64,000 nt of DNA, taken from Desulfobacterales bacterium (GTDB lineage Bacteria; Desulfobacterota; UBA8473). The notes under the pieces are model-generated. The model saw nothing but the letters and a program-made list of their open reading frames with translations. It did not search any database and was not told the origin of the DNA. The stretch is taken from positions 53,122-117,121 of the forward strand of contig JACQWO010000051.1 in NCBI GenBank assembly GCA_016209225.1, given 5' to 3'. Within the stretch, counting starts at the first letter, position 1; every line of letters begins with the position of its first letter. A program made the translations under genes and the position numbers. Below are positions 1 through 64,000 of this stretch, in pieces.

Positions 1-323
1 CCAACAAAATGCGTATCAACGACGCTTCGCCCCCCCTTTAAATAGGGCGAGTGATCAATATAACCACCCGCATTGAAGACATATTCAAAAGAGTGGTTAG
101 CTAATGCTTTTTGCAAGGCAGTTGGATTACGGAGGTCGGCTACAATGGTAGTCATACCTGGAAGAGATTCCCTGTCTTTTTTTTCATTTTGTACCAAACT
201 TACAACGTTTGCTTCCAGCAAAATCAGTTTTTCAACCAATGCCTGGCCAATGAACCCTCCTCCTCCGGCTACCAAAACTCTCTTTTTATATAATAAGTTG
301 GAAATTACCTTGTCATATTCCAT
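1..323 (-). CDS. NAD-dependent epimerase/dehydratase, N-terminal part (runs off window)
   Basis: The ORF track misses this gene because it leaves the window, but the minus strand reads from ATG at 323 through a classic Rossmann start (RVLVAGGGGFIGQALVEKL, residues about 15-33) and an ADLRNPTALQKAL stretch that resembles the NAD-binding half of extended SDR sugar-nucleotide epimerases. The start lies 2 bases after the stop of the gene at 326-2038, so the two are almost certainly in one operon. The catalytic YxxxK is beyond the window edge, so the substrate cannot be inferred. Confidence 0.85.
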   Translation of the reverse strand, partial: MEYDKVISNLLYKKRVLVAGGGGFIGQALVEKLILLEANVVSLVQNEKKDRESLPGMTTIVADLRNPTALQKALANHSFEYVFNAGGYIDHSPYLKGGRSVVDTHFV

Positions 324-325
324 AT

Positions 326-2038
326 CTATCCTTCAAGCTCCAGAAACCTCCTCACCCCTTCACGAGTTACTGGCTCAAAATATTCTTTTCTGATTCTTCT
401 ACCTACCTCCTCATGTTCCATAACCTTTTTGAGACTCCGATTTTGATAAAATTGAATTGCTTTCGCTACTTCATCTTGGGTGTAACACAACTGCCAGATA
501 TCCTCTATGATGGCTTCTGGAATTGGATTGTGAGTTAAACCGGTTCTATTACCTACAACCACAACCGGAATACCTTTTGCAATAGTTTCTAGACAAGTAC
601 TTGAAGTGCTACTTATGAGTAGGTCTGATTCCTCAATGCAATCATTAAAATCTCCACTGATAACTTCAAACCGTTCCGGCCATTTTAAACTTAATGCCCT
701 TTTTATCTGAGATAGAGGAGTGGTTGGATGAGGTTTTATCCAGAGGCGAACATCTTGATTCAGTTCGCGGGTCACATATTCAAGTAAAGTCAGTATACGG
801 ATCGATTCATTCATTAAAATAGGCAATGCCACGAGAATGGTATAAAAATTGGAATTTGGCAAGGATTTCCTTTTTTGCCATAACCGCTGGAAGCGGAAGG
901 CAGGGGCAACAGTTACATCAATGTTAGCACAAAATTTACGGGCCGATTGTACTAGGCCTTTTCCAATAACCACCACCTCTTTGGGAATAACCTCGTTTTC
1001 CATCTCCTCTTCTGTTGGATACATACACAAGTAATGGGGGGTTGGGGCAAACCCTTGGTACCCTTTTATAACAGTTTTAGGGAAAAAACGCCGGAATCCG
1101 GCATTCCAGCCTCTATCAACGATTTGATTTTCAAACCAGTCAATAACAAGCTTCAACTGTATACCGTTATTCTTCAATCTTTTGGCAAAACAATAATTTA
1201 GCAAAGACTGAAATGAAGAGTCGAATCCGCGGCAACTGTTCATTTCCTCTCGTACCAAAGACGAAATATCTATCCCCTGAAAAACGCAAGTTCCTACTTT
1301 TAATACACGAATACGGAAAAAATGACCCCACGCATATAAGTAATCTCTAAGTCTTAAATAATCCTCTTTTAAAACAAAGTTTCTAGATGACCTGCGTAGT
1401 TGCTTGACAACCGACAAATATTGCCTCGGTCGATAACCAGCTATCAAAGGGACAAAATAAACGCGCTGTCTCTCTTTTTCTGAAAGGGCACTAAGGATTC
1501 CTTGGTAATAAATATCCCTCTCAATATTACCAGGCAAGACAAAAGTATCAATCAATGTCAATGGTTCAGGGACAAACGGCTTCTGAAGCGCCCGCGTTTT
1601 TTTTGCAATGATGGATAAAAGGAACTGTCGAAAGGGAGCAGCAAAAAAAGAGTACACTGGCCTAATGATTTTCTTTAATCGTTGTCTTATGGGTAACCTT
1701 GGTAATGTGACTCTGACATTTAACCCCCGGCTAGTCACATAGTTTTCAACGATCTTCTTAAATGCCTTCGAATCGCTTATGATTTCAGTAATAGGTTCGT
1801 TTTTCAGGACTAGCTCTTGGAGCAAAGCAAGACAGCAACAATAATGGAAAAGAGGGCTTGCAAACGTATTCCGGCTTACAGGGCTCGAGACTATCAAGTC
1901 CATATTGACCGGGCAATTTCTAAAGAAGGCTCCGATGAGATCGTTGAAATCCTTACGTATATCAAAAGCGATCCTGTTGTATAACAGTACATAGCTAAAA
2001 GGGATTTTTCCGTTTAAGGTTAGATATAACGTCGTCAT
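326..2038 (-). CDS. Putative surface-carbohydrate transferase, GT-B/capsule-synthase-like
   Basis: A 570-residue protein with no signal peptide. Its last third looks like the donor-binding half of a GT-B fold of the capsule/polysialyltransferase-like type: a strand-rich segment with LWIKPHPTT (about residue 430), then SDLLISSTSSTCLETIAKGIPVVVVG (about 470-495), the usual place where these enzymes grip the nucleotide-sugar. The N-terminal part is not recognisable to me. Position between a methyltransferase and an epimerase supports a role in making or modifying a surface glycan. Family assignment is by motif only; the sugar and linkage are unknown. Confidence 0.6.
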   Translation of the reverse strand: MTTLYLTLNGKIPFSYVLLYNRIAFDIRKDFNDLIGAFFRNCPVNMDLIVSSPVSRNTFASPLFHYCCCLALLQELVLKNEPITEIISDSKAFKKIVENYVTSRGLNVRVTLPRLPIRQRLKKIIRPVYSFFAAPFRQFLLSIIAKKTRALQKPFVPEPLTLIDTFVLPGNIERDIYYQGILSALSEKERQRVYFVPLIAGYRPRQYLSVVKQLRRSSRNFVLKEDYLRLRDYLYAWGHFFRIRVLKVGTCVFQGIDISSLVREEMNSCRGFDSSFQSLLNYCFAKRLKNNGIQLKLVIDWFENQIVDRGWNAGFRRFFPKTVIKGYQGFAPTPHYLCMYPTEEEMENEVIPKEVVVIGKGLVQSARKFCANIDVTVAPAFRFQRLWQKRKSLPNSNFYTILVALPILMNESIRILTLLEYVTRELNQDVRLWIKPHPTTPLSQIKRALSLKWPERFEVISGDFNDCIEESDLLISSTSSTCLETIAKGIPVVVVGNRTGLTHNPIPEAIIEDIWQLCYTQDEVAKAIQFYQNRSLKKVMEHEEVGRRIRKEYFEPVTREGVRRFLELEG

Positions 2039-2053
2039 ACAATTGGCTGAACA

Positions 2054-2971
2054 TTATTTGTATATATACAAGAAGATGGTGTCACAAATCCAGTTGGCTT
2101 TAAGGTCATTTTTGTATTTTTCGATAAGATCGGTGCTGAAAATATGGCCGTACCTGCCTTGGCCCCCTGGTTTTCCTTCAGTCATCCACACAATATGATT
2201 CGAAAGATCATAGCGTTGCTCGGGGGACAACTCATAATTCAGTCCAAGCTTATCCAGAACATAAGAAAGCGACTTAGGGCTATAGTAGTAATGGTGGGCT
2301 ATGGACCAGTAGAATTCTTCAAAAGCAGGTATGCGATATAGACTTGTCAATGCGTCGTTCACGCAGGGTACCTCAGCAATGATTTTTCCCCGTTTCTTTA
2401 GTAAGTCGAAGGATTGATTGAAAAAAGAATACGGGTCGCGGACATGTTCAAGGACAAAGAAATGAACGATAAGGTCAAATTGTTTTGTCGATTTTTCCTG
2501 GAGCTCTTCTAGGCTGTGGTACACTTCATAGCCATTGGCCATCAAAAAGTCGGAGAAGACTCCTGAGGGTTCGACTCCAACGCAATTCAGTCCGTAGTCT
2601 GAAAAGGCGTTCAGCATAAAGCCTGAAGAGCAGCCGATCTCAAGAATATCCTGTCCATGGCGAAAATGCGGCTCAAGAAACGCCCATCTCCTTTTGACAT
2701 TGTGCTGATTGGCATGGACATGGGCCAAAGGCTCAGTCCATACTTGGTCTCCGCTTCGCTTGGCCATATACTTCTCGAATTCTTGTACATAAAAATAGTG
2801 CTCCTCATCCTCCGAAGGGATTGGGAACAGATAAACTCCGTCGCATTCACCGCATTGCCAAAAGTTATGCTCCTTTCTCCCGCCAAAAACCTTGCTAGCC
2901 CGAACTCGCTGGCATTTCGGGTCAGCGTCACAAATCCGGCACCGGGGAATTTCGTAATTCCTGTCTTTCAT
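2054..2971 (-). CDS. Class I SAM-dependent methyltransferase with N-terminal zinc ribbon
   Basis: A 305-residue protein. The N-terminus carries two cysteine pairs (CRICDADPKC and, about 25 residues on, CGEC) expected to bind zinc, as in sugar C-/O-methyltransferases of glycan loci. Motif I is DILEIGCSSGFML near residue 110, followed by the acidic motif in NCVGVEPSG and FDLIVHFFVLEHV as motif II/post-II. It probably methylates a sugar nucleotide or a glycan end. The start is followed upstream by a 120-base gap in which I see no clear element. Confidence 0.8.
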   Translation of the reverse strand: MKDRNYEIPRCRICDADPKCQRVRASKVFGGRKEHNFWQCGECDGVYLFPIPSEDEEHYFYVQEFEKYMAKRSGDQVWTEPLAHVHANQHNVKRRWAFLEPHFRHGQDILEIGCSSGFMLNAFSDYGLNCVGVEPSGVFSDFLMANGYEVYHSLEELQEKSTKQFDLIVHFFVLEHVRDPYSFFNQSFDLLKKRGKIIAEVPCVNDALTSLYRIPAFEEFYWSIAHHYYYSPKSLSYVLDKLGLNYELSPEQRYDLSNHIVWMTEGKPGGQGRYGHIFSTDLIEKYKNDLKANWICDTIFLYIYK

Positions 2972-3091
2972 AGCTTTTCCCTTAACTCATTTCAGGGAAT
3001 GACTATATCCTACAATTAGGAGTGACTCACACAGTAGCGTTTTCAAGACTTATATCAACAGCCCTCTGAGTCTTGGTCATTCGTTCATTAT

Positions 3092-4039
3092 TCATCCGAT
3101 GGAAGAGTAAAATCTCACCATTTCTGTCATACCTTGTTCCAATGATACCCTTGCCTCCCAGTTTAGCACTTCTTTGATATACGACACATCGGCTAAGGAA
3201 CCAAACGTGTCACCGGGCGTGCTTTGTCCCACCTCTACGGGAAAGTTAGGCTTCCCGATGGTTTTCAGTATCAGGGCAATGAGATCCTTGATGAGGGTCT
3301 TTTTCCCGGTACCTACATTGAAGACATCATTAAACGTCCGTTTATCATCTATGCTGTTCACCATAAGATTGACAACGTCGGAGACATAGACTAAATCCCT
3401 GTACCTTTCCAACGATCCTTTGACCAATAACGACTCACGAAACAATACGTAAGACAGATAGATACTTACCATGCCTTGCTTCATGTTTTGCATATTCTGA
3501 CCCGGTCCATAAACATTGAATAAGCGAAAAGACGTGGTATTTATACCATAGGACTGATTGAAGGTGTGCAGATAATATTCCGAGGCGAGTTTCGAACACC
3601 CGTAAAACGATTGGGGAGACGGCCTGTCCTTTTCAGACATGGGTTTGCCTGGAGACAAACCATCACCATATACCGAAACGCTGCTGGTAAAAAGCATCCT
3701 GTTGCAGTTCTGCCTGCGTGCCCAGTTGCCGAGAAGAATGGTTGCCTTGGTATTGATGTCTAGGTCGTTGATAGGTGACTCATGCGAGATTTCTGCCGAT
3801 GACTGTCCCGCAATATGCAGTATGGCTTTGGGTTTAAACCAGTCCAGTTTATAATAGTGGTTTTCGTTAGCCAGATCAATGTATATAAACTTGGCTTTTT
3901 TGGGAACGTTGTCCATACTGCCGGTCAGCAAGTTATCCGCAATTACTACTTCATGTCCTTGATCCAAAAGCCTCTTGGCTACGTGTGAACCGATGAATCC
4001 TGCTCCGCCGGTTACCAGAAACTTTTCAGCTATTTTCAT
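3092..4039 (-). CDS. NAD-dependent sugar-nucleotide epimerase/dehydratase (extended SDR)
   Basis: 315 residues, full length for the family. The NAD-binding motif is VTGGAGFIGSHVAKRLL at residues about 9-25, followed by the acidic residue in VVIADNLLTGS that contacts the cofactor. The catalytic set is S-S-V-S with YGCSK (YxxxK, about residues 145-150), and NVYGPGQ is the usual downstream signature. The family acts on UDP- or dTDP-hexoses in the cytoplasm. It shares one base with the next gene (4039-5067), showing tight coupling. Substrate not determinable from sequence. Confidence 0.85.
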   Translation of the reverse strand: MKIAEKFLVTGGAGFIGSHVAKRLLDQGHEVVIADNLLTGSMDNVPKKAKFIYIDLANENHYYKLDWFKPKAILHIAGQSSAEISHESPINDLDINTKATILLGNWARRQNCNRMLFTSSVSVYGDGLSPGKPMSEKDRPSPQSFYGCSKLASEYYLHTFNQSYGINTTSFRLFNVYGPGQNMQNMKQGMVSIYLSYVLFRESLLVKGSLERYRDLVYVSDVVNLMVNSIDDKRTFNDVFNVGTGKKTLIKDLIALILKTIGKPNFPVEVGQSTPGDTFGSLADVSYIKEVLNWEARVSLEQGMTEMVRFYSSIG

Positions 4040-5067
4040 TACCTCTCTATCTGACCGCTTCCAAGGGTTTGTAAAGCTTTATTAACATCTTCCTCTGAAA
4101 AGCAGGAAAAATCACCAAATATGCTATGCTTTAGTGCCGAGAGCATAATAGCGAAATCAAGCGTTCGCTTGTAATCGTCCGCAAAGGATGTCAGACCATG
4201 TAGAATTCCTGCTGTGAAGCTATCACCCGTACCTAATCGGTCTATGATTGTGTCTATTTCAATGACTTGGCTAATGAATTTTTTATAAGAGCTTCCGTCA
4301 CGAACAAAGAGCATACCAGACCATGAGTTTCTTGTTGCAGAGTGTGATGTCCGCAAATTGACGGCCAAAAAACGTAATCCATGATATCTTGAAAATACTA
4401 CATTTGCTATGGAGGAGTAGATATCCTCCATAGTTTTTCCAGCGGGTTTCAACCCAAAACAGGTCTGAAAGTCGCTCTCGTTTCCAGAAAGCAATACTGC
4501 TCTATGACTCAGTTTATCGTATATTGCCCTCATTTTTTTTTCTTCCGCCCATTGCCAAAGTTTGCTCCTGAAATTGAGATCAAGAGAAAAAGGGACATTT
4601 GGAGGCAAAAACTCAATACAGCGAAAAAGTGCCTTACATGTTCGTTCGGAAATAGCCGGAGTGATACCTGATGAATGGAACCAATCGCACTCGAGGTGCT
4701 CAGAAAGGATTGTTTCAGGGTCTATCATGTCGAAAGCTGAATTATCGCGATCATAATAGACATTTGATGATCGTGGCCCCTTTCCTATGTCCAGCCAGTA
4801 AAGCCCTATCCTTTTAGATTGGGAAGGTAGAGGAATGACGTTAACTCCGAAAGCCTTTAATGCCCTTAAACACTTTTCACCAAGTGGGTTATCGGGAAAG
4901 GCTGAAAGAAAGGTAACTTTATGATCTCCCAAAGCTTTAATAGCTACTGCTGAATTTGCCTCGCTGCCCCCAGGCGTTATACGCAAAATATCAGCGAAAG
5001 CAAGACGTTCGCCCTCACGAGCCGAAGTGAGTCTGAGCATCAGTTCACCAAAAAAGAGAAAGTTCAT
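4039..5067 (-). CDS. PfkB-family sugar kinase, 2-keto-3-deoxygluconate kinase-like
   Basis: 342 residues. The N-terminal PfkB signature region (GGSEANSAVAIKALG, about 33-47) and the C-terminal catalytic signature RLGTGDSFTAGILHGL (about 275-290, with the catalytic Asp in GTGDS) are intact. It resembles KdgK-type kinases in overall layout. It overlaps by 4 bases with a KdsB homologue, which is odd for a catabolic enzyme; in this setting it may phosphorylate a keto-deoxy or other sugar used for a glycan. That role is an inference from context. Confidence 0.8.
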   Translation of the reverse strand: MNFLFFGELMLRLTSAREGERLAFADILRITPGGSEANSAVAIKALGDHKVTFLSAFPDNPLGEKCLRALKAFGVNVIPLPSQSKRIGLYWLDIGKGPRSSNVYYDRDNSAFDMIDPETILSEHLECDWFHSSGITPAISERTCKALFRCIEFLPPNVPFSLDLNFRSKLWQWAEEKKMRAIYDKLSHRAVLLSGNESDFQTCFGLKPAGKTMEDIYSSIANVVFSRYHGLRFLAVNLRTSHSATRNSWSGMLFVRDGSSYKKFISQVIEIDTIIDRLGTGDSFTAGILHGLTSFADDYKRTLDFAIMLSALKHSIFGDFSCFSEEDVNKALQTLGSGQIER

Positions 5068-5792
5068 ATATTTCCCCTGATGAGGTTTCTGACCAGTTTT
5101 AGGTCGGACGGAGTATCCACAGCTATCGTATCCTTTTCGACTTCAACCATTTTAACTGGAATCCCATTCTCTATAAATCGTAAAAGTTCAATGTCCTCTG
5201 CGCGCTCGGCCGGTCCTTTTGACAGATTGGAGAAAGCTTCCAAAGACTGTGGGGTAAATCCGTAAACACAAACCTGCTTGTAATACTTCAAACCCTCGGT
5301 TTCCTTTGGATACGGGACTGGTAAGCGTGAGAGATAAATAGCTTCATTTCTTATATTGACCACGACTTTAGGAACAGTTGAGTCTATGAGATCGGACTGC
5401 CGTTTTATCTCTGTCATCAGATTTGTAACCGTGATTCTTTTGTCCTCGTAGAATGGCTCTATAGCTCGTTTTATAGCGTCCGGTGTGATGAGCGGCTCAT
5501 CACCCTGTACATTGACATACAGATCCGCTTCTATTTTCTTAGCCACCTCACCTACTCTGTCCGTGCCTGTCGGGTGGTTGTTTGAAGTCATTATGAACTT
5601 CATGCCGAGCCTTTTGCATTCGGAAGCAATCCTATCGTCATCTGTGGCCACATACACCGCTTGAAAATTCTTCACCTTTGAGGCTTGTCTGTAAACCCAC
5701 CAGATCATAGGTTTTCCCTCGATATCAGCTAACGGTTTTCCTGGAAACCTTGAAGAAGCATAACGAGCCGGTAATACACAGATAATTTTCAT
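5064..5792 (-). CDS. kdsB: 3-deoxy-manno-octulosonate cytidylyltransferase (CMP-Kdo synthetase)
   Basis: KdsB activates Kdo with CTP for lipopolysaccharide core or capsule linkage. The protein shows the nucleotidyltransferase start VLPARYASSRFPGKPL, the ATDDDRI segment and the NVQGDEPLI motif holding the metal-binding Asp. I place the start at ATG 5792 (242 aa) rather than the TTG at 5819 because AAGGGTGG lies 7 bases before it and the protein then begins exactly at the first strand. It overlaps the sugar kinase by 4 bases. Since Kdo is normally made by core genes, this copy may be a locus-specific one for a Kdo-like acid. Confidence 0.85.
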   Translation of the reverse strand: MKIICVLPARYASSRFPGKPLADIEGKPMIWWVYRQASKVKNFQAVYVATDDDRIASECKRLGMKFIMTSNNHPTGTDRVGEVAKKIEADLYVNVQGDEPLITPDAIKRAIEPFYEDKRITVTNLMTEIKRQSDLIDSTVPKVVVNIRNEAIYLSRLPVPYPKETEGLKYYKQVCVYGFTPQSLEAFSNLSKGPAERAEDIELLRFIENGIPVKMVEVEKDTIAVDTPSDLKLVRNLIRGNI

Positions 5793-5815
5793 AACGGAAC
5801 CACCCTTACTTTTTT

Positions 5816-7396
5816 TCAAGTAACGGAAATGTTAGATTTACATATAAAACGTCTTACCAAGCACTTTAAAATTTTTCTCATACCCATTATTGTTTTTATA
5901 AAAAATGATAGCCCAAAAAAATTTAACTGAAACCGAAGCATTGCTAAATTTACTGATAAATGTCTTAAAAATCCCTTTTTCTCATGATATGGCCATATAA
6001 AAGTGTTATAATAAAATTGCATCAAATCAAATCTTTTGGGATTTTTTATATATTTTCTATCCCCAACAGGGAACCCCCATCCTTTTTCCAGGTTGCTGCC
6101 GTCTACCATTACCAATTCTTTCAATTGATGAATGCTTTTATACCCATAATCTGATGTAGCCTTATTGTATAACAACGAGCCAGGGTATAAGCGAAAAGAC
6201 AGCACTTGAATTTCTCCTTTTGATTTCGCTTTTAGTATTATTTTTTTCAATTTTATTGCAAGTCTATAGGTTTCAAGAATTTCATCCTCTGTTTCACCAG
6301 GAATACCAACCATAAACGAAATTTTTGGAACTATTTTTGTTTTTGATAATGCTTCTATTGCATTAATAGTTTGTTTAGGTGTTATCTGCTTTTTTATATA
6401 ATTTAAAATCCTTTGACTACCACTCTCGGCACCCATAACAGCGCTAAGAAAACCAATTTTTTCTAGTCTGTGAAGTAGCTCATCATTCAGATAATCGTCT
6501 CTAAAATTAGTAACTCTTAATGAAGTACGCCAAAAAAATTTAAGTTTTTTCTCCTCCACCAACTGAACAAATCTCAACAGTCTTTTTTTGTTTATAAAGA
6601 ACTCTTCATCACAAAACGCAATGAAGTTGGCTTTATACTCTTTTATTAAGAACTCAATCCTATCTACAATCTCTTCTGCCGAACGCATCCTGTACCTTCT
6701 TCTATACATAGAATTAATACAAAATGCACATTTAAATGCACACCCAAAGGATGTCTGTATTGGATAAACCCTATATTCTTTTTTAGGGAAATATGGGAAT
6801 GATGATAAACAGTTATCCTTTGCATATTCTTCATGTTGTATTAAAGAAAAATTTATGAAAGGCACATATGAAAAACTATCTAACTCTAGATTCGGCGTAT
6901 TCTTTATAATCTTTCCATTTCTTTTAAAATAAATACCAGGAATTTTTTCTAAATCATTTCCTTTTAAGAGCGTATCTGTCAATAAAGCTATGGTACTTGT
7001 GGCTTCATTAATTACTACAATATCAACAAGGTCATCTTCTATCATTTCATCAGGAAATAAAGTTGGATGGATTCCGCCAACGACAATAGTAGTTTCGCCT
7101 TTTTCTCTTTTTATATTTTTAATTACATCGTAAGCCCATGAAACATTCATTGTCATCAAACTGAATCCAACAAATACTACATTGTCATTAAGTTCCGAGA
7201 TCAATTTTTCAATAAACTCATCAACGCTATATAAATTTGCGTCAATCAATTTTACTAAATAACCTTCACGGTCAAGAATAGAAGCGATTATCATCAAACC
7301 AGGATAAGGATAGGCGGATGAATCCTTTTTATGACTATTTTTATCATAACTCAATATAGGATTAACCAGTATAATTTTTGCTTTAGTGTTCGTCAT
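5816..7396 (-). CDS. B12-binding-domain radical SAM protein
   Basis: 526 residues. The N-terminal 150 residues form a cobalamin-binding-type fold (VGGIHPTLFPDEMIED near 95-110), and the radical SAM cluster motif C-x3-C-x2-C appears as SFGCAFKCAFC near residue 220, followed by GSQRILNYIKK typical of the radical SAM barrel. Members of this class carry out C-methylation or related carbon-skeleton chemistry. The C-terminus is basic and hydrophobic. The product is likely a modified sugar or lipid, but no substrate can be named. Confidence 0.85.
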   Translation of the reverse strand: MTNTKAKIILVNPILSYDKNSHKKDSSAYPYPGLMIIASILDREGYLVKLIDANLYSVDEFIEKLISELNDNVVFVGFSLMTMNVSWAYDVIKNIKREKGETTIVVGGIHPTLFPDEMIEDDLVDIVVINEATSTIALLTDTLLKGNDLEKIPGIYFKRNGKIIKNTPNLELDSFSYVPFINFSLIQHEEYAKDNCLSSFPYFPKKEYRVYPIQTSFGCAFKCAFCINSMYRRRYRMRSAEEIVDRIEFLIKEYKANFIAFCDEEFFINKKRLLRFVQLVEEKKLKFFWRTSLRVTNFRDDYLNDELLHRLEKIGFLSAVMGAESGSQRILNYIKKQITPKQTINAIEALSKTKIVPKISFMVGIPGETEDEILETYRLAIKLKKIILKAKSKGEIQVLSFRLYPGSLLYNKATSDYGYKSIHQLKELVMVDGSNLEKGWGFPVGDRKYIKNPKRFDLMQFYYNTFIWPYHEKKGFLRHLSVNLAMLRFQLNFFGLSFFIKTIMGMRKILKCLVRRFICKSNISVT

Positions 7397-7521
7397 CCTC
7401 TTCCCCTCTGTTACTTAAATCCCCTGCTCTTAACGCCAAGAAGTGGGTATGTGGTTAAGCCTCTTTCGAGCCTCGTAACGTGACCTTATTTATTAATTTT
7501 CCACCGTGGGGCTTAATCATC

Positions 7522-8247
7522 TTATAGCTTCAATCTGTATCTAATTGCCCGGATAACCGCTTGTGGCAATTCCTTCAAAATCTCGCTTACCAATAACGGA
7601 CTTTCTAAAATAGCAAGATCAACCATTTCAAATTCATCAGGAATAAATTTAAGGGAATCCGAAGGTATGCACAATCGATTAACGGTGTCTTTATGAACAT
7701 AAAGATAAAGGTTCTGGCGAAGATAATTAGGAATACTGCTGTCAAAAAGAATTCGCGGCCTGATAACATCGGTTATTAAAAATTCCCTCTCCTCAAATAA
7801 CTTCTTCCAATACCTTACCCGTTGCTCATTGATATGCCCGACCCCGCCCTGACGGGGCACTGCCGCGGAAAATAAAACAACTGTTGAACTATTGGTAAGA
7901 AACTCAATCACAGCCTCACTTCTGGTTTTATCTACATGTTCCACAAATTCAATACTAACAGCTAAATCGCATTTTTTTACAGGAGGCAGGCTTCTATCTA
8001 AGTCGCAGGGTTCAAATTCTTTTTCAGATATCAATAGATCCTCTTTTTTAAGAGAAGGGTGATCAATGCACCGTAATAACTGTGAACCGTTTTCCTTAAA
8101 AGCCAGGCACCATCCACCACAGCCTCCACCCAGATCAACTACAGATTTTGGTACGCCAATTATCTCATTTATGACAGGGACAATCTTCTTCGCTGCTTGG
8201 TAGGAAATCTGGGCGATATTCTGGAATTTATAGGCCTCTTGCTTCAT
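7522..8247 (-). CDS. Class I SAM-dependent methyltransferase
   Basis: 241 residues with a clean methyltransferase core: SVVDLGGGCGGWCLAF (motif I, about 36-51), the acidic residue in RCIDHPSL, and CDLAVSIEFVEHV (about 88-100). The pattern D-L-G-G-G-C-G-G-W is common in small glycan- or lipid-locus methyltransferases. It follows a gap of 125 bases from the radical SAM gene, in which I find no clear promoter or terminator. Confidence 0.75.
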   Translation of the reverse strand: MKQEAYKFQNIAQISYQAAKKIVPVINEIIGVPKSVVDLGGGCGGWCLAFKENGSQLLRCIDHPSLKKEDLLISEKEFEPCDLDRSLPPVKKCDLAVSIEFVEHVDKTRSEAVIEFLTNSSTVVLFSAAVPRQGGVGHINEQRVRYWKKLFEEREFLITDVIRPRILFDSSIPNYLRQNLYLYVHKDTVNRLCIPSDSLKFIPDEFEMVDLAILESPLLVSEILKELPQAVIRAIRYRLKL

Positions 8248-8305
8248 CCCTAGCCCCTAAGTTACTCTTTCCTTGATAATCTGATTATTGAGATATTTGA
8301 ATTTT

Positions 8306-10066
8306 TCATAAATCCTTCATGTTTTTGACCTTTTTCTCCGATTTGATATAATTATCAATTCCCTTGTAGAATGCTGAGTGGCTGGTAGGTGTTAAAATAT
8401 GAATGCCCTCGCCTCCATTTTTCCTTATATAATCATCAATTTGTTGCAAGAATCTTTGATTCCACCTATGTTTCTCTACATTAAGTTCGTATTCTTTAGT
8501 TTCCAACTTTTCTTCGTAATAAAGAGCGCCCTTTATTTTTTTCTTGTCCATATATCCATCCATGCCTGCAATAAAAATACGGTTGGCGCCCATAACAATG
8601 GCTACACCTAAGAGTAATACCGAAATAGTGCGGCAATTTGATTTAATAACACCATCTTTAATATCAAAATCAGCATCCAGAATATCCCTAAAAAATAGAG
8701 TTTCATATTCACGACTGATGTATTCCGAAATCATTTCGTGGGGAATATTTTCCCCTATCAACAATTTAGAACTGGGGCTGACCGTATCAGCATACATTAC
8801 AAACCGTTTCTTGTTGTTGAAAGCATGATAATCAGGTTCGAATAGGCCGGACAAGTAATTGGCTCCAAGAATCAAAGGGTTATATTTTTCTATGAAAGTA
8901 TAGATATTGCTCTGATATTTTTTGAGACTTGGACCGTTAGCCAATATTAGAAAATCACGCCCGGCATGCCTTTTTACATAAGGAACAATTTTGTTGTTTC
9001 CTAATAAATTATCTTCAGGTGGCTTTTTTTTATCAGCTAAGGCTTTCTTGCCCAAACTGCCAACTACCCCCCTTTTTATCAAATTATCAATAATGCTGCG
9101 ATCAAAACCTATGGGTTTCATCTCTTCGATAACTTCCATAGCCTTCCAGATGTCCTCGATTGAGTACTCGCGTCGTTTAACCAATTCGGCAGCGTAATAG
9201 GGGTGGCACTTAAAGATGCCTGAAATCATATATGGCAACTGATATCCCCAGGGCATTTCTTTCTTAATATCTACAAAATACCTGTCTACGCAATTCAGGA
9301 CAGGGATTACATTGTACTTGCTGTTTCCTTGGACTTCCAGGTAGGCAATAAGAGCTTCTGTTGTTAGATTTCCTGATCCTCGACCCATCCCATAAATGGA
9401 ACTATCAATAATGTTGATTCCGACTTTTATTGCTTCAAGGGTGTTGGCAAAAGCCATCTGAAGACTATCATGAGGATGAAAGCCAACCTTAACTGTTCCC
9501 AAGTCTAGAAATGGTTCAAATAATGCTTTTATTTCGTTAGGGAAAATAGAACCATAGCTATCGGCAATATAGAAGTAGTCCATCCCTGAATTTTTTATCG
9601 CATATGTCAAATCAACTTTCTCATACCCAGTGTAACTGGTAAAACCCATAGCCTGAAGAGACGTGACGTATCCTTTGGCTTTTATCTTTTCTAATAAACC
9701 TATTGCATCAAACACTTTGTCCTTGTGTGTGGCTATCCGTATCATTGTCACCACACTATATTTTTTTTCATCTAAATCTTCCAAATCGATTTTCCCATAA
9801 TCGCCCATTAGAACTACCTTTGCGCCTTCTATTCCCCTGGTTACTTCTTGCAAATTTTCTTCACTTGTGAATCTCCATGGTCCATAAACCGCTGGATCAA
9901 AATTCTTTTCAGTTCCCCTAAAGCCGAGTTCTACGTAGTCAACCCCGCTTTTAGAGAGGGTGCGGTAAACTTCTCGAACCATCCTCTTTTCAAACCACCA
10001 GTTATTGACATATCCACCGTCGCGGATGGTGCAATCTAATATTTCTATTTTGTTCTTTTGATCCAT
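8306..10066 (-). CDS. Fusion: HMGL-like aldolase domain plus MptE/DUF115-like domain
   Basis: 586 residues in two parts. Residues 1 to about 340 look like the HMGL/DRE-TIM aldolase family: EILDCTIRDGGYVNNWWF at the start (the metal- and base-binding TIRDGG), GFHPHDSLQMAFAN with the HxH pair, and GMGRGSGNLTTE. The closest well-known relative is 4-hydroxy-2-oxovalerate aldolase. Residues about 370-570 begin FLILANGPSLKKY and include IFIAGMDGYMD, matching the MptE/DUF115-like family seen in glycan loci. The combination suggests a protein that both makes and handles a keto-sugar-like unit, which is inferred. The start at ATG 10066 overlaps the radical SAM fragment. Confidence 0.75.
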   Translation of the reverse strand: MDQKNKIEILDCTIRDGGYVNNWWFEKRMVREVYRTLSKSGVDYVELGFRGTEKNFDPAVYGPWRFTSEENLQEVTRGIEGAKVVLMGDYGKIDLEDLDEKKYSVVTMIRIATHKDKVFDAIGLLEKIKAKGYVTSLQAMGFTSYTGYEKVDLTYAIKNSGMDYFYIADSYGSIFPNEIKALFEPFLDLGTVKVGFHPHDSLQMAFANTLEAIKVGINIIDSSIYGMGRGSGNLTTEALIAYLEVQGNSKYNVIPVLNCVDRYFVDIKKEMPWGYQLPYMISGIFKCHPYYAAELVKRREYSIEDIWKAMEVIEEMKPIGFDRSIIDNLIKRGVVGSLGKKALADKKKPPEDNLLGNNKIVPYVKRHAGRDFLILANGPSLKKYQSNIYTFIEKYNPLILGANYLSGLFEPDYHAFNNKKRFVMYADTVSPSSKLLIGENIPHEMISEYISREYETLFFRDILDADFDIKDGVIKSNCRTISVLLLGVAIVMGANRIFIAGMDGYMDKKKIKGALYYEEKLETKEYELNVEKHRWNQRFLQQIDDYIRKNGGEGIHILTPTSHSAFYKGIDNYIKSEKKVKNMKDL

Positions 10067-10257
10067 AGATTGTGTTGCCTCAATTGAAGGTAATCCTGAT
10101 GGTAAGCACCATCAGTTATGCTAACATCATGTCCGTTCTTTTCCGGTAAAGTCCCGAGTAGCAACGTAGCTGTGCTTGGATAAGCTGATCCCTTACGAAG
10201 GTAATTAAAATCTATCTCAGGAGGAAAATTCATCAATACTATTCTTCCATTAACCAT
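10045..10257 (-). pseudogene. N-terminal fragment of a B12-binding radical SAM protein
   Basis: The 70-residue reading frame starts like the cobalamin-binding domain of radical SAM proteins (IVLMNFPPEIDFNYLRKGSAY, then PSTATLLLGTLPEKNGHDV), but stops after about 58 recognisable residues with an unrelated tail. There is no CxxxCxxC cluster. It overlaps the start of the aldolase fusion gene by 22 bases. I read it as the remnant of a deleted gene; a short functional peptide is possible but less likely. Confidence 0.65.
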
Positions 10258-10274
10258 TTTTCTCTATCAATTAC

Positions 10275-12206
10275 CTACTTTATAATTGATTGTATTGATT
10301 CAAGGATGTTTTCTGCGGGGTTGCCTTTGTATATGCAGTATCTTTCTAAATATTCGCTGTTCTCTAAATCTACTGAGGGGAGACTATCATTCATACAATC
10401 GATTATCCGACCAATAAACTCCTCTCTTGTATTACAAACTACGGCTCTCTTAGACAGTACATTAGCTGCCTCTGCCGTCAAGCTGAGAAATATCCTATCA
10501 GTATAGGCAATAATGTTGTTGCCTGTAACAACTGCTTCACTTTGTGCCGTGGTTCCTGCTACATCCAGGAGAATCGTGTCCACATTATATTTCTTCAAAC
10601 AGTCAGTAAAAGACAGATTGTCAATAATTTGAAACCTGTCAGGGTATAAACTTTCAATGTAAGGTCTAAGGTAATGTTGTGCATAAGTGCCGGGAGGAAA
10701 TTTTATAATTTTATGTTCATTGCATAATGCCAATGTGTCAATAATCTGCTTCTGAAAATGAAACAGCTTAGGATCTATATAGGCAAAAGCAGAAAAGAAA
10801 TTGTCATTTACAATCATAGGAAGGTACATTATTTTTACTTGAGATTTTGGGGGGTTCGTTGATTTATGTTCCTTGGCAAAGTCGGATATCATTGTTGAAC
10901 CAACTGGAATAATGTCTGGTAGCTTCTTGTCGGGATAAGTTTTGCTGATTGTGTCCTTGTCAAAACCGTATGAGAGATAGTAATTACAGTGAGTAAAGTC
11001 ATGATCAAATATTGCTGAGCCCATATGGTTGGAGCCATACATTCCACCATGCTGCATGCCGACTATCGGTACTTCTTTAAGTCGAAAGAACTCCTTCACG
11101 ATATTCATGGGATATATGAGGGGGGGGACGCCCCAAAGAAGTGCCTCTATCTTAATCGTATCGTGCAGGTTTTCAGCCGCTTTCCAATACCGATAGATAT
11201 CAGGTAATTTATCTTCCAAGAATTGCTTGACGAGTGGCCTCGCAAACGAAGCAAATTGAAAATAGCTTACTGTGTCGCAATCCTTACATCTGCCAACATG
11301 AAGATCGAAATGTTCCAGAATCTCATCCCAAAGAAAAGGTTCCACTCGATTGCTGTTCTTACTCAGGTCAAATTGACATTCCAGTCGCCTTCCTATAAAT
11401 CTTCCTGGAAACTCCGGAGTCAATCTGCTACGCGTATCCCAGGTTATTATGTTGTATTCTCTATTTGCGTTTGCCGAAGATATGAGGATAGAAAGATCGC
11501 CAGGCGGCAACATAAGCAGCAGATTTTTATTTTGCGCCGAATAGCCATATAAATACCTCGGCAGGTACCTAATGAAGTTCTTGACTTTTCTCAAAGGTGA
11601 CTTAATCCTTTGAATATATCCCCTATAGCCTTGCGGTACAGTTTCCACCTCTCTCCGTGGAGCTTTTATAAATGAAAGCCGAGGCTTCTTATCATAATGC
11701 CAGTGCTGCATGATTCTCCAGGCAATATCATCGGGGAAGAAAAACGCACTTTGGTCTCTATAGGGGCAGATAAGTACAGTGGACCCATCATGCAAGTAAT
11801 CTAAATCAGTGATGTTCCTATTTTCAATAATGGCTTCCAAACCCTTTAAGAATCTGAAAGTGGCTATTGCAAATCTCTTGAAGAGATAATTCATAGAAGC
11901 ATATACAAGATTAATGTCCCCCATGCCAAATATCTGTGCATACAAATCTCTATTGTTTTCATCAATGCCGGAGACAAAGGTATCCGTTAAAGAAGAGGCT
12001 TCTGAAGTCACCGCATCTATCTCCACGCCAGAGAGATAATCTAATATTCCAACAGTTTCAATGCCTCTTGATTCAAGAAAGGCCTCTACATAAGTATCAA
12101 TAGTAATTGGGATGTATTCATCTTTTAGTTCAGAGATAAAATACTCTAAATAATGGGAATCGTTAATCATTATGTAGCCTTTTTTACCCATTGGCTCTCT
12201 CATCAT
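10275..12206 (-). CDS. Putative surface-carbohydrate transferase (LIC12162/capsule-synthase-like)
   Basis: 643 residues, soluble. The middle contains PIVGMQHGGMYGSNHMGSAI near residue 400 and IIPVGSTMISDF near 445, then NVDTILLDVAGTTAQSEAV near 560, an arrangement resembling capsule and surface-carbohydrate transferases of the LIC12162/TIGR04326 kind with two Rossmann-like halves. The N-terminal 200 residues are not recognised. No membrane segment is seen. Substrate unknown; assignment rests on the QHGG/acidic-threonine layout and on the locus. Confidence 0.55.
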   Translation of the reverse strand: MMREPMGKKGYIMINDSHYLEYFISELKDEYIPITIDTYVEAFLESRGIETVGILDYLSGVEIDAVTSEASSLTDTFVSGIDENNRDLYAQIFGMGDINLVYASMNYLFKRFAIATFRFLKGLEAIIENRNITDLDYLHDGSTVLICPYRDQSAFFFPDDIAWRIMQHWHYDKKPRLSFIKAPRREVETVPQGYRGYIQRIKSPLRKVKNFIRYLPRYLYGYSAQNKNLLLMLPPGDLSILISSANANREYNIITWDTRSRLTPEFPGRFIGRRLECQFDLSKNSNRVEPFLWDEILEHFDLHVGRCKDCDTVSYFQFASFARPLVKQFLEDKLPDIYRYWKAAENLHDTIKIEALLWGVPPLIYPMNIVKEFFRLKEVPIVGMQHGGMYGSNHMGSAIFDHDFTHCNYYLSYGFDKDTISKTYPDKKLPDIIPVGSTMISDFAKEHKSTNPPKSQVKIMYLPMIVNDNFFSAFAYIDPKLFHFQKQIIDTLALCNEHKIIKFPPGTYAQHYLRPYIESLYPDRFQIIDNLSFTDCLKKYNVDTILLDVAGTTAQSEAVVTGNNIIAYTDRIFLSLTAEAANVLSKRAVVCNTREEFIGRIIDCMNDSLPSVDLENSEYLERYCIYKGNPAENILESIQSIIK

Positions 12207-12316
12207 AGGATTCAGTGGTTGTGAATCTCAAGCTTTGCGGTTCCATGGCATACTTGGCGGTGCTTTTAAATGTTTCTTATCTAATTTAATTTATGCGTGG
12301 TAGGCTTTGGTTAAAA

Positions 12317-13327
12317 TTAAGTGGATTTATGGGAATCATAGCCAAAAATTTGATCTGCCAATCCTGTATACTCTGCCGCCTCATGCACGGTCACCAGAGG
12401 AATTGTCTTTTCCATCTCTGGATAAAGCATAATGGCTACTTCCTCTGCAATCCCCTGTTTTACATCTGGAAAAGCAGATGTTGTTTCAACCAGTTCCCAC
12501 TCAAAAGAACTTTTGGGGCAGCAAAAGAGCTTCTCCAAAGGAACAAGGCGGTACGCATTTTGGGGGGTCATGATTTCGATTCCCCATCTGCCCGCAGAAT
12601 CCCAGTCGGCGAGATAAGAAAAAAGTATGTCTTTTTCGGTTAGACCTGCACCGACAAATCTTGAGGCGATCGGGTGCCATGAAAGCCCGCCTATGAGATA
12701 TCGAGACAGTTCATTAGGCATACCGATTAGAAAATGGGCCGTGCTGATCACATGCAGGGAATTGGTGATACCCCAGCGCTCGTAGGCATCGGGGTGATTG
12801 TTATCGAAAATAATGGTACGGAGGATCTCAGTGAAGGTATAGCGGCACGAAGTAATACCGCCATCAATCTTTGCCAGCTCTTTGAGTTTCCACAGGTTGG
12901 GGTAGGTTCGCCGATTGTAGCCGACCCGCACCCGGACACCGCTGTCCTCGAGTTCGCTCGCCAGAGCCCTCAGTTCACTTGAGTAAACCGAGCAGGGTTT
13001 CTCGACTAGGATGTTAGTGTTACCGCAGGAAATGACGTGGCGGACAGCCGGGATCAGTTCGTGGACAGGAGTGGCAATGATAACCAAGTCGTACACATCG
13101 CCTTTCAGCACATTGGCTTGATAGCCACCGTTCATAATCCTGCATTCGAATGCACTTCGGCATTCCATGGCCGTTCTCCCATTGGCAGTAATAATGGTGA
13201 AGTTGTGGATATTCATTGCCAGAAGCGCATTGGAGAACTCTTTGCCCATTTTGCCACCGCCAAGGATAAGGACGGATTTTCCCGTAAAATCATGCTCGTA
13301 AATCCGGGTAATCAGGTCGTAAGACAT
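12317..13327 (-). CDS. Gfo/Idh/MocA-family oxidoreductase
   Basis: 336 residues. The NAD(P)-binding Rossmann motif is VLILGGGKMGKEFSNALL near residues 19-36 and the family EKP motif is present as LVEKPCS near residue 105. The C-terminal half has the expected beta-sheet dimer domain (ILRTIIFDNNHPDAYERWG). GAGGAG precedes the ATG, giving a good start. It sits next to a second oxidoreductase of the same family, so the pair may act in successive redox steps on a sugar nucleotide. Confidence 0.8.
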   Translation of the reverse strand: MSYDLITRIYEHDFTGKSVLILGGGKMGKEFSNALLAMNIHNFTIITANGRTAMECRSAFECRIMNGGYQANVLKGDVYDLVIIATPVHELIPAVRHVISCGNTNILVEKPCSVYSSELRALASELEDSGVRVRVGYNRRTYPNLWKLKELAKIDGGITSCRYTFTEILRTIIFDNNHPDAYERWGITNSLHVISTAHFLIGMPNELSRYLIGGLSWHPIASRFVGAGLTEKDILFSYLADWDSAGRWGIEIMTPQNAYRLVPLEKLFCCPKSSFEWELVETTSAFPDVKQGIAEEVAIMLYPEMEKTIPLVTVHEAAEYTGLADQIFGYDSHKST

Positions 13328-13355
13328 ATAACTTCACTCCTCGTTGTATGGATTA

Positions 13356-14324
13356 TCAGGTAATGGGACATGTCGGGCAAACCTTTCCGGTCAGCCTTTC
13401 CACATGCCTGGAGAACACTTTAAATAGGACGCTATGGGGAACGTAAGAATCCTCCAAAGAGGTCAAGCCGCAATCATCTGTTTCCAACACATCTTGGGCT
13501 ATTCGGGGCGTGAGAACACTGGAGAAGAGGTTTTTAAAATTCCATTCCTGCCATGCCCAGTTCTCAGCCTCAAATGCTACTTGGGCCTTTTCTAACCCCT
13601 CATCCGCAAATGCTCGCACGTTAACACCCAAGACCTCGACTGTATAACTAGCGGAGGACATTTCATTGAAGGTGAAGGAAAAGGTGCTACCATCGGCAAC
13701 ACTCCCAAAAAGCGTACCTGAGAATTCCACGAGCTCCTTAGATCGCTTATTCGGCAAAAGGCAGTCTTTGAAAAAACTGCCTTGAATTTCCACTTCTGTG
13801 CCACTACACAAAAAGGTAAAGAGGTCCAGGAAATGGATAGCATTACAACCTAGTCCACGGTTGCCGCCTAGCACCTGTAAATGAATCGGGCCACTCACAA
13901 GAACCTGTTTAAGTTCCTTGTAGAAATCCATATATCGGTGGTAGAAATTAATCCAGCCTTTAGCTCGATACTTTGCAAATGCCTCAAGCAATCTCTGGTA
14001 TTCTTCGTCGGACTGGCAAACCACTTTTTCAACAAGAAAACGGCTATGTCCCCTTTCAAGCAACTTGATAAGTAAATCAGCGCGGTTTACCGCTGTGGTA
14101 GCTACTACAGTTAAATCTGTTGGCCTGAGATCGTCAATGGATTTCAACCATTCGATTTGTATGTTTTCCTTGGGTATGATTTCATCGGCACGCTTCCGGC
14201 CAAGGCACCGTGCTGCCGGGTTTGGGTCAACCACTTGGATGCTCAAAGGACCGGGAACCTTCATCAATCCCTGAAGATGTCTGCTACCGATCTGTCCGCA
14301 TCCCACCAATGCGAAGTTTTTCAT
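13356..14324 (-). CDS. Gfo/Idh/MocA-family oxidoreductase with altered EKP motif
   Basis: 322 residues starting ALVGCGQIGSRHLQGL, a clear Rossmann NAD(P)-binding motif. The position of the family EKP tripeptide reads LVEKVVCQ (about residue 97), so the proline is replaced by valine. Otherwise the layout is normal (GWINFYHRYMDFYK, GGNRGLGCNAIHFLDLF). Members reduce or oxidise sugar nucleotides. It may be an active variant; whether the change matters is unknown. Confidence 0.75.
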   Translation of the reverse strand: MKNFALVGCGQIGSRHLQGLMKVPGPLSIQVVDPNPAARCLGRKRADEIIPKENIQIEWLKSIDDLRPTDLTVVATTAVNRADLLIKLLERGHSRFLVEKVVCQSDEEYQRLLEAFAKYRAKGWINFYHRYMDFYKELKQVLVSGPIHLQVLGGNRGLGCNAIHFLDLFTFLCSGTEVEIQGSFFKDCLLPNKRSKELVEFSGTLFGSVADGSTFSFTFNEMSSASYTVEVLGVNVRAFADEGLEKAQVAFEAENWAWQEWNFKNLFSSVLTPRIAQDVLETDDCGLTSLEDSYVPHSVLFKVFSRHVERLTGKVCPTCPIT

Positions 14325-14403
14325 AATTGACTCCTTGAAGCGGCCCTGCTAAGACTCGAATTCACAAACTCCCCGCCTCTTGAGGGTTAAACTCCCCGCT
14401 TCC

Positions 14404-15206
14404 TCACAGGCCTGTCGGCACTCCCCAGAAATCGCAATAACTGCACAATGGCACTCTGTCTCGTCTACCTTGAATGTGATAATGTAACCACTCTTTTCTC
14501 TGCGAGCCGTTCCAAATATCTACTAATGGTTCTGAATTAACGTCCCCAATAACCCCTAATCCTCTCGGGTCAAATCTAACACAAATGGAGACCTTGCCGA
14601 GTCTACTAATAGCCATATGATTTAATATCTCCAAGCATATCCCGATTTCCGGCACGGTCGGCGGCTTTTTATATTTAAAGCTTCCCAAAGGATTATGCAA
14701 TATCCTGGTGGCTATTATTCCATTTAATTTCTCCCACCTTTCCATATCCACATCTCCCAGACATCTATAAATCACCAGTGGTTTCCTCTCACCCTTAATC
14801 TCCAAAAACTTCTTAACCAGCTCAAACTGTTCATCCACTTCTGGGTCATTTTCTATGACAGATATGGTTATGGTATCCAGGTTGTCTATGATTTCGTCGG
14901 CCCTCTCTACTATCAACTTTTAGCATTTGTATCCACACATTTTATCTGATCCTTGAACAATCTGATTGCTTCTCCAAATCTGGGATAAAGCAAGGGTTCT
15001 CCATTGTTATGAAATTGAACTACTATTCCTTCCGGTAGTTGTTTGGCTATTTTCTTAACCAGTTCAAGATCCATATCGCCATAATTCATTGCTATTTCCG
15101 GATATTCTCTGTCTATCTTTCTTCTGCCGCACATCCAGCAGTTCTTATTGCATCTGCTGGTTAATTCCAGATTAATGCAATATAATCCGTTAAAGCATGA
15201 ACTCAT
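14404..15206 (-). pseudogene. Radical SAM/SPASM protein broken by one frameshift
   Basis: Two adjacent frames form one protein. The upstream part (14913-15206) has the cluster motif C-x3-C-x2-C as LTSRCNKNCWMCGRRK and reads to KCVDTNAKS-stop. The downstream part (14404-14916) continues IVERADEIIDNLDTIT and ends with a SPASM-type segment (LVDIWNGSQRKEWL, LCSYC). Adding one A to the AAAA run at about 14918-14924 would restore DTNAKKLIVERADEI. The break may be a true mutation, a programmed shift or an assembly error. The family activates anaerobic SAM chemistry on peptides or sugars. Confidence 0.8.
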
Positions 15207-16150
15207 TTTATCCTCTGTCCCTGGAATATCAAGCAGTCCCCCAACATATTGGCATTAATCAAAGTTTCATACTCATTTTCTACTTTTTCATAAAACTCAT
15301 TTATTGCTTTTTCAACCAAAGTATTTTCATCTGCTGGTGCAGGAGTTGATAAGGCTGTAGTGGCAGAAGATTGAGGCTTATTATTTTGGTACCACCAAAC
15401 ATGATTGAAAAAAGGATACATTAAAAAACTGATAACACTTCCCTCAAAACCACACTCACGACATAGCGAGAGGAGAGAATCTTTAGTAAAGTAGTGAATA
15501 TGTACCTTACGGTAATAAAACTTCTCGTATGCTGCATTTTTATAGGCATTTAATAACGCATCATTATGATTAGGTACTTCTATATGTATTAATCCACCTC
15601 GTCGCAATACAGTATAGCATTTCTGCAAAAAGCTCCTAGGTGAAACAATGTGCTCTAACACCTCAATACTAACGATAATATCATAATAATCATCAGGCAG
15701 ATTTGCATTTTCAAATGTTGAGTTGAATATCTTTGCTTTTTTATTATTATACTGCACAAATTCAGCGTCCTGTTTATTAGGTTCAACACCATGAGATATG
15801 GCAACTCCAAAGTTTGCGACCCTATTTAAAATTCCACCGAAAGAACATCCAATTTCTAATAATCTTGTTTCTTTTGTAAGATGTTTCAAAAAGGTCTGAA
15901 ATTGTCTTTCATTCAAGTCATCGTATATCTGCAAGTTGTCAGAAGGAAGAACCTTTTTTCCAATCTCTGCACCAAACTCATTTCGATAATCTTCACCATA
16001 ATACCCCTGCTCCTCCCAGTATGCCGAATCAAGAATCCCATGGCCAGTTATTCTGTGCACGAATATAAAAGCTTCCCTGCCATCTCTCAGCACCACGGTT
16101 TTCCGGACATAATCTTCTGGAAATGTATTTCCAAACCCTACAGTCTCCAA
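15203..16150 (-). CDS. Class I SAM-dependent methyltransferase
   Basis: 315 residues with motif I RLLEIGCSFGGILNRVA near residue 96, the acid in GVEPNKQDAEF, and DIIVSIEVLEHIV near residue 155, followed by YTVLRRGGLIHIEVPNHND. The only in-frame start in the ORF is TTG at 16150, with no convincing ribosome-binding site. The upstream bases read SIDKDF in frame, and an ATG at about 16187 would join them if one A were added, so the N-terminus may be frameshifted. It overlaps the radical SAM gene by 4 bases. Likely a sugar or glycan methyltransferase. Confidence 0.75.
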   Translation of the reverse strand: METVGFGNTFPEDYVRKTVVLRDGREAFIFVHRITGHGILDSAYWEEQGYYGEDYRNEFGAEIGKKVLPSDNLQIYDDLNERQFQTFLKHLTKETRLLEIGCSFGGILNRVANFGVAISHGVEPNKQDAEFVQYNNKKAKIFNSTFENANLPDDYYDIIVSIEVLEHIVSPRSFLQKCYTVLRRGGLIHIEVPNHNDALLNAYKNAAYEKFYYRKVHIHYFTKDSLLSLCRECGFEGSVISFLMYPFFNHVWWYQNNKPQSSATTALSTPAPADENTLVEKAINEFYEKVENEYETLINANMLGDCLIFQGQRIK

Positions 16151-16441
16151 GAAATCTTTATCTATACTTTTAATTCCAGCATCTCCCTATGACGATTTTG
16201 TGTTACGAAAATGCTATTCATTGATACCGGGATGGAAGACTTTAATCTGATAAGAATCGCAATTCTGGGGCAGTCCGGGGGAACGGTGAGATGATTTTGT
16301 GGTTCATGAGCTCTCAGATAATTGGCTGTGAGTGTATTTTCAGAGCCCGCTGTAAACTGGTTGGTAAAAGACCGAATTCTTGCTTTTTGATACCCAAGAC
16401 TGGTCATCGTACACAGGAAGACGAGTATTGTCCATTTAAAA
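16151..16441. other. Intergenic stretch, no supported gene
   Basis: About 290 bases between the methyltransferase and the NeuB-like gene. The 81-codon frame on the minus strand has no family resemblance and ends just at the proposed frameshifted start of the methyltransferase. I see no strong hairpin, terminator or consensus promoter here. Confidence 0.5.
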
Positions 16442-17320
16442 TCAAGCCCGCAATCGCTCTCTTATCTCCATTTCTGATTCATATACTACCTTTTCCCCGT
16501 CTCCAAGAGCGATTTCAACTGAACGAATATCTTTGACAAGTCGTGCCAATCCCGCAATCTCTACCGACGATGCTTGATCGCTTCCCCAGCTAGCTCGGTC
16601 CAGGGTAAAATGACGTTCCACAAAACATGCACCTAAACTCACGGCCACAACACTTGTAGCAAGCCCCACTTCATGCCCTGAATAGCCAATTGGACAATCG
16701 TACATTTTCCGAAGCGTTAGAATCATTCGGAGGTTCAATTCTTCTAATTTTGCGGGATAACTACTGGTGCAATGAGCGAGGGCTAATGTATCTGTCCCTA
16801 CTAACTCCACCGCTTGACGAATTTCACTCATCGTAGACATGCCTGTTGACAGAATTAGCGGACGCCGCGTTTTCTTTAAATACAACAAAAGCTCTTTATT
16901 CGTGATATGCGCTGATGGTATTTTATAACATATCGGGTCGAACCTCTCCATAAAGTCAACAGATGTCTTGTCCCAGCACGATACAAACCATTCAATACCC
17001 AGGTTCTTACATAAATTGTCAATATCCCTGTACTCTTTCTCACCAAATTCTACTTTGTATCTATAATCCATATAAGAAATATAACCCCAAGGCGTTTCTC
17101 GCATCCTGTCACGCTGTTCAAGAGGAACACATTCTTCAGGATTCCGCTTTTGGAATTTAACTGCATTAACGCCAACTTTGTGAGCAGATCTAATCATTTC
17201 TTTCGCTAGGTCTATGCTACCGTTATGATTAATACCTATTTCAGCAATGATATACACTGGATTCCCCGGCCCTATAATACTCCTATTGCCCAGCTTAAGA
17301 TTTTTTTGAACTTTATCCAC
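16442..17320 (-). CDS. N-acetylneuraminate/nonulosonate synthase family, lacking SAF domain
   Basis: NeuB-type enzymes condense phosphoenolpyruvate with a hexosamine or hexose to form a nine-carbon sugar acid. The barrel is clear: PVYIIAEIGINHNGSIDLAKEM, VNAVKFQKRNPEECVP, STGMSTMSEI and LAHCTSSYPA. I choose the GTG at 17320 as start (292 aa) because AGGAG lies 7 bases upstream; this start overlaps the stop of the neuA fusion. The usual C-terminal SAF/antifreeze-like domain is absent, the protein ending soon after the barrel (VVYESEMEIRERL). Neu5Ac, legionaminate-like and Kdn-like products all remain possible. Confidence 0.85.
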   Translation of the reverse strand: MDKVQKNLKLGNRSIIGPGNPVYIIAEIGINHNGSIDLAKEMIRSAHKVGVNAVKFQKRNPEECVPLEQRDRMRETPWGYISYMDYRYKVEFGEKEYRDIDNLCKNLGIEWFVSCWDKTSVDFMERFDPICYKIPSAHITNKELLLYLKKTRRPLILSTGMSTMSEIRQAVELVGTDTLALAHCTSSYPAKLEELNLRMILTLRKMYDCPIGYSGHEVGLATSVVAVSLGACFVERHFTLDRASWGSDQASSVEIAGLARLVKDIRSVEIALGDGEKVVYESEMEIRERLRA

Positions 17321-18581
17321 TTCTTTTCTCCTTTGATTCATCTATCTTGCACCTACTCAAAAGGAGATCAGCGAGCTCTCTTACTGCCCCATCACCACCC
17401 TTAGTATGTAGAACAATCTTGGAAATCCTCTTTACCTCTTCTGTAGCATCAGCAACTGCCACTGGGCAGCCAACCATTCTCATGCATTCAAGGTCATTAA
17501 TATCATTACCAACATAAATACAGTTGTCTAAAGAAATATTTAAATTCTTGACAGTTTTCTCTAATCGTTCCGCCTTGTTAACTTCTCCCGAATAGCAGTT
17601 TAAACCTAATTTCAAACAACGTTTTTCAACAACTGAATTTATTTCTTGGCTTAAAACTATGACATTAAAGTTTGCTCTGCAAAGCATATTAATAGCCAAT
17701 CCATCAGATCGATTACAAACTACTCCTTCGGATCCGTCCTCCAAGACAATAACCTTATTATCCGTCATCACACCATCGAAATCCAATATAATCAACTCAA
17801 TTTTTTTCGGTAAAACCTCTTTATAATCGCTGCTACTCGTAGTAGGCAAGTCTTCACTGCGTGGCCAATGAATGTCTAGTTTCCACGAGGAAAGTAACCT
17901 TTCTGCTACAGAAATATGGTCTAATGTGTCTATATCTATACAATATTTTCTATCTATAAAGATGGGCAATATCTTGGTTCCGGTTAAAGACTTTTTGTCC
18001 TTTATTGTTTCAATCCCAATCACATCGACATGACCTGTTTGCCAAAATGTTTCCGGAAGTTTCTGGCGAGGCATATTATAAGGTTCGTCAAACCACCCTT
18101 CCATTAGAGGCTTCATCAAACCGGTCTGATCAATAAGCCACATCTTGAAAGGGTTTTCCTCTGCCCTCACTACCCCTCTTACGCAATCAACACCTGGATT
18201 TTGTATAAAAAATCCAACCGCCTCATCTATCAGCTCCTTAGACCTTAAAGGACTTGTTGGCCGCAATTGAACAACAATATCAGGACAGTAATTCTCCTCC
18301 GACTCAAGCCATTCAATTGCATGCTGAAAAACTGGGAAATCTGGAGTATCATCTTTTGCCAACTCACCTGGCCGTAAAAAAGGCACTTCCGCACCGAATT
18401 GTCTAGCAATTTTGGCAATTTCCGGATCGTCAGTTGAAACGATAACTCTGTTTATCCTCCGTGCAGCCAACCCACTCGCTATACTATACGCTATTAAAGG
18501 ATACCCTGCCAGGTTTACGATGTTTTTTTGGGGGATTGCCTTTGACCCACCCCTGGCTGGGATCAGAGCCATAATTTCCAT
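17313..18581 (-). CDS. CMP-nonulosonate cytidylyltransferase fused to HAD (KdsC-like) phosphatase
   Basis: 422 residues from ATG 18581 (AGAGAGG lies 10 bases before; the ORF track start 18632 is 17 codons too early). Residues 1 to about 235 are a NeuA-type cytidylyltransferase: ALIPARGGSKAIPQKNI, VSTDDPEIAKIA and QLRPTSPLRSKELI. Residues about 255-420 are a HAD class C phosphatase: LILDFDGVMTDN with the nucleophile Asp, and YVGNDINDLECM with the metal-binding Asp. The order matches CMAS-type fusions. The phosphatase half suggests that the nonulosonate may pass through a 9-phosphate, which is an inference. Confidence 0.85.
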   Translation of the reverse strand: MEIMALIPARGGSKAIPQKNIVNLAGYPLIAYSIASGLAARRINRVIVSTDDPEIAKIARQFGAEVPFLRPGELAKDDTPDFPVFQHAIEWLESEENYCPDIVVQLRPTSPLRSKELIDEAVGFFIQNPGVDCVRGVVRAEENPFKMWLIDQTGLMKPLMEGWFDEPYNMPRQKLPETFWQTGHVDVIGIETIKDKKSLTGTKILPIFIDRKYCIDIDTLDHISVAERLLSSWKLDIHWPRSEDLPTTSSSDYKEVLPKKIELIILDFDGVMTDNKVIVLEDGSEGVVCNRSDGLAINMLCRANFNVIVLSQEINSVVEKRCLKLGLNCYSGEVNKAERLEKTVKNLNISLDNCIYVGNDINDLECMRMVGCPVAVADATEEVKRISKIVLHTKGGDGAVRELADLLLSRCKIDESKEKRSG

Positions 18582-18600
18582 TCGCTTATTTACCTCTCTT

Positions 18601-19671
18601 TTATCTACTTTGTGCCTTTGCCAACGAGCCAATCAGATTCATGTCGCATCGGGCTGTGCATTTTATCCCTAGAGTCAGATCAAAATGATCCTGTCGGAGT
18701 TTCCTATATTTCTCGCCATTCCAAATGTCATAAAGGGGTTCTTTTTTAGCATCTCCCAAAATTATTTCATTATTAAAATCTTCGACACACATGGCTGATT
18801 CCCCATTTGATTTTATTGTCATTGATGACCATGGAAATTGACAGAATTCAAGCCAATGTATGGATTTTGTCCCTTCATTTTTATTTTGATACCATTGCTG
18901 ATCCTGACTTTTTAGGTAGATATACACATCTAAGTCTTTGAACGCATCCCGTAATCTTTCAAACTCATCCTCTTGCCACGGCTTATTTAAGTTTAACATC
19001 GTTATAACAATGATGGTCTTGTATGCCCTTTTCTCTTTTATATCGAGCAATTTAAGGATTTTCCTATAGCTGTCAGTATAGTTGGATGCATTTCCTCTTA
19101 TTTGTTTGTGACGAATATCGTCAACACTTTCTATTGAATACTTTATGTAATTTAATCCGTTTTGAAACATTTCTATAGTCTTGTCAAGATTAATATTTGC
19201 TGGATTACAACTGAAGTAAGTTGGTATGTTTCTTTCAGATAGGAGTCTAATTTTTTCTGGCATCTTTTTATCTAATAGGGGATCACCATATCCATGCAAT
19301 ACTATAACCCGTGGGATAATAAAAAGGAAAAAATGATTTTCGCTCATATCATTTCTCGAAATATGATAGTATTTTTCAACAAAATTTTCCCATCTTTGCC
19401 ATTCAGTATCTAAAAATGGTCTGATCTGAGCTATTATCTTCCTATATGTTTTCATATCCAACGTTTCTATCGGACGGGTCATTATGGTAGTGCGTGGACA
19501 CATTTCGCATCTCATATTGCAGGCATTTGTTGTTTCAATATTATATACAAATGGTTCTTTACTGCGAAACTCTTCAAGTTTGGTCATTAAATATTGCTTG
19601 TCTTTCAATTCCTGCCCCATTAACTGATTCTTTAACTCAGCAGATTTCATGTAAAAATGAATGTCAAGCAT
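18601..19671 (-). CDS. Radical SAM protein with SPASM-like C-terminus
   Basis: 356 residues. The cluster motif is IETTNACNMRCEMCPRTTIM (C-x3-C-x2-C) near residue 48, and the C-terminal part has the SPASM-like WNGEKYRKLRQDHF with nearby cysteines (GIKCTARC). Such genes recur in nonulosonate and flagellin-glycan loci. The reaction cannot be told from sequence. It precedes the neuA fusion by 19 bases, so they are probably co-transcribed. Confidence 0.8.
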   Translation of the reverse strand: MLDIHFYMKSAELKNQLMGQELKDKQYLMTKLEEFRSKEPFVYNIETTNACNMRCEMCPRTTIMTRPIETLDMKTYRKIIAQIRPFLDTEWQRWENFVEKYYHISRNDMSENHFFLFIIPRVIVLHGYGDPLLDKKMPEKIRLLSERNIPTYFSCNPANINLDKTIEMFQNGLNYIKYSIESVDDIRHKQIRGNASNYTDSYRKILKLLDIKEKRAYKTIIVITMLNLNKPWQEDEFERLRDAFKDLDVYIYLKSQDQQWYQNKNEGTKSIHWLEFCQFPWSSMTIKSNGESAMCVEDFNNEIILGDAKKEPLYDIWNGEKYRKLRQDHFDLTLGIKCTARCDMNLIGSLAKAQSR

Positions 19672-19679
19672 CTTTTTCC

Positions 19680-20663
19680 TTATACATTTATCGTTCTTTG
19701 TTCTCGTATAGATTGCTTTATTGCCATTACAACTTTTAAGGATTTTATCCCATCATCCAAGGTAATTGATGTCCCTTTGCTACCCTGGATACAATCAATG
19801 AAATGTTGTATTTCGTCAATAAACATGTTGTTTCGCTCGAATTCCTTTAGCACTGAGAAAGTTTCCCAACTGCTATTATTAGTTCGATAGAGATGTACAT
19901 TTCCATCGCTGTTATCCCATTTAATCACCCCATTGCACCCCGTTATTTGAAGCCAATGGGACGGTGGCCTCTGAATATAGTCTAGGTGAACATGGCCAAT
20001 CAAGCCAGAATTGAATTGCAATAGGACATCAACTGTATCTTCGACAGGTAAGGTTAAATCACCTAAAGATCCCCCTAACGATGCTACATACGAAATTTCT
20101 CCAATGAGCCATCTTAGATAATCAAACGGATGACAAAGGGTCAAAATAACCCCTCCTCCCAAATCTTCTCGTGCACTATAGCCCTTACGATAGTCTTCCC
20201 ATGGATGCCAGTCCGGTAAATATTCGCCCCAATGAGCAGCCACATGAACGACTCGTCCTATCGCTTGTTCATCCAGAAGCTCTTTAATCTTCTTTAATCC
20301 AGGGTGAAACCTGAATTGGAAACCTATACACACAATTAATTTTTTTGCAATGACAATTTTTTGCAATTCATCAATTCCATCCAAATTATGTGAAAGTGGC
20401 TTTTCTATAAAAAGATGACACCCTAGCTTTGCACATCTCAGTGCTACAGGTATGTGCAGATTTGTTGGATTTGTAATAAAAGCTGCATTTGGTCTTTCTG
20501 ACAAAGCATCATCTAGAGAAGAGAAGGATAAAAATGACTGTTCTGTCGTTCTTAAAGGCAAAAACCGTGTCCGATATAAAATGATATTATCGTGCTCCAA
20601 TGAGAGTAGATTCCGAATATGTCTTTCACCAACAGATCCAACACCACAAATAAGAAATTTCAT
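19680..20663 (-). CDS. Gfo/Idh/MocA-family oxidoreductase
   Basis: 327 residues. Rossmann start FLICGVGSVGERHIRNLLSL, EKP motif as FIEKPLSH near residue 91, and the catalytic region GGGVILTLCHPFDYLRWL near residue 168. The family reduces keto-sugar nucleotides or oxidises hydroxyls with NAD(P). It ends 9 bases before the radical SAM gene and is likely in the nonulosonate part of the pathway. Confidence 0.85.
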   Translation of the reverse strand: MKFLICGVGSVGERHIRNLLSLEHDNIILYRTRFLPLRTTEQSFLSFSSLDDALSERPNAAFITNPTNLHIPVALRCAKLGCHLFIEKPLSHNLDGIDELQKIVIAKKLIVCIGFQFRFHPGLKKIKELLDEQAIGRVVHVAAHWGEYLPDWHPWEDYRKGYSAREDLGGGVILTLCHPFDYLRWLIGEISYVASLGGSLGDLTLPVEDTVDVLLQFNSGLIGHVHLDYIQRPPSHWLQITGCNGVIKWDNSDGNVHLYRTNNSSWETFSVLKEFERNNMFIDEIQHFIDCIQGSKGTSITLDDGIKSLKVVMAIKQSIREQRTINV

Positions 20664-20772
20664 CTCAGGGTACCGTCTTACTATTTTGACTAAATAAATT
20701 TATAATAGAGAACATCTTGGCGATTCACCACTAGTACACGGTGAGCCCGGTGAACCACTTTTTCTTGTCCTT

Positions 20773-22581
20773 TTATACCTCAAGTTTGCCTGACTCTGCC
20801 ATCCGTTTAAAGTCAGGATTTTTCAAGACAAGCTCATCGAATGTCCCTGAATCAATAATAGAACCTTTTTTCATAAAATAAATATTATCGCATTGCCTGA
20901 TAGTACTAAGCCGATGGGCAATAATGATTAGCGTTTTTTGTCCGGACAACTCTTCGATAGCACGGCTTAATTCCTTTTCTGTTTCGTTATCCAATGCTGA
21001 AGTTGCCTCATCCAGGATCAATATTTCCGGTTGGTGATAGATGGCCCTTGCAATACCAAGTCTCTGACGCTGTCCACCAGATATCCTAACACCGTTTTCC
21101 CCGACAAACGTATTCAAACCATCCGGCAATTGCTTTACAAACAGATCCAGTTGAGCAATTTTCAGGGCTTCACAGACCTTGGAATTATCGATCTCATCAT
21201 ATTCCAACCCAAAGGCAACATTGCTCAGGATATCGGTATCCAGAAGGTAAATGGATTGAGGTACATAACCGATATTTTGCTGCCATGCAGCAAGATGTTG
21301 AAATACATCCTGCTCATCAGCGCAAATCTTCCCTTCTGAAGGCACAAGCAACCCTAAAATTAGATTGACCAGCGTTGTTTTACCGGCACCTGAAGGTCCG
21401 GCAAACCCCACAGTCTGTCCCTTCACGATTTTAAGGGAAATCCCATGCAGAGCTTTTTCATCAGAGTTTGGATAAGCATAGCCGAGGTTCTGTAAACTTA
21501 TATCTCTTTTAAATGAAAGTGGGTTCTTTATAGATTGGCCGACCTGAAGAATAATTGGATTGATCATGTTGAAGTTATGAACGTCCTCATAAATAACGTC
21601 GACAGCGGGGCTATTGAAACGGATCTGCTGTAAATTAGACGTTATCCAGGATATTGAAGGCATTAGCCTGATTGTTGCCATAGCAAATAGAGACAGTGTC
21701 GGCAAAAATATTTCGATGTCCTTGCCTTGTACCACCAGCAGCATGATAATCAAAACCACGCTTCCAGCGCCACACACCTCTAAAAGCAGACGGGGTATAC
21801 TATTAAGTGTTAATGCCTTCCAGTAAGCACGAGCATGTTCAATCATGTTGGCGTAATACCGATTGGAAAAAAAACTTTCACTGCCTGAAATCTTTACCTC
21901 TTTTATTGCTCCAAATCCCTCTAAAATTGATTGACCTGCATATTTTTGTGAAGACTGTAGTTTTTCCCCCCAAATTCGGGAGTAGCCCATGTCCACTTTA
22001 TGAAAAACTCCGCCGACCAATCCCAATGTAACAATACTGAAAATGACAATAACCGGATTGATCAGTAGTAACATGATCATGACACAGGTTACTACACAGA
22101 GTTCAGTACATATCTTCAAAAGGCTTTGCACAACGACATAAACCTTACTGACTTCAAACCGAATATTTCTATCCAGTTCAGCCGTATTGCGCTCCAGATG
22201 GAAGGTATAAGGGCTGTTTAAATATAATCTAAACAATATTTTCCCTAGTGAAGCCCGTTTGGAATTAACAAAGCGAAACTGCAGATAGTTCATCACGCCG
22301 ATAAAGATGTTTTTTATCACATAAAACGCCACCAACCCGATGCTCATATAGATCATAAAATCTGTTGGATTTGGTGTGCCAACGGCCTCATTTAACCTGT
22401 GCAGCCATTTATTACTTTCAATAATCCCGGGATCTGCAACGATAGTGATAAATGGCACAATCAGACCAACCCCACCGGCTTCAAGGATTGAACCTATAAG
22501 CATTAATCCAAACAGCAACAAAAACTGCAGGCGGGTACGGCGATCGAAAAGATAGAAAAGCTTTTTAATGATTGAGAACAT
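20773..22581 (-). CDS. ABC transporter, fused permease/ATPase (MsbA/PglK-like lipid-glycan flippase)
   Basis: 602 residues: a six-helix membrane domain (1 to about 330, first helices FLLLFGLMLIGSIL and GVGLIVPFITIV), then an ATPase with Walker A GPSGAGKTT near 395, signature ISGGQRQR near 500 and Walker B LILDEATSALD. Half-transporters of this type flip lipid-linked glycans or lipid A across the inner membrane. No Wzx- or Wzy-like gene was found in this window, so this may be the only flippase candidate here. A 109-base gap separates it from the next gene downstream. Confidence 0.85.
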   Translation of the reverse strand: MFSIIKKLFYLFDRRTRLQFLLLFGLMLIGSILEAGGVGLIVPFITIVADPGIIESNKWLHRLNEAVGTPNPTDFMIYMSIGLVAFYVIKNIFIGVMNYLQFRFVNSKRASLGKILFRLYLNSPYTFHLERNTAELDRNIRFEVSKVYVVVQSLLKICTELCVVTCVMIMLLLINPVIVIFSIVTLGLVGGVFHKVDMGYSRIWGEKLQSSQKYAGQSILEGFGAIKEVKISGSESFFSNRYYANMIEHARAYWKALTLNSIPRLLLEVCGAGSVVLIIMLLVVQGKDIEIFLPTLSLFAMATIRLMPSISWITSNLQQIRFNSPAVDVIYEDVHNFNMINPIILQVGQSIKNPLSFKRDISLQNLGYAYPNSDEKALHGISLKIVKGQTVGFAGPSGAGKTTLVNLILGLLVPSEGKICADEQDVFQHLAAWQQNIGYVPQSIYLLDTDILSNVAFGLEYDEIDNSKVCEALKIAQLDLFVKQLPDGLNTFVGENGVRISGGQRQRLGIARAIYHQPEILILDEATSALDNETEKELSRAIEELSGQKTLIIIAHRLSTIRQCDNIYFMKKGSIIDSGTFDELVLKNPDFKRMAESGKLEV

Positions 22582-22615
22582 ATTTGCAATTCAAGCAGGG
22601 ATTATTTTCTCTGCT

Positions 22616-23752
22616 TTATTCCTTGGTAAAGGTATGGACACCATTGGGATAGCGCATCATGTGCTCATAGATTGGCTGGAGGTCAGCATAAAAAGGAGAA
22701 CCGGTTAGCTCACGTTTAAGTCTTAGTTTGTTGTAAGCCTCGCGAGGTGACCGGCCCATAACAACAAGTCTACGTTCTATGATAGCAGAGCGGGCTGCAG
22801 CAGGCAATATCTGGATCACTCGCCAAATCCGCCGTACAGCCCGTTTCCACACATCCTGCCCCTCCCAGGTACATGGGCCAATGTTACTTGCGTATAGCAT
22901 TAGTGCCAGAAAAGCAAGGAAAGCATGATTGACTTCATTCTTTGCTTCCGTTACTGGCAAATCCATAACATTTTCAAGTTCTTCCACCAAACAGTTACGG
23001 AATTGTGTGTACCTCTGCGAGAAATCATCCGATATGAGCAAATCCAGCCAGCTTAACCTCTTTCCCTTCCCCGCTGACGAGTCAGGGATAACCTGGCGCA
23101 CCATATACAGGATGTCCAGACGTTTTGCCTTACCTTGAATCAGGCTTAAGCAAGATGGCAACAACTCGCCGAATCGGATATCAGCAGTCTTATCGTGGCA
23201 GACCTGCATATTGTGTATAAGATCTGAGCGACGGTGAACCGAGTAAAATGTTGCTGTGTAGCCCTTGAGATGCTTTTGAAGACGAAGTCGTGGATCATTG
23301 AAGTCGAGAATACACTGTGGATAGGTTTCAATACGGAGACTGTGATGTGCATCGCGATTTGCACTAGTATAGGAGAAGAACCTGAGTGCATGCCCGTGGG
23401 CTATGGAGTAATCCGGGTTGGCTTCAAGGAAACACACGCATAGTTCGATTGCTTGAGGAAGAATGAAGTCATCATCTGCGCATATTACAGCGTATTTTGA
23501 ATTAACTGTATCGAGTGCCTGGGCTATCTTCAATGGCACACTTATATCCGTGCGGTACATTTGGTAGTGTACATTCAGGGTATTACATAAGGAGGCTACA
23601 ACATTCCGGTTTTCCTCGCATGAAGGTGCAAAGCTCGAATCAGCCACAACGATGGCATATGGGAATTTCTGCTCTTGATAATACAGTAATAACCTCTTAA
23701 GGAAATGTGGACGGTTATAGGTAGGGACCACAATAGAATATTCGTGACTCAT
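22616..23752 (-). CDS. Glycosyltransferase family 2-like protein
   Basis: 378 residues from ATG 23752 (ORF-track start 23764 is GTG). The N-terminus SIVVPTYNRPHFLKRLLLYY is the GT-A nucleotide-binding start; ICADDDFIL near residue 95 is the metal-binding DxD-type motif. The C-terminal half is a helical domain like that in TIGR00180-type glycosyltransferases. It would add one sugar to a lipid-linked chain. No membrane segment seen. Confidence 0.8.
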   Translation of the reverse strand: MSHEYSIVVPTYNRPHFLKRLLLYYQEQKFPYAIVVADSSFAPSCEENRNVVASLCNTLNVHYQMYRTDISVPLKIAQALDTVNSKYAVICADDDFILPQAIELCVCFLEANPDYSIAHGHALRFFSYTSANRDAHHSLRIETYPQCILDFNDPRLRLQKHLKGYTATFYSVHRRSDLIHNMQVCHDKTADIRFGELLPSCLSLIQGKAKRLDILYMVRQVIPDSSAGKGKRLSWLDLLISDDFSQRYTQFRNCLVEELENVMDLPVTEAKNEVNHAFLAFLALMLYASNIGPCTWEGQDVWKRAVRRIWRVIQILPAAARSAIIERRLVVMGRSPREAYNKLRLKRELTGSPFYADLQPIYEHMMRYPNGVHTFTKE

Positions 23753-23819
23753 TGTATTAAACACTTTAGCGTATTTTCTGGTTTGTGTTATTAGCGTTGC
23801 GGCCGGTTATTAACGATAA

Positions 23820-24824
23820 TTACCGTGTTGGAGTGCACATCCACCATTCATACATATTGGCTGCGAATGGGTGCATTTCGCGATTTAGTATTCTTTTCAA
23901 AGTACTTTTTATGTTTGATTTCACGCTCTGTAGCATACTCACTTTCGAAGAAGAATCAATCTCTGAGATCAAAAAATCTTTGGACAGTAATTCCTTTAAA
24001 TCTTTTAACTCATCGTTTTGTGGATTTGCATATCGTCGGTTATGGCTTATCAAGCCACCTTTGGTTACCCTAGCAATGTTGCTACTATAATAGTGCACTT
24101 GTTCTTCTGTCATTTCACCCAATGAAGCTTGATTCAGAGCAATATCAAACGTTTTGCTTGGAATGTCAGCTAGACTCCACGGAGGCAAAAAAGAAAAATC
24201 GTAGTCGGATAGGTTATCTATTTTGTCAGATCTTGAGTAGACATAAAACTTTAATTCCGGATATAAGTTATATAAATAATATACGGAAAAGTATAGTGTA
24301 TATGGAATGTCTATAATTACATATTTTATCTTTGGATAGGTTTTCTTTAAGTGAAATGCTACCCCCCCCCATCCACCACCCACTTCAAGAAATTTGTATT
24401 CTTCTTCTGGAGATGAAGAGAATACTTTACTAATCATTTTCAATACAGTCATATATCTTAAAACATCAGAATTAATTAACTTGTTTTCAAATTCGAACCC
24501 GAACCCCCCCATTGCAGATGGTTCTGACAAAGGTTCAATATCTGGCACCTCACTCGAGAGTTCCTTGTAATCATTGATCATCTTTTTTTTCTTTATTTTG
24601 TTACAGGCCACATCCAGGTACTGGAATGGATGAGTACCGGTAACCATATCCGTATGGTAGCGTAAATATTCAACAACTTCTGGTTGCCACGAAAATACAT
24701 AGCTAAAATAGGAGATAGAGTCCTGCCAATAGTTACTTGGCCTGTGAAGATGAAGATTATAGTTTTCATAATTGTCCAATTCTATTCTCATCTCATCTAA
24801 ACGTCTTTTAAATTCATCTAACAT
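23820..24824 (-). CDS. Putative sugar O-methyltransferase
   Basis: 334 residues from ATG 24824, chosen because GAGGAAA lies 6-7 bases upstream. The protein has FLEVGGGWGGVAFHL near residue 160 and VIIDIPYTLYFSVYYLYNL next, the pattern of the NanM-type sugar O-methyltransferase family (TIGR04371-like). DIALNQASLGEM follows as the post-motif. It would decorate a sugar of the surface glycan. Confidence 0.75.
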   Translation of the reverse strand: MLDEFKRRLDEMRIELDNYENYNLHLHRPSNYWQDSISYFSYVFSWQPEVVEYLRYHTDMVTGTHPFQYLDVACNKIKKKKMINDYKELSSEVPDIEPLSEPSAMGGFGFEFENKLINSDVLRYMTVLKMISKVFSSSPEEEYKFLEVGGGWGGVAFHLKKTYPKIKYVIIDIPYTLYFSVYYLYNLYPELKFYVYSRSDKIDNLSDYDFSFLPPWSLADIPSKTFDIALNQASLGEMTEEQVHYYSSNIARVTKGGLISHNRRYANPQNDELKDLKELLSKDFLISEIDSSSKVSMLQSVKSNIKSTLKRILNREMHPFAANMYEWWMCTPTR

Positions 24825-24900
24825 ATATCTTTCCTCATTGTTGAACAACTTCAGTAGGCTTTCTTAAAAAATACCTATGTCTTTATGATAATCATGTTCT

Positions 24901-25665
24901 TTATGTACGCTTTAACCAAGCACTCGGCCAATATGTAACATTTAGTTTTAGTTCACTTTCGTTGAAGGGCCACTTGGGTTGTTCCAATACAAATTCGGGA
25001 TGTTTTTCAGCAAACTCCACAGCAGCATCTGCTGGATTATCCCAAATCCATTCAGGTTTGCCTCGAGGCACGTCATTCAGGTCTTTAGTTATTCCATCTG
25101 TTACGACAATGTATGAGCCTGTTGAAACAAGATCGTGATAAGCTTCCAATTCATCCAAAACATGTTGTTTTGTGTGATTGGAATCCAGTATTATCATTAC
25201 GGTTTCGTCAGGTTTTACAAAATTTTTAACCTGTTTCACTGTTTCTTCCGCAATAGAATTCCCTTCAACAAGCGTTATATAATTAGACAGATCATGAGAT
25301 TCAATTGCTTTCCTGTTATGTGGACGGATTTCCATGTCAACACCGATAACTTTCCCTTTTCCCATCACTTTGCAAATTGATGCATACAGCACCAGGGAAC
25401 CGCCATGGGCGATGCCTGTCTCAATGATAACATCCGGCTTAACTTGATAAATAACCTCCTGAATACGAAACATGTCATCTGGAAGTTGAATTATTGGACG
25501 ACCCATCCAAGTAAATGTGTAAGAATACTTCTCGTTCCATCCGACCTTAAGCCATTGATGAGATATTATTTCAAATGCCTCCCTTGAATAGAGATTAATT
25601 CTCTCGCATTCTCCATCAATTTCCTGAATCAGTATTTTAGCATTCGTATCAATTGTTAATTTCAT
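24901..25665 (-). CDS. Cephalosporin hydroxylase/CmcI-like methyltransferase
   Basis: 254 residues. The CmcI-type pattern is clear: PDVIIETGIAHGGSLVLYAS near residue 77, GVDMEIRPHNRKAIESH, TLVEGNSI and MIILDSNHTKQHVLDEL. Despite the name, most members are SAM-dependent O-methyltransferases acting on sugars (e.g. rhamnosyl O-methyltransferases). It ends 3 bases after the epimerase start region and is coupled to it. Confidence 0.8.
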   Translation of the reverse strand: MKLTIDTNAKILIQEIDGECERINLYSREAFEIISHQWLKVGWNEKYSYTFTWMGRPIIQLPDDMFRIQEVIYQVKPDVIIETGIAHGGSLVLYASICKVMGKGKVIGVDMEIRPHNRKAIESHDLSNYITLVEGNSIAEETVKQVKNFVKPDETVMIILDSNHTKQHVLDELEAYHDLVSTGSYIVVTDGITKDLNDVPRGKPEWIWDNPADAAVEFAEKHPEFVLEQPKWPFNESELKLNVTYWPSAWLKRT

Positions 25666-25668
25666 CTA

Positions 25669-26583
25669 TTATTCCTTAAAATGCTTGCGCCACCAATCAA
25701 TAGTTTTTTGCAACCCATCTTCCAGTGTATATTTAGATTCCCACCCAACTTCTTCAGTTAAACGAGTTGTATTAGCTACCAGCAGAGGAGGTTCATTTTT
25801 ATGTCCGGTCAATGCCCCAAACTTCACGACTTCAGGACATCCCAGTAGTTGTGAAATAAGTTGAATAATTGATTTCAAGGTAATTGGTTTGCCAGAAGCA
25901 ATATTAACTACACCTTCAACCTTACTATTGAGAAGTGTTACAAAAGCGGATGCCACATCATTAACAAAGAGAAAATCCCTTATTTGGTTTCCATGGGAAC
26001 AAAGAGCAGGCTCACCCTTTAGCAGAGAAAGGATCACAGATGGCACAAGGCGGGTTGGGCTTTCATGGGGACCGTACAGGAAGAAAATTCTACCCCAGGC
26101 GCTGCTAAGTCCTGTTTGTTGGGAAAAATGCCTCAATATTTCTTGCAAGCTGCGCTTGCACGTGCCGTAAAGAGTAGATACTTGCGTCGGTGTTACTTCT
26201 TCAGAACAGTATCCATAATTCCAATCGTATTCGGCGCAGGTGCCTGCCAATACAGCTCGCTTACCCCCTTGATTTACAAAGTTTGTTAGAAGATCTAAAC
26301 TGGCCTGTATCCATTTTATATTCTCCAAAGAGTTCCAGTACGTTCCAGGAGTTGTGTCCCAAGCAAAATGTAATAAATGAGTGGGCTTAATTTTTTCTAT
26401 TAAACTTCTTTGTTGATCAGTATTTAAGAGATTGCACTGATGCCAAAAAAGACGAGGTTCTTGTGTAATAAATGGTTGGCCGGTATTAAAGACAGCATGC
26501 ACTTCGTAACCATCTTCTATCATCAATGGGATTGTATGTTTACCTATAAAACCTGTGGCACCGGTTAAAAGAACTTTCTTCAT
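25669..26583 (-). CDS. NAD-dependent epimerase/dehydratase (extended SDR)
   Basis: 304 residues with VLLTGATGFIGKHTIPLM at the N-terminus, AGTCAEYDW in the active-site strand and YGTCKRSL giving the catalytic YxxxK near residue 140. GRIFFLYGPHE is the usual later signature. It overlaps rfbC by 4 bases (ATGA). Together with rfbC and the C-methyltransferase at 27559 it may make a branched or 6-deoxy sugar; that grouping is inferred from order. Confidence 0.85.
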   Translation of the reverse strand: MKKVLLTGATGFIGKHTIPLMIEDGYEVHAVFNTGQPFITQEPRLFWHQCNLLNTDQQRSLIEKIKPTHLLHFAWDTTPGTYWNSLENIKWIQASLDLLTNFVNQGGKRAVLAGTCAEYDWNYGYCSEEVTPTQVSTLYGTCKRSLQEILRHFSQQTGLSSAWGRIFFLYGPHESPTRLVPSVILSLLKGEPALCSHGNQIRDFLFVNDVASAFVTLLNSKVEGVVNIASGKPITLKSIIQLISQLLGCPEVVKFGALTGHKNEPPLLVANTTRLTEEVGWESKYTLEDGLQKTIDWWRKHFKE

Positions 26584-27128
26584 CTTTCGAAATTTGGATA
26601 GCTAATATCTTTTTTTGAAATTGATTGAATAGGTAGCGGCCAATTTATCCCAAATGCCGGGTCGTCCCACCTTATACCTTTTCCACATTCAGGATGATAG
26701 AATTCGGACATTTGATAAAAAACTACTGAATTACTCTCTAATGTCTGAAAGCCATGTGCAAAACCTTTCGGAACATAGAGCATTTTGTAGGGAGCAGTGA
26801 GCGGTGAGCGGTGAGCGGTCAGTTCCACAGCAAACCATTGACAGTAAGTCGGAGAATCTGGCCGCAAGTCTACAATTACATCATATATTGCTCCTCTTAT
26901 ACAACTGGCCAGTTTTGCTTCTTCATAAGGTGCTACCTGATAATGCATGCCACGAAGTGCACCTTTGGTTTTATTATAAGAGATATTGCACTGGACAATA
27001 CATGGATTTAAACCGTGTTTTTCAAATTCCTTCTGGCAGAAACTCCGGGCAAAAAAACCCCTTTCGTCTTCAATCGGTTCTAATTCAATAATATATGCGC
27101 CTTTGAGTTTGGTTTCGGTGAAAATCAT
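26580..27128 (-). CDS. rfbC: dTDP-4-dehydrorhamnose 3,5-epimerase
   Basis: 182 residues with family motifs: PIEDERGFFARSF, GALRGMHYQ (catalytic His) and MLYVPKGFAHGF. A short in-frame insertion (LTAHRSPLTAP) just before MLYVPKG is encoded by three 7-base repeats and is not usual in the family. The enzyme epimerises C3 and C5 of 4-keto sugars, a step also used for non-rhamnose deoxysugars. The ATG at 27128 directly abuts an inserted repeat cassette, which leaves it without a clear ribosome-binding site. Confidence 0.9.
   Translation of the reverse strand: MIFTETKLKGAYIIELEPIEDERGFFARSFCQKEFEKHGLNPCIVQCNISYNKTKGALRGMHYQVAPYEEAKLASCIRGAIYDVIVDLRPDSPTYCQWFAVELTAHRSPLTAPYKMLYVPKGFAHGFQTLESNSVVFYQMSEFYHPECGKGIRWDDPAFGINWPLPIQSISKKDISYPNFER
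26794..26822 (-). repeat. GTGAGCG heptamer repeat inside rfbC
   Basis: On the plus strand GTGAGCG is repeated three times in a row followed by GTCAG. It adds a multiple of three bases and encodes the extra loop in RfbC. The unit is one or two bases away from the GTGAAC heptamers at 39095 and 57870. Confidence 0.85.
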
Positions 27129-27562
27129 ATCCGCAGATTACGCAGATGACACAGATTTTTTAGAGGAAAAAATAAAGCGTCTGTATTGTAAACTTTTTGT
27201 ACCAAAATTTATTAACAATCCAATGTCCAATCCTGTAGCCTTGAGGTAATTTATGACTTGAGCTTCTTCCGTGCCTGACAGTTGTGTTATTGCCTTCACC
27301 TCTACTATCACGGCATCATAACACAAAAAGTCAACGCGGTATGATGTGCCTAATTGTTTCCCTTTGTAAATAACAGGCAAACTCATCTCCCGTTGGAATG
27401 GGATATGTCGAAACTCAAATTCAAGAGCTAATGCTTCTTGATATACAGCTTCCAAGAATCCACACCCCAGAATTTGATGCACTTCCATGGCTGCTCCTAT
27501 GATAGCAAATGTTTTGGGATCTCTCTTATCCATCTGCGAACTCTGTGTAATCTGCGGATTAA
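27129..27562 (-). mobile_element. GxxExxY cassette with inverted 9-bp-period ends
   Basis: Left end (plus strand) reads ATCCGCAGATTACGCAGATG and the right end, reversed, AATCCGCAGATTACACAGAG. Both are built from 9-base units (CGCAGATTA, CRCAGA). The start codon of the enclosed gene lies in the right repeat and its stop codon in the left one. It separates the methyltransferase stop (27559) from the rfbC ATG (27128); removing it leaves these two a few bases apart. Confidence 0.65.
27138..27533 (-). CDS. GxxExxY protein (PD-(D/E)XK-like)
   Basis: 131 residues. The namesake motif is GCGFLEAVYQEALALEF near residue 22, followed by the nuclease-like core YRVDFLCYDAVIVEVKAI (D and ExK, about residues 65-82). 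Function is unknown; the family is predicted to have a nuclease-like fold. The gene is not part of the sugar pathway, sits inside the repeat-bounded cassette, and probably arrived with it. Confidence 0.85.
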   Translation of the reverse strand: MDKRDPKTFAIIGAAMEVHQILGCGFLEAVYQEALALEFEFRHIPFQREMSLPVIYKGKQLGTSYRVDFLCYDAVIVEVKAITQLSGTEEAQVINYLKATGLDIGLLINFGTKSLQYRRFIFSSKKSVSSA

Positions 27563-28782
27563 TATATTCTCACCTCCGGTATGGGTACCACAAACTTCCC
27601 ACCCCATTCCCTTATAAAAGCCATCTGCTCCATGATCTCATCTTTAAGATTCCAGGGTAAAATAAATATATAGTCTGGTTTTGTTTCCTTTATCTTGTCT
27701 GGCGCTTTAATAGGTATATGACTCCCGGGAAGATAATGCCTTTGTTTATATGGATTCTTATCCACAGTATAATCAATGAAATCCGTTCTAATTCCGCAGT
27801 AGTTAAGTAATGTATTTCCCTTTGCAGGTGCACCATAACCTACAATGGTTTTGCCTTCTTCTTTTGCTTGGATCAGAAAATTAAGAATATTGCGCTTAAT
27901 CCCTTTAACTTTATCGCCGAAAGTAAGATAATGATATATATTTGTGTACCCAGCATCAATTTCATGCTGCTTAAGTTCATACACTCGCTCAGAAATAGGT
28001 TTTGTATTGTCTTCCTGGTGGCTGGCATATATCCTCAAAGAACCTCCATGGGTAGGCAACTCTTTCACATCAAATATAGTAAGTCTATGTGCAGCGAAAA
28101 CCTTTTCTACCGTAAGAAAAGAAAAATAAGAGAAGTGTTCATGATATATAGTATCAAATTGCGTTTCTTCCATTAGTCGCAATAGGTGAGGAAATTCCAT
28201 TGTAATAATACCCTGTGGTTTTAGAAGAGTTTTTAAACCTTCAATAAAATCATTGAGATTTGGCACATGAGCAAGTACATTGTTCCCCAATAAGAGGTCA
28301 GCATATTTGTCTTTTTTTGCCAATTGCTTTGCAGTTTCTTTTCCAAAATACATCACTTCAGTAGGAACGCCTTTTTGTATAGCCACCTCTGCCACATTAG
28401 CGGCAGGTTCAATTCCCAAGACAGGAATCCTTTTTTCTATAAAATATTGAAGTAAGTATCCATCATTACTTGCAATTTCAATAACATAAGATTGGTTATC
28501 AATTCTAAAGTTATTTATCATTTCATTGACATAAGCCTTAGCATGTTTCAGCCAAGTATCGGAATAGGAGGAAAAATAGGCATAATCGTTGAAAATATTT
28601 TCGGGATTTTCAACTTCTTCCAATTGAACTAAGAAGCAGCCATCACATACATAGACATCTAAAGGATAAAATGGTTCCATCTTGTACAGTTGTTTCCTGG
28701 TTAGAAATAAATTAGATAATGGAGATGAGCCAAGGGTCACAAAGAGATGTTTAAGTTGGGTATTGCAAAATCTACAGTACAT
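27559..28782 (-). CDS. SAM-dependent sugar C-methyltransferase
   Basis: 407 residues in three parts typical of NDP-hexose C-methyltransferases: an N-terminal zinc ribbon (CRFCNTQL and CDGC, residues 3-55), a SAM domain (VIEIASNDGYLLQYF near 102), and a C-terminal domain with VGYGAPAKGNTLLNYCGI and PWNLKDEIMEQM. These enzymes methylate a sugar carbon in 4-keto-hexoses (TylC3-type). Placed before rfbC, it suggests a branched deoxysugar in the glycan. Confidence 0.85.
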   Translation of the reverse strand: MYCRFCNTQLKHLFVTLGSSPLSNLFLTRKQLYKMEPFYPLDVYVCDGCFLVQLEEVENPENIFNDYAYFSSYSDTWLKHAKAYVNEMINNFRIDNQSYVIEIASNDGYLLQYFIEKRIPVLGIEPAANVAEVAIQKGVPTEVMYFGKETAKQLAKKDKYADLLLGNNVLAHVPNLNDFIEGLKTLLKPQGIITMEFPHLLRLMEETQFDTIYHEHFSYFSFLTVEKVFAAHRLTIFDVKELPTHGGSLRIYASHQEDNTKPISERVYELKQHEIDAGYTNIYHYLTFGDKVKGIKRNILNFLIQAKEEGKTIVGYGAPAKGNTLLNYCGIRTDFIDYTVDKNPYKQRHYLPGSHIPIKAPDKIKETKPDYIFILPWNLKDEIMEQMAFIREWGGKFVVPIPEVRIY

Positions 28783-28817
28783 CTTTGATTATCTTACTTT
28801 CTGAATACATTGGGCAT

Positions 28818-28860
28818 TTGAATTTCTCATAAAATACACAAAGTGTGCTTTTCGAGGAAA
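28818..28860. repeat. Intergenic repeat copy 1 (CATAAAATRCAC..GTGT)
   Basis: The plus-strand stretch starting TTTGAATTTCTCATAAAATA matches about 24 of 30 bases with a stretch at 30950-30982. Both sit just upstream of minus-strand genes and hold an imperfect CAC..GTG dyad. Role unknown. Confidence 0.5.
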
Positions 28861-28893
28861 AGCCCTGAAAAATCCTACTTAATTTTTTCGTTT

Positions 28894-29958
28894 CTATATC
28901 CGATCTATATCACAATCGCCTGACGTAATATGCCAATTACCCAGATTGTGATGTTCATTCAAACCAACTATATCTTTACTGATCAAAAAACGCATATCAG
29001 ACTTGCGCCTAATCATACCGCAACTCAAGAGGGCTTTCTGAATACCTTTGTGACTTGCGTAACAACGAACTAGAGAACAGCCCTCCTTCTTAAAATACTC
29101 AAGCGATGCAAGGACTAGTGACTTTATTGAGGTTCTGTCATCCGGTGGTGCAATAATATCGACAATTAACCCCTCGGGTTTACCTACGTCGCATTTGATG
29201 CATCTTATAACAGAATATCCGCAAGGCTTTTTTCCATCTACGGCCTTGAGCTTCACATAATTCATATCCGGCTGCCTATCGTATTTCCAGTTAAGATATG
29301 ATTTATTCCTTGTAACTAGTATTTGATAATTCATGGTTGTTTCGTTAAAGAATTCTGCCGGTTCCTTATCAAAACTATCTATTCTGCGAACCTCTACAAC
29401 ATCTATTTTCAAAGTCAGCTTCTTGGAAGCATTAAAAACTTTAAGTAAAAGGTTTACGGGAATTGATACAAGGTTTAGAATAAAGATATCATCAATTTTT
29501 TTCTTAAGTAAACCTCTACAATCCCAAACCATAATGTAATATGGAATATTCCCCAAATGTCTCCATCCCATTTTCATAAATAACCTGAAAGACATTTCTG
29601 TTATGCCTATTGCCATGAGTATATCAAAATGTTCACTAATCTTATTGACCAACGCCCTGCCTATGCCTTTCCTTCTATATTGCGATAGAGTCATAAAGTC
29701 CACTGCCCAGGCGGCGTTAATCTTTTTTGACCCAGCATGAAGTTGAACCGGGATGGTTCCAATATGCCCGACAGCCTCACCATTTGTTTTATACAGCCAT
29801 GCAGAGATATCGCAAGATGGCCAAAACGGGTTTTCAATATACTGCCAATGCCATCTTTTATATCCTGAAGTCGAATAGCCTATAAGACCTCTTTTTTGGA
29901 GTGCAGTAAAACATTCCACATGCCGGCCTTCCTTTGATACTATTGTTATATTCTTCAT
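28894..29958 (-). CDS. GNAT-family N-acetyltransferase
   Basis: 354 residues. The acetyl-CoA-binding motif A is SQYRRKGIGRALVNKI near residues 93-108, preceded by a beta-strand AAWAVDFMTL. A second, weaker GNAT-like half follows (YFKKEGCSLVRCYAS), so this may be a double-GNAT protein. It probably acylates an amino sugar. It ends 4 bases before the deacetylase-like gene, consistent with removing and replacing N-acyl groups. Confidence 0.75.
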   Translation of the reverse strand: MKNITIVSKEGRHVECFTALQKRGLIGYSTSGYKRWHWQYIENPFWPSCDISAWLYKTNGEAVGHIGTIPVQLHAGSKKINAAWAVDFMTLSQYRRKGIGRALVNKISEHFDILMAIGITEMSFRLFMKMGWRHLGNIPYYIMVWDCRGLLKKKIDDIFILNLVSIPVNLLLKVFNASKKLTLKIDVVEVRRIDSFDKEPAEFFNETTMNYQILVTRNKSYLNWKYDRQPDMNYVKLKAVDGKKPCGYSVIRCIKCDVGKPEGLIVDIIAPPDDRTSIKSLVLASLEYFKKEGCSLVRCYASHKGIQKALLSCGMIRRKSDMRFLISKDIVGLNEHHNLGNWHITSGDCDIDRI

Positions 29959-29962
29959 TACC

Positions 29963-30916
29963 TTATCGCCGATTGGAATTAATAGTCATTTTGCGGAAAT
30001 TATAAAATTCTTGCAGAGTTAGGGGTTCTAAATTCCTAACCCTCAGTAAATAGTCTAATAATTTCTCCAACCTTTCAAAAAATCTCTTTGTACTTTCCTC
30101 TGTCATGGTATAAGGACTTCCGCCGGCGATGATAACCGAAGAATGAAATGCTATGTTTAAATGTTCAACCCCCTCGGCTATTAAGGTGTCACAGGCCCAC
30201 TTCATATCTTCATAACTGTTGAAAGATGGATCAAGTGTTATAATGTTAAAGTTGGAAATTCGCCTTAATATTCCCTCTGCATGTGTCCAGTTTGGAGTGT
30301 TTAGGTAAAAATGTTTTGCTATTCTAGGAATCCGGGTCTTTATTTTTATCGAAGCTGGAACTTCTAAGATATCTTTATGTATAAAATAGTTTTCGTTAGA
30401 ACACTTTTTAAAGTTTGGCCCGCCGTACTTTTTCCAAGATATTCCGGGTGTTACCGAAGTATCTACTAAGTATCCATGTTCAGCAAGGAGTGAGACTGCA
30501 TTATTATCAAACGACCAGCGTCCTCCTCTGTACGAAACAGGTTTGCATCCAAAAGTCTCTGTAAGCAAGGCATCCAGATTCTTCATTTTTTCTCTCTGGA
30601 TATGATAAGGATACTGATGTAAGTAAGAACCGTCTCCTTTTATATGAGGCTCAAACGGAGGAGTCTCCAATGCGTGCAGATGCGCGCCAATTTCACACTC
30701 TGACATTTTTACAATATCCTTTAGCACGGACACTTCATTACTCCTGGCAACGGAATATGTCGTAAGATACGTTGGCCTTGCGCAAAAACTATCAAATACT
30801 CTTTGAAGTCTGGGTAGTTCTGATATATTTTTGAATTGCGGGGGGTTTTCTCTTAATTTCAAAGCCCACATATTATCAGGTTCTGTGTCTATTGTTATAA
30901 CGATTTTTGCATTCAT
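29963..30916 (-). CDS. Polysaccharide deacetylase family protein (NodB-like)
   Basis: 317 residues. The catalytic pattern is recognisable: VITIDTEPD near residue 6 (base Asp), GAHLHALETPPF near residue 80 (metal-binding His pair) and SYRGGRWSFDNNAV near 128 with the family Arg. Such enzymes remove N-acetyl or O-acetyl groups from glycans; some members act on other amides. It has no signal peptide, so it may act on a cytoplasmic precursor. Confidence 0.75.
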   Translation of the reverse strand: MNAKIVITIDTEPDNMWALKLRENPPQFKNISELPRLQRVFDSFCARPTYLTTYSVARSNEVSVLKDIVKMSECEIGAHLHALETPPFEPHIKGDGSYLHQYPYHIQREKMKNLDALLTETFGCKPVSYRGGRWSFDNNAVSLLAEHGYLVDTSVTPGISWKKYGGPNFKKCSNENYFIHKDILEVPASIKIKTRIPRIAKHFYLNTPNWTHAEGILRRISNFNIITLDPSFNSYEDMKWACDTLIAEGVEHLNIAFHSSVIIAGGSPYTMTEESTKRFFERLEKLLDYLLRVRNLEPLTLQEFYNFRKMTINSNRR

Positions 30917-30949
30917 AAGAATTAGAATTCCACTGACTTCTTGAAACCT

Positions 30950-30990
30950 TTGAGTTTTTCATAAAATGCACGGCGTGTTCTTGAGAGGAC
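30950..30990. repeat. Intergenic repeat copy 2 (CATAAAATRCAC..GTGT)
   Basis: Second copy of the repeat seen at 28818, beginning TTTGAGTTTTTCATAAAATG on the plus strand, located upstream of the deacetylase-like gene. Confidence 0.5.
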
Positions 30991-31028
30991 AATTTTCGGC
31001 AGGCTGTGCAAAGCTCTCGATTTCTCTT

Positions 31029-31421
31029 TTATCCAATTTTGTCCCCAAACTGTTCTAACAGGTTTTTCATCAAGGTATAATATCCCTTTATCTTACTGTA
31101 AATAAGATGGGCTACTTCCTCTTTATGCGTATGAGAAGTATCGTTTCTCCTATCTGTCATTTCCATGCATCTAACAGTATCTCCCTCAGTTAAAAATCCT
31201 GATGAAAAGATCTCTTTGAAGCAGGCCTTGGGGGAATTTGAGATGATACCTTCCTTTTCTTTGAGATATTCTTTCAGGAATTTCCATAGTGCTTCAAAAG
31301 TATATTCAAACCGCTGTATAGCGGCATCCCTTACAATAATTGAAAATGGCTCTCTCAGGATTTCTTCCAGTGTCATTAATGATTTTAAGGCATCACTATA
31401 TCTTAGTTTCAATCTTTCCAT
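31029..31421 (-). CDS. HepT/HI0074-like nucleotidyltransferase partner
   Basis: 130 residues, mostly helical, with the tail motif RRNDTSHTHKEEVA near residue 90-103 that corresponds to the R-x4-6-H region of HepT-type proteins. It overlaps the MNT gene by 13 bases. In known pairs the MNT protein modifies or neutralises the HepT-type toxin; here the pair could be a toxin-antitoxin unit or a nucleotidyltransferase with its substrate-binding subunit. It sits as an outsider inside the glycan locus. Confidence 0.8.
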   Translation of the reverse strand: MERLKLRYSDALKSLMTLEEILREPFSIIVRDAAIQRFEYTFEALWKFLKEYLKEKEGIISNSPKACFKEIFSSGFLTEGDTVRCMEMTDRRNDTSHTHKEEVAHLIYSKIKGYYTLMKNLLEQFGDKIG

Positions 31422-31720
31422 ATCGTTACATTTTTTAGAGCTTCTTGTTTAAATTCCTTTGAAACCTCCGTAAAATTTACTATTTCAACTTTGTAGGGAA
31501 TATTTAAATCTTCTATTTTTTCTTTAAGAAGAGTAATTTTTTCTTCCTCAAATTCTCCATAAGGTATAATGCCAATATCTACATCAGATGAGATGTAATT
31601 CTCCCCTCTTGCCCGAGAACCAAAGAGAACTATCTTTACCCTGTCATATTTAAAAAAGTCTATTACCATCTTTTTTAGTTTCAAGATATATTTGTTTTCT
31701 GACACTTCCTTTGTTCTCAC
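31409..31720 (-). CDS. MNT-domain nucleotidyltransferase
   Basis: The minimal nucleotidyltransferase motif IVLFGSRARGENYISSDVDI (G-S-x10-D-x-D) is intact. The ORF track start (31834) lies inside a MITE and is not real. I choose GTG 31720 (103 aa), which puts 33 residues before the GSRARG motif as in HI0073-like proteins; before the MITE landed this GTG overlapped the wzz-like stop as GTGA. GTG 31705 and ATG 31669 are alternatives. Partner of the HepT-like gene. Confidence 0.75.
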   Translation of the reverse strand: MRTKEVSENKYILKLKKMVIDFFKYDRVKIVLFGSRARGENYISSDVDIGIIPYGEFEEEKITLLKEKIEDLNIPYKVEIVNFTEVSKEFKQEALKNVTIWKD

Positions 31721-31731
31721 TGGGCAATTTT

Positions 31732-31884
31732 GATGGCTTCGTAAAAAGTCCATCTGCGGCGTTGCGCTGCATCCTTCGTCGTTGCAGCGTACCCCTAAGT
31801 ACGCTTCACTCCTCAGGATTTGCGCGCCTTGCATCTGGAGCTTTTTACCTTGCCATCCTAATTTTGACTTTTTACGAGACCATC
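31732..31884. mobile_element. MITE, 153 bp, with inverted ends and 6-bp target duplication
   Basis: Ends read GATGGCTTCGTAAAAAGTC (left) and, reversed from the right, GATGGTCTCGTAAAAAGTC. AATTTT flanks it on both sides (31726-31731 and 31885-31890). It carries no gene. Excision in silico restores a wzz-like end KIAQ-stop in GTGA overlap with the MNT start. Confidence 0.85.
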
Positions 31885-33366
31885 AATTTTATAGGATAAA
31901 ATTTTTCTTATACGGTATAGGGAAGAAGAAATAGGCGGAGTGATTACAATTGCCTTTACCTGGTCCGTAATCTTCTCTAAACTCTCCTTGTGAATATCCA
32001 ATTCTTTTGTGAACGTGGTGCCTATTTTGACTACAGGGAAAGTAATATCTCCCCACTCCACTAGATCAAAGATAAGAGGGGACATTATGCCAGATGGAGC
32101 ATCGACCAGTATATAATCATATCCGGGAAAATTTTCTGAATCTAGTAATTGATCTCTTTCAGATGCCTCTTTTATATCAAAGGTGGAAGAATATTTGGCA
32201 GTCAATTTTTGGGATATCTCTTTATAAATTTCCCGATTATGAGAATTGGTATTATAGTTAATAACTAAAACCTTCCCCCCTGTTTCAGACAATGCCTGTC
32301 CGATTTTACAGATTAAGACTGTTTTCTCAGGGATTTCCTCGACGCTGCTGAAGAGTATCTTTCGAGGATGAGTGCTATTGCCCGCAAAGAAACTCTCTAT
32401 ATTTTTTCTTATTATCTTATCTTGTCCTGAGATGTTCACCGCCTCAACAAGGTTTTTCTTCCCTCTCCATTTCAGGTTTAAAATACCTAAGATGGGCATA
32501 TCAATCTTATCTTCTATAACTTCCATTTCATAGATTCTTTTATCCAAAGATTCCAGAGCGAAAGCCAATAATATACCGATTGCGAGACCAATCAGTGCCC
32601 CTGTTAAAACTATTTTTCTTCTCTGCGGCCCTACAGGTACTTCAGGTATCAGGGCGCTATCCAGTACCGTGAAATTGGAATAGGTATCTTCTTCAAGCCT
32701 GGCTAAGTCATACTGCTGGACGGTGGACTGATGCAGTGTATCTAGTGCCTTGACATCAGAGAATTGCCTTTTATAATTTTCAAACATTGTTTTATAGTCA
32801 TGGGACAATGCCTCGGTCTTTTTGATCTTATCTCTTAAACTGTCCCTGTACGTTTTGAAATTTTTATCCAGATAATTCCTTAAAGCCACCGGATAATAAT
32901 TGGCTATGTCAGCTGACTGCTTGGGGTTGGTTGACTCGTATGATATGACGATCGTTCCCTCAGAATCTGCAGCTTTGATATTTCCCTTTATGGTCAGAGC
33001 AGCCTTCTCAACCGATGTTCCTTTGTCCAGATTAAAGTGTCTGACCATGTCTTCAGCCACTACCCTGCTTTTTAGTATAGTAATAAGGTTCTTGCCGGGT
33101 CCCCCAGCCGACCCGAGTCCTAAAGCAGGCATCTGAGATCCTGCAAGATTACCCAGTGCTTGCGAAAGTCCAGTAATTTGGGGGACTGAGCCACTGGGCA
33201 GTATTATAGTTGTAGATGCCCTGTAGATATTAGGAAGTTTCTTGGCATGAAATACAGCTCCAAGAGAAAAAGCCAGTACACAAATGATAATATAGATTTT
33301 TCTTCTATTAAGGATTCTCAAATATCTTAAGAGAAGGCCAAAATAATCGTCTTCATTTTTAGCCAT
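31858..33366 (-). CDS. Wzz/Wzc-like chain-length protein with degenerate tyrosine-kinase domain
   Basis: 502 residues from ATG 33366 (AGAGG seven bases upstream). Two membrane segments flank a periplasmic loop (IYIIICVLAFSLGAVF and VLTGALIGLAIGILLAFA), the Wzz layout. The C-terminal half resembles the BY-kinase/CpsD domain, but the P-loop reads SSVEEIPEKTVLIC instead of a GEGKT form, and the second Walker segment reads KVLVINYN in place of an acidic ending. ATP binding is therefore doubtful. The last eight residues (DGLVKSQN) and stop come from a MITE. It likely regulates polymer length or export. Confidence 0.85.
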   Translation of the reverse strand: MAKNEDDYFGLLLRYLRILNRRKIYIIICVLAFSLGAVFHAKKLPNIYRASTTIILPSGSVPQITGLSQALGNLAGSQMPALGLGSAGGPGKNLITILKSRVVAEDMVRHFNLDKGTSVEKAALTIKGNIKAADSEGTIVISYESTNPKQSADIANYYPVALRNYLDKNFKTYRDSLRDKIKKTEALSHDYKTMFENYKRQFSDVKALDTLHQSTVQQYDLARLEEDTYSNFTVLDSALIPEVPVGPQRRKIVLTGALIGLAIGILLAFALESLDKRIYEMEVIEDKIDMPILGILNLKWRGKKNLVEAVNISGQDKIIRKNIESFFAGNSTHPRKILFSSVEEIPEKTVLICKIGQALSETGGKVLVINYNTNSHNREIYKEISQKLTAKYSSTFDIKEASERDQLLDSENFPGYDYILVDAPSGIMSPLIFDLVEWGDITFPVVKIGTTFTKELDIHKESLEKITDQVKAIVITPPISSSLYRIRKILSYKIDGLVKSQN

Positions 33367-33400
33367 AGTCATACCTCTTTCTTGTTTTCTTCAAGACAAT

Positions 33401-34675
33401 CTATCCAAGACTCTCCAGAATCCCAAACACATCAAAGACGCTTGGATTTTCTGGGGCATAACAACCCTCAGAGCCTTTGACAACTAAGAAGGCATCATTC
33501 TGTGTATGCTTCCCAGTAAAGATAGTATTTTCTGTAAGCATTTCAGCCTGTAGTCGGGCCTTTAGATCAAACCCTTTATTAGAGATCAAAACCAGGTCCG
33601 GGGCTCGGTCGAGAAGGGGGCCTGTGTATATCTCCTCTTTTCTATAAACTTGCTTTATCACCTTCTCACCTTCAACCTCCAGGGCATTAAAGGCATCGGT
33701 CAAATCACCAATGATAACATCTTTGTCCTTTTCTTTTACACTGCCCCTTGGATACTTCGTAGCCGTGTTTACATAAATCCTATTTGGCTCAAGGGCAAAT
33801 GCCCGAGTTTCTTCATCTATATCATCGTAACTTGTATCAGGGGTCTTTTTTAGCTTCAGAAAACCGGTTTTTCTTAAATAGTAGTTTATATAGATGGTTT
33901 TCTTCATCCGTTCAAAACCATGATCAGAAAGGATAATCAATGAGTCCTCAGGGTGTGTTTTCCATGCAATCTCTCCAATCGCTTCATCGATAGTATTAAA
34001 ATATTTTAGAAAAGTATTATGGTATGGATGGGTATTGTCTTCATAAGCTTTCCATAAAAAGTGTTCAAGTCTATCCGTACCCGTAAAAACCAGCATGAAA
34101 AGACCCCAATCCTCCTTGTCCCATAGATAACGATAGGTCTCAATTCTAGCCTCGAGTGTTCTGTTTAAATCATCAATAAACAATTCCATTGATTGATGGC
34201 CTTTTTCAGAATCCACGTCTATATGGTAATTAAGCCTTTTAAGCTCATTGACCAATGAGGGAGGATACACAGCTTTTTCTAAATCAGGGGCTACAAAACC
34301 AGAAATTAAAATCCCATTAAGTTGGCCGGCTGGGTAGGTCGAAGGCACATTGATGATAATAGATTTTCTACCATTCCTGTAATTCCAGAAGGGTATTCCA
34401 TGCAAATTTGTAAAATTAGGGAAATAGAGACTGTAAGTCCCGGGCACCAGGTCCATGAAACCATATATTCCGTGTTCTCCCGGGTTATTACCGGTTATTA
34501 TGGAACTCCATGCCACAGGGGAGATATCAGGTATAGAGGACTCCATCTGTCGGAAAATCCCATCTTTAATTAACCTCGACATATTTGGCATGATGCCCCT
34601 GGCTGATAAGTCCTTTACCAGAGAATAAGGAACCCCGTCGAGGCCAATAATGATTGTACGCTTATTTGCAAACAT
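33401..34675 (-). CDS. Alkaline phosphatase-superfamily/phosphodiesterase protein
   Basis: 424 residues. IIIGLDGVPYSLVKDL begins with the metal-binding Asp, SPVAWSSIITGNNPGEHGI (about 52-70) holds the nucleophile region, and SLIILSDHGFERM near 245 holds the second metal site. This is the type I phosphodiesterase/nucleotide pyrophosphatase branch. Lying next to cysN and the wzz-like gene, it may act on a lipid- or nucleotide-linked intermediate or transfer a phospho-group; the substrate is unknown. No signal peptide. Confidence 0.8.
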   Translation of the reverse strand: MFANKRTIIIGLDGVPYSLVKDLSARGIMPNMSRLIKDGIFRQMESSIPDISPVAWSSIITGNNPGEHGIYGFMDLVPGTYSLYFPNFTNLHGIPFWNYRNGRKSIIINVPSTYPAGQLNGILISGFVAPDLEKAVYPPSLVNELKRLNYHIDVDSEKGHQSMELFIDDLNRTLEARIETYRYLWDKEDWGLFMLVFTGTDRLEHFLWKAYEDNTHPYHNTFLKYFNTIDEAIGEIAWKTHPEDSLIILSDHGFERMKKTIYINYYLRKTGFLKLKKTPDTSYDDIDEETRAFALEPNRIYVNTATKYPRGSVKEKDKDVIIGDLTDAFNALEVEGEKVIKQVYRKEEIYTGPLLDRAPDLVLISNKGFDLKARLQAEMLTENTIFTGKHTQNDAFLVVKGSEGCYAPENPSVFDVFGILESLG

Positions 34676-34721
34676 AAAAGTTACTTCTTGAAGAATTTTG
34701 GGGAAACTATCCTGATTTTTC

Positions 34722-34868
34722 TTGCCGGCTGTTTGTTTCTTCTTGCCTGTTGTGCGTAAAAGCCGGTTTAAATCACATGCAACCTATTGAAACTCCTGGC
34801 AAATCGGTGCTAACACGTGGTGGAAAAGTGTAGATCATAACGGGCAATAATAAACAAACAGCCGGCAA
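34722..34868. repeat. 147-bp element with 17-bp perfect inverted ends
   Basis: The left end TTGCCGGCTGTTTGTTT is exactly complementary to the right end AAACAAACAGCCGGCAA, and the match extends another dozen bases with a few differences (TTCTTGCCTGTT against AACGGGCAATAA). It fills most of the gap between the phosphodiesterase gene and cysN. I see no gene and no clear target duplication. It could be a MITE or a structured intercistronic region. Confidence 0.75.
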
Positions 34869-34897
34869 CGACAACGAAAAAGGTTACACTCAAATTA

Positions 34898-36151
34898 TTA
34901 GAGAGAAATCGGGCTGTTGATGATTCCTCCGGCACAGATCTCCCCAGAACGGGTTAGAACGAATCTGCCCAATTCCTCGGTCTCATTAAAATCTTCAAAG
35001 ACCATGGGACTGTCAATGGAGATTGTAACCTTGCCAACCTCAGTTTCCCTAAGGATATTACTGTCGTTTTCTATTATCTCCAGGGTTGAGGAATCGATCC
35101 TCTCTTCAATCCTCTCTATATGGCAGCACTCTTCAGCAGTAGCACACCTTATAGTTAATTGACTCTCGGCTTGAAGCGGTTTAGGTAACATCCAGAAGAT
35201 GTTGGCGTTTATTTTGGTCTCTATTTCAGAGGGATGTTGTAAATCACAAATTACCTCCCCTCTTTTTAGGGTAAGCTCGTCTTTAAGGACTATCCCGATG
35301 CTCTCCCCTGCTTCGGCTACATCCTTTGTATCTTGATATACTTCGATCGATTCTATCCTTGTTTTTGCCTTACTGGGTAGGATTAAAACCTCATTTCCCC
35401 TTTGTGCCTTACCCGATACAACCCTTCCTACCAGAATCTTTTTTTGATCTAAAATATAGGTGTCCTGAATGGGGAACCTCAGAGGTTTGAGAACAGAATC
35501 TTCTTTGGTTTTTAACTTGTCCAGCGCTTCAAAGATTGTAGGGCCATTGTACCATCTCATATTTCCTCCCGCCTTGGCGATATTGTCTCCCACCCTTGCT
35601 GAAATTGGGATGGCATGATTAGGTTTTATCTCCAAAGAATGAAGAAAACTTGATACCTTACATTTTAATTCTTCAAAACGGTCATGACTGTAATTGACCA
35701 GATCCATCTTATTAATTGCTAAGATGACCTGTTTTAGGCCTAACATTCCCAGAATATAGGCATGCCTCTTGGTTTGTTCCTCCATCCCCTCTAGGGCGGA
35801 CACAATAAGGATTGCCGCTTCTGCCTGGGATGTTCCTGTAATCATGTTCTTGATAAACTCCACGTGGCCTGGGGTATCGATAATTGCATAGTGTCTTTTA
35901 TCTGTTTTGAAGAAAGACTGGGCGGTATCAATGGTCATCTTCTCCATCCTCTCTTCCTCCAGATGATCCATTATGTAAGCGAATTCTGCCGGTTTGCCTG
36001 ATTCTTTCATGCCTTGCTTGATCTCTTCCATAAGGCATGAGGGTAGCGAGTCGGCATCATAGAGTAATCTTCCAATAAGGGTTGACTTGCCATGATCAAT
36101 ATGACCAACGATGGCTATTGGAAGAGTGGCTTCAACTCCTATACTCCTCAA
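34898..36151 (-). CDS. cysN: Sulfate adenylyltransferase subunit 1 (GTPase)
   Basis: 417 residues. GTPase motifs are GHIDHGKST (P-loop, about 17-25), DTPGHVEF (G3) and NKMD (G4). CysN stimulates CysD in forming adenosine 5'-phosphosulfate from ATP and sulfate. The only in-frame start is TTG 36151, directly behind a GAGGAG; cysD ends 4 bases upstream, so they are coupled. No APS-kinase (CysC) domain is fused at the end. In this locus the product probably feeds sulfation of the glycan. Confidence 0.9.
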   Translation of the reverse strand: MRSIGVEATLPIAIVGHIDHGKSTLIGRLLYDADSLPSCLMEEIKQGMKESGKPAEFAYIMDHLEEERMEKMTIDTAQSFFKTDKRHYAIIDTPGHVEFIKNMITGTSQAEAAILIVSALEGMEEQTKRHAYILGMLGLKQVILAINKMDLVNYSHDRFEELKCKVSSFLHSLEIKPNHAIPISARVGDNIAKAGGNMRWYNGPTIFEALDKLKTKEDSVLKPLRFPIQDTYILDQKKILVGRVVSGKAQRGNEVLILPSKAKTRIESIEVYQDTKDVAEAGESIGIVLKDELTLKRGEVICDLQHPSEIETKINANIFWMLPKPLQAESQLTIRCATAEECCHIERIEERIDSSTLEIIENDSNILRETEVGKVTISIDSPMVFEDFNETEELGRFVLTRSGEICAGGIINSPISL

Positions 36152-36155
36152 CTCC

Positions 36156-36959
36156 TCACATATATCCCAGGGCTCTTAGCTTCTGCATCATGTAAGCATC
36201 TTCTTTATCCTGGGACCTCCCTGTTCTTTCTTGTGTTTTTGTAGCCTGCAACTCAGCAACAATAGAATCTATATCCTTTGCATTAGAATCTATTGCTTCA
36301 CAGCAGGTATAACAGCCAATGCTTCTGTGTCTTTTACCGTCAACCGCTCTGTAAAGCTCAATAAAAGGGATGTCTTCCCTCTTGATATAATTCCATATAT
36401 CCAATTCAGTCCAATGTAAGAGAGGGTGGACCCTAACATGTGTACCATCCTCCGATTCAGATTTATATTGATCCCATAATTCTGGAGGTTGATTCTTGTA
36501 ATCCCATGCGAATTGAAGATCTCTAGGAGAGAAATACCTCTCTTTTGCCCTGATTCCGTGTTCATCCCTTCTGATGCCAAGGAGAATTGCCTTGTAACCT
36601 CCTTCTGTGACCAATTTCTTCAGAGCATTGGTCTTAAGCTCGCCGCAGCATTTCAATTTGTCGTTATTGTGAGGACCTATGCCTTTGCGGATAGCCTCCT
36701 CATTTCTCACTATTCTCAGGTTTAATTCCCATTCATTGGAGTACTTATCTCTGAAGGAATAAATCTGGGAGAATTTATAGCCTGTATCGATATGTATGAT
36801 AGGGAAGGGGATCCTGCCGAAAAATGCCTTCCGACAGAGCCAGAGTAGAGCAGTTGAGTCTTTCCCGATGGACCAGAGCGCTCCTATATCTTTAAAATAG
36901 TAGTAAGCTTCCCTGATGATATAGATACTTTTGCTCTCCAACTCATCTAGACGTTCCAT
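36156..36959 (-). CDS. cysD: Sulfate adenylyltransferase subunit 2
   Basis: 267 residues of the PP-loop family: WSIGKDSTALLWL is the ATP-pyrophosphatase loop (about 29-41), followed by IIHIDTGYKF and ERTGRSQDKEDAYMMQKL at the end, a CysD hallmark. It adenylates sulfate together with CysN. It follows the antiterminator gene after 97 bases of AT-rich DNA. No sulfotransferase is seen in the window. Confidence 0.9.
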   Translation of the reverse strand: MERLDELESKSIYIIREAYYYFKDIGALWSIGKDSTALLWLCRKAFFGRIPFPIIHIDTGYKFSQIYSFRDKYSNEWELNLRIVRNEEAIRKGIGPHNNDKLKCCGELKTNALKKLVTEGGYKAILLGIRRDEHGIRAKERYFSPRDLQFAWDYKNQPPELWDQYKSESEDGTHVRVHPLLHWTELDIWNYIKREDIPFIELYRAVDGKRHRSIGCYTCCEAIDSNAKDIDSIVAELQATKTQERTGRSQDKEDAYMMQKLRALGYM

Positions 36960-37056
36960 TAATCTCTGCCCCTATTTTTATACAGCTCCGCCCTCTGAGT
37001 TACATGGAATAAAACCCTAAAAGTTAAATATTTACAATAATTTACGTTAATTTATT

Positions 37057-37593
37057 TCAAGAGCCGATCTTTTGAACAGCCCATTCATTCATCTCTACGG
37101 CAATTGAACGTTGGAGTAGGGGAATGGAAACAACTAACTTATCTCTCTTTGACTTAGGCCTCAAAATGGTGCCTACTACTCCTTCCAATGGGCCATCAAT
37201 TACCGTAACCTTATCCCCGGTCTTTATATAGTCGTGAGGAAATACAGGCTGTCCACTATTTACCATGAGTTTGAGAGAGACAATCTCTTCCTCCGGGATT
37301 GGCCTGGGGCGGCCTTTTATGCCTATTATCCTTACTACTCCGATTGTTTTCAGAATATCGTGATGGGTATAATTGTCAAGCTGGCTTTGCACAAAAATGT
37401 ATCCCGGGAATAGTGGTATCCATATCTTCTTTCGCCGGTCTTTTCTGCGGCTCCAGGTTTCTGCCTTTGGTAGAAATACCTCGAAATCTTTGTTTTTCAG
37501 CCTGGTGTAGACCTTTTCTTCATGGCGGCTTCGAGTATAAACAGCATACCACTCTGTAAGGTCTGCGGGGTATATCGAGTTCATTGTAGCCAT
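37057..37593 (-). CDS. NusG-like transcription antiterminator (UpxY/RfaH type)
   Basis: 178 residues: an NGN domain (WYAVYTRSRHEEKVYTRL, then PLFPGYIFVQ near residue 62-71) and a KOW-type end (KTGDKVTVIDGPLEGVVGTI). Such proteins load on RNA polymerase and let it read through very long polysaccharide operons. Placement near the head of the operon that runs to the left fits that role. Separated by 9 bases from the regulator gene upstream. Confidence 0.9.
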   Translation of the reverse strand: MATMNSIYPADLTEWYAVYTRSRHEEKVYTRLKNKDFEVFLPKAETWSRRKDRRKKIWIPLFPGYIFVQSQLDNYTHHDILKTIGVVRIIGIKGRPRPIPEEEIVSLKLMVNSGQPVFPHDYIKTGDKVTVIDGPLEGVVGTILRPKSKRDKLVVSIPLLQRSIAVEMNEWAVQKIGS

Positions 37594-37602
37594 TGAGAAT
37601 GC

Positions 37603-38184
37603 CTATTTTATTTTTATAATCCTGTTTTTACTGATTCCATTCTTTAATATTTCATCTACCGCTTTATCGTGTCCATCCACGGTTGTCAGTAAAATGTGAT
37701 CAATATTAGATTCAGACAGACTTTCAGTTTTCAAGATATCAAAGCCGAAAAATTTTTTACCTTCTTGATTATTATCTATAACAGCAGCCAGTTCAATATT
37801 TGTCTGTTGCAAAAAGAGATATGCCAGCTCAGCAACCTCTCCGACACCATAAAAGACTATACTTTTAACCTGGAAGCTCTCAAGTTCCTTGTAGATATTA
37901 AGCAATAGAGTCTTTATCTCGTTATAAAATCCTAAAGAATACTGCAAGTACTCAAATGCGAGTCTCGACTTTTCAGCTATTCCCTTTGGAGTTAACAGGT
38001 ATTTTACTCGGTTTGGCGGGATAGTTGTGACCTTAAAATATCCTTTTTGTACAAGTCGTTTTATAAACATATTAACAAGTCCAAGAGAAATGTTTAATTT
38101 TTTTGACAGGTCTCTTTGGGTTAAGGTGTTATCATTTTCAATCTCTTGGAGTATCTTTAACGTATTTCTTTCTTTCTTCTCCAT
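37603..38184 (-). CDS. Winged-helix transcriptional regulator with C-terminal Rossmann-like domain
   Basis: 193 residues. The N-terminal 70 residues are a winged helix (LTQRDLSKKLNISLGLVNMFIKRL as the recognition helix pair). The C-terminal part (IVFYGVGEVAELAYLFL and LAAVIDNNQEGKKFFG) resembles a nucleotide- or ligand-sensing Rossmann-like half. It is the first gene after the consensus promoter, which overlaps a palindrome, so it may repress itself and the downstream operon. Ligand unknown. Confidence 0.8.
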   Translation of the reverse strand: MEKKERNTLKILQEIENDNTLTQRDLSKKLNISLGLVNMFIKRLVQKGYFKVTTIPPNRVKYLLTPKGIAEKSRLAFEYLQYSLGFYNEIKTLLLNIYKELESFQVKSIVFYGVGEVAELAYLFLQQTNIELAAVIDNNQEGKKFFGFDILKTESLSESNIDHILLTTVDGHDKAVDEILKNGISKNRIIKIK

Positions 38185-38200
38185 ACAGCTTTTCCCAACC

Positions 38201-38243
38201 GTTCAAATTTTGAACATTATAGAGCAAACTCCCACTCTGTCAA
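38201..38243 (-). promoter_or_regulatory. Consensus sigma-70 promoter with palindromic operator
   Basis: On the minus strand TTGACA (38238-38243) and TATAAT (38216-38221) are both perfect, 16 bases apart. Immediately downstream lies GTTCAAAATTTGAAC (38201-38215), a perfect 7+1+7 dyad at the expected transcription start. The regulator ATG is at 38184. Confidence 0.85.
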
Positions 38244-38357
38244 GAAGAAAATATAAGACCTCTGAAAAAGTGAAAACCATAATTTAGAGAAATGTCTTTT
38301 CAGAGGACTCAATGTGCTTTATATACAGCTGACCACTGACACTATCTAATGTTTTCG

Positions 38358-38516
38358 GATCATCTCCAAATTAGTTGATCGATGATAAGGATTCAAGGGG
38401 TCTAGGATTCAAGGATTCGAGTGAAATGCTTAAAAATTACAAAAGAAAACAAACACTTGAATCCTTGAACCCTCGAATCCTGGACCACTTTCTCCCAACT
38501 AATTGGGAGAAGAATC
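38358..38516. repeat. Inverted 8-bp-period repeat element (MITE-like)
   Basis: Outer arms GATCATCTCCAAATTAGTTG and (reversed) GATTCTTCTCCCAATTAGTTG enclose inner arms made of AGGATTCA/AGGATTCG units in opposite orientation. The right end also holds a perfect hairpin TCTCCCAACTAATTGGGAGA. A partial copy occurs at 43348-43386. Confidence 0.75.
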
Positions 38517-38527
38517 ATGTTTTCTTG

Positions 38528-40138
38528 TTATGAAATTTTCAGAAGATTCAACCCCTTTTTTCTATATTGTTTATTACAGCTTGAACATGCCGCCACAGAG
38601 TTAATGAAATTAAGCCTTACCCCACACTCACATGCCCACCCTTTGACCTTGGCAGGGTTCCCTGTGACTATTGCGTAATCCGGAACATTCTTGGTAACTA
38701 CAGCCCCTGCTCCAATAAGTGCATACCTGCCTATGGTATTGCCACAGATGATAGTGGCATTAGCACCAACAGTAGCACCTTTCTTGGCCAATGTGGGGAG
38801 AAAATGCTCTTTTGTATTCCTTGGCACCTCTGAACGGGGTGTAAGTATATTGGTAAAGACCATGGATGGTCCACAAAAGACATCATCTTCCAGGGTAACC
38901 CCTTCGTAAATAGAGACGTTATTCTGTATCTTTACGTTGTTTCCCATGGTTACCCCTCCCGAGATCACTACATTCTGTCCGATATTGCAGTTTTCCCCGA
39001 TCTTTGCGTCTTTCATAATATGGGAAAAATGCCATATCTTTGTTCCTTCGCCTATCTCAGATGGTTCATCGATACAGGCTGTCTCGTGGGCAAAGAACCG
39101 TGAACCGTGAACCGTGAATCGTGAATCGTGAATCGTGAGTTGTTTTCCGTCCTGTTCCAGGGACTTTTGACAGCGCTCAAGTACTTTAAGTACTCGCAGA
39201 CCGTTTTCCCCATCGGTCTTGGGTTTTTGACGGGATGCCAGGCAGTCAAGGAAATGTTGACATTCTATTCGGAGCGGTTCGGCTATCTCAAATTCTACTA
39301 CCTCCGCATGCTCTTTACGAGGGATAGGGACCCTGCCAATCCAGTCAATCTTATGACTGTAAAGCAAGAGCTTGTCTTTTTCTGACACGTCATCAAACAG
39401 AGCCATTTTTCTATCACCAACTACGATCAGCTTCTGTTCTTTATAAGGGTGTAACCAACTGACGAAGATATGGGATCGTACGCCGCTTGCAAAGGACATG
39501 GTGGTGATGGTAACATCCGCGATATCTTGATGGAGATAATTCCCGCCATGGGCAGATATTGCCTGGGGTGTTTCACCAAGGAGTAATAGAATGACAGAAA
39601 TATCATGGGGTGCAAAGCTCCAGAGGATGTTTTCTTCTGTTCGAAATTTCCCCAGGTTAAGCCTGTTTGAGTATATATAATTGATTTTCCCCAATTCTCC
39701 GGTATCTATCAGTTCTTTGAGTTTTATGATACCAGGATGATACTCCAGGAGGTGTCCAACCATCAGGATGCGGTCTTTTTCTTCCGCTAATTTAACAAGC
39801 TCTCTTCCTTCAGCAGTATTTAAAGCAAGAGGTTTTTCTACAAAGACATCTTTCCCTGCTAAAAGAGCCTTTTTTGTCATTAAGTAATGAGATTCCGCTG
39901 GAGTGGATAGTACTACACCCTTTATGTGATTATTCAGCAGTACCTTTTCGAAATCTGTCTCCATGTTTACCCCTGCTAGAAACTGGGAGGGGGTTAATGC
40001 AGTAGCCAGTGGTTTAAGTTGCTCAAGCCTCTTAATATCTGTATCACAGATGGTATGGAGAGCATCCAGTTCTCCAAAGTTCCTCACCAGGTTTTTGCCC
40101 CAATAACCACACCCTATAACAGCTATATTCCTATTCAT
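38528..40138 (-). CDS. Fusion: Gfo/Idh/MocA oxidoreductase plus hexapeptide acetyltransferase (WbpB-WbpD-like)
   Basis: 536 residues. Residues 1 to about 325 are a Gfo/Idh oxidoreductase (AVIGCGYWGKNLVRNF, FVEKPLALN). Residues about 350-505 are a left-handed beta-helix acetyltransferase (ISGGVTMGNNVKIQNNVSIY, GAGAVVTKNVPDYAIVTGNPAKV). A C-terminal cysteine set (CECG, CSSC) may bind zinc. The linker (QLTIHDSRFTVHGSRFFAH) is encoded by 7-base repeats. In WbpB/WbpD-type pathways the two steps flank a transamination that makes an acetamido-uronic sugar. No aminotransferase gene is intact nearby. Confidence 0.85.
   Translation of the reverse strand: MNRNIAVIGCGYWGKNLVRNFGELDALHTICDTDIKRLEQLKPLATALTPSQFLAGVNMETDFEKVLLNNHIKGVVLSTPAESHYLMTKKALLAGKDVFVEKPLALNTAEGRELVKLAEEKDRILMVGHLLEYHPGIIKLKELIDTGELGKINYIYSNRLNLGKFRTEENILWSFAPHDISVILLLLGETPQAISAHGGNYLHQDIADVTITTMSFASGVRSHIFVSWLHPYKEQKLIVVGDRKMALFDDVSEKDKLLLYSHKIDWIGRVPIPRKEHAEVVEFEIAEPLRIECQHFLDCLASRQKPKTDGENGLRVLKVLERCQKSLEQDGKQLTIHDSRFTVHGSRFFAHETACIDEPSEIGEGTKIWHFSHIMKDAKIGENCNIGQNVVISGGVTMGNNVKIQNNVSIYEGVTLEDDVFCGPSMVFTNILTPRSEVPRNTKEHFLPTLAKKGATVGANATIICGNTIGRYALIGAGAVVTKNVPDYAIVTGNPAKVKGWACECGVRLNFINSVAACSSCNKQYRKKGLNLLKIS
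39095..39140. repeat. GAACCGT/GAATCGT heptamer array inside the fusion gene
   Basis: Six and a half 7-base units in a row: three GAACCGT, three GAATCGT, then GAGT. Six units equal 42 bases, so the reading frame is kept, and the repeat forms the linker between the two enzyme domains. Confidence 0.9.
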
Positions 40139-40143
40139 TTAAA

Positions 40144-40186
40144 CCCCGTTAGAGATTCCCCGTCAGAGATTCCTTCTCTAACGGGG
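40144..40186. promoter_or_regulatory. 12-bp stem hairpin over the fusion-gene ribosome site
   Basis: CCCCGTTAGAGA pairs exactly with TCTCTAACGGGG. On the minus strand the right part of the stem (AACGGGG) lies just before the ATG at 40138 and includes its only purine-rich site, so folding could hide the ribosome-binding site. Internal 14-base near-repeats (CCCCGTTAGAGATT, CCCCGTCAGAGATT) are present. Confidence 0.6.
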
Positions 40187-40203
40187 GGAAACCCCATATT
40201 TTG

Positions 40204-40221
40204 CCGGGAACCGATTCCCGG
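40204..40221. repeat. Perfect 7-bp hairpin downstream of the SLBB gene
   Basis: CCGGGAACCGATTCCCGG folds into a 7-bp stem with a 4-base loop. It is not followed by a run of T on the minus strand, so it is not a standard terminator. Confidence 0.6.
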
Positions 40222-40270
40222 GGTAGCGGTATTTACGACATCGATTCTAGTATTTGCCTTTCCTAGACCC

Positions 40271-43200
40271 TTACTTGAATATGGCAAGCAGGGCAGCTAT
40301 AGATAACAGGGTCCCGGAAAGAATCTGGGTGATGTCCCTCGTATATAAGAGGGGGCTTATCTTTGCTTCAACCGCAGCCGGGATAATGATTGTATCCCCT
40401 GGCATTATCTTGGCGGACAAAAAATCTCCGCCTCCAAATGCCCATCTATTCTCATTGCTGTTCCACAGAAGTCCCCCTTTTTTAGCTTCTGATTGACTTA
40501 CCACTGTACCGTTATATCTAACTATGTAAATGCTTTCCTTATCGGCATCTTTGGTTATCCCACCCACTTTTGACAGATAGTATTTGACATTGGTATCTTC
40601 TCTAAAGCTTATGGATGTCTGGTTATAAACCCTCCCTATAACATTAACGATAGTAGGTCTACCAGGGATTTTGATAATATCTCCAGCCTCCAGCATAGCA
40701 TCATCCTGCGACCCTTCTAACTCTTCGAGGGGTTTCAGATTTATAGTCACTTTGCCTTCAACCTTTACTTCCTTAAGCTTCTCGATGAACATACGTCTCA
40801 TTTCTAAAGACTGTTGCTGGATGGAGGCTGTCTCACCAGAGGTTGCTGACTGGGCTGCTTTTGAACTCTCTATGGCTATTTTCAACTCCAGATCCTTCAC
40901 AAACTCATCGAACCTCATCTGCTGTTCTTTTCTTGCCGACTCTTTTATGAGATATGCCCCTTCAATAAAGGCATCTTTTGCATAACCCCCTGCCCTTCGA
41001 ATGAGGTCGCTCAATCTATCACCTTCTTGTAGATTATAATCTCCAGGGAACATCACCTTTCCTGTGATTGCTGCAATCTTTTTTATATCCCAATCTGGGA
41101 TCCTTCTTACAAAAAGTGTATCATCTTCCTGAAGCAGTATATTGTGGTCAGGATTGCCCTTCAGTGCCTCTTCAAGATTGATATATATCTGTTTTGGTCT
41201 AACACCATCTTTGTCCTTTATGATACGGGTGATCTCTGCCTTGGGCAGATACGCCTTCCTCTTCAGATTGCCAGCAGTATAAACAATATCTGTCACTTTC
41301 ATGTTCTTAAATAATCGGTATTCACCAGCATACCCTACCTCTCCACTGATAGAGACCTTTGGCATCTCTTTCATCTGTTCTTCAGAGAAGATGACTATCC
41401 TGTCCTGTTCTTTGAGTTCGATATCCTCTTTTGGATTTCCATTCAGAAGCTCTCTAAGATTGAAGGATATGACCTCGGAATGGTAATCCGGGGGGATAAG
41501 TCTTGTTATCTCTCCATAACCGAGGAATGGTTCCGGGAGTAATATATCAAAAGATGGGACCATATCCCTGAGCTTCATGCCGGGCTTTAGCTCGTATCTG
41601 CCAGGCCTCTTTACATGGCCTTCCAGGTGCACGACATTCTTAACCTCCATGAAGATTGATAATACCTTCACCATATCCCTGTCCTTAAGGATTGTACGGA
41701 TAGCCTTACCTTCAGGATCAGATATGTCCAGTTCTATGGCTACAGGTTCTTGGTGAGGGATAACCCTCTCAATCTGGACCCTATTTAGATAAGTGGCCCC
41801 TGATATACCCCCTGCAAGTTCAAGAAGCTTTTTTAATGAGAACACATCTTCTTTGATCTCATATATGGCAGGTTCCTTAACCTCGCCGGTTATCCCAATT
41901 ACAGACCCTATCTTGGGTACGAATATGGTATCCCCGGGCTGCAATTCCAGATCTTTGCCTTTCTTGCCTTTTAAAAGGAACTCATACAGATCAATAGAAG
42001 AGACTACCCTGCCATTCCTTATCAACTGGATATTCCTCAAACTCCCCTTCTTAGTTGGCCCTCCGGAGGCAAAGAGTGCGTTGTAAAGAGTGGACAGGGA
42101 ACTTACCTGATAACTGCCTGGAAATTGGACATCTCCAGTAATGAAGATCTGGATGCTCTTTAGTTGATCCATGGTTACATTGACCGAGATGAGGCTATCA
42201 TATCTGGAGAATTGCTTTAAAAGGAAGTCCTTCAGTTCTGAAAACCTGAGTCCAGACACGCTGAGGGTGCCGACGAAAGGCAGATTGATCTTTCCGGTAC
42301 GGTCGACTACTACAGGGATCTCCTCATTTATCCCGCCCCAGAGATAGATAGTGAAGTTATCCCCCGATCCTATGATGTAATCAGGCGGGGGAGGGAACCC
42401 CTGAAAAGGGATAAAACTGGAGACGATTGAGGAGAATGTATCATATCCGAATTGCTTGATGACCCTTCCTTCTAATTCTTTTTCGATCCTTTCCTCCGTC
42501 TTCTTTTTGTTCTTTTCCGTTATTTCTTTTGTTATCTTATCTTCAAGCTCCTTTATATCCTCTTTTGTTATATCTCTTGGAGTCTTCTTTTCTAACTTTC
42601 TAATTTCCGCATCCAGTTTTTCTCTGATCCCCCTTCTGGTTTCCTCATTTAGCCCCCGTTCTATCTTTGTTGTCAATTCCCTCTTGAGTTTTTCCTGGAA
42701 CTCTTTTTCTATAGGGGATAGGGTATCTTTCAACGGACGGGCTGCCACTTCGGTGGTCATGACCCCCCCGGCTTCAGCATCTTCCTTAGCAGCCCCTTTT
42801 TTTGAACCTACAACTACAATATAATATGTCTTATCTGGATCCAGGCCGGTAATAGTGTAAGAGTTGAGATTCCCTGCGTCTTTTTGATCTGTATAGTTGC
42901 CATACTGAAGCCCCCACATTACGCTGTAGGTTACATCTTGGCCTTCAAGAGGAATCCAGTTGAGATGGAGGCTTTTGACTCCGGGTTTAACCATAAGACT
43001 ATTAATAAAATTGTAGTTTACAGGTATCTCCCTCCTTGACGGGACTTCCCCCTTCTCCTTGCCTTCTTTAATGTCCTTAAGCCCCCCCCTCGCTCTCTCC
43101 TCAGGAGATATTGCTCCGCGGTCTAATTGTCCGCCGATACGAGTTCCTAGATAATACCTCAAAGCCTGATCCTTATCCCCTTCCTGTCCTGTTGAGATTC

Positions 43201-43285
43201 CATAGCCAACCAGTAAACTGCCGGCAAAAAGGAGGGAAGTAAGCAGTCCTACCCTTTTTATAAGTACGCATTTCATGTTATTCAC
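40271..43285 (-). CDS. SLBB-domain polysaccharide export protein with fibronectin III-like domain
   Basis: 1004 residues, much longer than Wza. An N-terminal signal-like segment (VGLLTSLLFAGSLLVGYG) is followed by a fibronectin III-like domain (about 90-175), a highly charged coiled-coil (about 190-290, EDKITKEITEKNKKKTEERI), the Poly_export domain (PDYIIGSGDNFTIYLWGG near 310) and about six SLBB units recognised by ITGDVQFPGSYQV, ITGEVKEPAIYEI, LEGHVKRPGRYEL, ISGEVGYAGEYRL, ITGKVMFPGDYNL. It ends in a hydrophobic helix. It should form the outer-membrane or periplasmic export channel. Confidence 0.9.
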   Translation of the reverse strand: MNNMKCVLIKRVGLLTSLLFAGSLLVGYGISTGQEGDKDQALRYYLGTRIGGQLDRGAISPEERARGGLKDIKEGKEKGEVPSRREIPVNYNFINSLMVKPGVKSLHLNWIPLEGQDVTYSVMWGLQYGNYTDQKDAGNLNSYTITGLDPDKTYYIVVVGSKKGAAKEDAEAGGVMTTEVAARPLKDTLSPIEKEFQEKLKRELTTKIERGLNEETRRGIREKLDAEIRKLEKKTPRDITKEDIKELEDKITKEITEKNKKKTEERIEKELEGRVIKQFGYDTFSSIVSSFIPFQGFPPPPDYIIGSGDNFTIYLWGGINEEIPVVVDRTGKINLPFVGTLSVSGLRFSELKDFLLKQFSRYDSLISVNVTMDQLKSIQIFITGDVQFPGSYQVSSLSTLYNALFASGGPTKKGSLRNIQLIRNGRVVSSIDLYEFLLKGKKGKDLELQPGDTIFVPKIGSVIGITGEVKEPAIYEIKEDVFSLKKLLELAGGISGATYLNRVQIERVIPHQEPVAIELDISDPEGKAIRTILKDRDMVKVLSIFMEVKNVVHLEGHVKRPGRYELKPGMKLRDMVPSFDILLPEPFLGYGEITRLIPPDYHSEVISFNLRELLNGNPKEDIELKEQDRIVIFSEEQMKEMPKVSISGEVGYAGEYRLFKNMKVTDIVYTAGNLKRKAYLPKAEITRIIKDKDGVRPKQIYINLEEALKGNPDHNILLQEDDTLFVRRIPDWDIKKIAAITGKVMFPGDYNLQEGDRLSDLIRRAGGYAKDAFIEGAYLIKESARKEQQMRFDEFVKDLELKIAIESSKAAQSATSGETASIQQQSLEMRRMFIEKLKEVKVEGKVTINLKPLEELEGSQDDAMLEAGDIIKIPGRPTIVNVIGRVYNQTSISFREDTNVKYYLSKVGGITKDADKESIYIVRYNGTVVSQSEAKKGGLLWNSNENRWAFGGGDFLSAKIMPGDTIIIPAAVEAKISPLLYTRDITQILSGTLLSIAALLAIFK

Positions 43286-43347
43286 TCCATAAGTTTACCC
43301 CTGACAGTATCATTCAGGGATTTAATTTTTTGGCTTCTAAATTAATT

Positions 43348-43386
43348 ATTTCACTCGAATCCTTGCCCCCTTGAATCCTTATAATC
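43348..43386 (-). repeat. Partial copy of the 8-bp-period repeat (AAGGATTCAAGGGG)
   Basis: On the minus strand GATTATAAGGATTCAAGGGG then CAAGGATTCGAGTGAAAT follows. The plus strand at 38381-38427 has GATGATAAGGATTCAAGGGG and ends AAGGATTCGAGTGAAAT, with one more 8-base unit in the middle. Located between the wzi-like gene and the SLBB gene. Confidence 0.8.
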
Positions 43387-43391
43387 TTAAT

Positions 43392-44954
43392 TTAAAACCG
43401 AAATAGAAACTCAATGCCTACCAGATGATGGTTTTTTGTTTCATCTTTTACAAATCCAAGATTCTCTATCCTCTCAAACCCGTACCTTCCCTTAATTTCA
43501 ATCATATCAGTAACGTTATAGGAGAGATCGATCCCAGCCTGGTAATGCTTCTCTGGAGAAGCGTAGCTATTTCCTCTCTTTTCTATATCAAGATCGATTC
43601 CTATTAATAAATTGTTGTCCAAATAACTGGCACCCCTGATAAAGGTATCCTGTGCGTCACTTCCCATATGATGGCCTATTACTGAGTTTTTATAAGTATA
43701 GCCTGTCCGGTAGATATGATGATTATACCATAGGTTAGGGTTGTTGCCAACGTGGTTGTTTGCATATTCAATCCGGAGGGTTGTCCCTTCTTTCAAGAAG
43801 ATATCCTCCAGTAAAATTCCTGCGACATAACCAGTGCCGCTAAAAAGCCCCCCGGCTTCATCTTCTCCTCCAAGCTCTCCATAGATGCTAATAGACCTGG
43901 AGATGGGTACAAGCCTGTCAACATGGGGAATCCTTATAGAGAAATCCAGGGATGCGATTTGGTTGTTATTCTTACTTGGATCGGATTTATTTTCCTGGTT
44001 AGCAAGGAACATCGTTATATAATCGGAAAATCCGGGCATATCTCTCCCTTTTCCACCAAACATAACCACCCTTGAAATACCCATTTCAAACATAGGGAGT
44101 GGCTTAATATTTAATCTAAGCCCTGTAAGATAAGGCTCAGGAATTGTCCTGTTTTCTTCCAGTCTTGTAAGAAACCAGGTTGCCTTGAAGGGGCCCAGGT
44201 ATCTAAAAAACCATGGTAATATAGTTGGCTGAGAATTAGAAATTTTAAGCATGTCAAAGGGCTTGGCATTATTGGTCATAAGCAGAGAACCGTGGTATCC
44301 GGGTCCCCACCAGAGAGAATCTCGTCCTAGCTCAAACTCTATGTTGTCTTTTGTAAGTTTTATGTAGCCTTTTTTCAGATCAAACTCGGTTCTTTTCTCA
44401 TTGTCTAAGTTTTGGTTGTATTCAAATATAGGTTGGTAGTACAGAGATAAACTGTCAGAGAATTTGCTATATCCTGAGAAATCTAAGGAGAGGTTATGGT
44501 TGTCACCATATCGAATCCCATCATTGTTATAAAGAGTGTAGTTTCCATCAAGTAAATTGTATTTTACTCTTAGTTCCTCTAGAGGTTTTATAAATGTATC
44601 AACCATAACACCCTCAATTATACCAAGGCTGATTAACTCGTCCTTTAGTTCCCTTTTAAGCCTTTCTAAAAAATAGAGGGTTAACCTATCCGTTTCATCC
44701 CTAAGCTTTTTTTCTGCCATTAAACGCATTGCCTCACCGGTTAATCTGGCCACTTCTACTCGGGTAAGGGGTTTGGTGTTCATTAAATCACTTTCTATCA
44801 ACCCAACCAAGGTCAGCCTTTCCAATGCGGGGTATATCCAACTGTCCAGATTGACATTTACCGATGTTTCAGAAAGGGACAGAGAGGGGAAGGCAAAGAT
44901 TAAGAAAACAATCAGAGCGGTTTGTAATTTTGATTTAAATAATTTTCTTTTCAT
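43392..44954 (-). CDS. Wzi-family capsule assembly protein
   Basis: 520 residues from ATG 44954 (GAGAGG seven bases upstream; the listed 44984 start is ten codons too early). A signal peptide (LQTALIVFLIFAFPSLSLS) precedes an alpha-helical region and an outer-membrane barrel. The family hallmark is ELGRDSLWWGPGYHGSLL near residue 220, and the chain ends in Phe as outer-membrane proteins do. It likely anchors or assembles the capsule on the cell surface. Confidence 0.85.
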   Translation of the reverse strand: MKRKLFKSKLQTALIVFLIFAFPSLSLSETSVNVNLDSWIYPALERLTLVGLIESDLMNTKPLTRVEVARLTGEAMRLMAEKKLRDETDRLTLYFLERLKRELKDELISLGIIEGVMVDTFIKPLEELRVKYNLLDGNYTLYNNDGIRYGDNHNLSLDFSGYSKFSDSLSLYYQPIFEYNQNLDNEKRTEFDLKKGYIKLTKDNIEFELGRDSLWWGPGYHGSLLMTNNAKPFDMLKISNSQPTILPWFFRYLGPFKATWFLTRLEENRTIPEPYLTGLRLNIKPLPMFEMGISRVVMFGGKGRDMPGFSDYITMFLANQENKSDPSKNNNQIASLDFSIRIPHVDRLVPISRSISIYGELGGEDEAGGLFSGTGYVAGILLEDIFLKEGTTLRIEYANNHVGNNPNLWYNHHIYRTGYTYKNSVIGHHMGSDAQDTFIRGASYLDNNLLIGIDLDIEKRGNSYASPEKHYQAGIDLSYNVTDMIEIKGRYGFERIENLGFVKDETKNHHLVGIEFLFRF

Positions 44955-45007
44955 AAAAATTAGCCTCTCTTTAACTGAATACAAACGGAATAACGTCTAA
45001 GACCGTT

Positions 45008-45589
45008 CTATTCAACCTTGCAAAGAATTTGTCTCCATATTTCTTCTTTTCCTTCTTTGGTAACAGCTGAAAATAGGATAGGATTGTTGTCCTTTAACGG
45101 GAGAGACTTTTTAATGAGTTCAATCTGTTTCTTCAATTTTGCCCTGGACAACTTGTCTATTTTATTTAATACTATTACTCTCGGGACTTGATAAAAATCA
45201 AACCACCCTATAAGTTCAATATCTTCTTGGCATGGTATCCTTCTTACATCAAGGATAAGCAACACCAACTTTATAGTCTTTCCAGTCTTTAAATAGCCTT
45301 CCACTAAAGGTTTCCATCTCTTTCTTAATTTCAATGGAGCCTTGGCATAACCATAACCTGGCAGGTCAACAAATGTGATCCCATTGTTGATATTGAAAAA
45401 ATTGATAGATTGGGTCTTGCCCGGGGTGGAACTGGTCTTGACCAGGTTTTTTCTGTTTATTAAGGCATTTATTAGTGATGACTTTCCGACATTTGATTTG
45501 CCGGCAAAGACCACTTCTGGTAAGGAGTCTTTGGGATAATCAGAGGGCATCCATGCACTCTTCACAAACTCTGCAGAGGTTATTTTCAT
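45008..45589 (-). CDS. engB: Ribosome biogenesis GTPase (YihA/YsxC/EngB)
   Basis: 193 residues from ATG 45589, since homologues begin near MKITSAEFVKSA; the ORF-track extension covers pseudogene DNA. P-loop AGKSNVGKSSLINAL, switch region TPGKTQSINFF, DLPGYGYAK (G3) and NKIDKLS (G4) are all present. It assists large-subunit assembly. The start follows the aminotransferase remnant by a few bases, so it was likely the second gene of an old operon. Confidence 0.95.
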   Translation of the reverse strand: MKITSAEFVKSAWMPSDYPKDSLPEVVFAGKSNVGKSSLINALINRKNLVKTSSTPGKTQSINFFNINNGITFVDLPGYGYAKAPLKLRKRWKPLVEGYLKTGKTIKLVLLILDVRRIPCQEDIELIGWFDFYQVPRVIVLNKIDKLSRAKLKKQIELIKKSLPLKDNNPILFSAVTKEGKEEIWRQILCKVE

Positions 45590-45594
45590 AATGC

Positions 45595-45830
45595 TCAGAC
45601 CTTCAAATAATCTGTTATCCTGTCCATAGCTTCGCTTATGTTTTCTAATGAATTGGCATAGGAGAAGCGGCTTTAATGGCTGCCTCCTTAACACATGCAG
45701 GGGTATCAAAATCTGGCTCCCCTACTTCAAGATGGATGATGTTTTCTCCTTTTCTCTCCATCTCTACTCCCTTCTCCATTACATCCATCACTATAAAAGG
45801 GGGTATATGTATTGCTTTTTTTGATATCAT
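45595..45830 (-). pseudogene. Class I/II aminotransferase with internal deletion
   Basis: The N-terminus (ISKKAIHIPPFIVMDVMEKG, IIHLEVGEPDFDTPACVKEA) is typical of PLP aminotransferases. After about 60 codons it jumps, one frame over, to the family C-terminus (RFSYANSLENISEAMDRI) ending at 45595. The PLP-lysine region, about 300 codons, is gone. The deletion joint lies near 45664-45673. Confidence 0.85.
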
Positions 45831-45966
45831 TGCGTATAGATTGAAACCTTTCAAAAACTGAGAGCCTTGAAAAGGTACCCCTGAGAACGAATTGAAAATT
45901 AACTTCTTATCGAAGAGATGTCAAGGTATTTTTGTTTACCACCTGTTTCATTTATGGTATATATCA

Positions 45967-46042
45967 GGAGTCAGAAGTCAGTAGTCAGTAGTGAGTAGTC
46001 AGAATGTAAATGATTTTCTTCTGACTTCTGACTTCTGACCCC
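45967..46042. repeat. GTCAGAA heptamer inverted repeat between engB operon and mnmG
   Basis: The left arm is GTCAGAA-GTCAGTA-GTCAGTA-GTGAGTA-GTCAGAA, and the right arm is the reverse complement (TTCTGAC three times). They can fold into a stem of about 25 pairs with a 14-base loop. It sits in the divergent region upstream of mnmG. Confidence 0.9.
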
Positions 46043-46083
46043 TATTTTATTGAGCCTGTTTGAGAATTCTGTCGGAGATTATA

Positions 46084-47961
46084 TTGCCAACCTACCCAAA
46101 GGAATATGACGTTATTGTAATTGGTGGGGGACACGCTGGTTGTGAAGCTGCCCTGGCTGCTTCCCGAATGGGGTGTAAAACCCTGATTACGACTATCAAT
46201 CTCGATACTATTGCTCTGATGTCCTGCAACCCGGCCATCGGTGGACTGGCAAAAGGACAATTGGTTAAGGAAACCGATGCTCTGGGTGGAGAGATGGCGA
46301 AGAATATAGATGCGACTGGCATACAATTCCGAGTTTTAAATACAAGGAAAGGCCCTGCCGTACAGTCATCTCGAGCCCAGGCTGATAGGCAGGCCTATCG
46401 TTTACGCATGAAGGCGGTTTTAGAGAATCAGGACAATCTGGATATCAAGCAGACACTTGTAGATAGAGTATTGGTAAAGGACAATACTGCTTATGGCGTT
46501 AAGACGAATATTGACGAATATTTTATTGGGAAAACAGTTGTTATTACTACAGGTACATTCCTGAACGGACTAATTCACATAGGTCTTGAAAGCTTCCCAT
46601 CTGGAAGGATGGGTGACCCGCCTTCCATAAGCCTCTCTCACAGTTTGAGAGAGTTAGGATTTCAAATGGGAAGGTTAAAGACCGGGACTACCCCTCGACT
46701 CAATGGGAAGACAATTGATTTTAGAAGACTAAAACAACAGGAAGGAGATAATCCCCCCCTCCCTTTTTCCTTTTCAACAAAAGAGATAAAACAGCCCCAG
46801 GTTCCGTGTTACATTACCTATACTAATCCAAGAACCCATGAGATAATAAAAAGCGGTTTAGATCGTTCTCCTCTGTATATGGGGCTTATAAAAGGTGTTG
46901 GTGTAAGGTACTGTCCCTCTATTGAAGATAAGATTATTCGGTTTTCTGAAAAGCCCAGGCATCAGATATTCTTAGAGCCGGATGGACTTCATACGGTGGA
47001 AATATATCCTAATGGTCTCTCTACAAGCCTGCCTTTAGACATACAATTGAAGATTTTGAGGAGCATAGATGGGTTGGAACGGGTAGAGATAATGAGGCCG
47101 GGATATGCTATTGAATATGACTATTTAAATCCTACCCAATTGAAGCCAACCCTGGAGACGAAACTGATTGGTAATCTTTACTGTGCCGGTCAGATCAATG
47201 GCACTACCGGTTATGAAGAGGCTGCTGCCCAGGGTATTGTTGCCGGGATCAATGCCGCCCTGAAGGTACAAGATAAAGAGTCTTTTGTCCTGGATAGGTC
47301 TGAGGCCTATATCGGGGTTCTGATAGACGACCTGGTTACCAAAGGAACCGATGAGCCCTATCGAATGTTTACATCAAGAGCAGAGTATCGGTTATTGCTG
47401 AGGGAAGACAATGCAGATCTGAGGTTACGAGAGAGGGGATACCTTCTTGGGTTAATAAGCAATGAGGAGTATAGCAGGTTTAAGGCAAAGGTTAAGGCTA
47501 TTGAAGATGAGATAGCCCGACTCAAGGCTAAAAAGATCAAACCAAATAAGACTACAAATGAGAAACTCCTCGGGCTGGGAAGTAGTCCTTTGGACAATGT
47601 GGTTACACTAGAAGAGCTTCTGAGGAGACCGGAGATATCGTATAACGATCTGAAATTATTTGATGATTCAACCAATCGTGAGTTATCCCCTGACGAAGCC
47701 CTTCAGGTTGAGATTCAGATCAAATACAGGGGTTATATAGATAGACAGGGTGAAGAGATACAGAGATTCAGGAAGATGGAAAGGCTGAAGATACACCATG
47801 ACCTTGACTTTCGTGATATTCCAGGGTTGTCCAACGAAGTCAGAGAAAAATTGCTTAACATAAGACCCCTTTCCTTGGGACAGGCGTCCCGCATCTCTGG
47901 GGTTACCCCTGCTGCTATTTCTATACTTACAGTATACATGAAGAAGTTGGGGTATATATGA
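46084..47961 (+). CDS. mnmG: tRNA uridine-5-carboxymethylaminomethyl modification enzyme MnmG
   Basis: 625 residues from TTG 46084, chosen for the CGGAG six bases upstream and because [20 protein letters not shown] then sits near the N-terminus, as in MnmG (E. coli about 629). FAD-binding motif GGGHAG, the [15 protein letters not shown] and TEYGEEAA-like ([16 protein letters not shown]) signatures are present. With MnmE it modifies U34 of certain tRNAs. It starts the plus-strand part of the window. Confidence 0.95.
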
Positions 47962-48069
47962 AATACGGCTTGGTTCCCTGGAATTGTTATTTAAAAGTAT
48001 TACAAGGATAAATAATAATTGCAAATATGAACGAGATAGACAAAGCAGCAGTGTTATGGAGGTGAGGAA

Positions 48070-48276
48070 ATGAGACAGATAATCATTTATCTTGGCGAGG
48101 ATGGTTACTGGGTAGCTGAATGTCCGAGCCTTCCTGGCTGTGTTAGTCAAGGAAAGACAAAGGAAGAGGCTATAATCAACATCAAGGAGGCAATTCAAGG
48201 GTATATCAAGGCATTAGAAGAAGATGGTCTTCCTGTTCCTGAAGAACATTTTGATGCTTTGCTGGTGGCTGTATGA
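48070..48276 (+). CDS. hicB: HicB-family antitoxin
   Basis: 68 residues: GEDGYWVAECPSLPGCVSQG is the partial RNase H-like HicB fold and KTKEEAIINIKEAI continues it. No DNA-binding domain is attached. GAGGTGAGG gives a good ribosome site. It comes before the toxin gene (order B-A) and overlaps it by 4 bases. Confidence 0.85.
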   Translation: MRQIIIYLGEDGYWVAECPSLPGCVSQGKTKEEAIINIKEAIQGYIKALEEDGLPVPEEHFDALLVAV

Positions 48277-48494
48277 GTAAATTGCCACGAATATCCGGAC
48301 GGGAGTGTGTTAGGACATTGGGAAAAACCGGTTTTTATTTCAAACGACAGGAAGAAAGCCACATAGTTTTGCGGAGAAATAATCCCTTTGCACAGGTAAT
48401 TGTCCCTGACCACAAAGAATTGGACAGAGGCACTTTGAGAGCAATCATCAGACAGTCAGGACTTAGTGTAGATGGGTTTATAAAATTATTGTAA
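48273..48494 (+). CDS. hicA: HicA-family mRNA interferase toxin
   Basis: 73 residues with RISGRECVRTLGKTGFYFKRQ and the catalytic His in ESHIVLRR, followed by VIVPDHKELDRGTLRAI, the double-stranded RNA-binding-like HicA fold. It cleaves mRNA until held by HicB. It lies just upstream of the type III R-M operon and may protect that block from loss; this is inferred. Confidence 0.9.
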   Translation: MSKLPRISGRECVRTLGKTGFYFKRQEESHIVLRRNNPFAQVIVPDHKELDRGTLRAIIRQSGLSVDGFIKLL

Positions 48495-48560
48495 CATCAT
48501 AGAGATATAAATTAGAATGGGTATTTATTAAAGTATGAGAAAAAATTCGCCCGTTTGAGC

Positions 48561-48604
48561 ATCCGCACATTCCCGTATCAGGTACGGGACTGGCGTGTGT
48601 GGAT
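48561..48604 (+). promoter_or_regulatory. Structured leader before mod
   Basis: ATCCGCACA pairs with TGTGTGGAT (one G-U), enclosing a second hairpin CCCGTA-TCAGG-TACGGG. The structure ends 18 bases before the mod ATG and could affect its expression. Confidence 0.5.
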
Positions 48605-48621
48605 AAAAGGAAAGCAGGAAA

Positions 48622-50499
48622 ATGGATGGAAAATCTTTGGATATAACCGAAGAAAAGCTAAACAAACTTAAAGAAATTATCCCCGAAGCTTTCACAGAAA
48701 ATAAAATCGACTGGGAAAAACTGAAAGCCGCTCTGGGCGATGATATTGAATTCAAAAATGAACGGTATGTGTTGAACTGGGCAGGAAAATCCGACGCATT
48801 CAGGTCACTGCAATCCCCTTCCACAGCCACCCTTATTCCGTGCAGAGAAGAATCCGTCAATTTCGATAAAACGGAAAACATCTTTATTGAAGGCGAAAAC
48901 CTTGAAGTCTTAAAGGTGTTACAGAAGTCCTACTTTGGAAAAATCAAGATGATCTACATCGACCCGCCGTATAATACCGGCAATGACAATTTTATCTACC
49001 CCGATAAATTTGCCGAATCCAGGGAAGAGTATTTAAACAGAATCGGCGACAAGGACGAAACCGGGTTCATGACCCGTGAGGGTCTCTTCAGAAAGAACAG
49101 CAAAGACAGCGGCCATTATCACAGCAACTGGCTTTCCATGATGTATCCACGGTTGTTTCTGGCAAGGAATCTATTGCGGGATGACGGGGTGATTTTTGTA
49201 AGCATTGATGATAACGAGGTGCATAATTTAAGGCTTTTGATGAATGAGGTGTTTGGGGAGGAGAATTTTGTAGACACAATTTGTTGGAAGAAAAAATACG
49301 GTGGTGGAGCAAAAGAAAAATATTTAGTTTCTGTTCATGAATACATAGTAGTATATGCTAAAACCAAGATTGACTTACCAGAAATAATGATTGAATTTGA
49401 AGAGGAAAAAGCAAGACGTTTTTATAAATATAAAGATGAAAAGTTTGAAACACTTGGTTATTACAGGACACACCCTTTAGAAGCAGTAAAGAGCTTTGAT
49501 ATAAGAGAAAATTTGAGATTCCCTGTAGTCGCTCCAGATGGTACAGAAGTATATCCTAAGAGACAATGGAGGTGGAGTAAACAGAGATTTGAAGAAGCTT
49601 TGCTGAAAGATGAAGTAATTTTTAGTAAAAATAAAGATGGTGAATGGGTACTTTCTTCGAAACAATATCTTAATGAGGAAAATGGGGAGCAACGCAAGAC
49701 TAAAGCTCAATCATTAATAGATGATATTTTTACTCAAGAAGGAACAAAAGAAGTAGTCGATACTTTTGGAGATGCTAAAATATTTCCTTTTCCTAAACCG
49801 AATAGGCTTGTTAAAAAACTTATTGAAATTGGTGGACTTTATAATAACGACATCATCCTCGACTTCTTCGCAGGCTCCTCAACCGCCGCCCACGCTGTCT
49901 TAGCCCTTAATAAAGAAGATAACGGCAACCGCAAATTCATCTGCGTCCAACTCCCTGAAAAATGCGATGAAAACTCGGAGGCTTATAAAGCGGGTTATAA
50001 AACCATTGCGGAAATTGGAAAAGAGCGTATCCGCCGGGTAATCAAGAAAATCAAAGAAGAACAGGAAAGTCAGCTTGATTTGTACGGCAACGCGGAAAAA
50101 CAGGACTTGGGCTTTAAGGTCTTTAAGCTTCGGGAGTCCAACTTCAAAATCTGGCGCTCAAAAATAGATACCGAAGAAGAGCTTGTCGAGCAGTTGCAGC
50201 AACATCTTGAGCCTCTGGATGAGCACGCAAAAACAGAAGATGTTCTCTATGAATTCCTTCTGAAATCCGGTGTCCCCCTTACTGCAAGGATTGAAAAAAA
50301 GAACGGCTATCTACTCGTGAATGATAACGAAATAGCTTTGATGCTGGAAAAGGCGGACGATAAAATTGTCAAAAAAGTTATTGCAGAGAAACCCAATAAA
50401 GTAATAACCCTCGACAGGCTTTTTAAAAACAACGACCAATTAAAAACCAATACCGCATTGCAGATGAAGGATGCGGGGATTGAATTTAAGGCGGTGTGA
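48622..50499 (+). CDS. mod: Type III restriction-modification DNA methyltransferase (Mod)
   Basis: 625 residues. The beta-class adenine methyltransferase motifs are IYIDPPYNTGNDNF (motif IV, near 111-124) and DFFAGSSTAAHAV (motif I, near 414-426). The DNA-recognising region between them (about residues 215-405) is more AT-rich than the rest, as expected for an exchangeable recognition domain. Mod protects the host by methylating one strand at an asymmetric site, and recognises DNA for Res. GGAAAGCAGGAAA precedes the start. Confidence 0.95.
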   Translation: MDGKSLDITEEKLNKLKEIIPEAFTENKIDWEKLKAALGDDIEFKNERYVLNWAGKSDAFRSLQSPSTATLIPCREESVNFDKTENIFIEGENLEVLKVLQKSYFGKIKMIYIDPPYNTGNDNFIYPDKFAESREEYLNRIGDKDETGFMTREGLFRKNSKDSGHYHSNWLSMMYPRLFLARNLLRDDGVIFVSIDDNEVHNLRLLMNEVFGEENFVDTICWKKKYGGGAKEKYLVSVHEYIVVYAKTKIDLPEIMIEFEEEKARRFYKYKDEKFETLGYYRTHPLEAVKSFDIRENLRFPVVAPDGTEVYPKRQWRWSKQRFEEALLKDEVIFSKNKDGEWVLSSKQYLNEENGEQRKTKAQSLIDDIFTQEGTKEVVDTFGDAKIFPFPKPNRLVKKLIEIGGLYNNDIILDFFAGSSTAAHAVLALNKEDNGNRKFICVQLPEKCDENSEAYKAGYKTIAEIGKERIRRVIKKIKEEQESQLDLYGNAEKQDLGFKVFKLRESNFKIWRSKIDTEEELVEQLQQHLEPLDEHAKTEDVLYEFLLKSGVPLTARIEKKNGYLLVNDNEIALMLEKADDKIVKKVIAEKPNKVITLDRLFKNNDQLKTNTALQMKDAGIEFKAV

Positions 50500-50599
50500 G
50501 CTGTGAGTACTCTCATACCATTTTGCCGGTGTCGGCAAAATGGTTGATATGGGAAAAGGTGGGAGTAGGGAAGTACCTGACTGTTATAAGGCGGTGTGA
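50487..50599. repeat. 13-bp direct repeat flanking a 100-bp insert with hairpin
   Basis: TAAGGCGGTGTGA occurs at 50487-50499 (ending mod) and again at 50587-50599, just before trlF. The insert contains ACCATTTTGCCGGTGTCGGC, a perfect 12-bp stem with CGGCAAAATGGT. Deleting one copy and the insert leaves the mod stop 3 bases before the trlF ATG. Confidence 0.85.
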
Positions 50600-50602
50600 A
50601 TT

Positions 50603-53200
50603 ATGGATAATGAAAATAGCATTTTTAAAAATGGCTCTGTCTGGCTTAAGGCTGATTTTCACCTTCATACAAAGGCGGATAAAGAATTCAAGTATGATGG
50701 TGATGAGAATTATTTTGTAAGGGATTACGTTGAACAACTAAAAAAAGTTGACATAGGAACTGGCATAATCACAAATCACAACAAGTTTGATAAAGATGAA
50801 TTTGTTGAATTGAAGAGAAATGCCTTGAAGCATAATATTTGGCTGGTTCCAGGAGTAGAATTCTCATTAAAGGAAGGGTTTCATATATTGATAGCTTTTG
50901 AAGAGAAATGGTATCAAGGCCATGAAAGCAATATTCAAAGCTTCATATCAAAAGCTTTTTATGGAATAAGTAATTACGATTCCCCGCCATATCCGAACTC
51001 AAATTCTACATTGAAGGACACTGTTGAAGCCTTAGACAAGATTGGATACGATTACTTTATCGCCTTGGCACATCCCGATGCGGATAATGGACTTTTTAAG
51101 GTATTAACCGGGCGCACGCTTGAAGCTTTTATAAAAGAAGATTCTTTCAAAAAGATAATAGCAATTCAAAAAAGCGGAAACAAAGATAATTATGAACACA
51201 TTTGTAACTTAACAAATAGGCGAATTGCGTGTGTCGAGGGTACAGACAATGCTGAAGAGGGAATTAATTCGATTGGCAAAGGAAGGATTACTTATATAAA
51301 ATTAGGTGATTTTAATTTTGAAGCTCTGAAATATGCCCTCATTGATAATGATAACCGTATTAGACCAAAAGAAAAACCTGAAATAAGCAATGCCTTTATT
51401 AAGTCTATCTCGTTTGAAGGCGGTCTGCTTAACGGGAAAGAAATTCATTTTTCACCGGAACTTAATAATTTTATAGGCATCAGGGGAAGCGGGAAATCTT
51501 CAATTATTGAAATACTGCGCTATACACTTGGAATAACACTAGGTCGGCAAGCAAGTGACAGGGAGTATAAAAACGACCTTATAGAATATGTCCTTAAAAG
51601 CGGAGGCAAAGTCATCACTACTGTTGTAAATGAGCATAAAAAAGAATGTCGGATTGAAAAAATATACGGACAGAAAGAAGATATTTTTGAAAACGGCGCG
51701 CGAATTGACGCGCCAAATATAGATACAGTATTTAAAATCCCCGTTTACTTTGGGCAGAAAGATTTATCAAATAAACACATTGATTTTGAAGCAGACCTTG
51801 TTAAGAAACTTATTGGGAACAAACTTGAAAACATCAAATCAAAAATATCACGGAAGATTGTGGAAATTGAAGACATAATAAGCGTTTCAAAAAAATTGGA
51901 CAATCTCGATGAATTAAAAAAAGAGATAGCAGAGAATGTTAACAAAGCGACATACCAACTTAAATTATACAAAGACAAAGGCGTGGAAGACAAGCTGCGA
52001 CAACAGAGTAGATTTGATTCCGATGTAAGACGCTTTAACGAGTCATTAAATGAAGTATCAAAACTTAAAGACGAGCTTGAAGCCATTATAAACAATTTTC
52101 TGCCTTTTTTTAACCAGACAACATTTAAATCCGAAGAAAATGAAGACGTTTTTCTGGAAGCTGAAAACATATTCAAACAACTCGCAATAGAATTTAATAA
52201 ATTAAGCGATATAAAAACCGAAACAGAAAAACATGAAGCCGCGTTTAAAGAACTTTATAAAAAATTACAGGAAAAAAAGGAAAGTCTTAAAGAGGAATTC
52301 GCGAAAATAAAAAGGGAAATTGCCCTTCCTAATCTTAACCCCGATGAATTCCTTAAACTGAATCGGCAGATTGAAACCTCCAAATTGAAGCTGGTTGAAA
52401 TCGAAAAATTAGAAAAGAAGAAAATTGAATATCAAACGTCATTAAACAATAAAGTTTCAGAGCTAAATAACGTATGGCATGAAGAGTATAAAATTCTTGA
52501 AAAAGAGGTAGACAGGATAAATAAATATGAAAATTCTCTTTCAATTTCCGTTGAATATAAAGGCCGAAAAGATAATTTCGATGCAAAACTCAGGGAAATA
52601 TTTAAGGGTACGGGAATAAGGGGGGCGACTTACGATAGTATTACATCACAATATAAAGATTTTATTGAAATATACAGGGATATTGAAAATTTAAATTCCA
52701 CATTGAATATCAGCGAAAACCTGTTAGCCGAGTTTAAAAAACGATTTTACGAAAATCTTTTCAATTTATTGACATTCCGTGTTGAAGACAAATTTACTAT
52801 AAAATATAATGACAAACCTCTGAAAGACCATTCTCTCGGGCAGCGGGCTACAGCCTTGATACTATTTCTTCTTGCGCAAAAAGAGACTGATGTTTTAATT
52901 ATAGATCAGCCTGAAGATGACCTTGATAACCAGACGATTTACGAAGATGTAATTAAAGCGATTAAAGATTTAAAAGGCAGAATGCAGTTTATATTTGCCA
53001 CACATAATGCCAATATTCCGGTACTGGGTGACAGTGAAAAAATAATTACCTGTAGATATTCGGAATCAAAAATAGAGATTCATGGAGGCACAATAGACAG
53101 CCATGACACACAGAAACAGATGGTAACTATCATGGAGGGTGGGGAAGAAGCCTTTAATAGAAGAAAAAATATTTACGAATTATGGAGTCTAAAAAAATGA
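50603..53200 (+). CDS. TrlF-like PHP-domain plus SMC/ABC-type ATPase
   Basis: 865 residues. The N-terminal PHP phosphoesterase (about 15-260) keeps its metal-binding residues: ADFHLHT, IITNHNKFD, GVEFSLKEGFH, ALAHPDAD and EGTDNAEE. An ABC-type ATPase split by a long coiled coil (about 400-690) follows: Walker A GIRGSGKSS near 292, signature HSLGQR, Walker B LIIDQPEDDLDN near 765. This is the TrlF-like layout. It sits inside the type III R-M operon and its stop overlaps the next start. It probably acts as an ATP-driven nucleic-acid sensor or effector; target unknown. Confidence 0.8.
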   Translation: MDNENSIFKNGSVWLKADFHLHTKADKEFKYDGDENYFVRDYVEQLKKVDIGTGIITNHNKFDKDEFVELKRNALKHNIWLVPGVEFSLKEGFHILIAFEEKWYQGHESNIQSFISKAFYGISNYDSPPYPNSNSTLKDTVEALDKIGYDYFIALAHPDADNGLFKVLTGRTLEAFIKEDSFKKIIAIQKSGNKDNYEHICNLTNRRIACVEGTDNAEEGINSIGKGRITYIKLGDFNFEALKYALIDNDNRIRPKEKPEISNAFIKSISFEGGLLNGKEIHFSPELNNFIGIRGSGKSSIIEILRYTLGITLGRQASDREYKNDLIEYVLKSGGKVITTVVNEHKKECRIEKIYGQKEDIFENGARIDAPNIDTVFKIPVYFGQKDLSNKHIDFEADLVKKLIGNKLENIKSKISRKIVEIEDIISVSKKLDNLDELKKEIAENVNKATYQLKLYKDKGVEDKLRQQSRFDSDVRRFNESLNEVSKLKDELEAIINNFLPFFNQTTFKSEENEDVFLEAENIFKQLAIEFNKLSDIKTETEKHEAAFKELYKKLQEKKESLKEEFAKIKREIALPNLNPDEFLKLNRQIETSKLKLVEIEKLEKKKIEYQTSLNNKVSELNNVWHEEYKILEKEVDRINKYENSLSISVEYKGRKDNFDAKLREIFKGTGIRGATYDSITSQYKDFIEIYRDIENLNSTLNISENLLAEFKKRFYENLFNLLTFRVEDKFTIKYNDKPLKDHSLGQRATALILFLLAQKETDVLIIDQPEDDLDNQTIYEDVIKAIKDLKGRMQFIFATHNANIPVLGDSEKIITCRYSESKIEIHGGTIDSHDTQKQMVTIMEGGEEAFNRRKNIYELWSLKK

Positions 53201-54372
53201 ATGCTATTGAACTGCTCGATATAATAAACACGGGTGAGACAAGCCGGGTGCAGTTTAAGGAGAAAATGCCGCACCGGGATTCAATCGCGGCTGAAATGGT
53301 GGCTTTTTCCAATACAATGGGTGGAATAATTCTGTTTGGCGTCAAAGATAAAACCGGTGAAATAGCAGGGCTTTCTTATGAAGAAATCCATAGTTACAGC
53401 CAGAACATAGGTAATTATGCTACCGGAAATATTGTTCCCGGTATCTATATAAAGACAGAAGTTGTAACTGTCGATTATAGTGGAGAGAAAAAGATACTTG
53501 TCGTTTATGTTGATGAGGGGATAAACAAACCATACAAGGATAAAAACGGAGATATTTGGGTTAAGCAGGGTTCTGATAAACGGAGAGTTACCGATAATTC
53601 GGAGATACTTCGCCTTTACCAGCAAGGCAGCCATTTACTGGCTGATGAAATGGAAGTATATGATACTTCAGTTGATGATATCAATGAAAAATTATTCCGG
53701 GAATATTTTAAAAAGGAATTTCATTCTTCCATTGAAGAAAAAGGGCTTACTTTTGAAAAAGCGTTGAAAGCTAAAAAAGTATTGCGTAATGAAAAATTGA
53801 CGTTGGCTGGATTATTGTTTTTTGGAAATAATCCGCAAAATATAAAACCGGCTTTTTGTGTTAAAGCCGTTTCATTTTTTGGAAATTCCATTTCGGGAAA
53901 AGATTATAGAAACAAACCGCAGGATTTGGAAGGAACAATACCTGATTTATTTGACAAAGGGATTAAATTTATTGAATCAAATTTACGGCATATCCAAAAA
54001 AAACAGAATTTCAATTCTATCGGGATTCTGGAAATATCAAGAGACGCTCTTGTCGAGCTTTTCGTAAATGCTTTAGTGCACAGGGATTATTTTAAAAATG
54101 CTCCTATCCGTATATTGATATTTGATAGCAGAGTAGAAATTATAAGTCCAGGAAAATTACCAAATGGCCTCACTGTTGAAGAAGCAATATTTGGTAATCC
54201 GGTAATTAGAAACCCTCAACTTGTGAAATTTAGTTTTCATACACTTCCTTTCAGTGGTATTGGGACTGGTTTAACTCGGGCATTGGAGGAGCAGCCCGAC
54301 ATTGAGTTCATTAATGACACAGAAGGTGAACAATTTATAGTTACAATACCAAGGCCGGAGACAAATAATTGA
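53197..54372 (+). CDS. AlbA_2/Schlafen-type ATP-binding protein
   Basis: 391 residues from ATG 53197, which overlaps the trlF stop as ATGA (ATG 53182 is the alternative). An AlbA_2 domain lies at about 10-125 (RVQFKEKMPHRDSIAAEMVA, NTMGGIILFGVKD). The C-terminal GHKL-like ATPase part includes ALVELFVNALVHRDY near 290 and PFSGIGTGLTRALEE near 355. Families of this type are common in phage-defence islands and in regulators. Within this operon it is likely a partner of TrlF or Mod/Res; this is inferred. Confidence 0.8.
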   Translation: MNAIELLDIINTGETSRVQFKEKMPHRDSIAAEMVAFSNTMGGIILFGVKDKTGEIAGLSYEEIHSYSQNIGNYATGNIVPGIYIKTEVVTVDYSGEKKILVVYVDEGINKPYKDKNGDIWVKQGSDKRRVTDNSEILRLYQQGSHLLADEMEVYDTSVDDINEKLFREYFKKEFHSSIEEKGLTFEKALKAKKVLRNEKLTLAGLLFFGNNPQNIKPAFCVKAVSFFGNSISGKDYRNKPQDLEGTIPDLFDKGIKFIESNLRHIQKKQNFNSIGILEISRDALVELFVNALVHRDYFKNAPIRILIFDSRVEIISPGKLPNGLTVEEAIFGNPVIRNPQLVKFSFHTLPFSGIGTGLTRALEEQPDIEFINDTEGEQFIVTIPRPETNN

Positions 54373-56993
54373 AGCTCCACTTCGACCCGAACCAGCAATT
54401 CCAGCTCGACGCAATTAATTCAATAATCGGAATATTCGAAGGCCAGCCGTTAAACCGCGGTGATTTTGATTTTTCCATCACCCATGCAAGCTATCTCTTT
54501 CAGGAAGGCGGCATCGGCAACCGCTTGACGCTCGGCGAAGAACAGATTCTTGAAAATGTAAAAGCGATTCAAGAAAGAAACGAACTTGTTGTTTCGACAA
54601 AACTGGACGGCATGAATTTTTCCGTTGAGATGGAAACAGGCACGGGCAAGACTTATGTGTATCTACGCACCATCCACGAATTGAATAAAAAATGCGGGTT
54701 TAAAAAATTTGTCATAGTCGTTCCCTCCATTGCCATCCGTGAGGGCGTGTTAAAGAATCTTGAAATCACCTTTGAGCATTTCCAGAACCTTTATGACAGA
54801 ACCCCTGTTAATTTTGCAGTGTACGACTCCAGACGGGTTTCCAATTTAAGGAATTTTGCCGTCAGCAACACCATTCAGATTCTTGTCATCAATATCGATT
54901 CCTTTGCCAAGGATGAGAACATCATCAACAAGCCCAATGACAAACTGACCGGCAAAAGGCCGGTTGAATTTATTCAGGCGACGTGTCCGATCGTGATCGT
55001 GGATGAACCGCAGAACATGGAAACCGAGATAAGAAGAAACGCGATTGCAAATCTGAACTCGCTTTGCACCCTGCGCTATTCGGCCACTCATACCAGCCGC
55101 TATAATATGGTTTACAGTCTTGACCCTGTAAAAGCCTACGATCTGGGTCTGGTCAAACAGATTGAAGTGGATTCAATCGTTACGGAAAATGATTTTAATG
55201 AGGCGTTTGTCCGCCTTGAAAAGCTAATCGCCGCGAAAACAAAAACATCCGCGAAAATAAAAATCGATGTAAATACAAAGGACAGTGTCAAGCGAAAGAC
55301 CGTTACCGCGAAAATTGGCGATGATTTATACGATTTGTCCAACAAACGGGAAATATACAAAAACGGTTATATAATAAATGGCATTGATGTGGCTGACGGT
55401 TTTATTGAGCTTTCAAACGGCGAAACCGTGTTTGCCGGGGATACATTGGGCGGTCTTTCGGATGAGGTTATGAAAGTCCAGATAAAAAAGACCGTAGAGG
55501 AACATTTCTCAAAGGAAAGAAGATTTAAAGATAAAGGGATAAAGGTACTTTCACTTTTCTTTATCGACAGGGTGGCAAACTATCGCGCTTATGACGCGGA
55601 CGGTAATCCGGTTAAAGGTAAGTTTGCTCTCTGGTTTGAGGATATTTATAGAGAAGTTTCCGGCAAAGACTCTTATAAAGGCCTGATTCCTTTTGAAACG
55701 CATGAAATTCATAACGGCTATTTTTCACAGGATAAAAAAGGCAAATGGAGTGATACAAAGGGTAATACACTGGCGGATGACGATACGTTTAGACTGATTA
55801 TGAAGGATAAAGAACGGCTTCTGGACGTCAATGAGCCCTTACGTTTTATTTTCAGTCATTCAGCTTTGCGGGAAGGCTGGGACAACCCCAATGTTTTTCA
55901 GATTTGCACCTTGAACGAGACGCACTCAGAGCTGAAAAAACGGCAGGAAATCGGGAGGGGATTGCGGCTTTCCGTAAATCAGGAAGGCTTTCGCATACAG
56001 GATAACAATATTAACCGTCTGACAGTTATCGCGAATGAGGCCTATGAAGATTTTGCCAGACAACTTCAAACGGAAATTGAAGAGGATTGCGGAGTATCCT
56101 TTAAAGGCAGAATCAAAAACAAGCAGGAACGAGCGACTGTCAAATATCGCAAAGGATTTGAACTGGATGAGAAATTCAAGGAGATTTGGGACAAGATAAA
56201 ACATCAGACAACCTATAAAGTTGATTATGATACGTCCGATCTCATTAGAAAGGCATCAAAAGCGCTCAACCAAATGCCTGAAATAAAAAAAGCCGTGATT
56301 AAAGCGACAAAAACGGCCATCAAGTTTGACGATGCCGGTATTGTGGCCGATATAAAAACATCATATGTCACAGCGTTTGACGGGGTTTTCGGAATACCCG
56401 ATGTGCTTTTTTACATTCAGGAAAGAACGGGACTCACCCGTTCAACAATTCTTGAAATTCTATTAAAATCAGGCAGAACCGGCGACGTAATGATCAATCC
56501 TCAGCTATTCCTCGATAATGCCGTTTCGGCTGTTAACGATGTATTAATCGATCTGATGATTGACGGGATTAAATACGAGAAAATAGGCGCAAAAGAATAT
56601 GAGATGCGGTTATTTGAAGAATATGATATTCATGTGAACGACTTGACTTTTACTATATCAAAACAAGATAAGACCATTTACAGTAATCTTGTGCCACTTG
56701 ATTCTAACGTGGAATATGATTTTGCCGGAGAATGCGAAACCCGCGATGATATAGAATATTATTTCAAGCTACCTTCCTGGTTTAAAATCCAAACGCCCAT
56801 CGGGACTTATAATCCCGACTGGGCTTTGACAAAAAAGAATGAAAGAACCGTTTACTTTGTTGCCGAGACAAAATCGGCAGGGCAGGAATTAAAAACAAGC
56901 GAGAGAAGAAAAATAAAGTGCGGTCATGCGCATTTTAACGAGTTTGAAGATGTAGAATACAGACAGGTTTCAACAGTGGGAGAATTGAATTAA
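54369..56993 (+). CDS. res: Type III restriction endonuclease subunit (Res)
   Basis: 874 residues, starting with TTG that overlaps the preceding stop. Superfamily 2 helicase motifs are METGTGKTYV (Walker A, near 87-96), IVDEPQNME (DEPQ box, near 207-216), HSALREGWDNPNVFQ and QEIGRGLRLS near 525. The C-terminal nuclease has the PD...ExK set as NPDWAL (near 815) and VAETKSAG (near 832). Res translocates along DNA and cuts only together with Mod. More GC-rich than the two genes before it. Confidence 0.95.
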   Translation: MKLHFDPNQQFQLDAINSIIGIFEGQPLNRGDFDFSITHASYLFQEGGIGNRLTLGEEQILENVKAIQERNELVVSTKLDGMNFSVEMETGTGKTYVYLRTIHELNKKCGFKKFVIVVPSIAIREGVLKNLEITFEHFQNLYDRTPVNFAVYDSRRVSNLRNFAVSNTIQILVINIDSFAKDENIINKPNDKLTGKRPVEFIQATCPIVIVDEPQNMETEIRRNAIANLNSLCTLRYSATHTSRYNMVYSLDPVKAYDLGLVKQIEVDSIVTENDFNEAFVRLEKLIAAKTKTSAKIKIDVNTKDSVKRKTVTAKIGDDLYDLSNKREIYKNGYIINGIDVADGFIELSNGETVFAGDTLGGLSDEVMKVQIKKTVEEHFSKERRFKDKGIKVLSLFFIDRVANYRAYDADGNPVKGKFALWFEDIYREVSGKDSYKGLIPFETHEIHNGYFSQDKKGKWSDTKGNTLADDDTFRLIMKDKERLLDVNEPLRFIFSHSALREGWDNPNVFQICTLNETHSELKKRQEIGRGLRLSVNQEGFRIQDNNINRLTVIANEAYEDFARQLQTEIEEDCGVSFKGRIKNKQERATVKYRKGFELDEKFKEIWDKIKHQTTYKVDYDTSDLIRKASKALNQMPEIKKAVIKATKTAIKFDDAGIVADIKTSYVTAFDGVFGIPDVLFYIQERTGLTRSTILEILLKSGRTGDVMINPQLFLDNAVSAVNDVLIDLMIDGIKYEKIGAKEYEMRLFEEYDIHVNDLTFTISKQDKTIYSNLVPLDSNVEYDFAGECETRDDIEYYFKLPSWFKIQTPIGTYNPDWALTKKNERTVYFVAETKSAGQELKTSERRKIKCGHAHFNEFEDVEYRQVSTVGELN

Positions 56994-57057
56994 AACCGAT
57001 TTCGCACTTCGTGTGCCCCTGTGGGAAAGCAGGTAAGTTGATGTCTTGGTGAATGAA

Positions 57058-57735
57058 ATGGTAAATGAGAAGGAAAACTATTCTGCATTAAATAAGCTGG
57101 TTATGGATTTAGGGGGATCGCTGTTTGGGGTTGCCGACATCAGAGACTTAAAAAACAGTTTCGTTGACCTCCCCCGCCAACAGGTTGAAGGGTTGGATTA
57201 TGGTATCTCTGTGGGGGTAAGATTGTCAGAGAGAGTCATAGAGGGGATAGAAGATAGACCTACCCATCTCTACTTTCATCACTACAGGCAGTTGAATAAT
57301 CTCCTGGATCAGATAGCCGTTAAGCTAACCGGACATATACAAAAGGATGGATGGGATGTTATGCCCATAGCAGCTTCCCAAATTATCGATTGGGAGAATC
57401 AAAGGGCTCACCTTTCTCACAAGAGGATTGCAGTCCAGGCAGGTCTGGGCTTCCTGGGCAGGAATAATCTGTTGGTTAATCCAAAATTTGGCTCCCGGGT
57501 CAGGCTGGTCACCTTACTCACCAACATCCCTCTATTGGTTGACGTTCCCTTGAACCGAGATTGCGGTAATTGCCGGGAATGCATCCCCGTCTGTCCTGTT
57601 GGGGCCATCAAGGAGAGACAGGAAGATTTTGATCATCTGGGTTGTTTTGAGAAGCTGAGGGGTTTTAGGAAGGAGTGTAATATAGGCCAGTATATCTGTG
57701 GGGTGTGTATTAATGCCTGTTCAGGGATGGAATAA
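57058..57735 (+). CDS. QueG-like 4Fe-4S protein, short form
   Basis: About 225 residues from ATG 57058. It has two iron-sulfur motifs (CGNCRECIPVCPVGAIK and CGVCINACSG) and an N-terminal region (GLDYGISVGVRLSERVIEG) resembling epoxyqueuosine reductase. It is much shorter than QueG and ends soon after the second cluster. It may be a different reductase of this class. TTG 57046 is an alternative start; no strong ribosome site. Confidence 0.65.
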   Translation: MVNEKENYSALNKLVMDLGGSLFGVADIRDLKNSFVDLPRQQVEGLDYGISVGVRLSERVIEGIEDRPTHLYFHHYRQLNNLLDQIAVKLTGHIQKDGWDVMPIAASQIIDWENQRAHLSHKRIAVQAGLGFLGRNNLLVNPKFGSRVRLVTLLTNIPLLVDVPLNRDCGNCRECIPVCPVGAIKERQEDFDHLGCFEKLRGFRKECNIGQYICGVCINACSGME

Positions 57736-57740
57736 GAAGG

Positions 57741-57878
57741 AGGGAGCATAACCCGGTATTTGAGATCGAGGGTGACTATACTGATTTTGGGGTTTGCGAG
57801 ACCTATCGCTTACCGAAGCCCCAAGATATCATAAGAATGGTATTAGATCAATTGAGGCATTTTAAAAACGGTTCATAG
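57741..57878 (+). pseudogene. Possible C-terminal gene remnant
   Basis: In this frame the bases read HNPVFEIEGDYTDFGVCETY and RLPKPQDIIRMVLDQLRHF before a stop inside the heptamer hairpin. There is no start codon, but the amphipathic and proline spacing looks like real protein end. I do not recognise the family. It could be an extension of the iron-sulfur gene lost by frameshift. Confidence 0.4.
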
Positions 57879-57921
57879 TTCAATGTTCACGGTTTAACGG
57901 TGAATGGCGAACGGTGAACGA
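57870..57921. repeat. GTGAACG heptamer inverted repeat
   Basis: The left arm, reversed, reads ACCGTGAACATTGAACTATG and the right arm ACGGTGAATGGCGAACGGTG. Both are built from GTGAAC-type 7-base units in inverted orientation. It lies upstream of hsp20. Confidence 0.75.
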
Positions 57922-57963
57922 TTTAATGATCCTGCTCATGTTCGCTCCAAAGGAAATTTTTCC

Positions 57964-57988
57964 TGTCTGCCTGCAGGCAGACATTTTT
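57964..57988 (+). terminator. Perfect palindrome plus T run upstream of hsp20
   Basis: TGTCTGCCTGCAGGCAGACA folds as an 8-bp stem with a 4-base loop and is followed by TTTTT. It looks like an intrinsic terminator for transcription from the left, though it could also act as an operator for the heat-shock gene, which starts 36 bases later. Confidence 0.6.
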
Positions 57989-58018
57989 AAGGACAACCCA
58001 TTAAGGAGAGATGATAAG

Positions 58019-58462
58019 ATGCATTCCAACAGTTTGTTAGATCAGATAAGAAAAATCAATTTGGAGATGGAACACCATTTCTATCGCTTGTTCAGCCCTA
58101 ACCATCCCCTCCAATCCTTGCCTGAAGAGAGGTGGAGGCCATACACAGATGTCTATGAGACAAAGGATGCGGTGGTGATTAAAATGGAGCTGGCAGGGGT
58201 TAAGAAAGAAGACCTCTCAGTTAAGCTCTATGATAATCGGCTGACAATTAGAGGGGACAGAAAGGATTCTGCTCATGTTGAGAAGAGGATATATCACCAG
58301 GTGGAGATCAATTATAGTGAATTTGAAAGGGCTATAATACTGCCTGAAACAGTGAGGGAACAGGCTATAAAGGCCGAGTATAAGGACGGCTTTTTGAGCA
58401 TAACTATCTTAAAAGAGCCTGCTCATGCTGTAGATAAGACACTGGAAATAAAAGTGGAATAA
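58019..58462 (+). CDS. Hsp20/alpha-crystallin family small heat-shock protein
   Basis: 147 residues from ATG 58019, which has AAGGAGAG ten bases upstream (the listed 57914 start is not supported). The alpha-crystallin domain spans about 45-140, with YETKDAVVIKMELAGVKKED, LTIRGDRK and YSEFERAIILPETV. It holds unfolded proteins for refolding. It lies 10 bases before lon, so heat-shock control of both is plausible. Confidence 0.9.
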   Translation: MHSNSLLDQIRKINLEMEHHFYRLFSPNHPLQSLPEERWRPYTDVYETKDAVVIKMELAGVKKEDLSVKLYDNRLTIRGDRKDSAHVEKRIYHQVEINYSEFERAIILPETVREQAIKAEYKDGFLSITILKEPAHAVDKTLEIKVE

Positions 58463-58472
58463 GGGGGAGAAT

Positions 58473-60878
58473 ATGGATTCAGAATTGAAAGATACTGCTT
58501 CAGAAGAAGCAAAGATCACGGATAAATTAGAAGGCTACGATATACCCAAAGAGTTGTCCATTATCCCTATTAATGATATGGTTATTTATCCCCACACCCT
58601 GGTCCCCCTTGCCATAACGGATAAGAAGGGATATGATGCTGTGGATTATGCCATGTCACAGAATAGAATGGTAGGCGCCATTGCCATAAAGTCTAAAGGA
58701 AAAGCAGAGGTATCTGAAGAAGACCTCTATGAGATAGGGTCGATTATGGTTATTCACAAGATGTTAAAGATGCCCGATGGCAGTATGAGACTTATAATAC
58801 AAGGTTTAGCCAAGATACGGGTAACTGAATACATTCAGAAAGACCCATTCTATAAGGCTAAAATAGAGGTTATGCCGGAAAAGGAAGAAATTACCGAAAG
58901 GACAGAGGCATTGATGAGGACCATATCCGGGCAATACCATAAGATGGTCGAGCTGGTTCCTTACATGCCGGACGAGCTTCAGGCAGCCGTCATGAACATT
59001 GAAGAACCTATAAAACTTGCTTATTTCATAGCAACTATGGTCAGGATGAAATTAGAGGAGAGGCAGGAGATACTGGAAGCAGAGAAGATAGAGGATAAAC
59101 TCAGCAAGGTTTTATCCGTATTAAACCGGGAGCTTGAGCTCTTAGAGTTAGGGGGCAAGATACAGTCTCAGGTGCAAAGCGAGATGAGTAAGACACAGAG
59201 AGAATACTATCTCAGAGAGCAGTTGAAGGCTATTCAGCAGGAATTAGGGGAGACTGACGAGAGACAGGAAGAGATAAAAGAGCTTCGAGCTAAAATAGAG
59301 GCAGCCAACCTGCCGGATTACGTATTGAAAGAGGTAGATAAGGAATTAAAGCGGTTTGAGAGATTGCCTCCTGCATCAGCGGAATACACTGTTATCAGGA
59401 CATATCTTGACTGGCTTATCGAAATTCCATGGAACAGAGGAACAGAGGACAACCTCGATCTGGTAAAGGCTAAAAAAGTTTTAGAGGCAGACCACTATGA
59501 TCTCAAGGAAGTCAAGGAAAGGATTGTAGAATACCTTGCTGTAAGGAAATTAAAGGATGACATGAAGGGTCCTATCCTTTGCTTTGTAGGACCTCCAGGC
59601 GTAGGTAAGACTTCCTTGGGACAATCCATAGCCAGAGCATTGGGGAGAAAATTTATCCGCATGTCATTAGGAGGAATACGGGACGAAGCTGAGATTAGAG
59701 GCCACCGACGAACCTATGTGGGCGCTATGCCAGGGCGCATAATCCAGAGCATAAGACGGGTTGAATCAAACAATCCTGTATTTATGCTGGATGAGATAGA
59801 TAAGGTGGGTACCGATTTTCGAGGGGATCCTTCCTCTGCCCTTTTGGAGGTTTTAGATCCGGAACAGAACAGCTCATTTAGTGACCATTATATTGACCTG
59901 CCCTTTGATTTATCGAAGACCATGTTTATAACCACGGCCAATGTATTGGAGACTATTCAACCGGCGCTCAGGGATCGTATGGAGGTTCTCAGGTTGTCAG
60001 GATACACTGAAGAGGAAAAGATCGGTATCGCAGAAAAGTACCTCATACCCAAACAGTTAGAAGAACATGGTTTAAACACTGAGAATATTGAGTTTACCGA
60101 AGAGGCTGTACGAAAGGTTATTGCAAGCTATACAAGGGAGGCGGGGGTTAGAAATCTGGAGAGGCAGGTTGCCAGGATTTGTCGAAAGGTGGCCCATCAA
60201 GTGGCTATAGGAAAGAAGGAACTCACGACTGTCTTGCCGGAAAATCTATATGATTTCTTGGGCAACGAAAAGGTTTTTCCGGAGACGGCCATGAGAACAT
60301 CCTGTCCTGGAGTGGCTACTGGGTTGGCGTGGACAGAGGCAGGGGGAGACGTGCTCTTTGTGGAGGCCACGAAGATGCCTGGAAAGAAGGGCCTGTCTCT
60401 TACCGGGAATATGGGTGAGGTTATGCAGGAATCGGCAAAGGCTGCCCTGAGCTACATCCGTTCTCAGCCCCAAAAACTCAATATTGACCCTGAGTTCTTC
60501 GAAAAGTACGATCTTCATCTCCATGTGCCGGCTGGTGCAATCCCTAAAGACGGCCCTTCTGCCGGGATAACTATGGCTACGGCAATAGCTTCCATACTTA
60601 CTGAAAGGCCGGTCAGGAGTGATATAGCAATGACAGGGGAGATAACCTTAAGTGGTACAGTCTTGCCAATAGGGGGTGTCAAAGAAAAGGTATTGGCAGC
60701 TAAGCGAGCTGGAATAAAGACGGTAATACTGCCCCAGAGAAATAAGAATGATATAGGGGAAATCGATAAACGACTCAAGAAAGGCATGAAATTTGTCTTT
60801 GTGGAGAATATTGACAGAGTTCTAAAATTGGCTCTTACTGATAAATCGAAGAAGAAAACGAAAAAGTTAACGGTTTGA
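58473..60878 (+). CDS. lon: ATP-dependent protease Lon
   Basis: 801 residues: N-terminal LON domain (about 27-220), AAA+ module with Walker [10 protein letters not shown] near 372 and [10 protein letters not shown] (Walker B), and the serine-lysine protease domain with [14 protein letters not shown] (catalytic Ser near 695) and [12 protein letters not shown] (catalytic Lys near 738). It degrades damaged and regulatory proteins. GGGGGAG precedes the ATG. Confidence 0.95.
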
Positions 60879-61561
60879 TGCGAGGCTTGGCTAGAAAAAC
60901 AAAGAAGAGGCACTCTGTGGATTTCAATACTGAACGTCAACGGATGGTTGAGAACCAGCTAAAAACAAGGGGTATAACCAATCTCAGAGTTTTGGAAGCA
61001 ATGCTAAAAGTTCCGAGACACAGTTTTGTGCCTCCGGAGTTGATATCATCTGCCTACCACGATGGTCCTCTGTCCATTGGAGAGGGGCAGACCATATCGC
61101 AACCGTATATGGTAGCCTTGATGACAGAGTGTTTGGAGTTAAAAGGAGAGGAAAAGGTTTTAGAGATAGGGACAGGGTCTGGATACCAGACAGCCATACT
61201 GGCCGAACTGGCAAAAGAAGTATATACCATAGAGATTCACAAATCTCTTTCGGGCAAAGCGAGGCAGCTTCTTACGGATTTGGGTTATAACAATATAGAA
61301 TTCGGGATTGGCGACGGGAGCAAAGGGTGGGAAGAAAAATCCCCCTTTGCTGGTATTATTGTAACGGCCGGATCGCCTGATATCCCCAGTAGTTTGCAAA
61401 ACCAATTAACGGATGGGGGGAGATTGGTGATACCTGTTGGTTCAAGGTTTCTCCAGACGCTCTACAGGATAACCAGAGTTGGGGATAGTTTTCATAAGGA
61501 AGAGTTTACCAGTTGTGTGTTTGTTCCTTTAGTTGGGGAACATGGGTGGAAAGGGGAGTAG
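60878..61561 (+). CDS. pcm: Protein-L-isoaspartate O-methyltransferase
   Basis: 227 residues from ATG 60878, whose A overlaps the lon stop. The family signatures are [15 protein letters not shown] and [20 protein letters not shown], then motif [19 protein letters not shown]. It methylates isoaspartyl sites to begin repair of damaged proteins, a natural neighbour of Lon and Hsp20. Confidence 0.95.
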
Positions 61562-61625
61562 GGGGAAAAGGTTTCTTTAGATATCGTACAGTAATGATAC
61601 TACACCCAATTCTCATAAGGATCGA

Positions 61626-61910
61626 ATGAAACTAATATTTGAATGGGATGAACTCAAAGCAATAGCAAGTCTCAAGAAACACAAAGTGAGCTTCGATGAA
61701 GGGAAAACAATTTTCAGTGACCCTTTTCTGCTTACATTTCCAGACAGTGACAATTCTGAAAACGAGGAACGCTATGTTAATATTGGTCTTTCTGCAAAAG
61801 GTGGTGTTCTGATTTTGATTCATACTGAGAGACGAGGTAAAATACGTATCATCAGTTGCAGGAAAGCTACGACACATGAAAGGAAATATTATGAAGAAGG
61901 CGGACTCTAA
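61626..61910 (+). CDS. BrnT-family toxin
   Basis: 94 residues: FEWDELKAIASLKKHKVSFDE at the start, ISCRKATTHERKYYE at the end, a common BrnT pattern. BrnT toxins are ribonucleases. The gene overlaps its partner by about 20 bases. Confidence 0.85.
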   Translation: MKLIFEWDELKAIASLKKHKVSFDEGKTIFSDPFLLTFPDSDNSENEERYVNIGLSAKGGVLILIHTERRGKIRIISCRKATTHERKYYEEGGL

Positions 61911-62196
61911 AAACCTATCAAAGATAGAGGATATGAGATCGGAATACGATTTCTCCAGCATGAAAGGGGCGGTGCGTGGAAAGTATTATAAGGCATACCG
62001 TGCAGGACATAAAGTTGAGATTCATAAAGCAGACGGTACTACTTCTGTTCAGTATTTCAGGCTGGAAGATGGGGCAGTTATGCTGGAGCCGGATGTAAGA
62101 CAATATTTCCCGAATTCTGAGTCAGTCAACAAAGCTCTCAGGTCGTTGATTGAAATTATTCCATCAAAGAAACGTGCGTCACATCATACAAAATGA
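61891..62196 (+). CDS. Probable BrnT partner antitoxin
   Basis: 101 residues from ATG 61891 (AAAGGAAA about 5 bases upstream). EYDFSSMKGAVRGKYYKAYR followed by VMLEPDVRQYFPNSESVNKA is a pattern seen in genes next to BrnT. It is not the typical ribbon-helix-helix BrnA, so I cannot be sure of the subtype. Confidence 0.7.
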   Translation: MKKADSKNLSKIEDMRSEYDFSSMKGAVRGKYYKAYRAGHKVEIHKADGTTSVQYFRLEDGAVMLEPDVRQYFPNSESVNKALRSLIEIIPSKKRASHHTK

Positions 62197-62239
62197 CAAC
62201 TGTCCTGCATTCCGATCGTATTCCTGCAACTTTGTGCCT

Positions 62240-63011
62240 ATGTGCCTTTCTTTGTTTGTGCCGAATAGTTACCTAATATCTTATATCAAGGCAAATTTGC
62301 TTGTTAATAAATGGTTAGCCGAAAAATATCACGACGTGGTGTTGTCTACAGAAAAGGATTTGTCGACCATGCTAAAAAAAGAACCATATGAATTTAGGAA
62401 CGATCAAGAGATAATCAAAGCTCTCCAAAATCAGCGGGCTTCATTGGAACATTGGTTCACCAGGAGTATCAGTGACCTGAGTCAGGTTGTTTGGGAATCT
62501 GTCAGTGGAAATACGTTCCGCGCCTTTGCTCACATGCCCCATAAACCATCAGTAATATTTCGTAACTGGGTCGAAGCCGAATTTTGCGACACAAATGATC
62601 TCATTAGTGTACTGAAAGACAACTCTCAGGAAAAATACGATGAATGGACAAATGAACTCGTGAATAGATTGGCATGTCACTGGAACCATATGATGGGACG
62701 CGCCATATTGTATGGAGCAAGCCGCAAATTGACTAACCTTGTGATTAAACATCTGATCTTGTGGCAAGATCTTTCTAAGAATGATAGACAAACAGCAACT
62801 GGCACATGTACCATTCGATAAGTATGCACTGGTAAGTATTAGGAAATGCTTAAATTGGGTATCGATACCCAAAAAGCCGTCAATGAGTTTCGTAAACTCA
62901 TTTGAACGTTACAAGAATCTACAGCAATATATTAGAGGGGTGACGGCAGAAGCGAAGATGCCACCAATTTATTTTGATATTCTCTCTTGGAACTTAACGC
63001 ATCCTAAGTAG
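62240..63011 (+). pseudogene. Unrecognised gene, frameshifted and cut by the IS end
   Basis: Two frames join into one protein: NLLVNKWLAEKYHDVVLSTE to SKNDRQ in the first, then QLAHVPFDKYALVSIRKCL to the end in the second. An extra A in the AAA of about 62785-62800 would explain the change. The stop TAG (63009-63011) is formed by the first bases of the IS terminal repeat, so the original gene was probably longer. The start is uncertain. I do not recognise the family. Confidence 0.55.
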
Positions 63012-63973
63012 TTCGTCCTGAAAAATAGGGTTTTTAATGATACTCCATATATGAAAGGATCAGGCCATCATCATTCTTGGAGAGGGCAACGATGGAACCA
63101 AACTCACAGTCGGGGTGACTCTTGCCCTTCTTGATGACAGCGACACCCGGTTCATGCAGAGAATAGATTCGCTTCCTGGGAGATTCACCGGTCGTTTGAT
63201 CGATGACTCTCTTCCCGAGAGAGACCAGGCGATTGAGTTCTCGTCCCGCTTCCTTGAACCCTCGGCTGTACAGGCTGTTCGCTACCCCAGCAGCCTGCTT
63301 AACTACATGACTGGTTACCTCCTCGCGAACCCTCTTGATCTGCTTAACAATCTTCTCTCGAATCCGGTGCAGAAGATCGGCGTCCGTAGGATAGGCGATG
63401 TTCTTGGGCTGGGCAGTGGTATCCACCGCTACTCGTCTGGTCTTTACCAAACCCATCTCAGACCACGCCTTGAGCAATACCGCCTCAATCTGCTTCATCC
63501 CTTCAGTTCCGATGCGGTTCCGAAACTTCACCAGAGAAGAGGCATCCAGAATCTGACCTCCCTGAAAAGAGTTGAATCCGCAAAAACACTGCCAATAAGC
63601 ATTTTCATGGAGCATCTCCACCGCCCGCTCATCAGAACAATTGTACCGGTGCTTTAGAATATGGATGCCGACCATCAGCCGAATGGGTTTCCCCTGACGG
63701 CCCAGGGGACTGTAGTAACCGGACAGAACTTCATGAATACCGTCCCAGTCAATTATCCCGGCAGCACGAAGCAATTCATGCTCCGGATTCAGAACATCCG
63801 AAAAAAGGGTCTCATACATAAGAAGTTGCCTCTCTGGAATTTGTACTTTCATATCAATAGCTTATAGGATAAATCCCAGATAAAAACAACTAAAATCCAC
63901 AACTTTCTTCAGTTTTCAAAGAACAGTATCAATGTTTACGCGGGTTTCATGCCGCATTTTTCAGGGGGAACTA
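63009..63973 (-). mobile_element. Insertion sequence (IS5-family-like), shortened but keeping both ends
   Basis: Left end TAGTTCGTCCTGAAAAATAG and, reversed from the right, TAGTTCCCCCTGAAAAATGC form an inverted pair of about 18 bases. The element is about 965 bp, while its transposase is only the N-terminal part of the usual length. It may be an internal-deletion derivative. No clear target duplication beyond a possible TA. Confidence 0.7.
63034..63852 (-). pseudogene. Transposase, truncated C-terminus
   Basis: 272 residues. GYYSPLGRQGKPIRLMVGIH and CSDERAVEMLHENAYWQCFCG are the N-terminal DNA-binding part, then RRVAVDTTAQPKNIAYPTD gives the first catalytic Asp (DTT). It stops at SYMEYH shortly after HPDCEFGS, before the second Asp and the Glu. 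Without those residues it should be inactive. Confidence 0.8.
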
Positions 63974-64000
63974 ATTAGTATCTTATGCATGCAGTTAATT

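Follow-up and report, generated by a model that had tools for sequence, protein, structure and literature searches.

The wzz–nucleotidyltransferase junction

The window, a 64,000-nucleotide stretch (positions 53122–117121 of contig 14) of a genome assembly of 3.1 Mb in 95 contigs, carries on its minus strand a wzz-like chain-length determinant gene followed by two small genes. In these, an NTP_transf_2 or Polbeta domain adjoins a PF08780 domain, the arrangement of a minimal nucleotidyltransferase/substrate-binding (HEPN-like) pair. A short element with inverted ends, referred to below as a miniature inverted-repeat transposable element (MITE), occupies the junction between wzz and the pair. 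The features are, in order of position:

31029–31421, minus strand: partner gene encoding a PF08780 protein (nucleotidyltransferase substrate-binding protein like); overlaps the 3' part of the nucleotidyltransferase gene
31409–31720, minus strand: minimal nucleotidyltransferase gene (NTP_transf_2/Polbeta), 103 aa when read from the likely GTG start
31717–31720, minus strand: GTGA, predicted former overlap (wzz stop TGA at 31719–31717, next start GTG at 31720–31718)
31721–31834, minus strand: 38-codon N-terminal extension of the listed 141-aa reading frame, probable annotation artefact
31726–31731, no strand: left copy of the 6-bp target site duplication, AATTTT
31732–31884, plus strand: MITE, 153 bp, with 5/153 substitutions relative to the 38-copy consensus
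31732–31750, plus strand: left terminal inverted repeat, GATGGCTTCGTAAAAAGTC
31858–31884, minus strand: element-encoded wzz tail DGLVKSQN with TAG stop
31858–33372, minus strand: wzz-like chain-length determinant gene (Pfam Wzz, PF02706), at present 504 aa
31866–31884, minus strand: right terminal inverted repeat, GATGGTCTCGTAAAAAGTC, consensus GATGGACTCGTAAAAAGTC
31885–31890, no strand: right copy of the duplication, AATTTT; in minus-strand orientation AAA ATT (K I), the last codons of the original wzz

The first-pass annotation had described a 153-bp element with inverted ends, bounded by AATTTT, between wzz and the nucleotidyltransferase gene, and this description is exact to the base. The inverted ends extend over 19–21 nt, with the 21-nt arms being 90% complementary, and the 12-mer TCGTAAAAAGTC has two exact matches in the window, one at each end of the element. 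Together with its flanks the element folds in silico into a long hairpin (RNA minimum free energy −54.2 kcal/mol, z = −5.6), and no Rfam family matched it above the gathering score. The sequence TTGATGGCTTCGTAA at one end encodes LMAS followed by a stop, and the opposite end encodes DGLVKSQN.

Upon removal of the element together with one AATTTT, wzz reads ...ILSYKIAQ-stop and encodes 498 aa instead of 504. Only two good relatives of wzz were found among 395 genomes of the phylum. A same-genus wzz (76% identity), which lacks the element, ends in ILSHRIT-stop and hence stops at the place predicted from the excision (LSHRIT-stop versus LSYKIAQ-stop); a more distant one ends in ILSHRISWKKT-stop. 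The TAG that terminates the present gene is a variant of this copy, found in 3 of the 38 copies, with TGG in 26. Because of this TGG the consensus element would add 23 residues to wzz, as observed at another insertion site (L003). Inside wzz, on the plus strand and antisense to the gene, lies a perfect promoter-like sequence, TTGACA-16-TATAAT (window 32750–32777, 12/12 matches).

Downstream, the open frames of nucleotidyltransferase homologues are mostly ~100–125 aa long. Those read in detail have ~27 residues ahead of the LFGS motif, as is obtained from the GTG at 31720, and the 141-aa reading frame is 38 residues too long. Within the extension, positions 31732–31834 are element DNA and the remainder is target duplication and former wzz end. 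The earlier assertion that both annotated proteins are artefacts of insertion consequently divides: the 38-residue extension is probably an annotation artefact, with the GTG intact, whereas DGLVKSQN is the real present C-terminus of wzz.

A multicopy element and an insertion sequence with the same ends

The genome itself contains 40 matches to the MITE (87–100% identity), corresponding to at least 38 distinct full-length copies. The aligned copies have their first and last bases in common (GATGGC...CCATC), and the sequence outside these bases differs from copy to copy. Perfect 6-bp direct repeats flank 24 of the 38, five further copies agree at five of six positions, and a few show an apparent 7-bp repeat. 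By comparison, mispairing the left and right flanks of different copies gave 6/6 agreement in 0.6%. The target is A/T-rich, often A....T. Thus, the element has terminal inverted repeats, a target duplication of fixed length, a size of 153 bp and many copies, and it lacks a transposase gene of its own, all of which are features of a MITE.

Matches were obtained in 18 of the 39 genomes searched. The family is shared by same-genus genomes, and several other families of the phylum hold more weakly matching relatives; the plasmid and phage records searched gave no match. Copies related to the MITE were also present on two IMG/VR contigs classed as viral (L168, L169). Additional small elements display the same inverted ends and unrelated interiors (L095, L096, L113, L115, L131), several of them with ...GTCATTCCGGCGGAAGCCGGAATCCAG...-like sequence, and elements of this kind were found also in another family of the phylum. 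It would seem that several MITE subfamilies share one terminal sequence.

Many element ends in the same genome lack a partner ~133 bp away. Many of these unpaired ends fall into two types, located at most ~135 bp from contig ends, with ~15 of each. The two types read GATGGACTCGTAAAAAGTCAGGCATCCC... and GATGAACTCGTAAAAAGTCATGTCTTTT..., start with GATGGACTCGTAAAAAGTC and GATGAACTCGTAAAAAGTC, respectively (15 ends each), and are 98–100% identical within type. For 13 of 15 first-type ends, the adjoining 6-mer has its reverse complement next to an end of the second type, with pairs such as AACTTT/AAAGTT, AAGATT/AATCTT and AATGTT/AACATT. As these outside 6-mers pair up, the two types represent the two ends (R1 and R2) of one insertion sequence (IS) with a 6-bp duplication, present in ~15 copies that were collapsed by the assembler, the interior being absent from the assembly. 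The IS and the MITE have the terminal GATGRACTCGTAAAAAGTC and the 6-bp duplication in common, but the IS is longer and carries different sequence inside its ends. Its copies break the assembly at contig ends of G000 (e.g. L080–L085, L087, L088, L091, L092, L094, L097–L130), and the near-identity of the ends suggests recent activity.

Since ends and duplication length match, this IS is the likely source of the transposase moving the MITE. One of the two contig-end types opens a reading frame, MIHIKDHRQM..., and a search of 395 genomes of the phylum, viral contigs and genome contigs returned only its own contig end. None of the DUF772 transposases of 30 genomes was bounded by the MITE/IS inverted ends. 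Likewise, no transposase was seen in three relatives, where twenty stretches of 2.8 kb next to unpaired ends contained only other small elements. A DUF772-type transposase gene does occur near the end of the window (~63487–63702, minus strand); it too is without the MITE inverted ends.

Empty sites in related genomes

The rule by which the ancestral junction had been reconstructed, i.e. removal of the element plus one repeat, was evaluated on 12 other copies, the flanks of which were joined in this way and searched for in four same-genus genomes. A contiguous empty site (~88–98% identity) was recovered in at least one of the four for 10 of the 12 copies. In nine of these ten the junction was free of gaps in at least one relative; the tenth (L040) differed by one base beside the repeat, which at this copy is probably 7 bp long. 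The rule thus holds for the MITE family, as the empty sites of other copies match the joined flanks, and these precise empty sites support the assignment of the element as a MITE with a 6-bp duplication made in the first-pass annotation.

Individual sites also differ in state between species. The site of the copy ending a gene with 23 added residues (L003) is empty in three relatives, and in the fourth (G003) the flanks are ~150 bp apart, as if filled. At a second site (L010, match at 1504) the own genome carries a full MITE, one relative has an empty site and the other three contain relics, in which 23–26 bp of the inverted ends remain between duplicated 6-mers, as if the palindrome had collapsed (relative loci L253 in G001, L251 in G002, L255 in G003 and L234 in G004). 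The two relic forms at this site suggest at least two independent losses. At a third (L017), the same insertion is present, in shortened forms, in two relatives (L259 in G003 and L256 in G002) and the site is empty in two others.

Origin and consequences of the present arrangement

In combination, these observations make it highly probable that a non-autonomous MITE landed at the wzz/nucleotidyltransferase junction, replaced the end of wzz and broke a GTGA overlap. Before the event, wzz would have ended in KIAQ-stop, its last bases overlapping the GTG from which the nucleotidyltransferase gene starts. A transposase, most likely supplied by the ~15-copy IS with the same ends, would have made a staggered cut at the 6-bp target AATTTT, and insertion of the 153-bp element at the last wzz codons would have duplicated the target. 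The insertion would thereby have given wzz eight element-encoded residues, DGLVKSQN, at its end, and pushed the genes apart.

With one AATTTT retained, the rejoined junction is predicted to read ...AAAATTGCCCAGTGAGAAC, in which the GTG at 31720 overlaps the wzz stop as GTGA. That excision restores such an overlap had been proposed at the outset, and the rejoined sequence indeed gives KIAQ-stop/GTG under a rule that holds elsewhere in the family. On the other hand, the search for the site itself was negative: none of the genomes searched showed the orthologous wzz/nucleotidyltransferase site in its empty state, because the congeners examined lack the nucleotidyltransferase gene, and the exact predicted junction had no match among the genome contigs of the GTDB species collection. 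We infer, with good support, that the overlap preceded the insertion, on the grounds of the restoration rule, of where wzz stops in a relative and of how long the N-termini of the homologues are.

However, the order in which the nucleotidyltransferase gene and the element arrived at the locus could have been different. The overlap would then never have existed, either because recombination at or near a genuine MITE brought in the nucleotidyltransferase pair or because the gene starts further downstream, e.g. at a later GTG or at the ATG before VIDFF. Such a history would accommodate two observations: the congeners searched yielded no match to the gene, and a different gene, with no nucleotidyltransferase, follows the closest wzz (76% identity). 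Still, both copies of AATTTT are perfect, implying that the flanks were contiguous at insertion unless the repeat arose by chance (a 0.6% event for each copy, going by the mispaired flanks). Moreover, the rejoined stop is at most one codon away from that of wzz in the relative and is immediately joined by a start, a coincidence that would be rare at an unrelated junction, and it is the GTG at 31720 that yields the N-terminal length of homologues. An arrangement that never included the overlap is accordingly judged unlikely.

A different question is whether the element is a neutral insertion at all, or rather a domesticated regulatory cassette (a stop codon, an mRNA hairpin or an RNase III site) selected at gene ends. 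The ready stop codons at its ends and its strong hairpin would suit such a role, about six further copies replace the last few codons of genes (tails of 0–23 residues), and no clear case of an intact gene cut mid-way was seen among the copies. However, copies are polymorphic between close species: at many sites one relative is empty, and another carries the element in full or with part of it deleted. Such a pattern is more in keeping with the purging of harmful insertions than with a conserved function, and domestication is considered improbable. A structured RNA, or an ordinary REP/BIME-type palindromic repeat, would likewise be short, palindromic, multicopy and mostly intergenic. Here, the precise target duplications, the empty sites and the ends common to an IS, together with the lack of an Rfam family, leave this explanation a negligible probability; a REP/BIME-type repeat would have neither target duplication nor transposon-like ends, and the target duplications contradict it.

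Given an insertion by the MITE, translational coupling of the two genes was probably lost. The GTG itself is unaltered, yet 137 bp and the hairpin now separate it from the wzz stop, and it is without ribosome-binding-like sequence. No Shine-Dalgarno-like sequence was recognized by eye ahead of it in either the pre- or the post-insertion arrangement, as expected for a coupled start. The statement that the overlap was broken recently is retained in a relative sense: the copy is among the least diverged of the 38 (5/153 positions off consensus), its duplication is perfect and the family is polymorphic within the genus, so that the insertion appears young within the genus, an ordering that carries no date.

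Two described families invite comparison. The Chunjie MITE of Geobacter uraniireducens has terminal inverted repeats and direct repeats, occurs in dozens of copies of 178–235 bp plus partial copies, and has one copy inserted in an operon (PMC10969869). It resembles the present MITE in being bacterial, in its inverted and direct repeats, in copy number and in the operon insertion, and, going by the description in that review, differs in size. Rickettsia palindromic elements are ~150-bp palindromes able to alter gene coding sequence (PMC10969869), and are thus similar in size, palindromic nature and effect. They lie in-frame inside genes and encode a conserved peptide, whereas copies of the present MITE lie between genes or at last codons. 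A literature search by terminal sequence gave nothing relevant, and the present family was not found.

The insertion illustrates cleanly a kind of event that is well known; its effect is neat but unexceptional, and it changes no general view of MITEs. A broader role, in which the family acts as a portable gene-end cassette, is a speculative and rather doubtful proposition. If true, insertion would favour final codons or the short space that follows a gene, each copy would bring a stop codon and a strong hairpin in the mRNA, and neighbours would repeatedly be uncoupled throughout the phylum, here a polysaccharide gene from a nucleotidyltransferase pair. For annotation, gene predictions at such sites carry element-derived ends, exemplified by 38 N-terminal residues that are probably false and by a wzz tail that is real but of foreign origin. 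With an apparently active IS sharing its ends and with presence or absence varying at the species level, the family is suited to the study of how MITEs spread and decay in uncultured bacteria.
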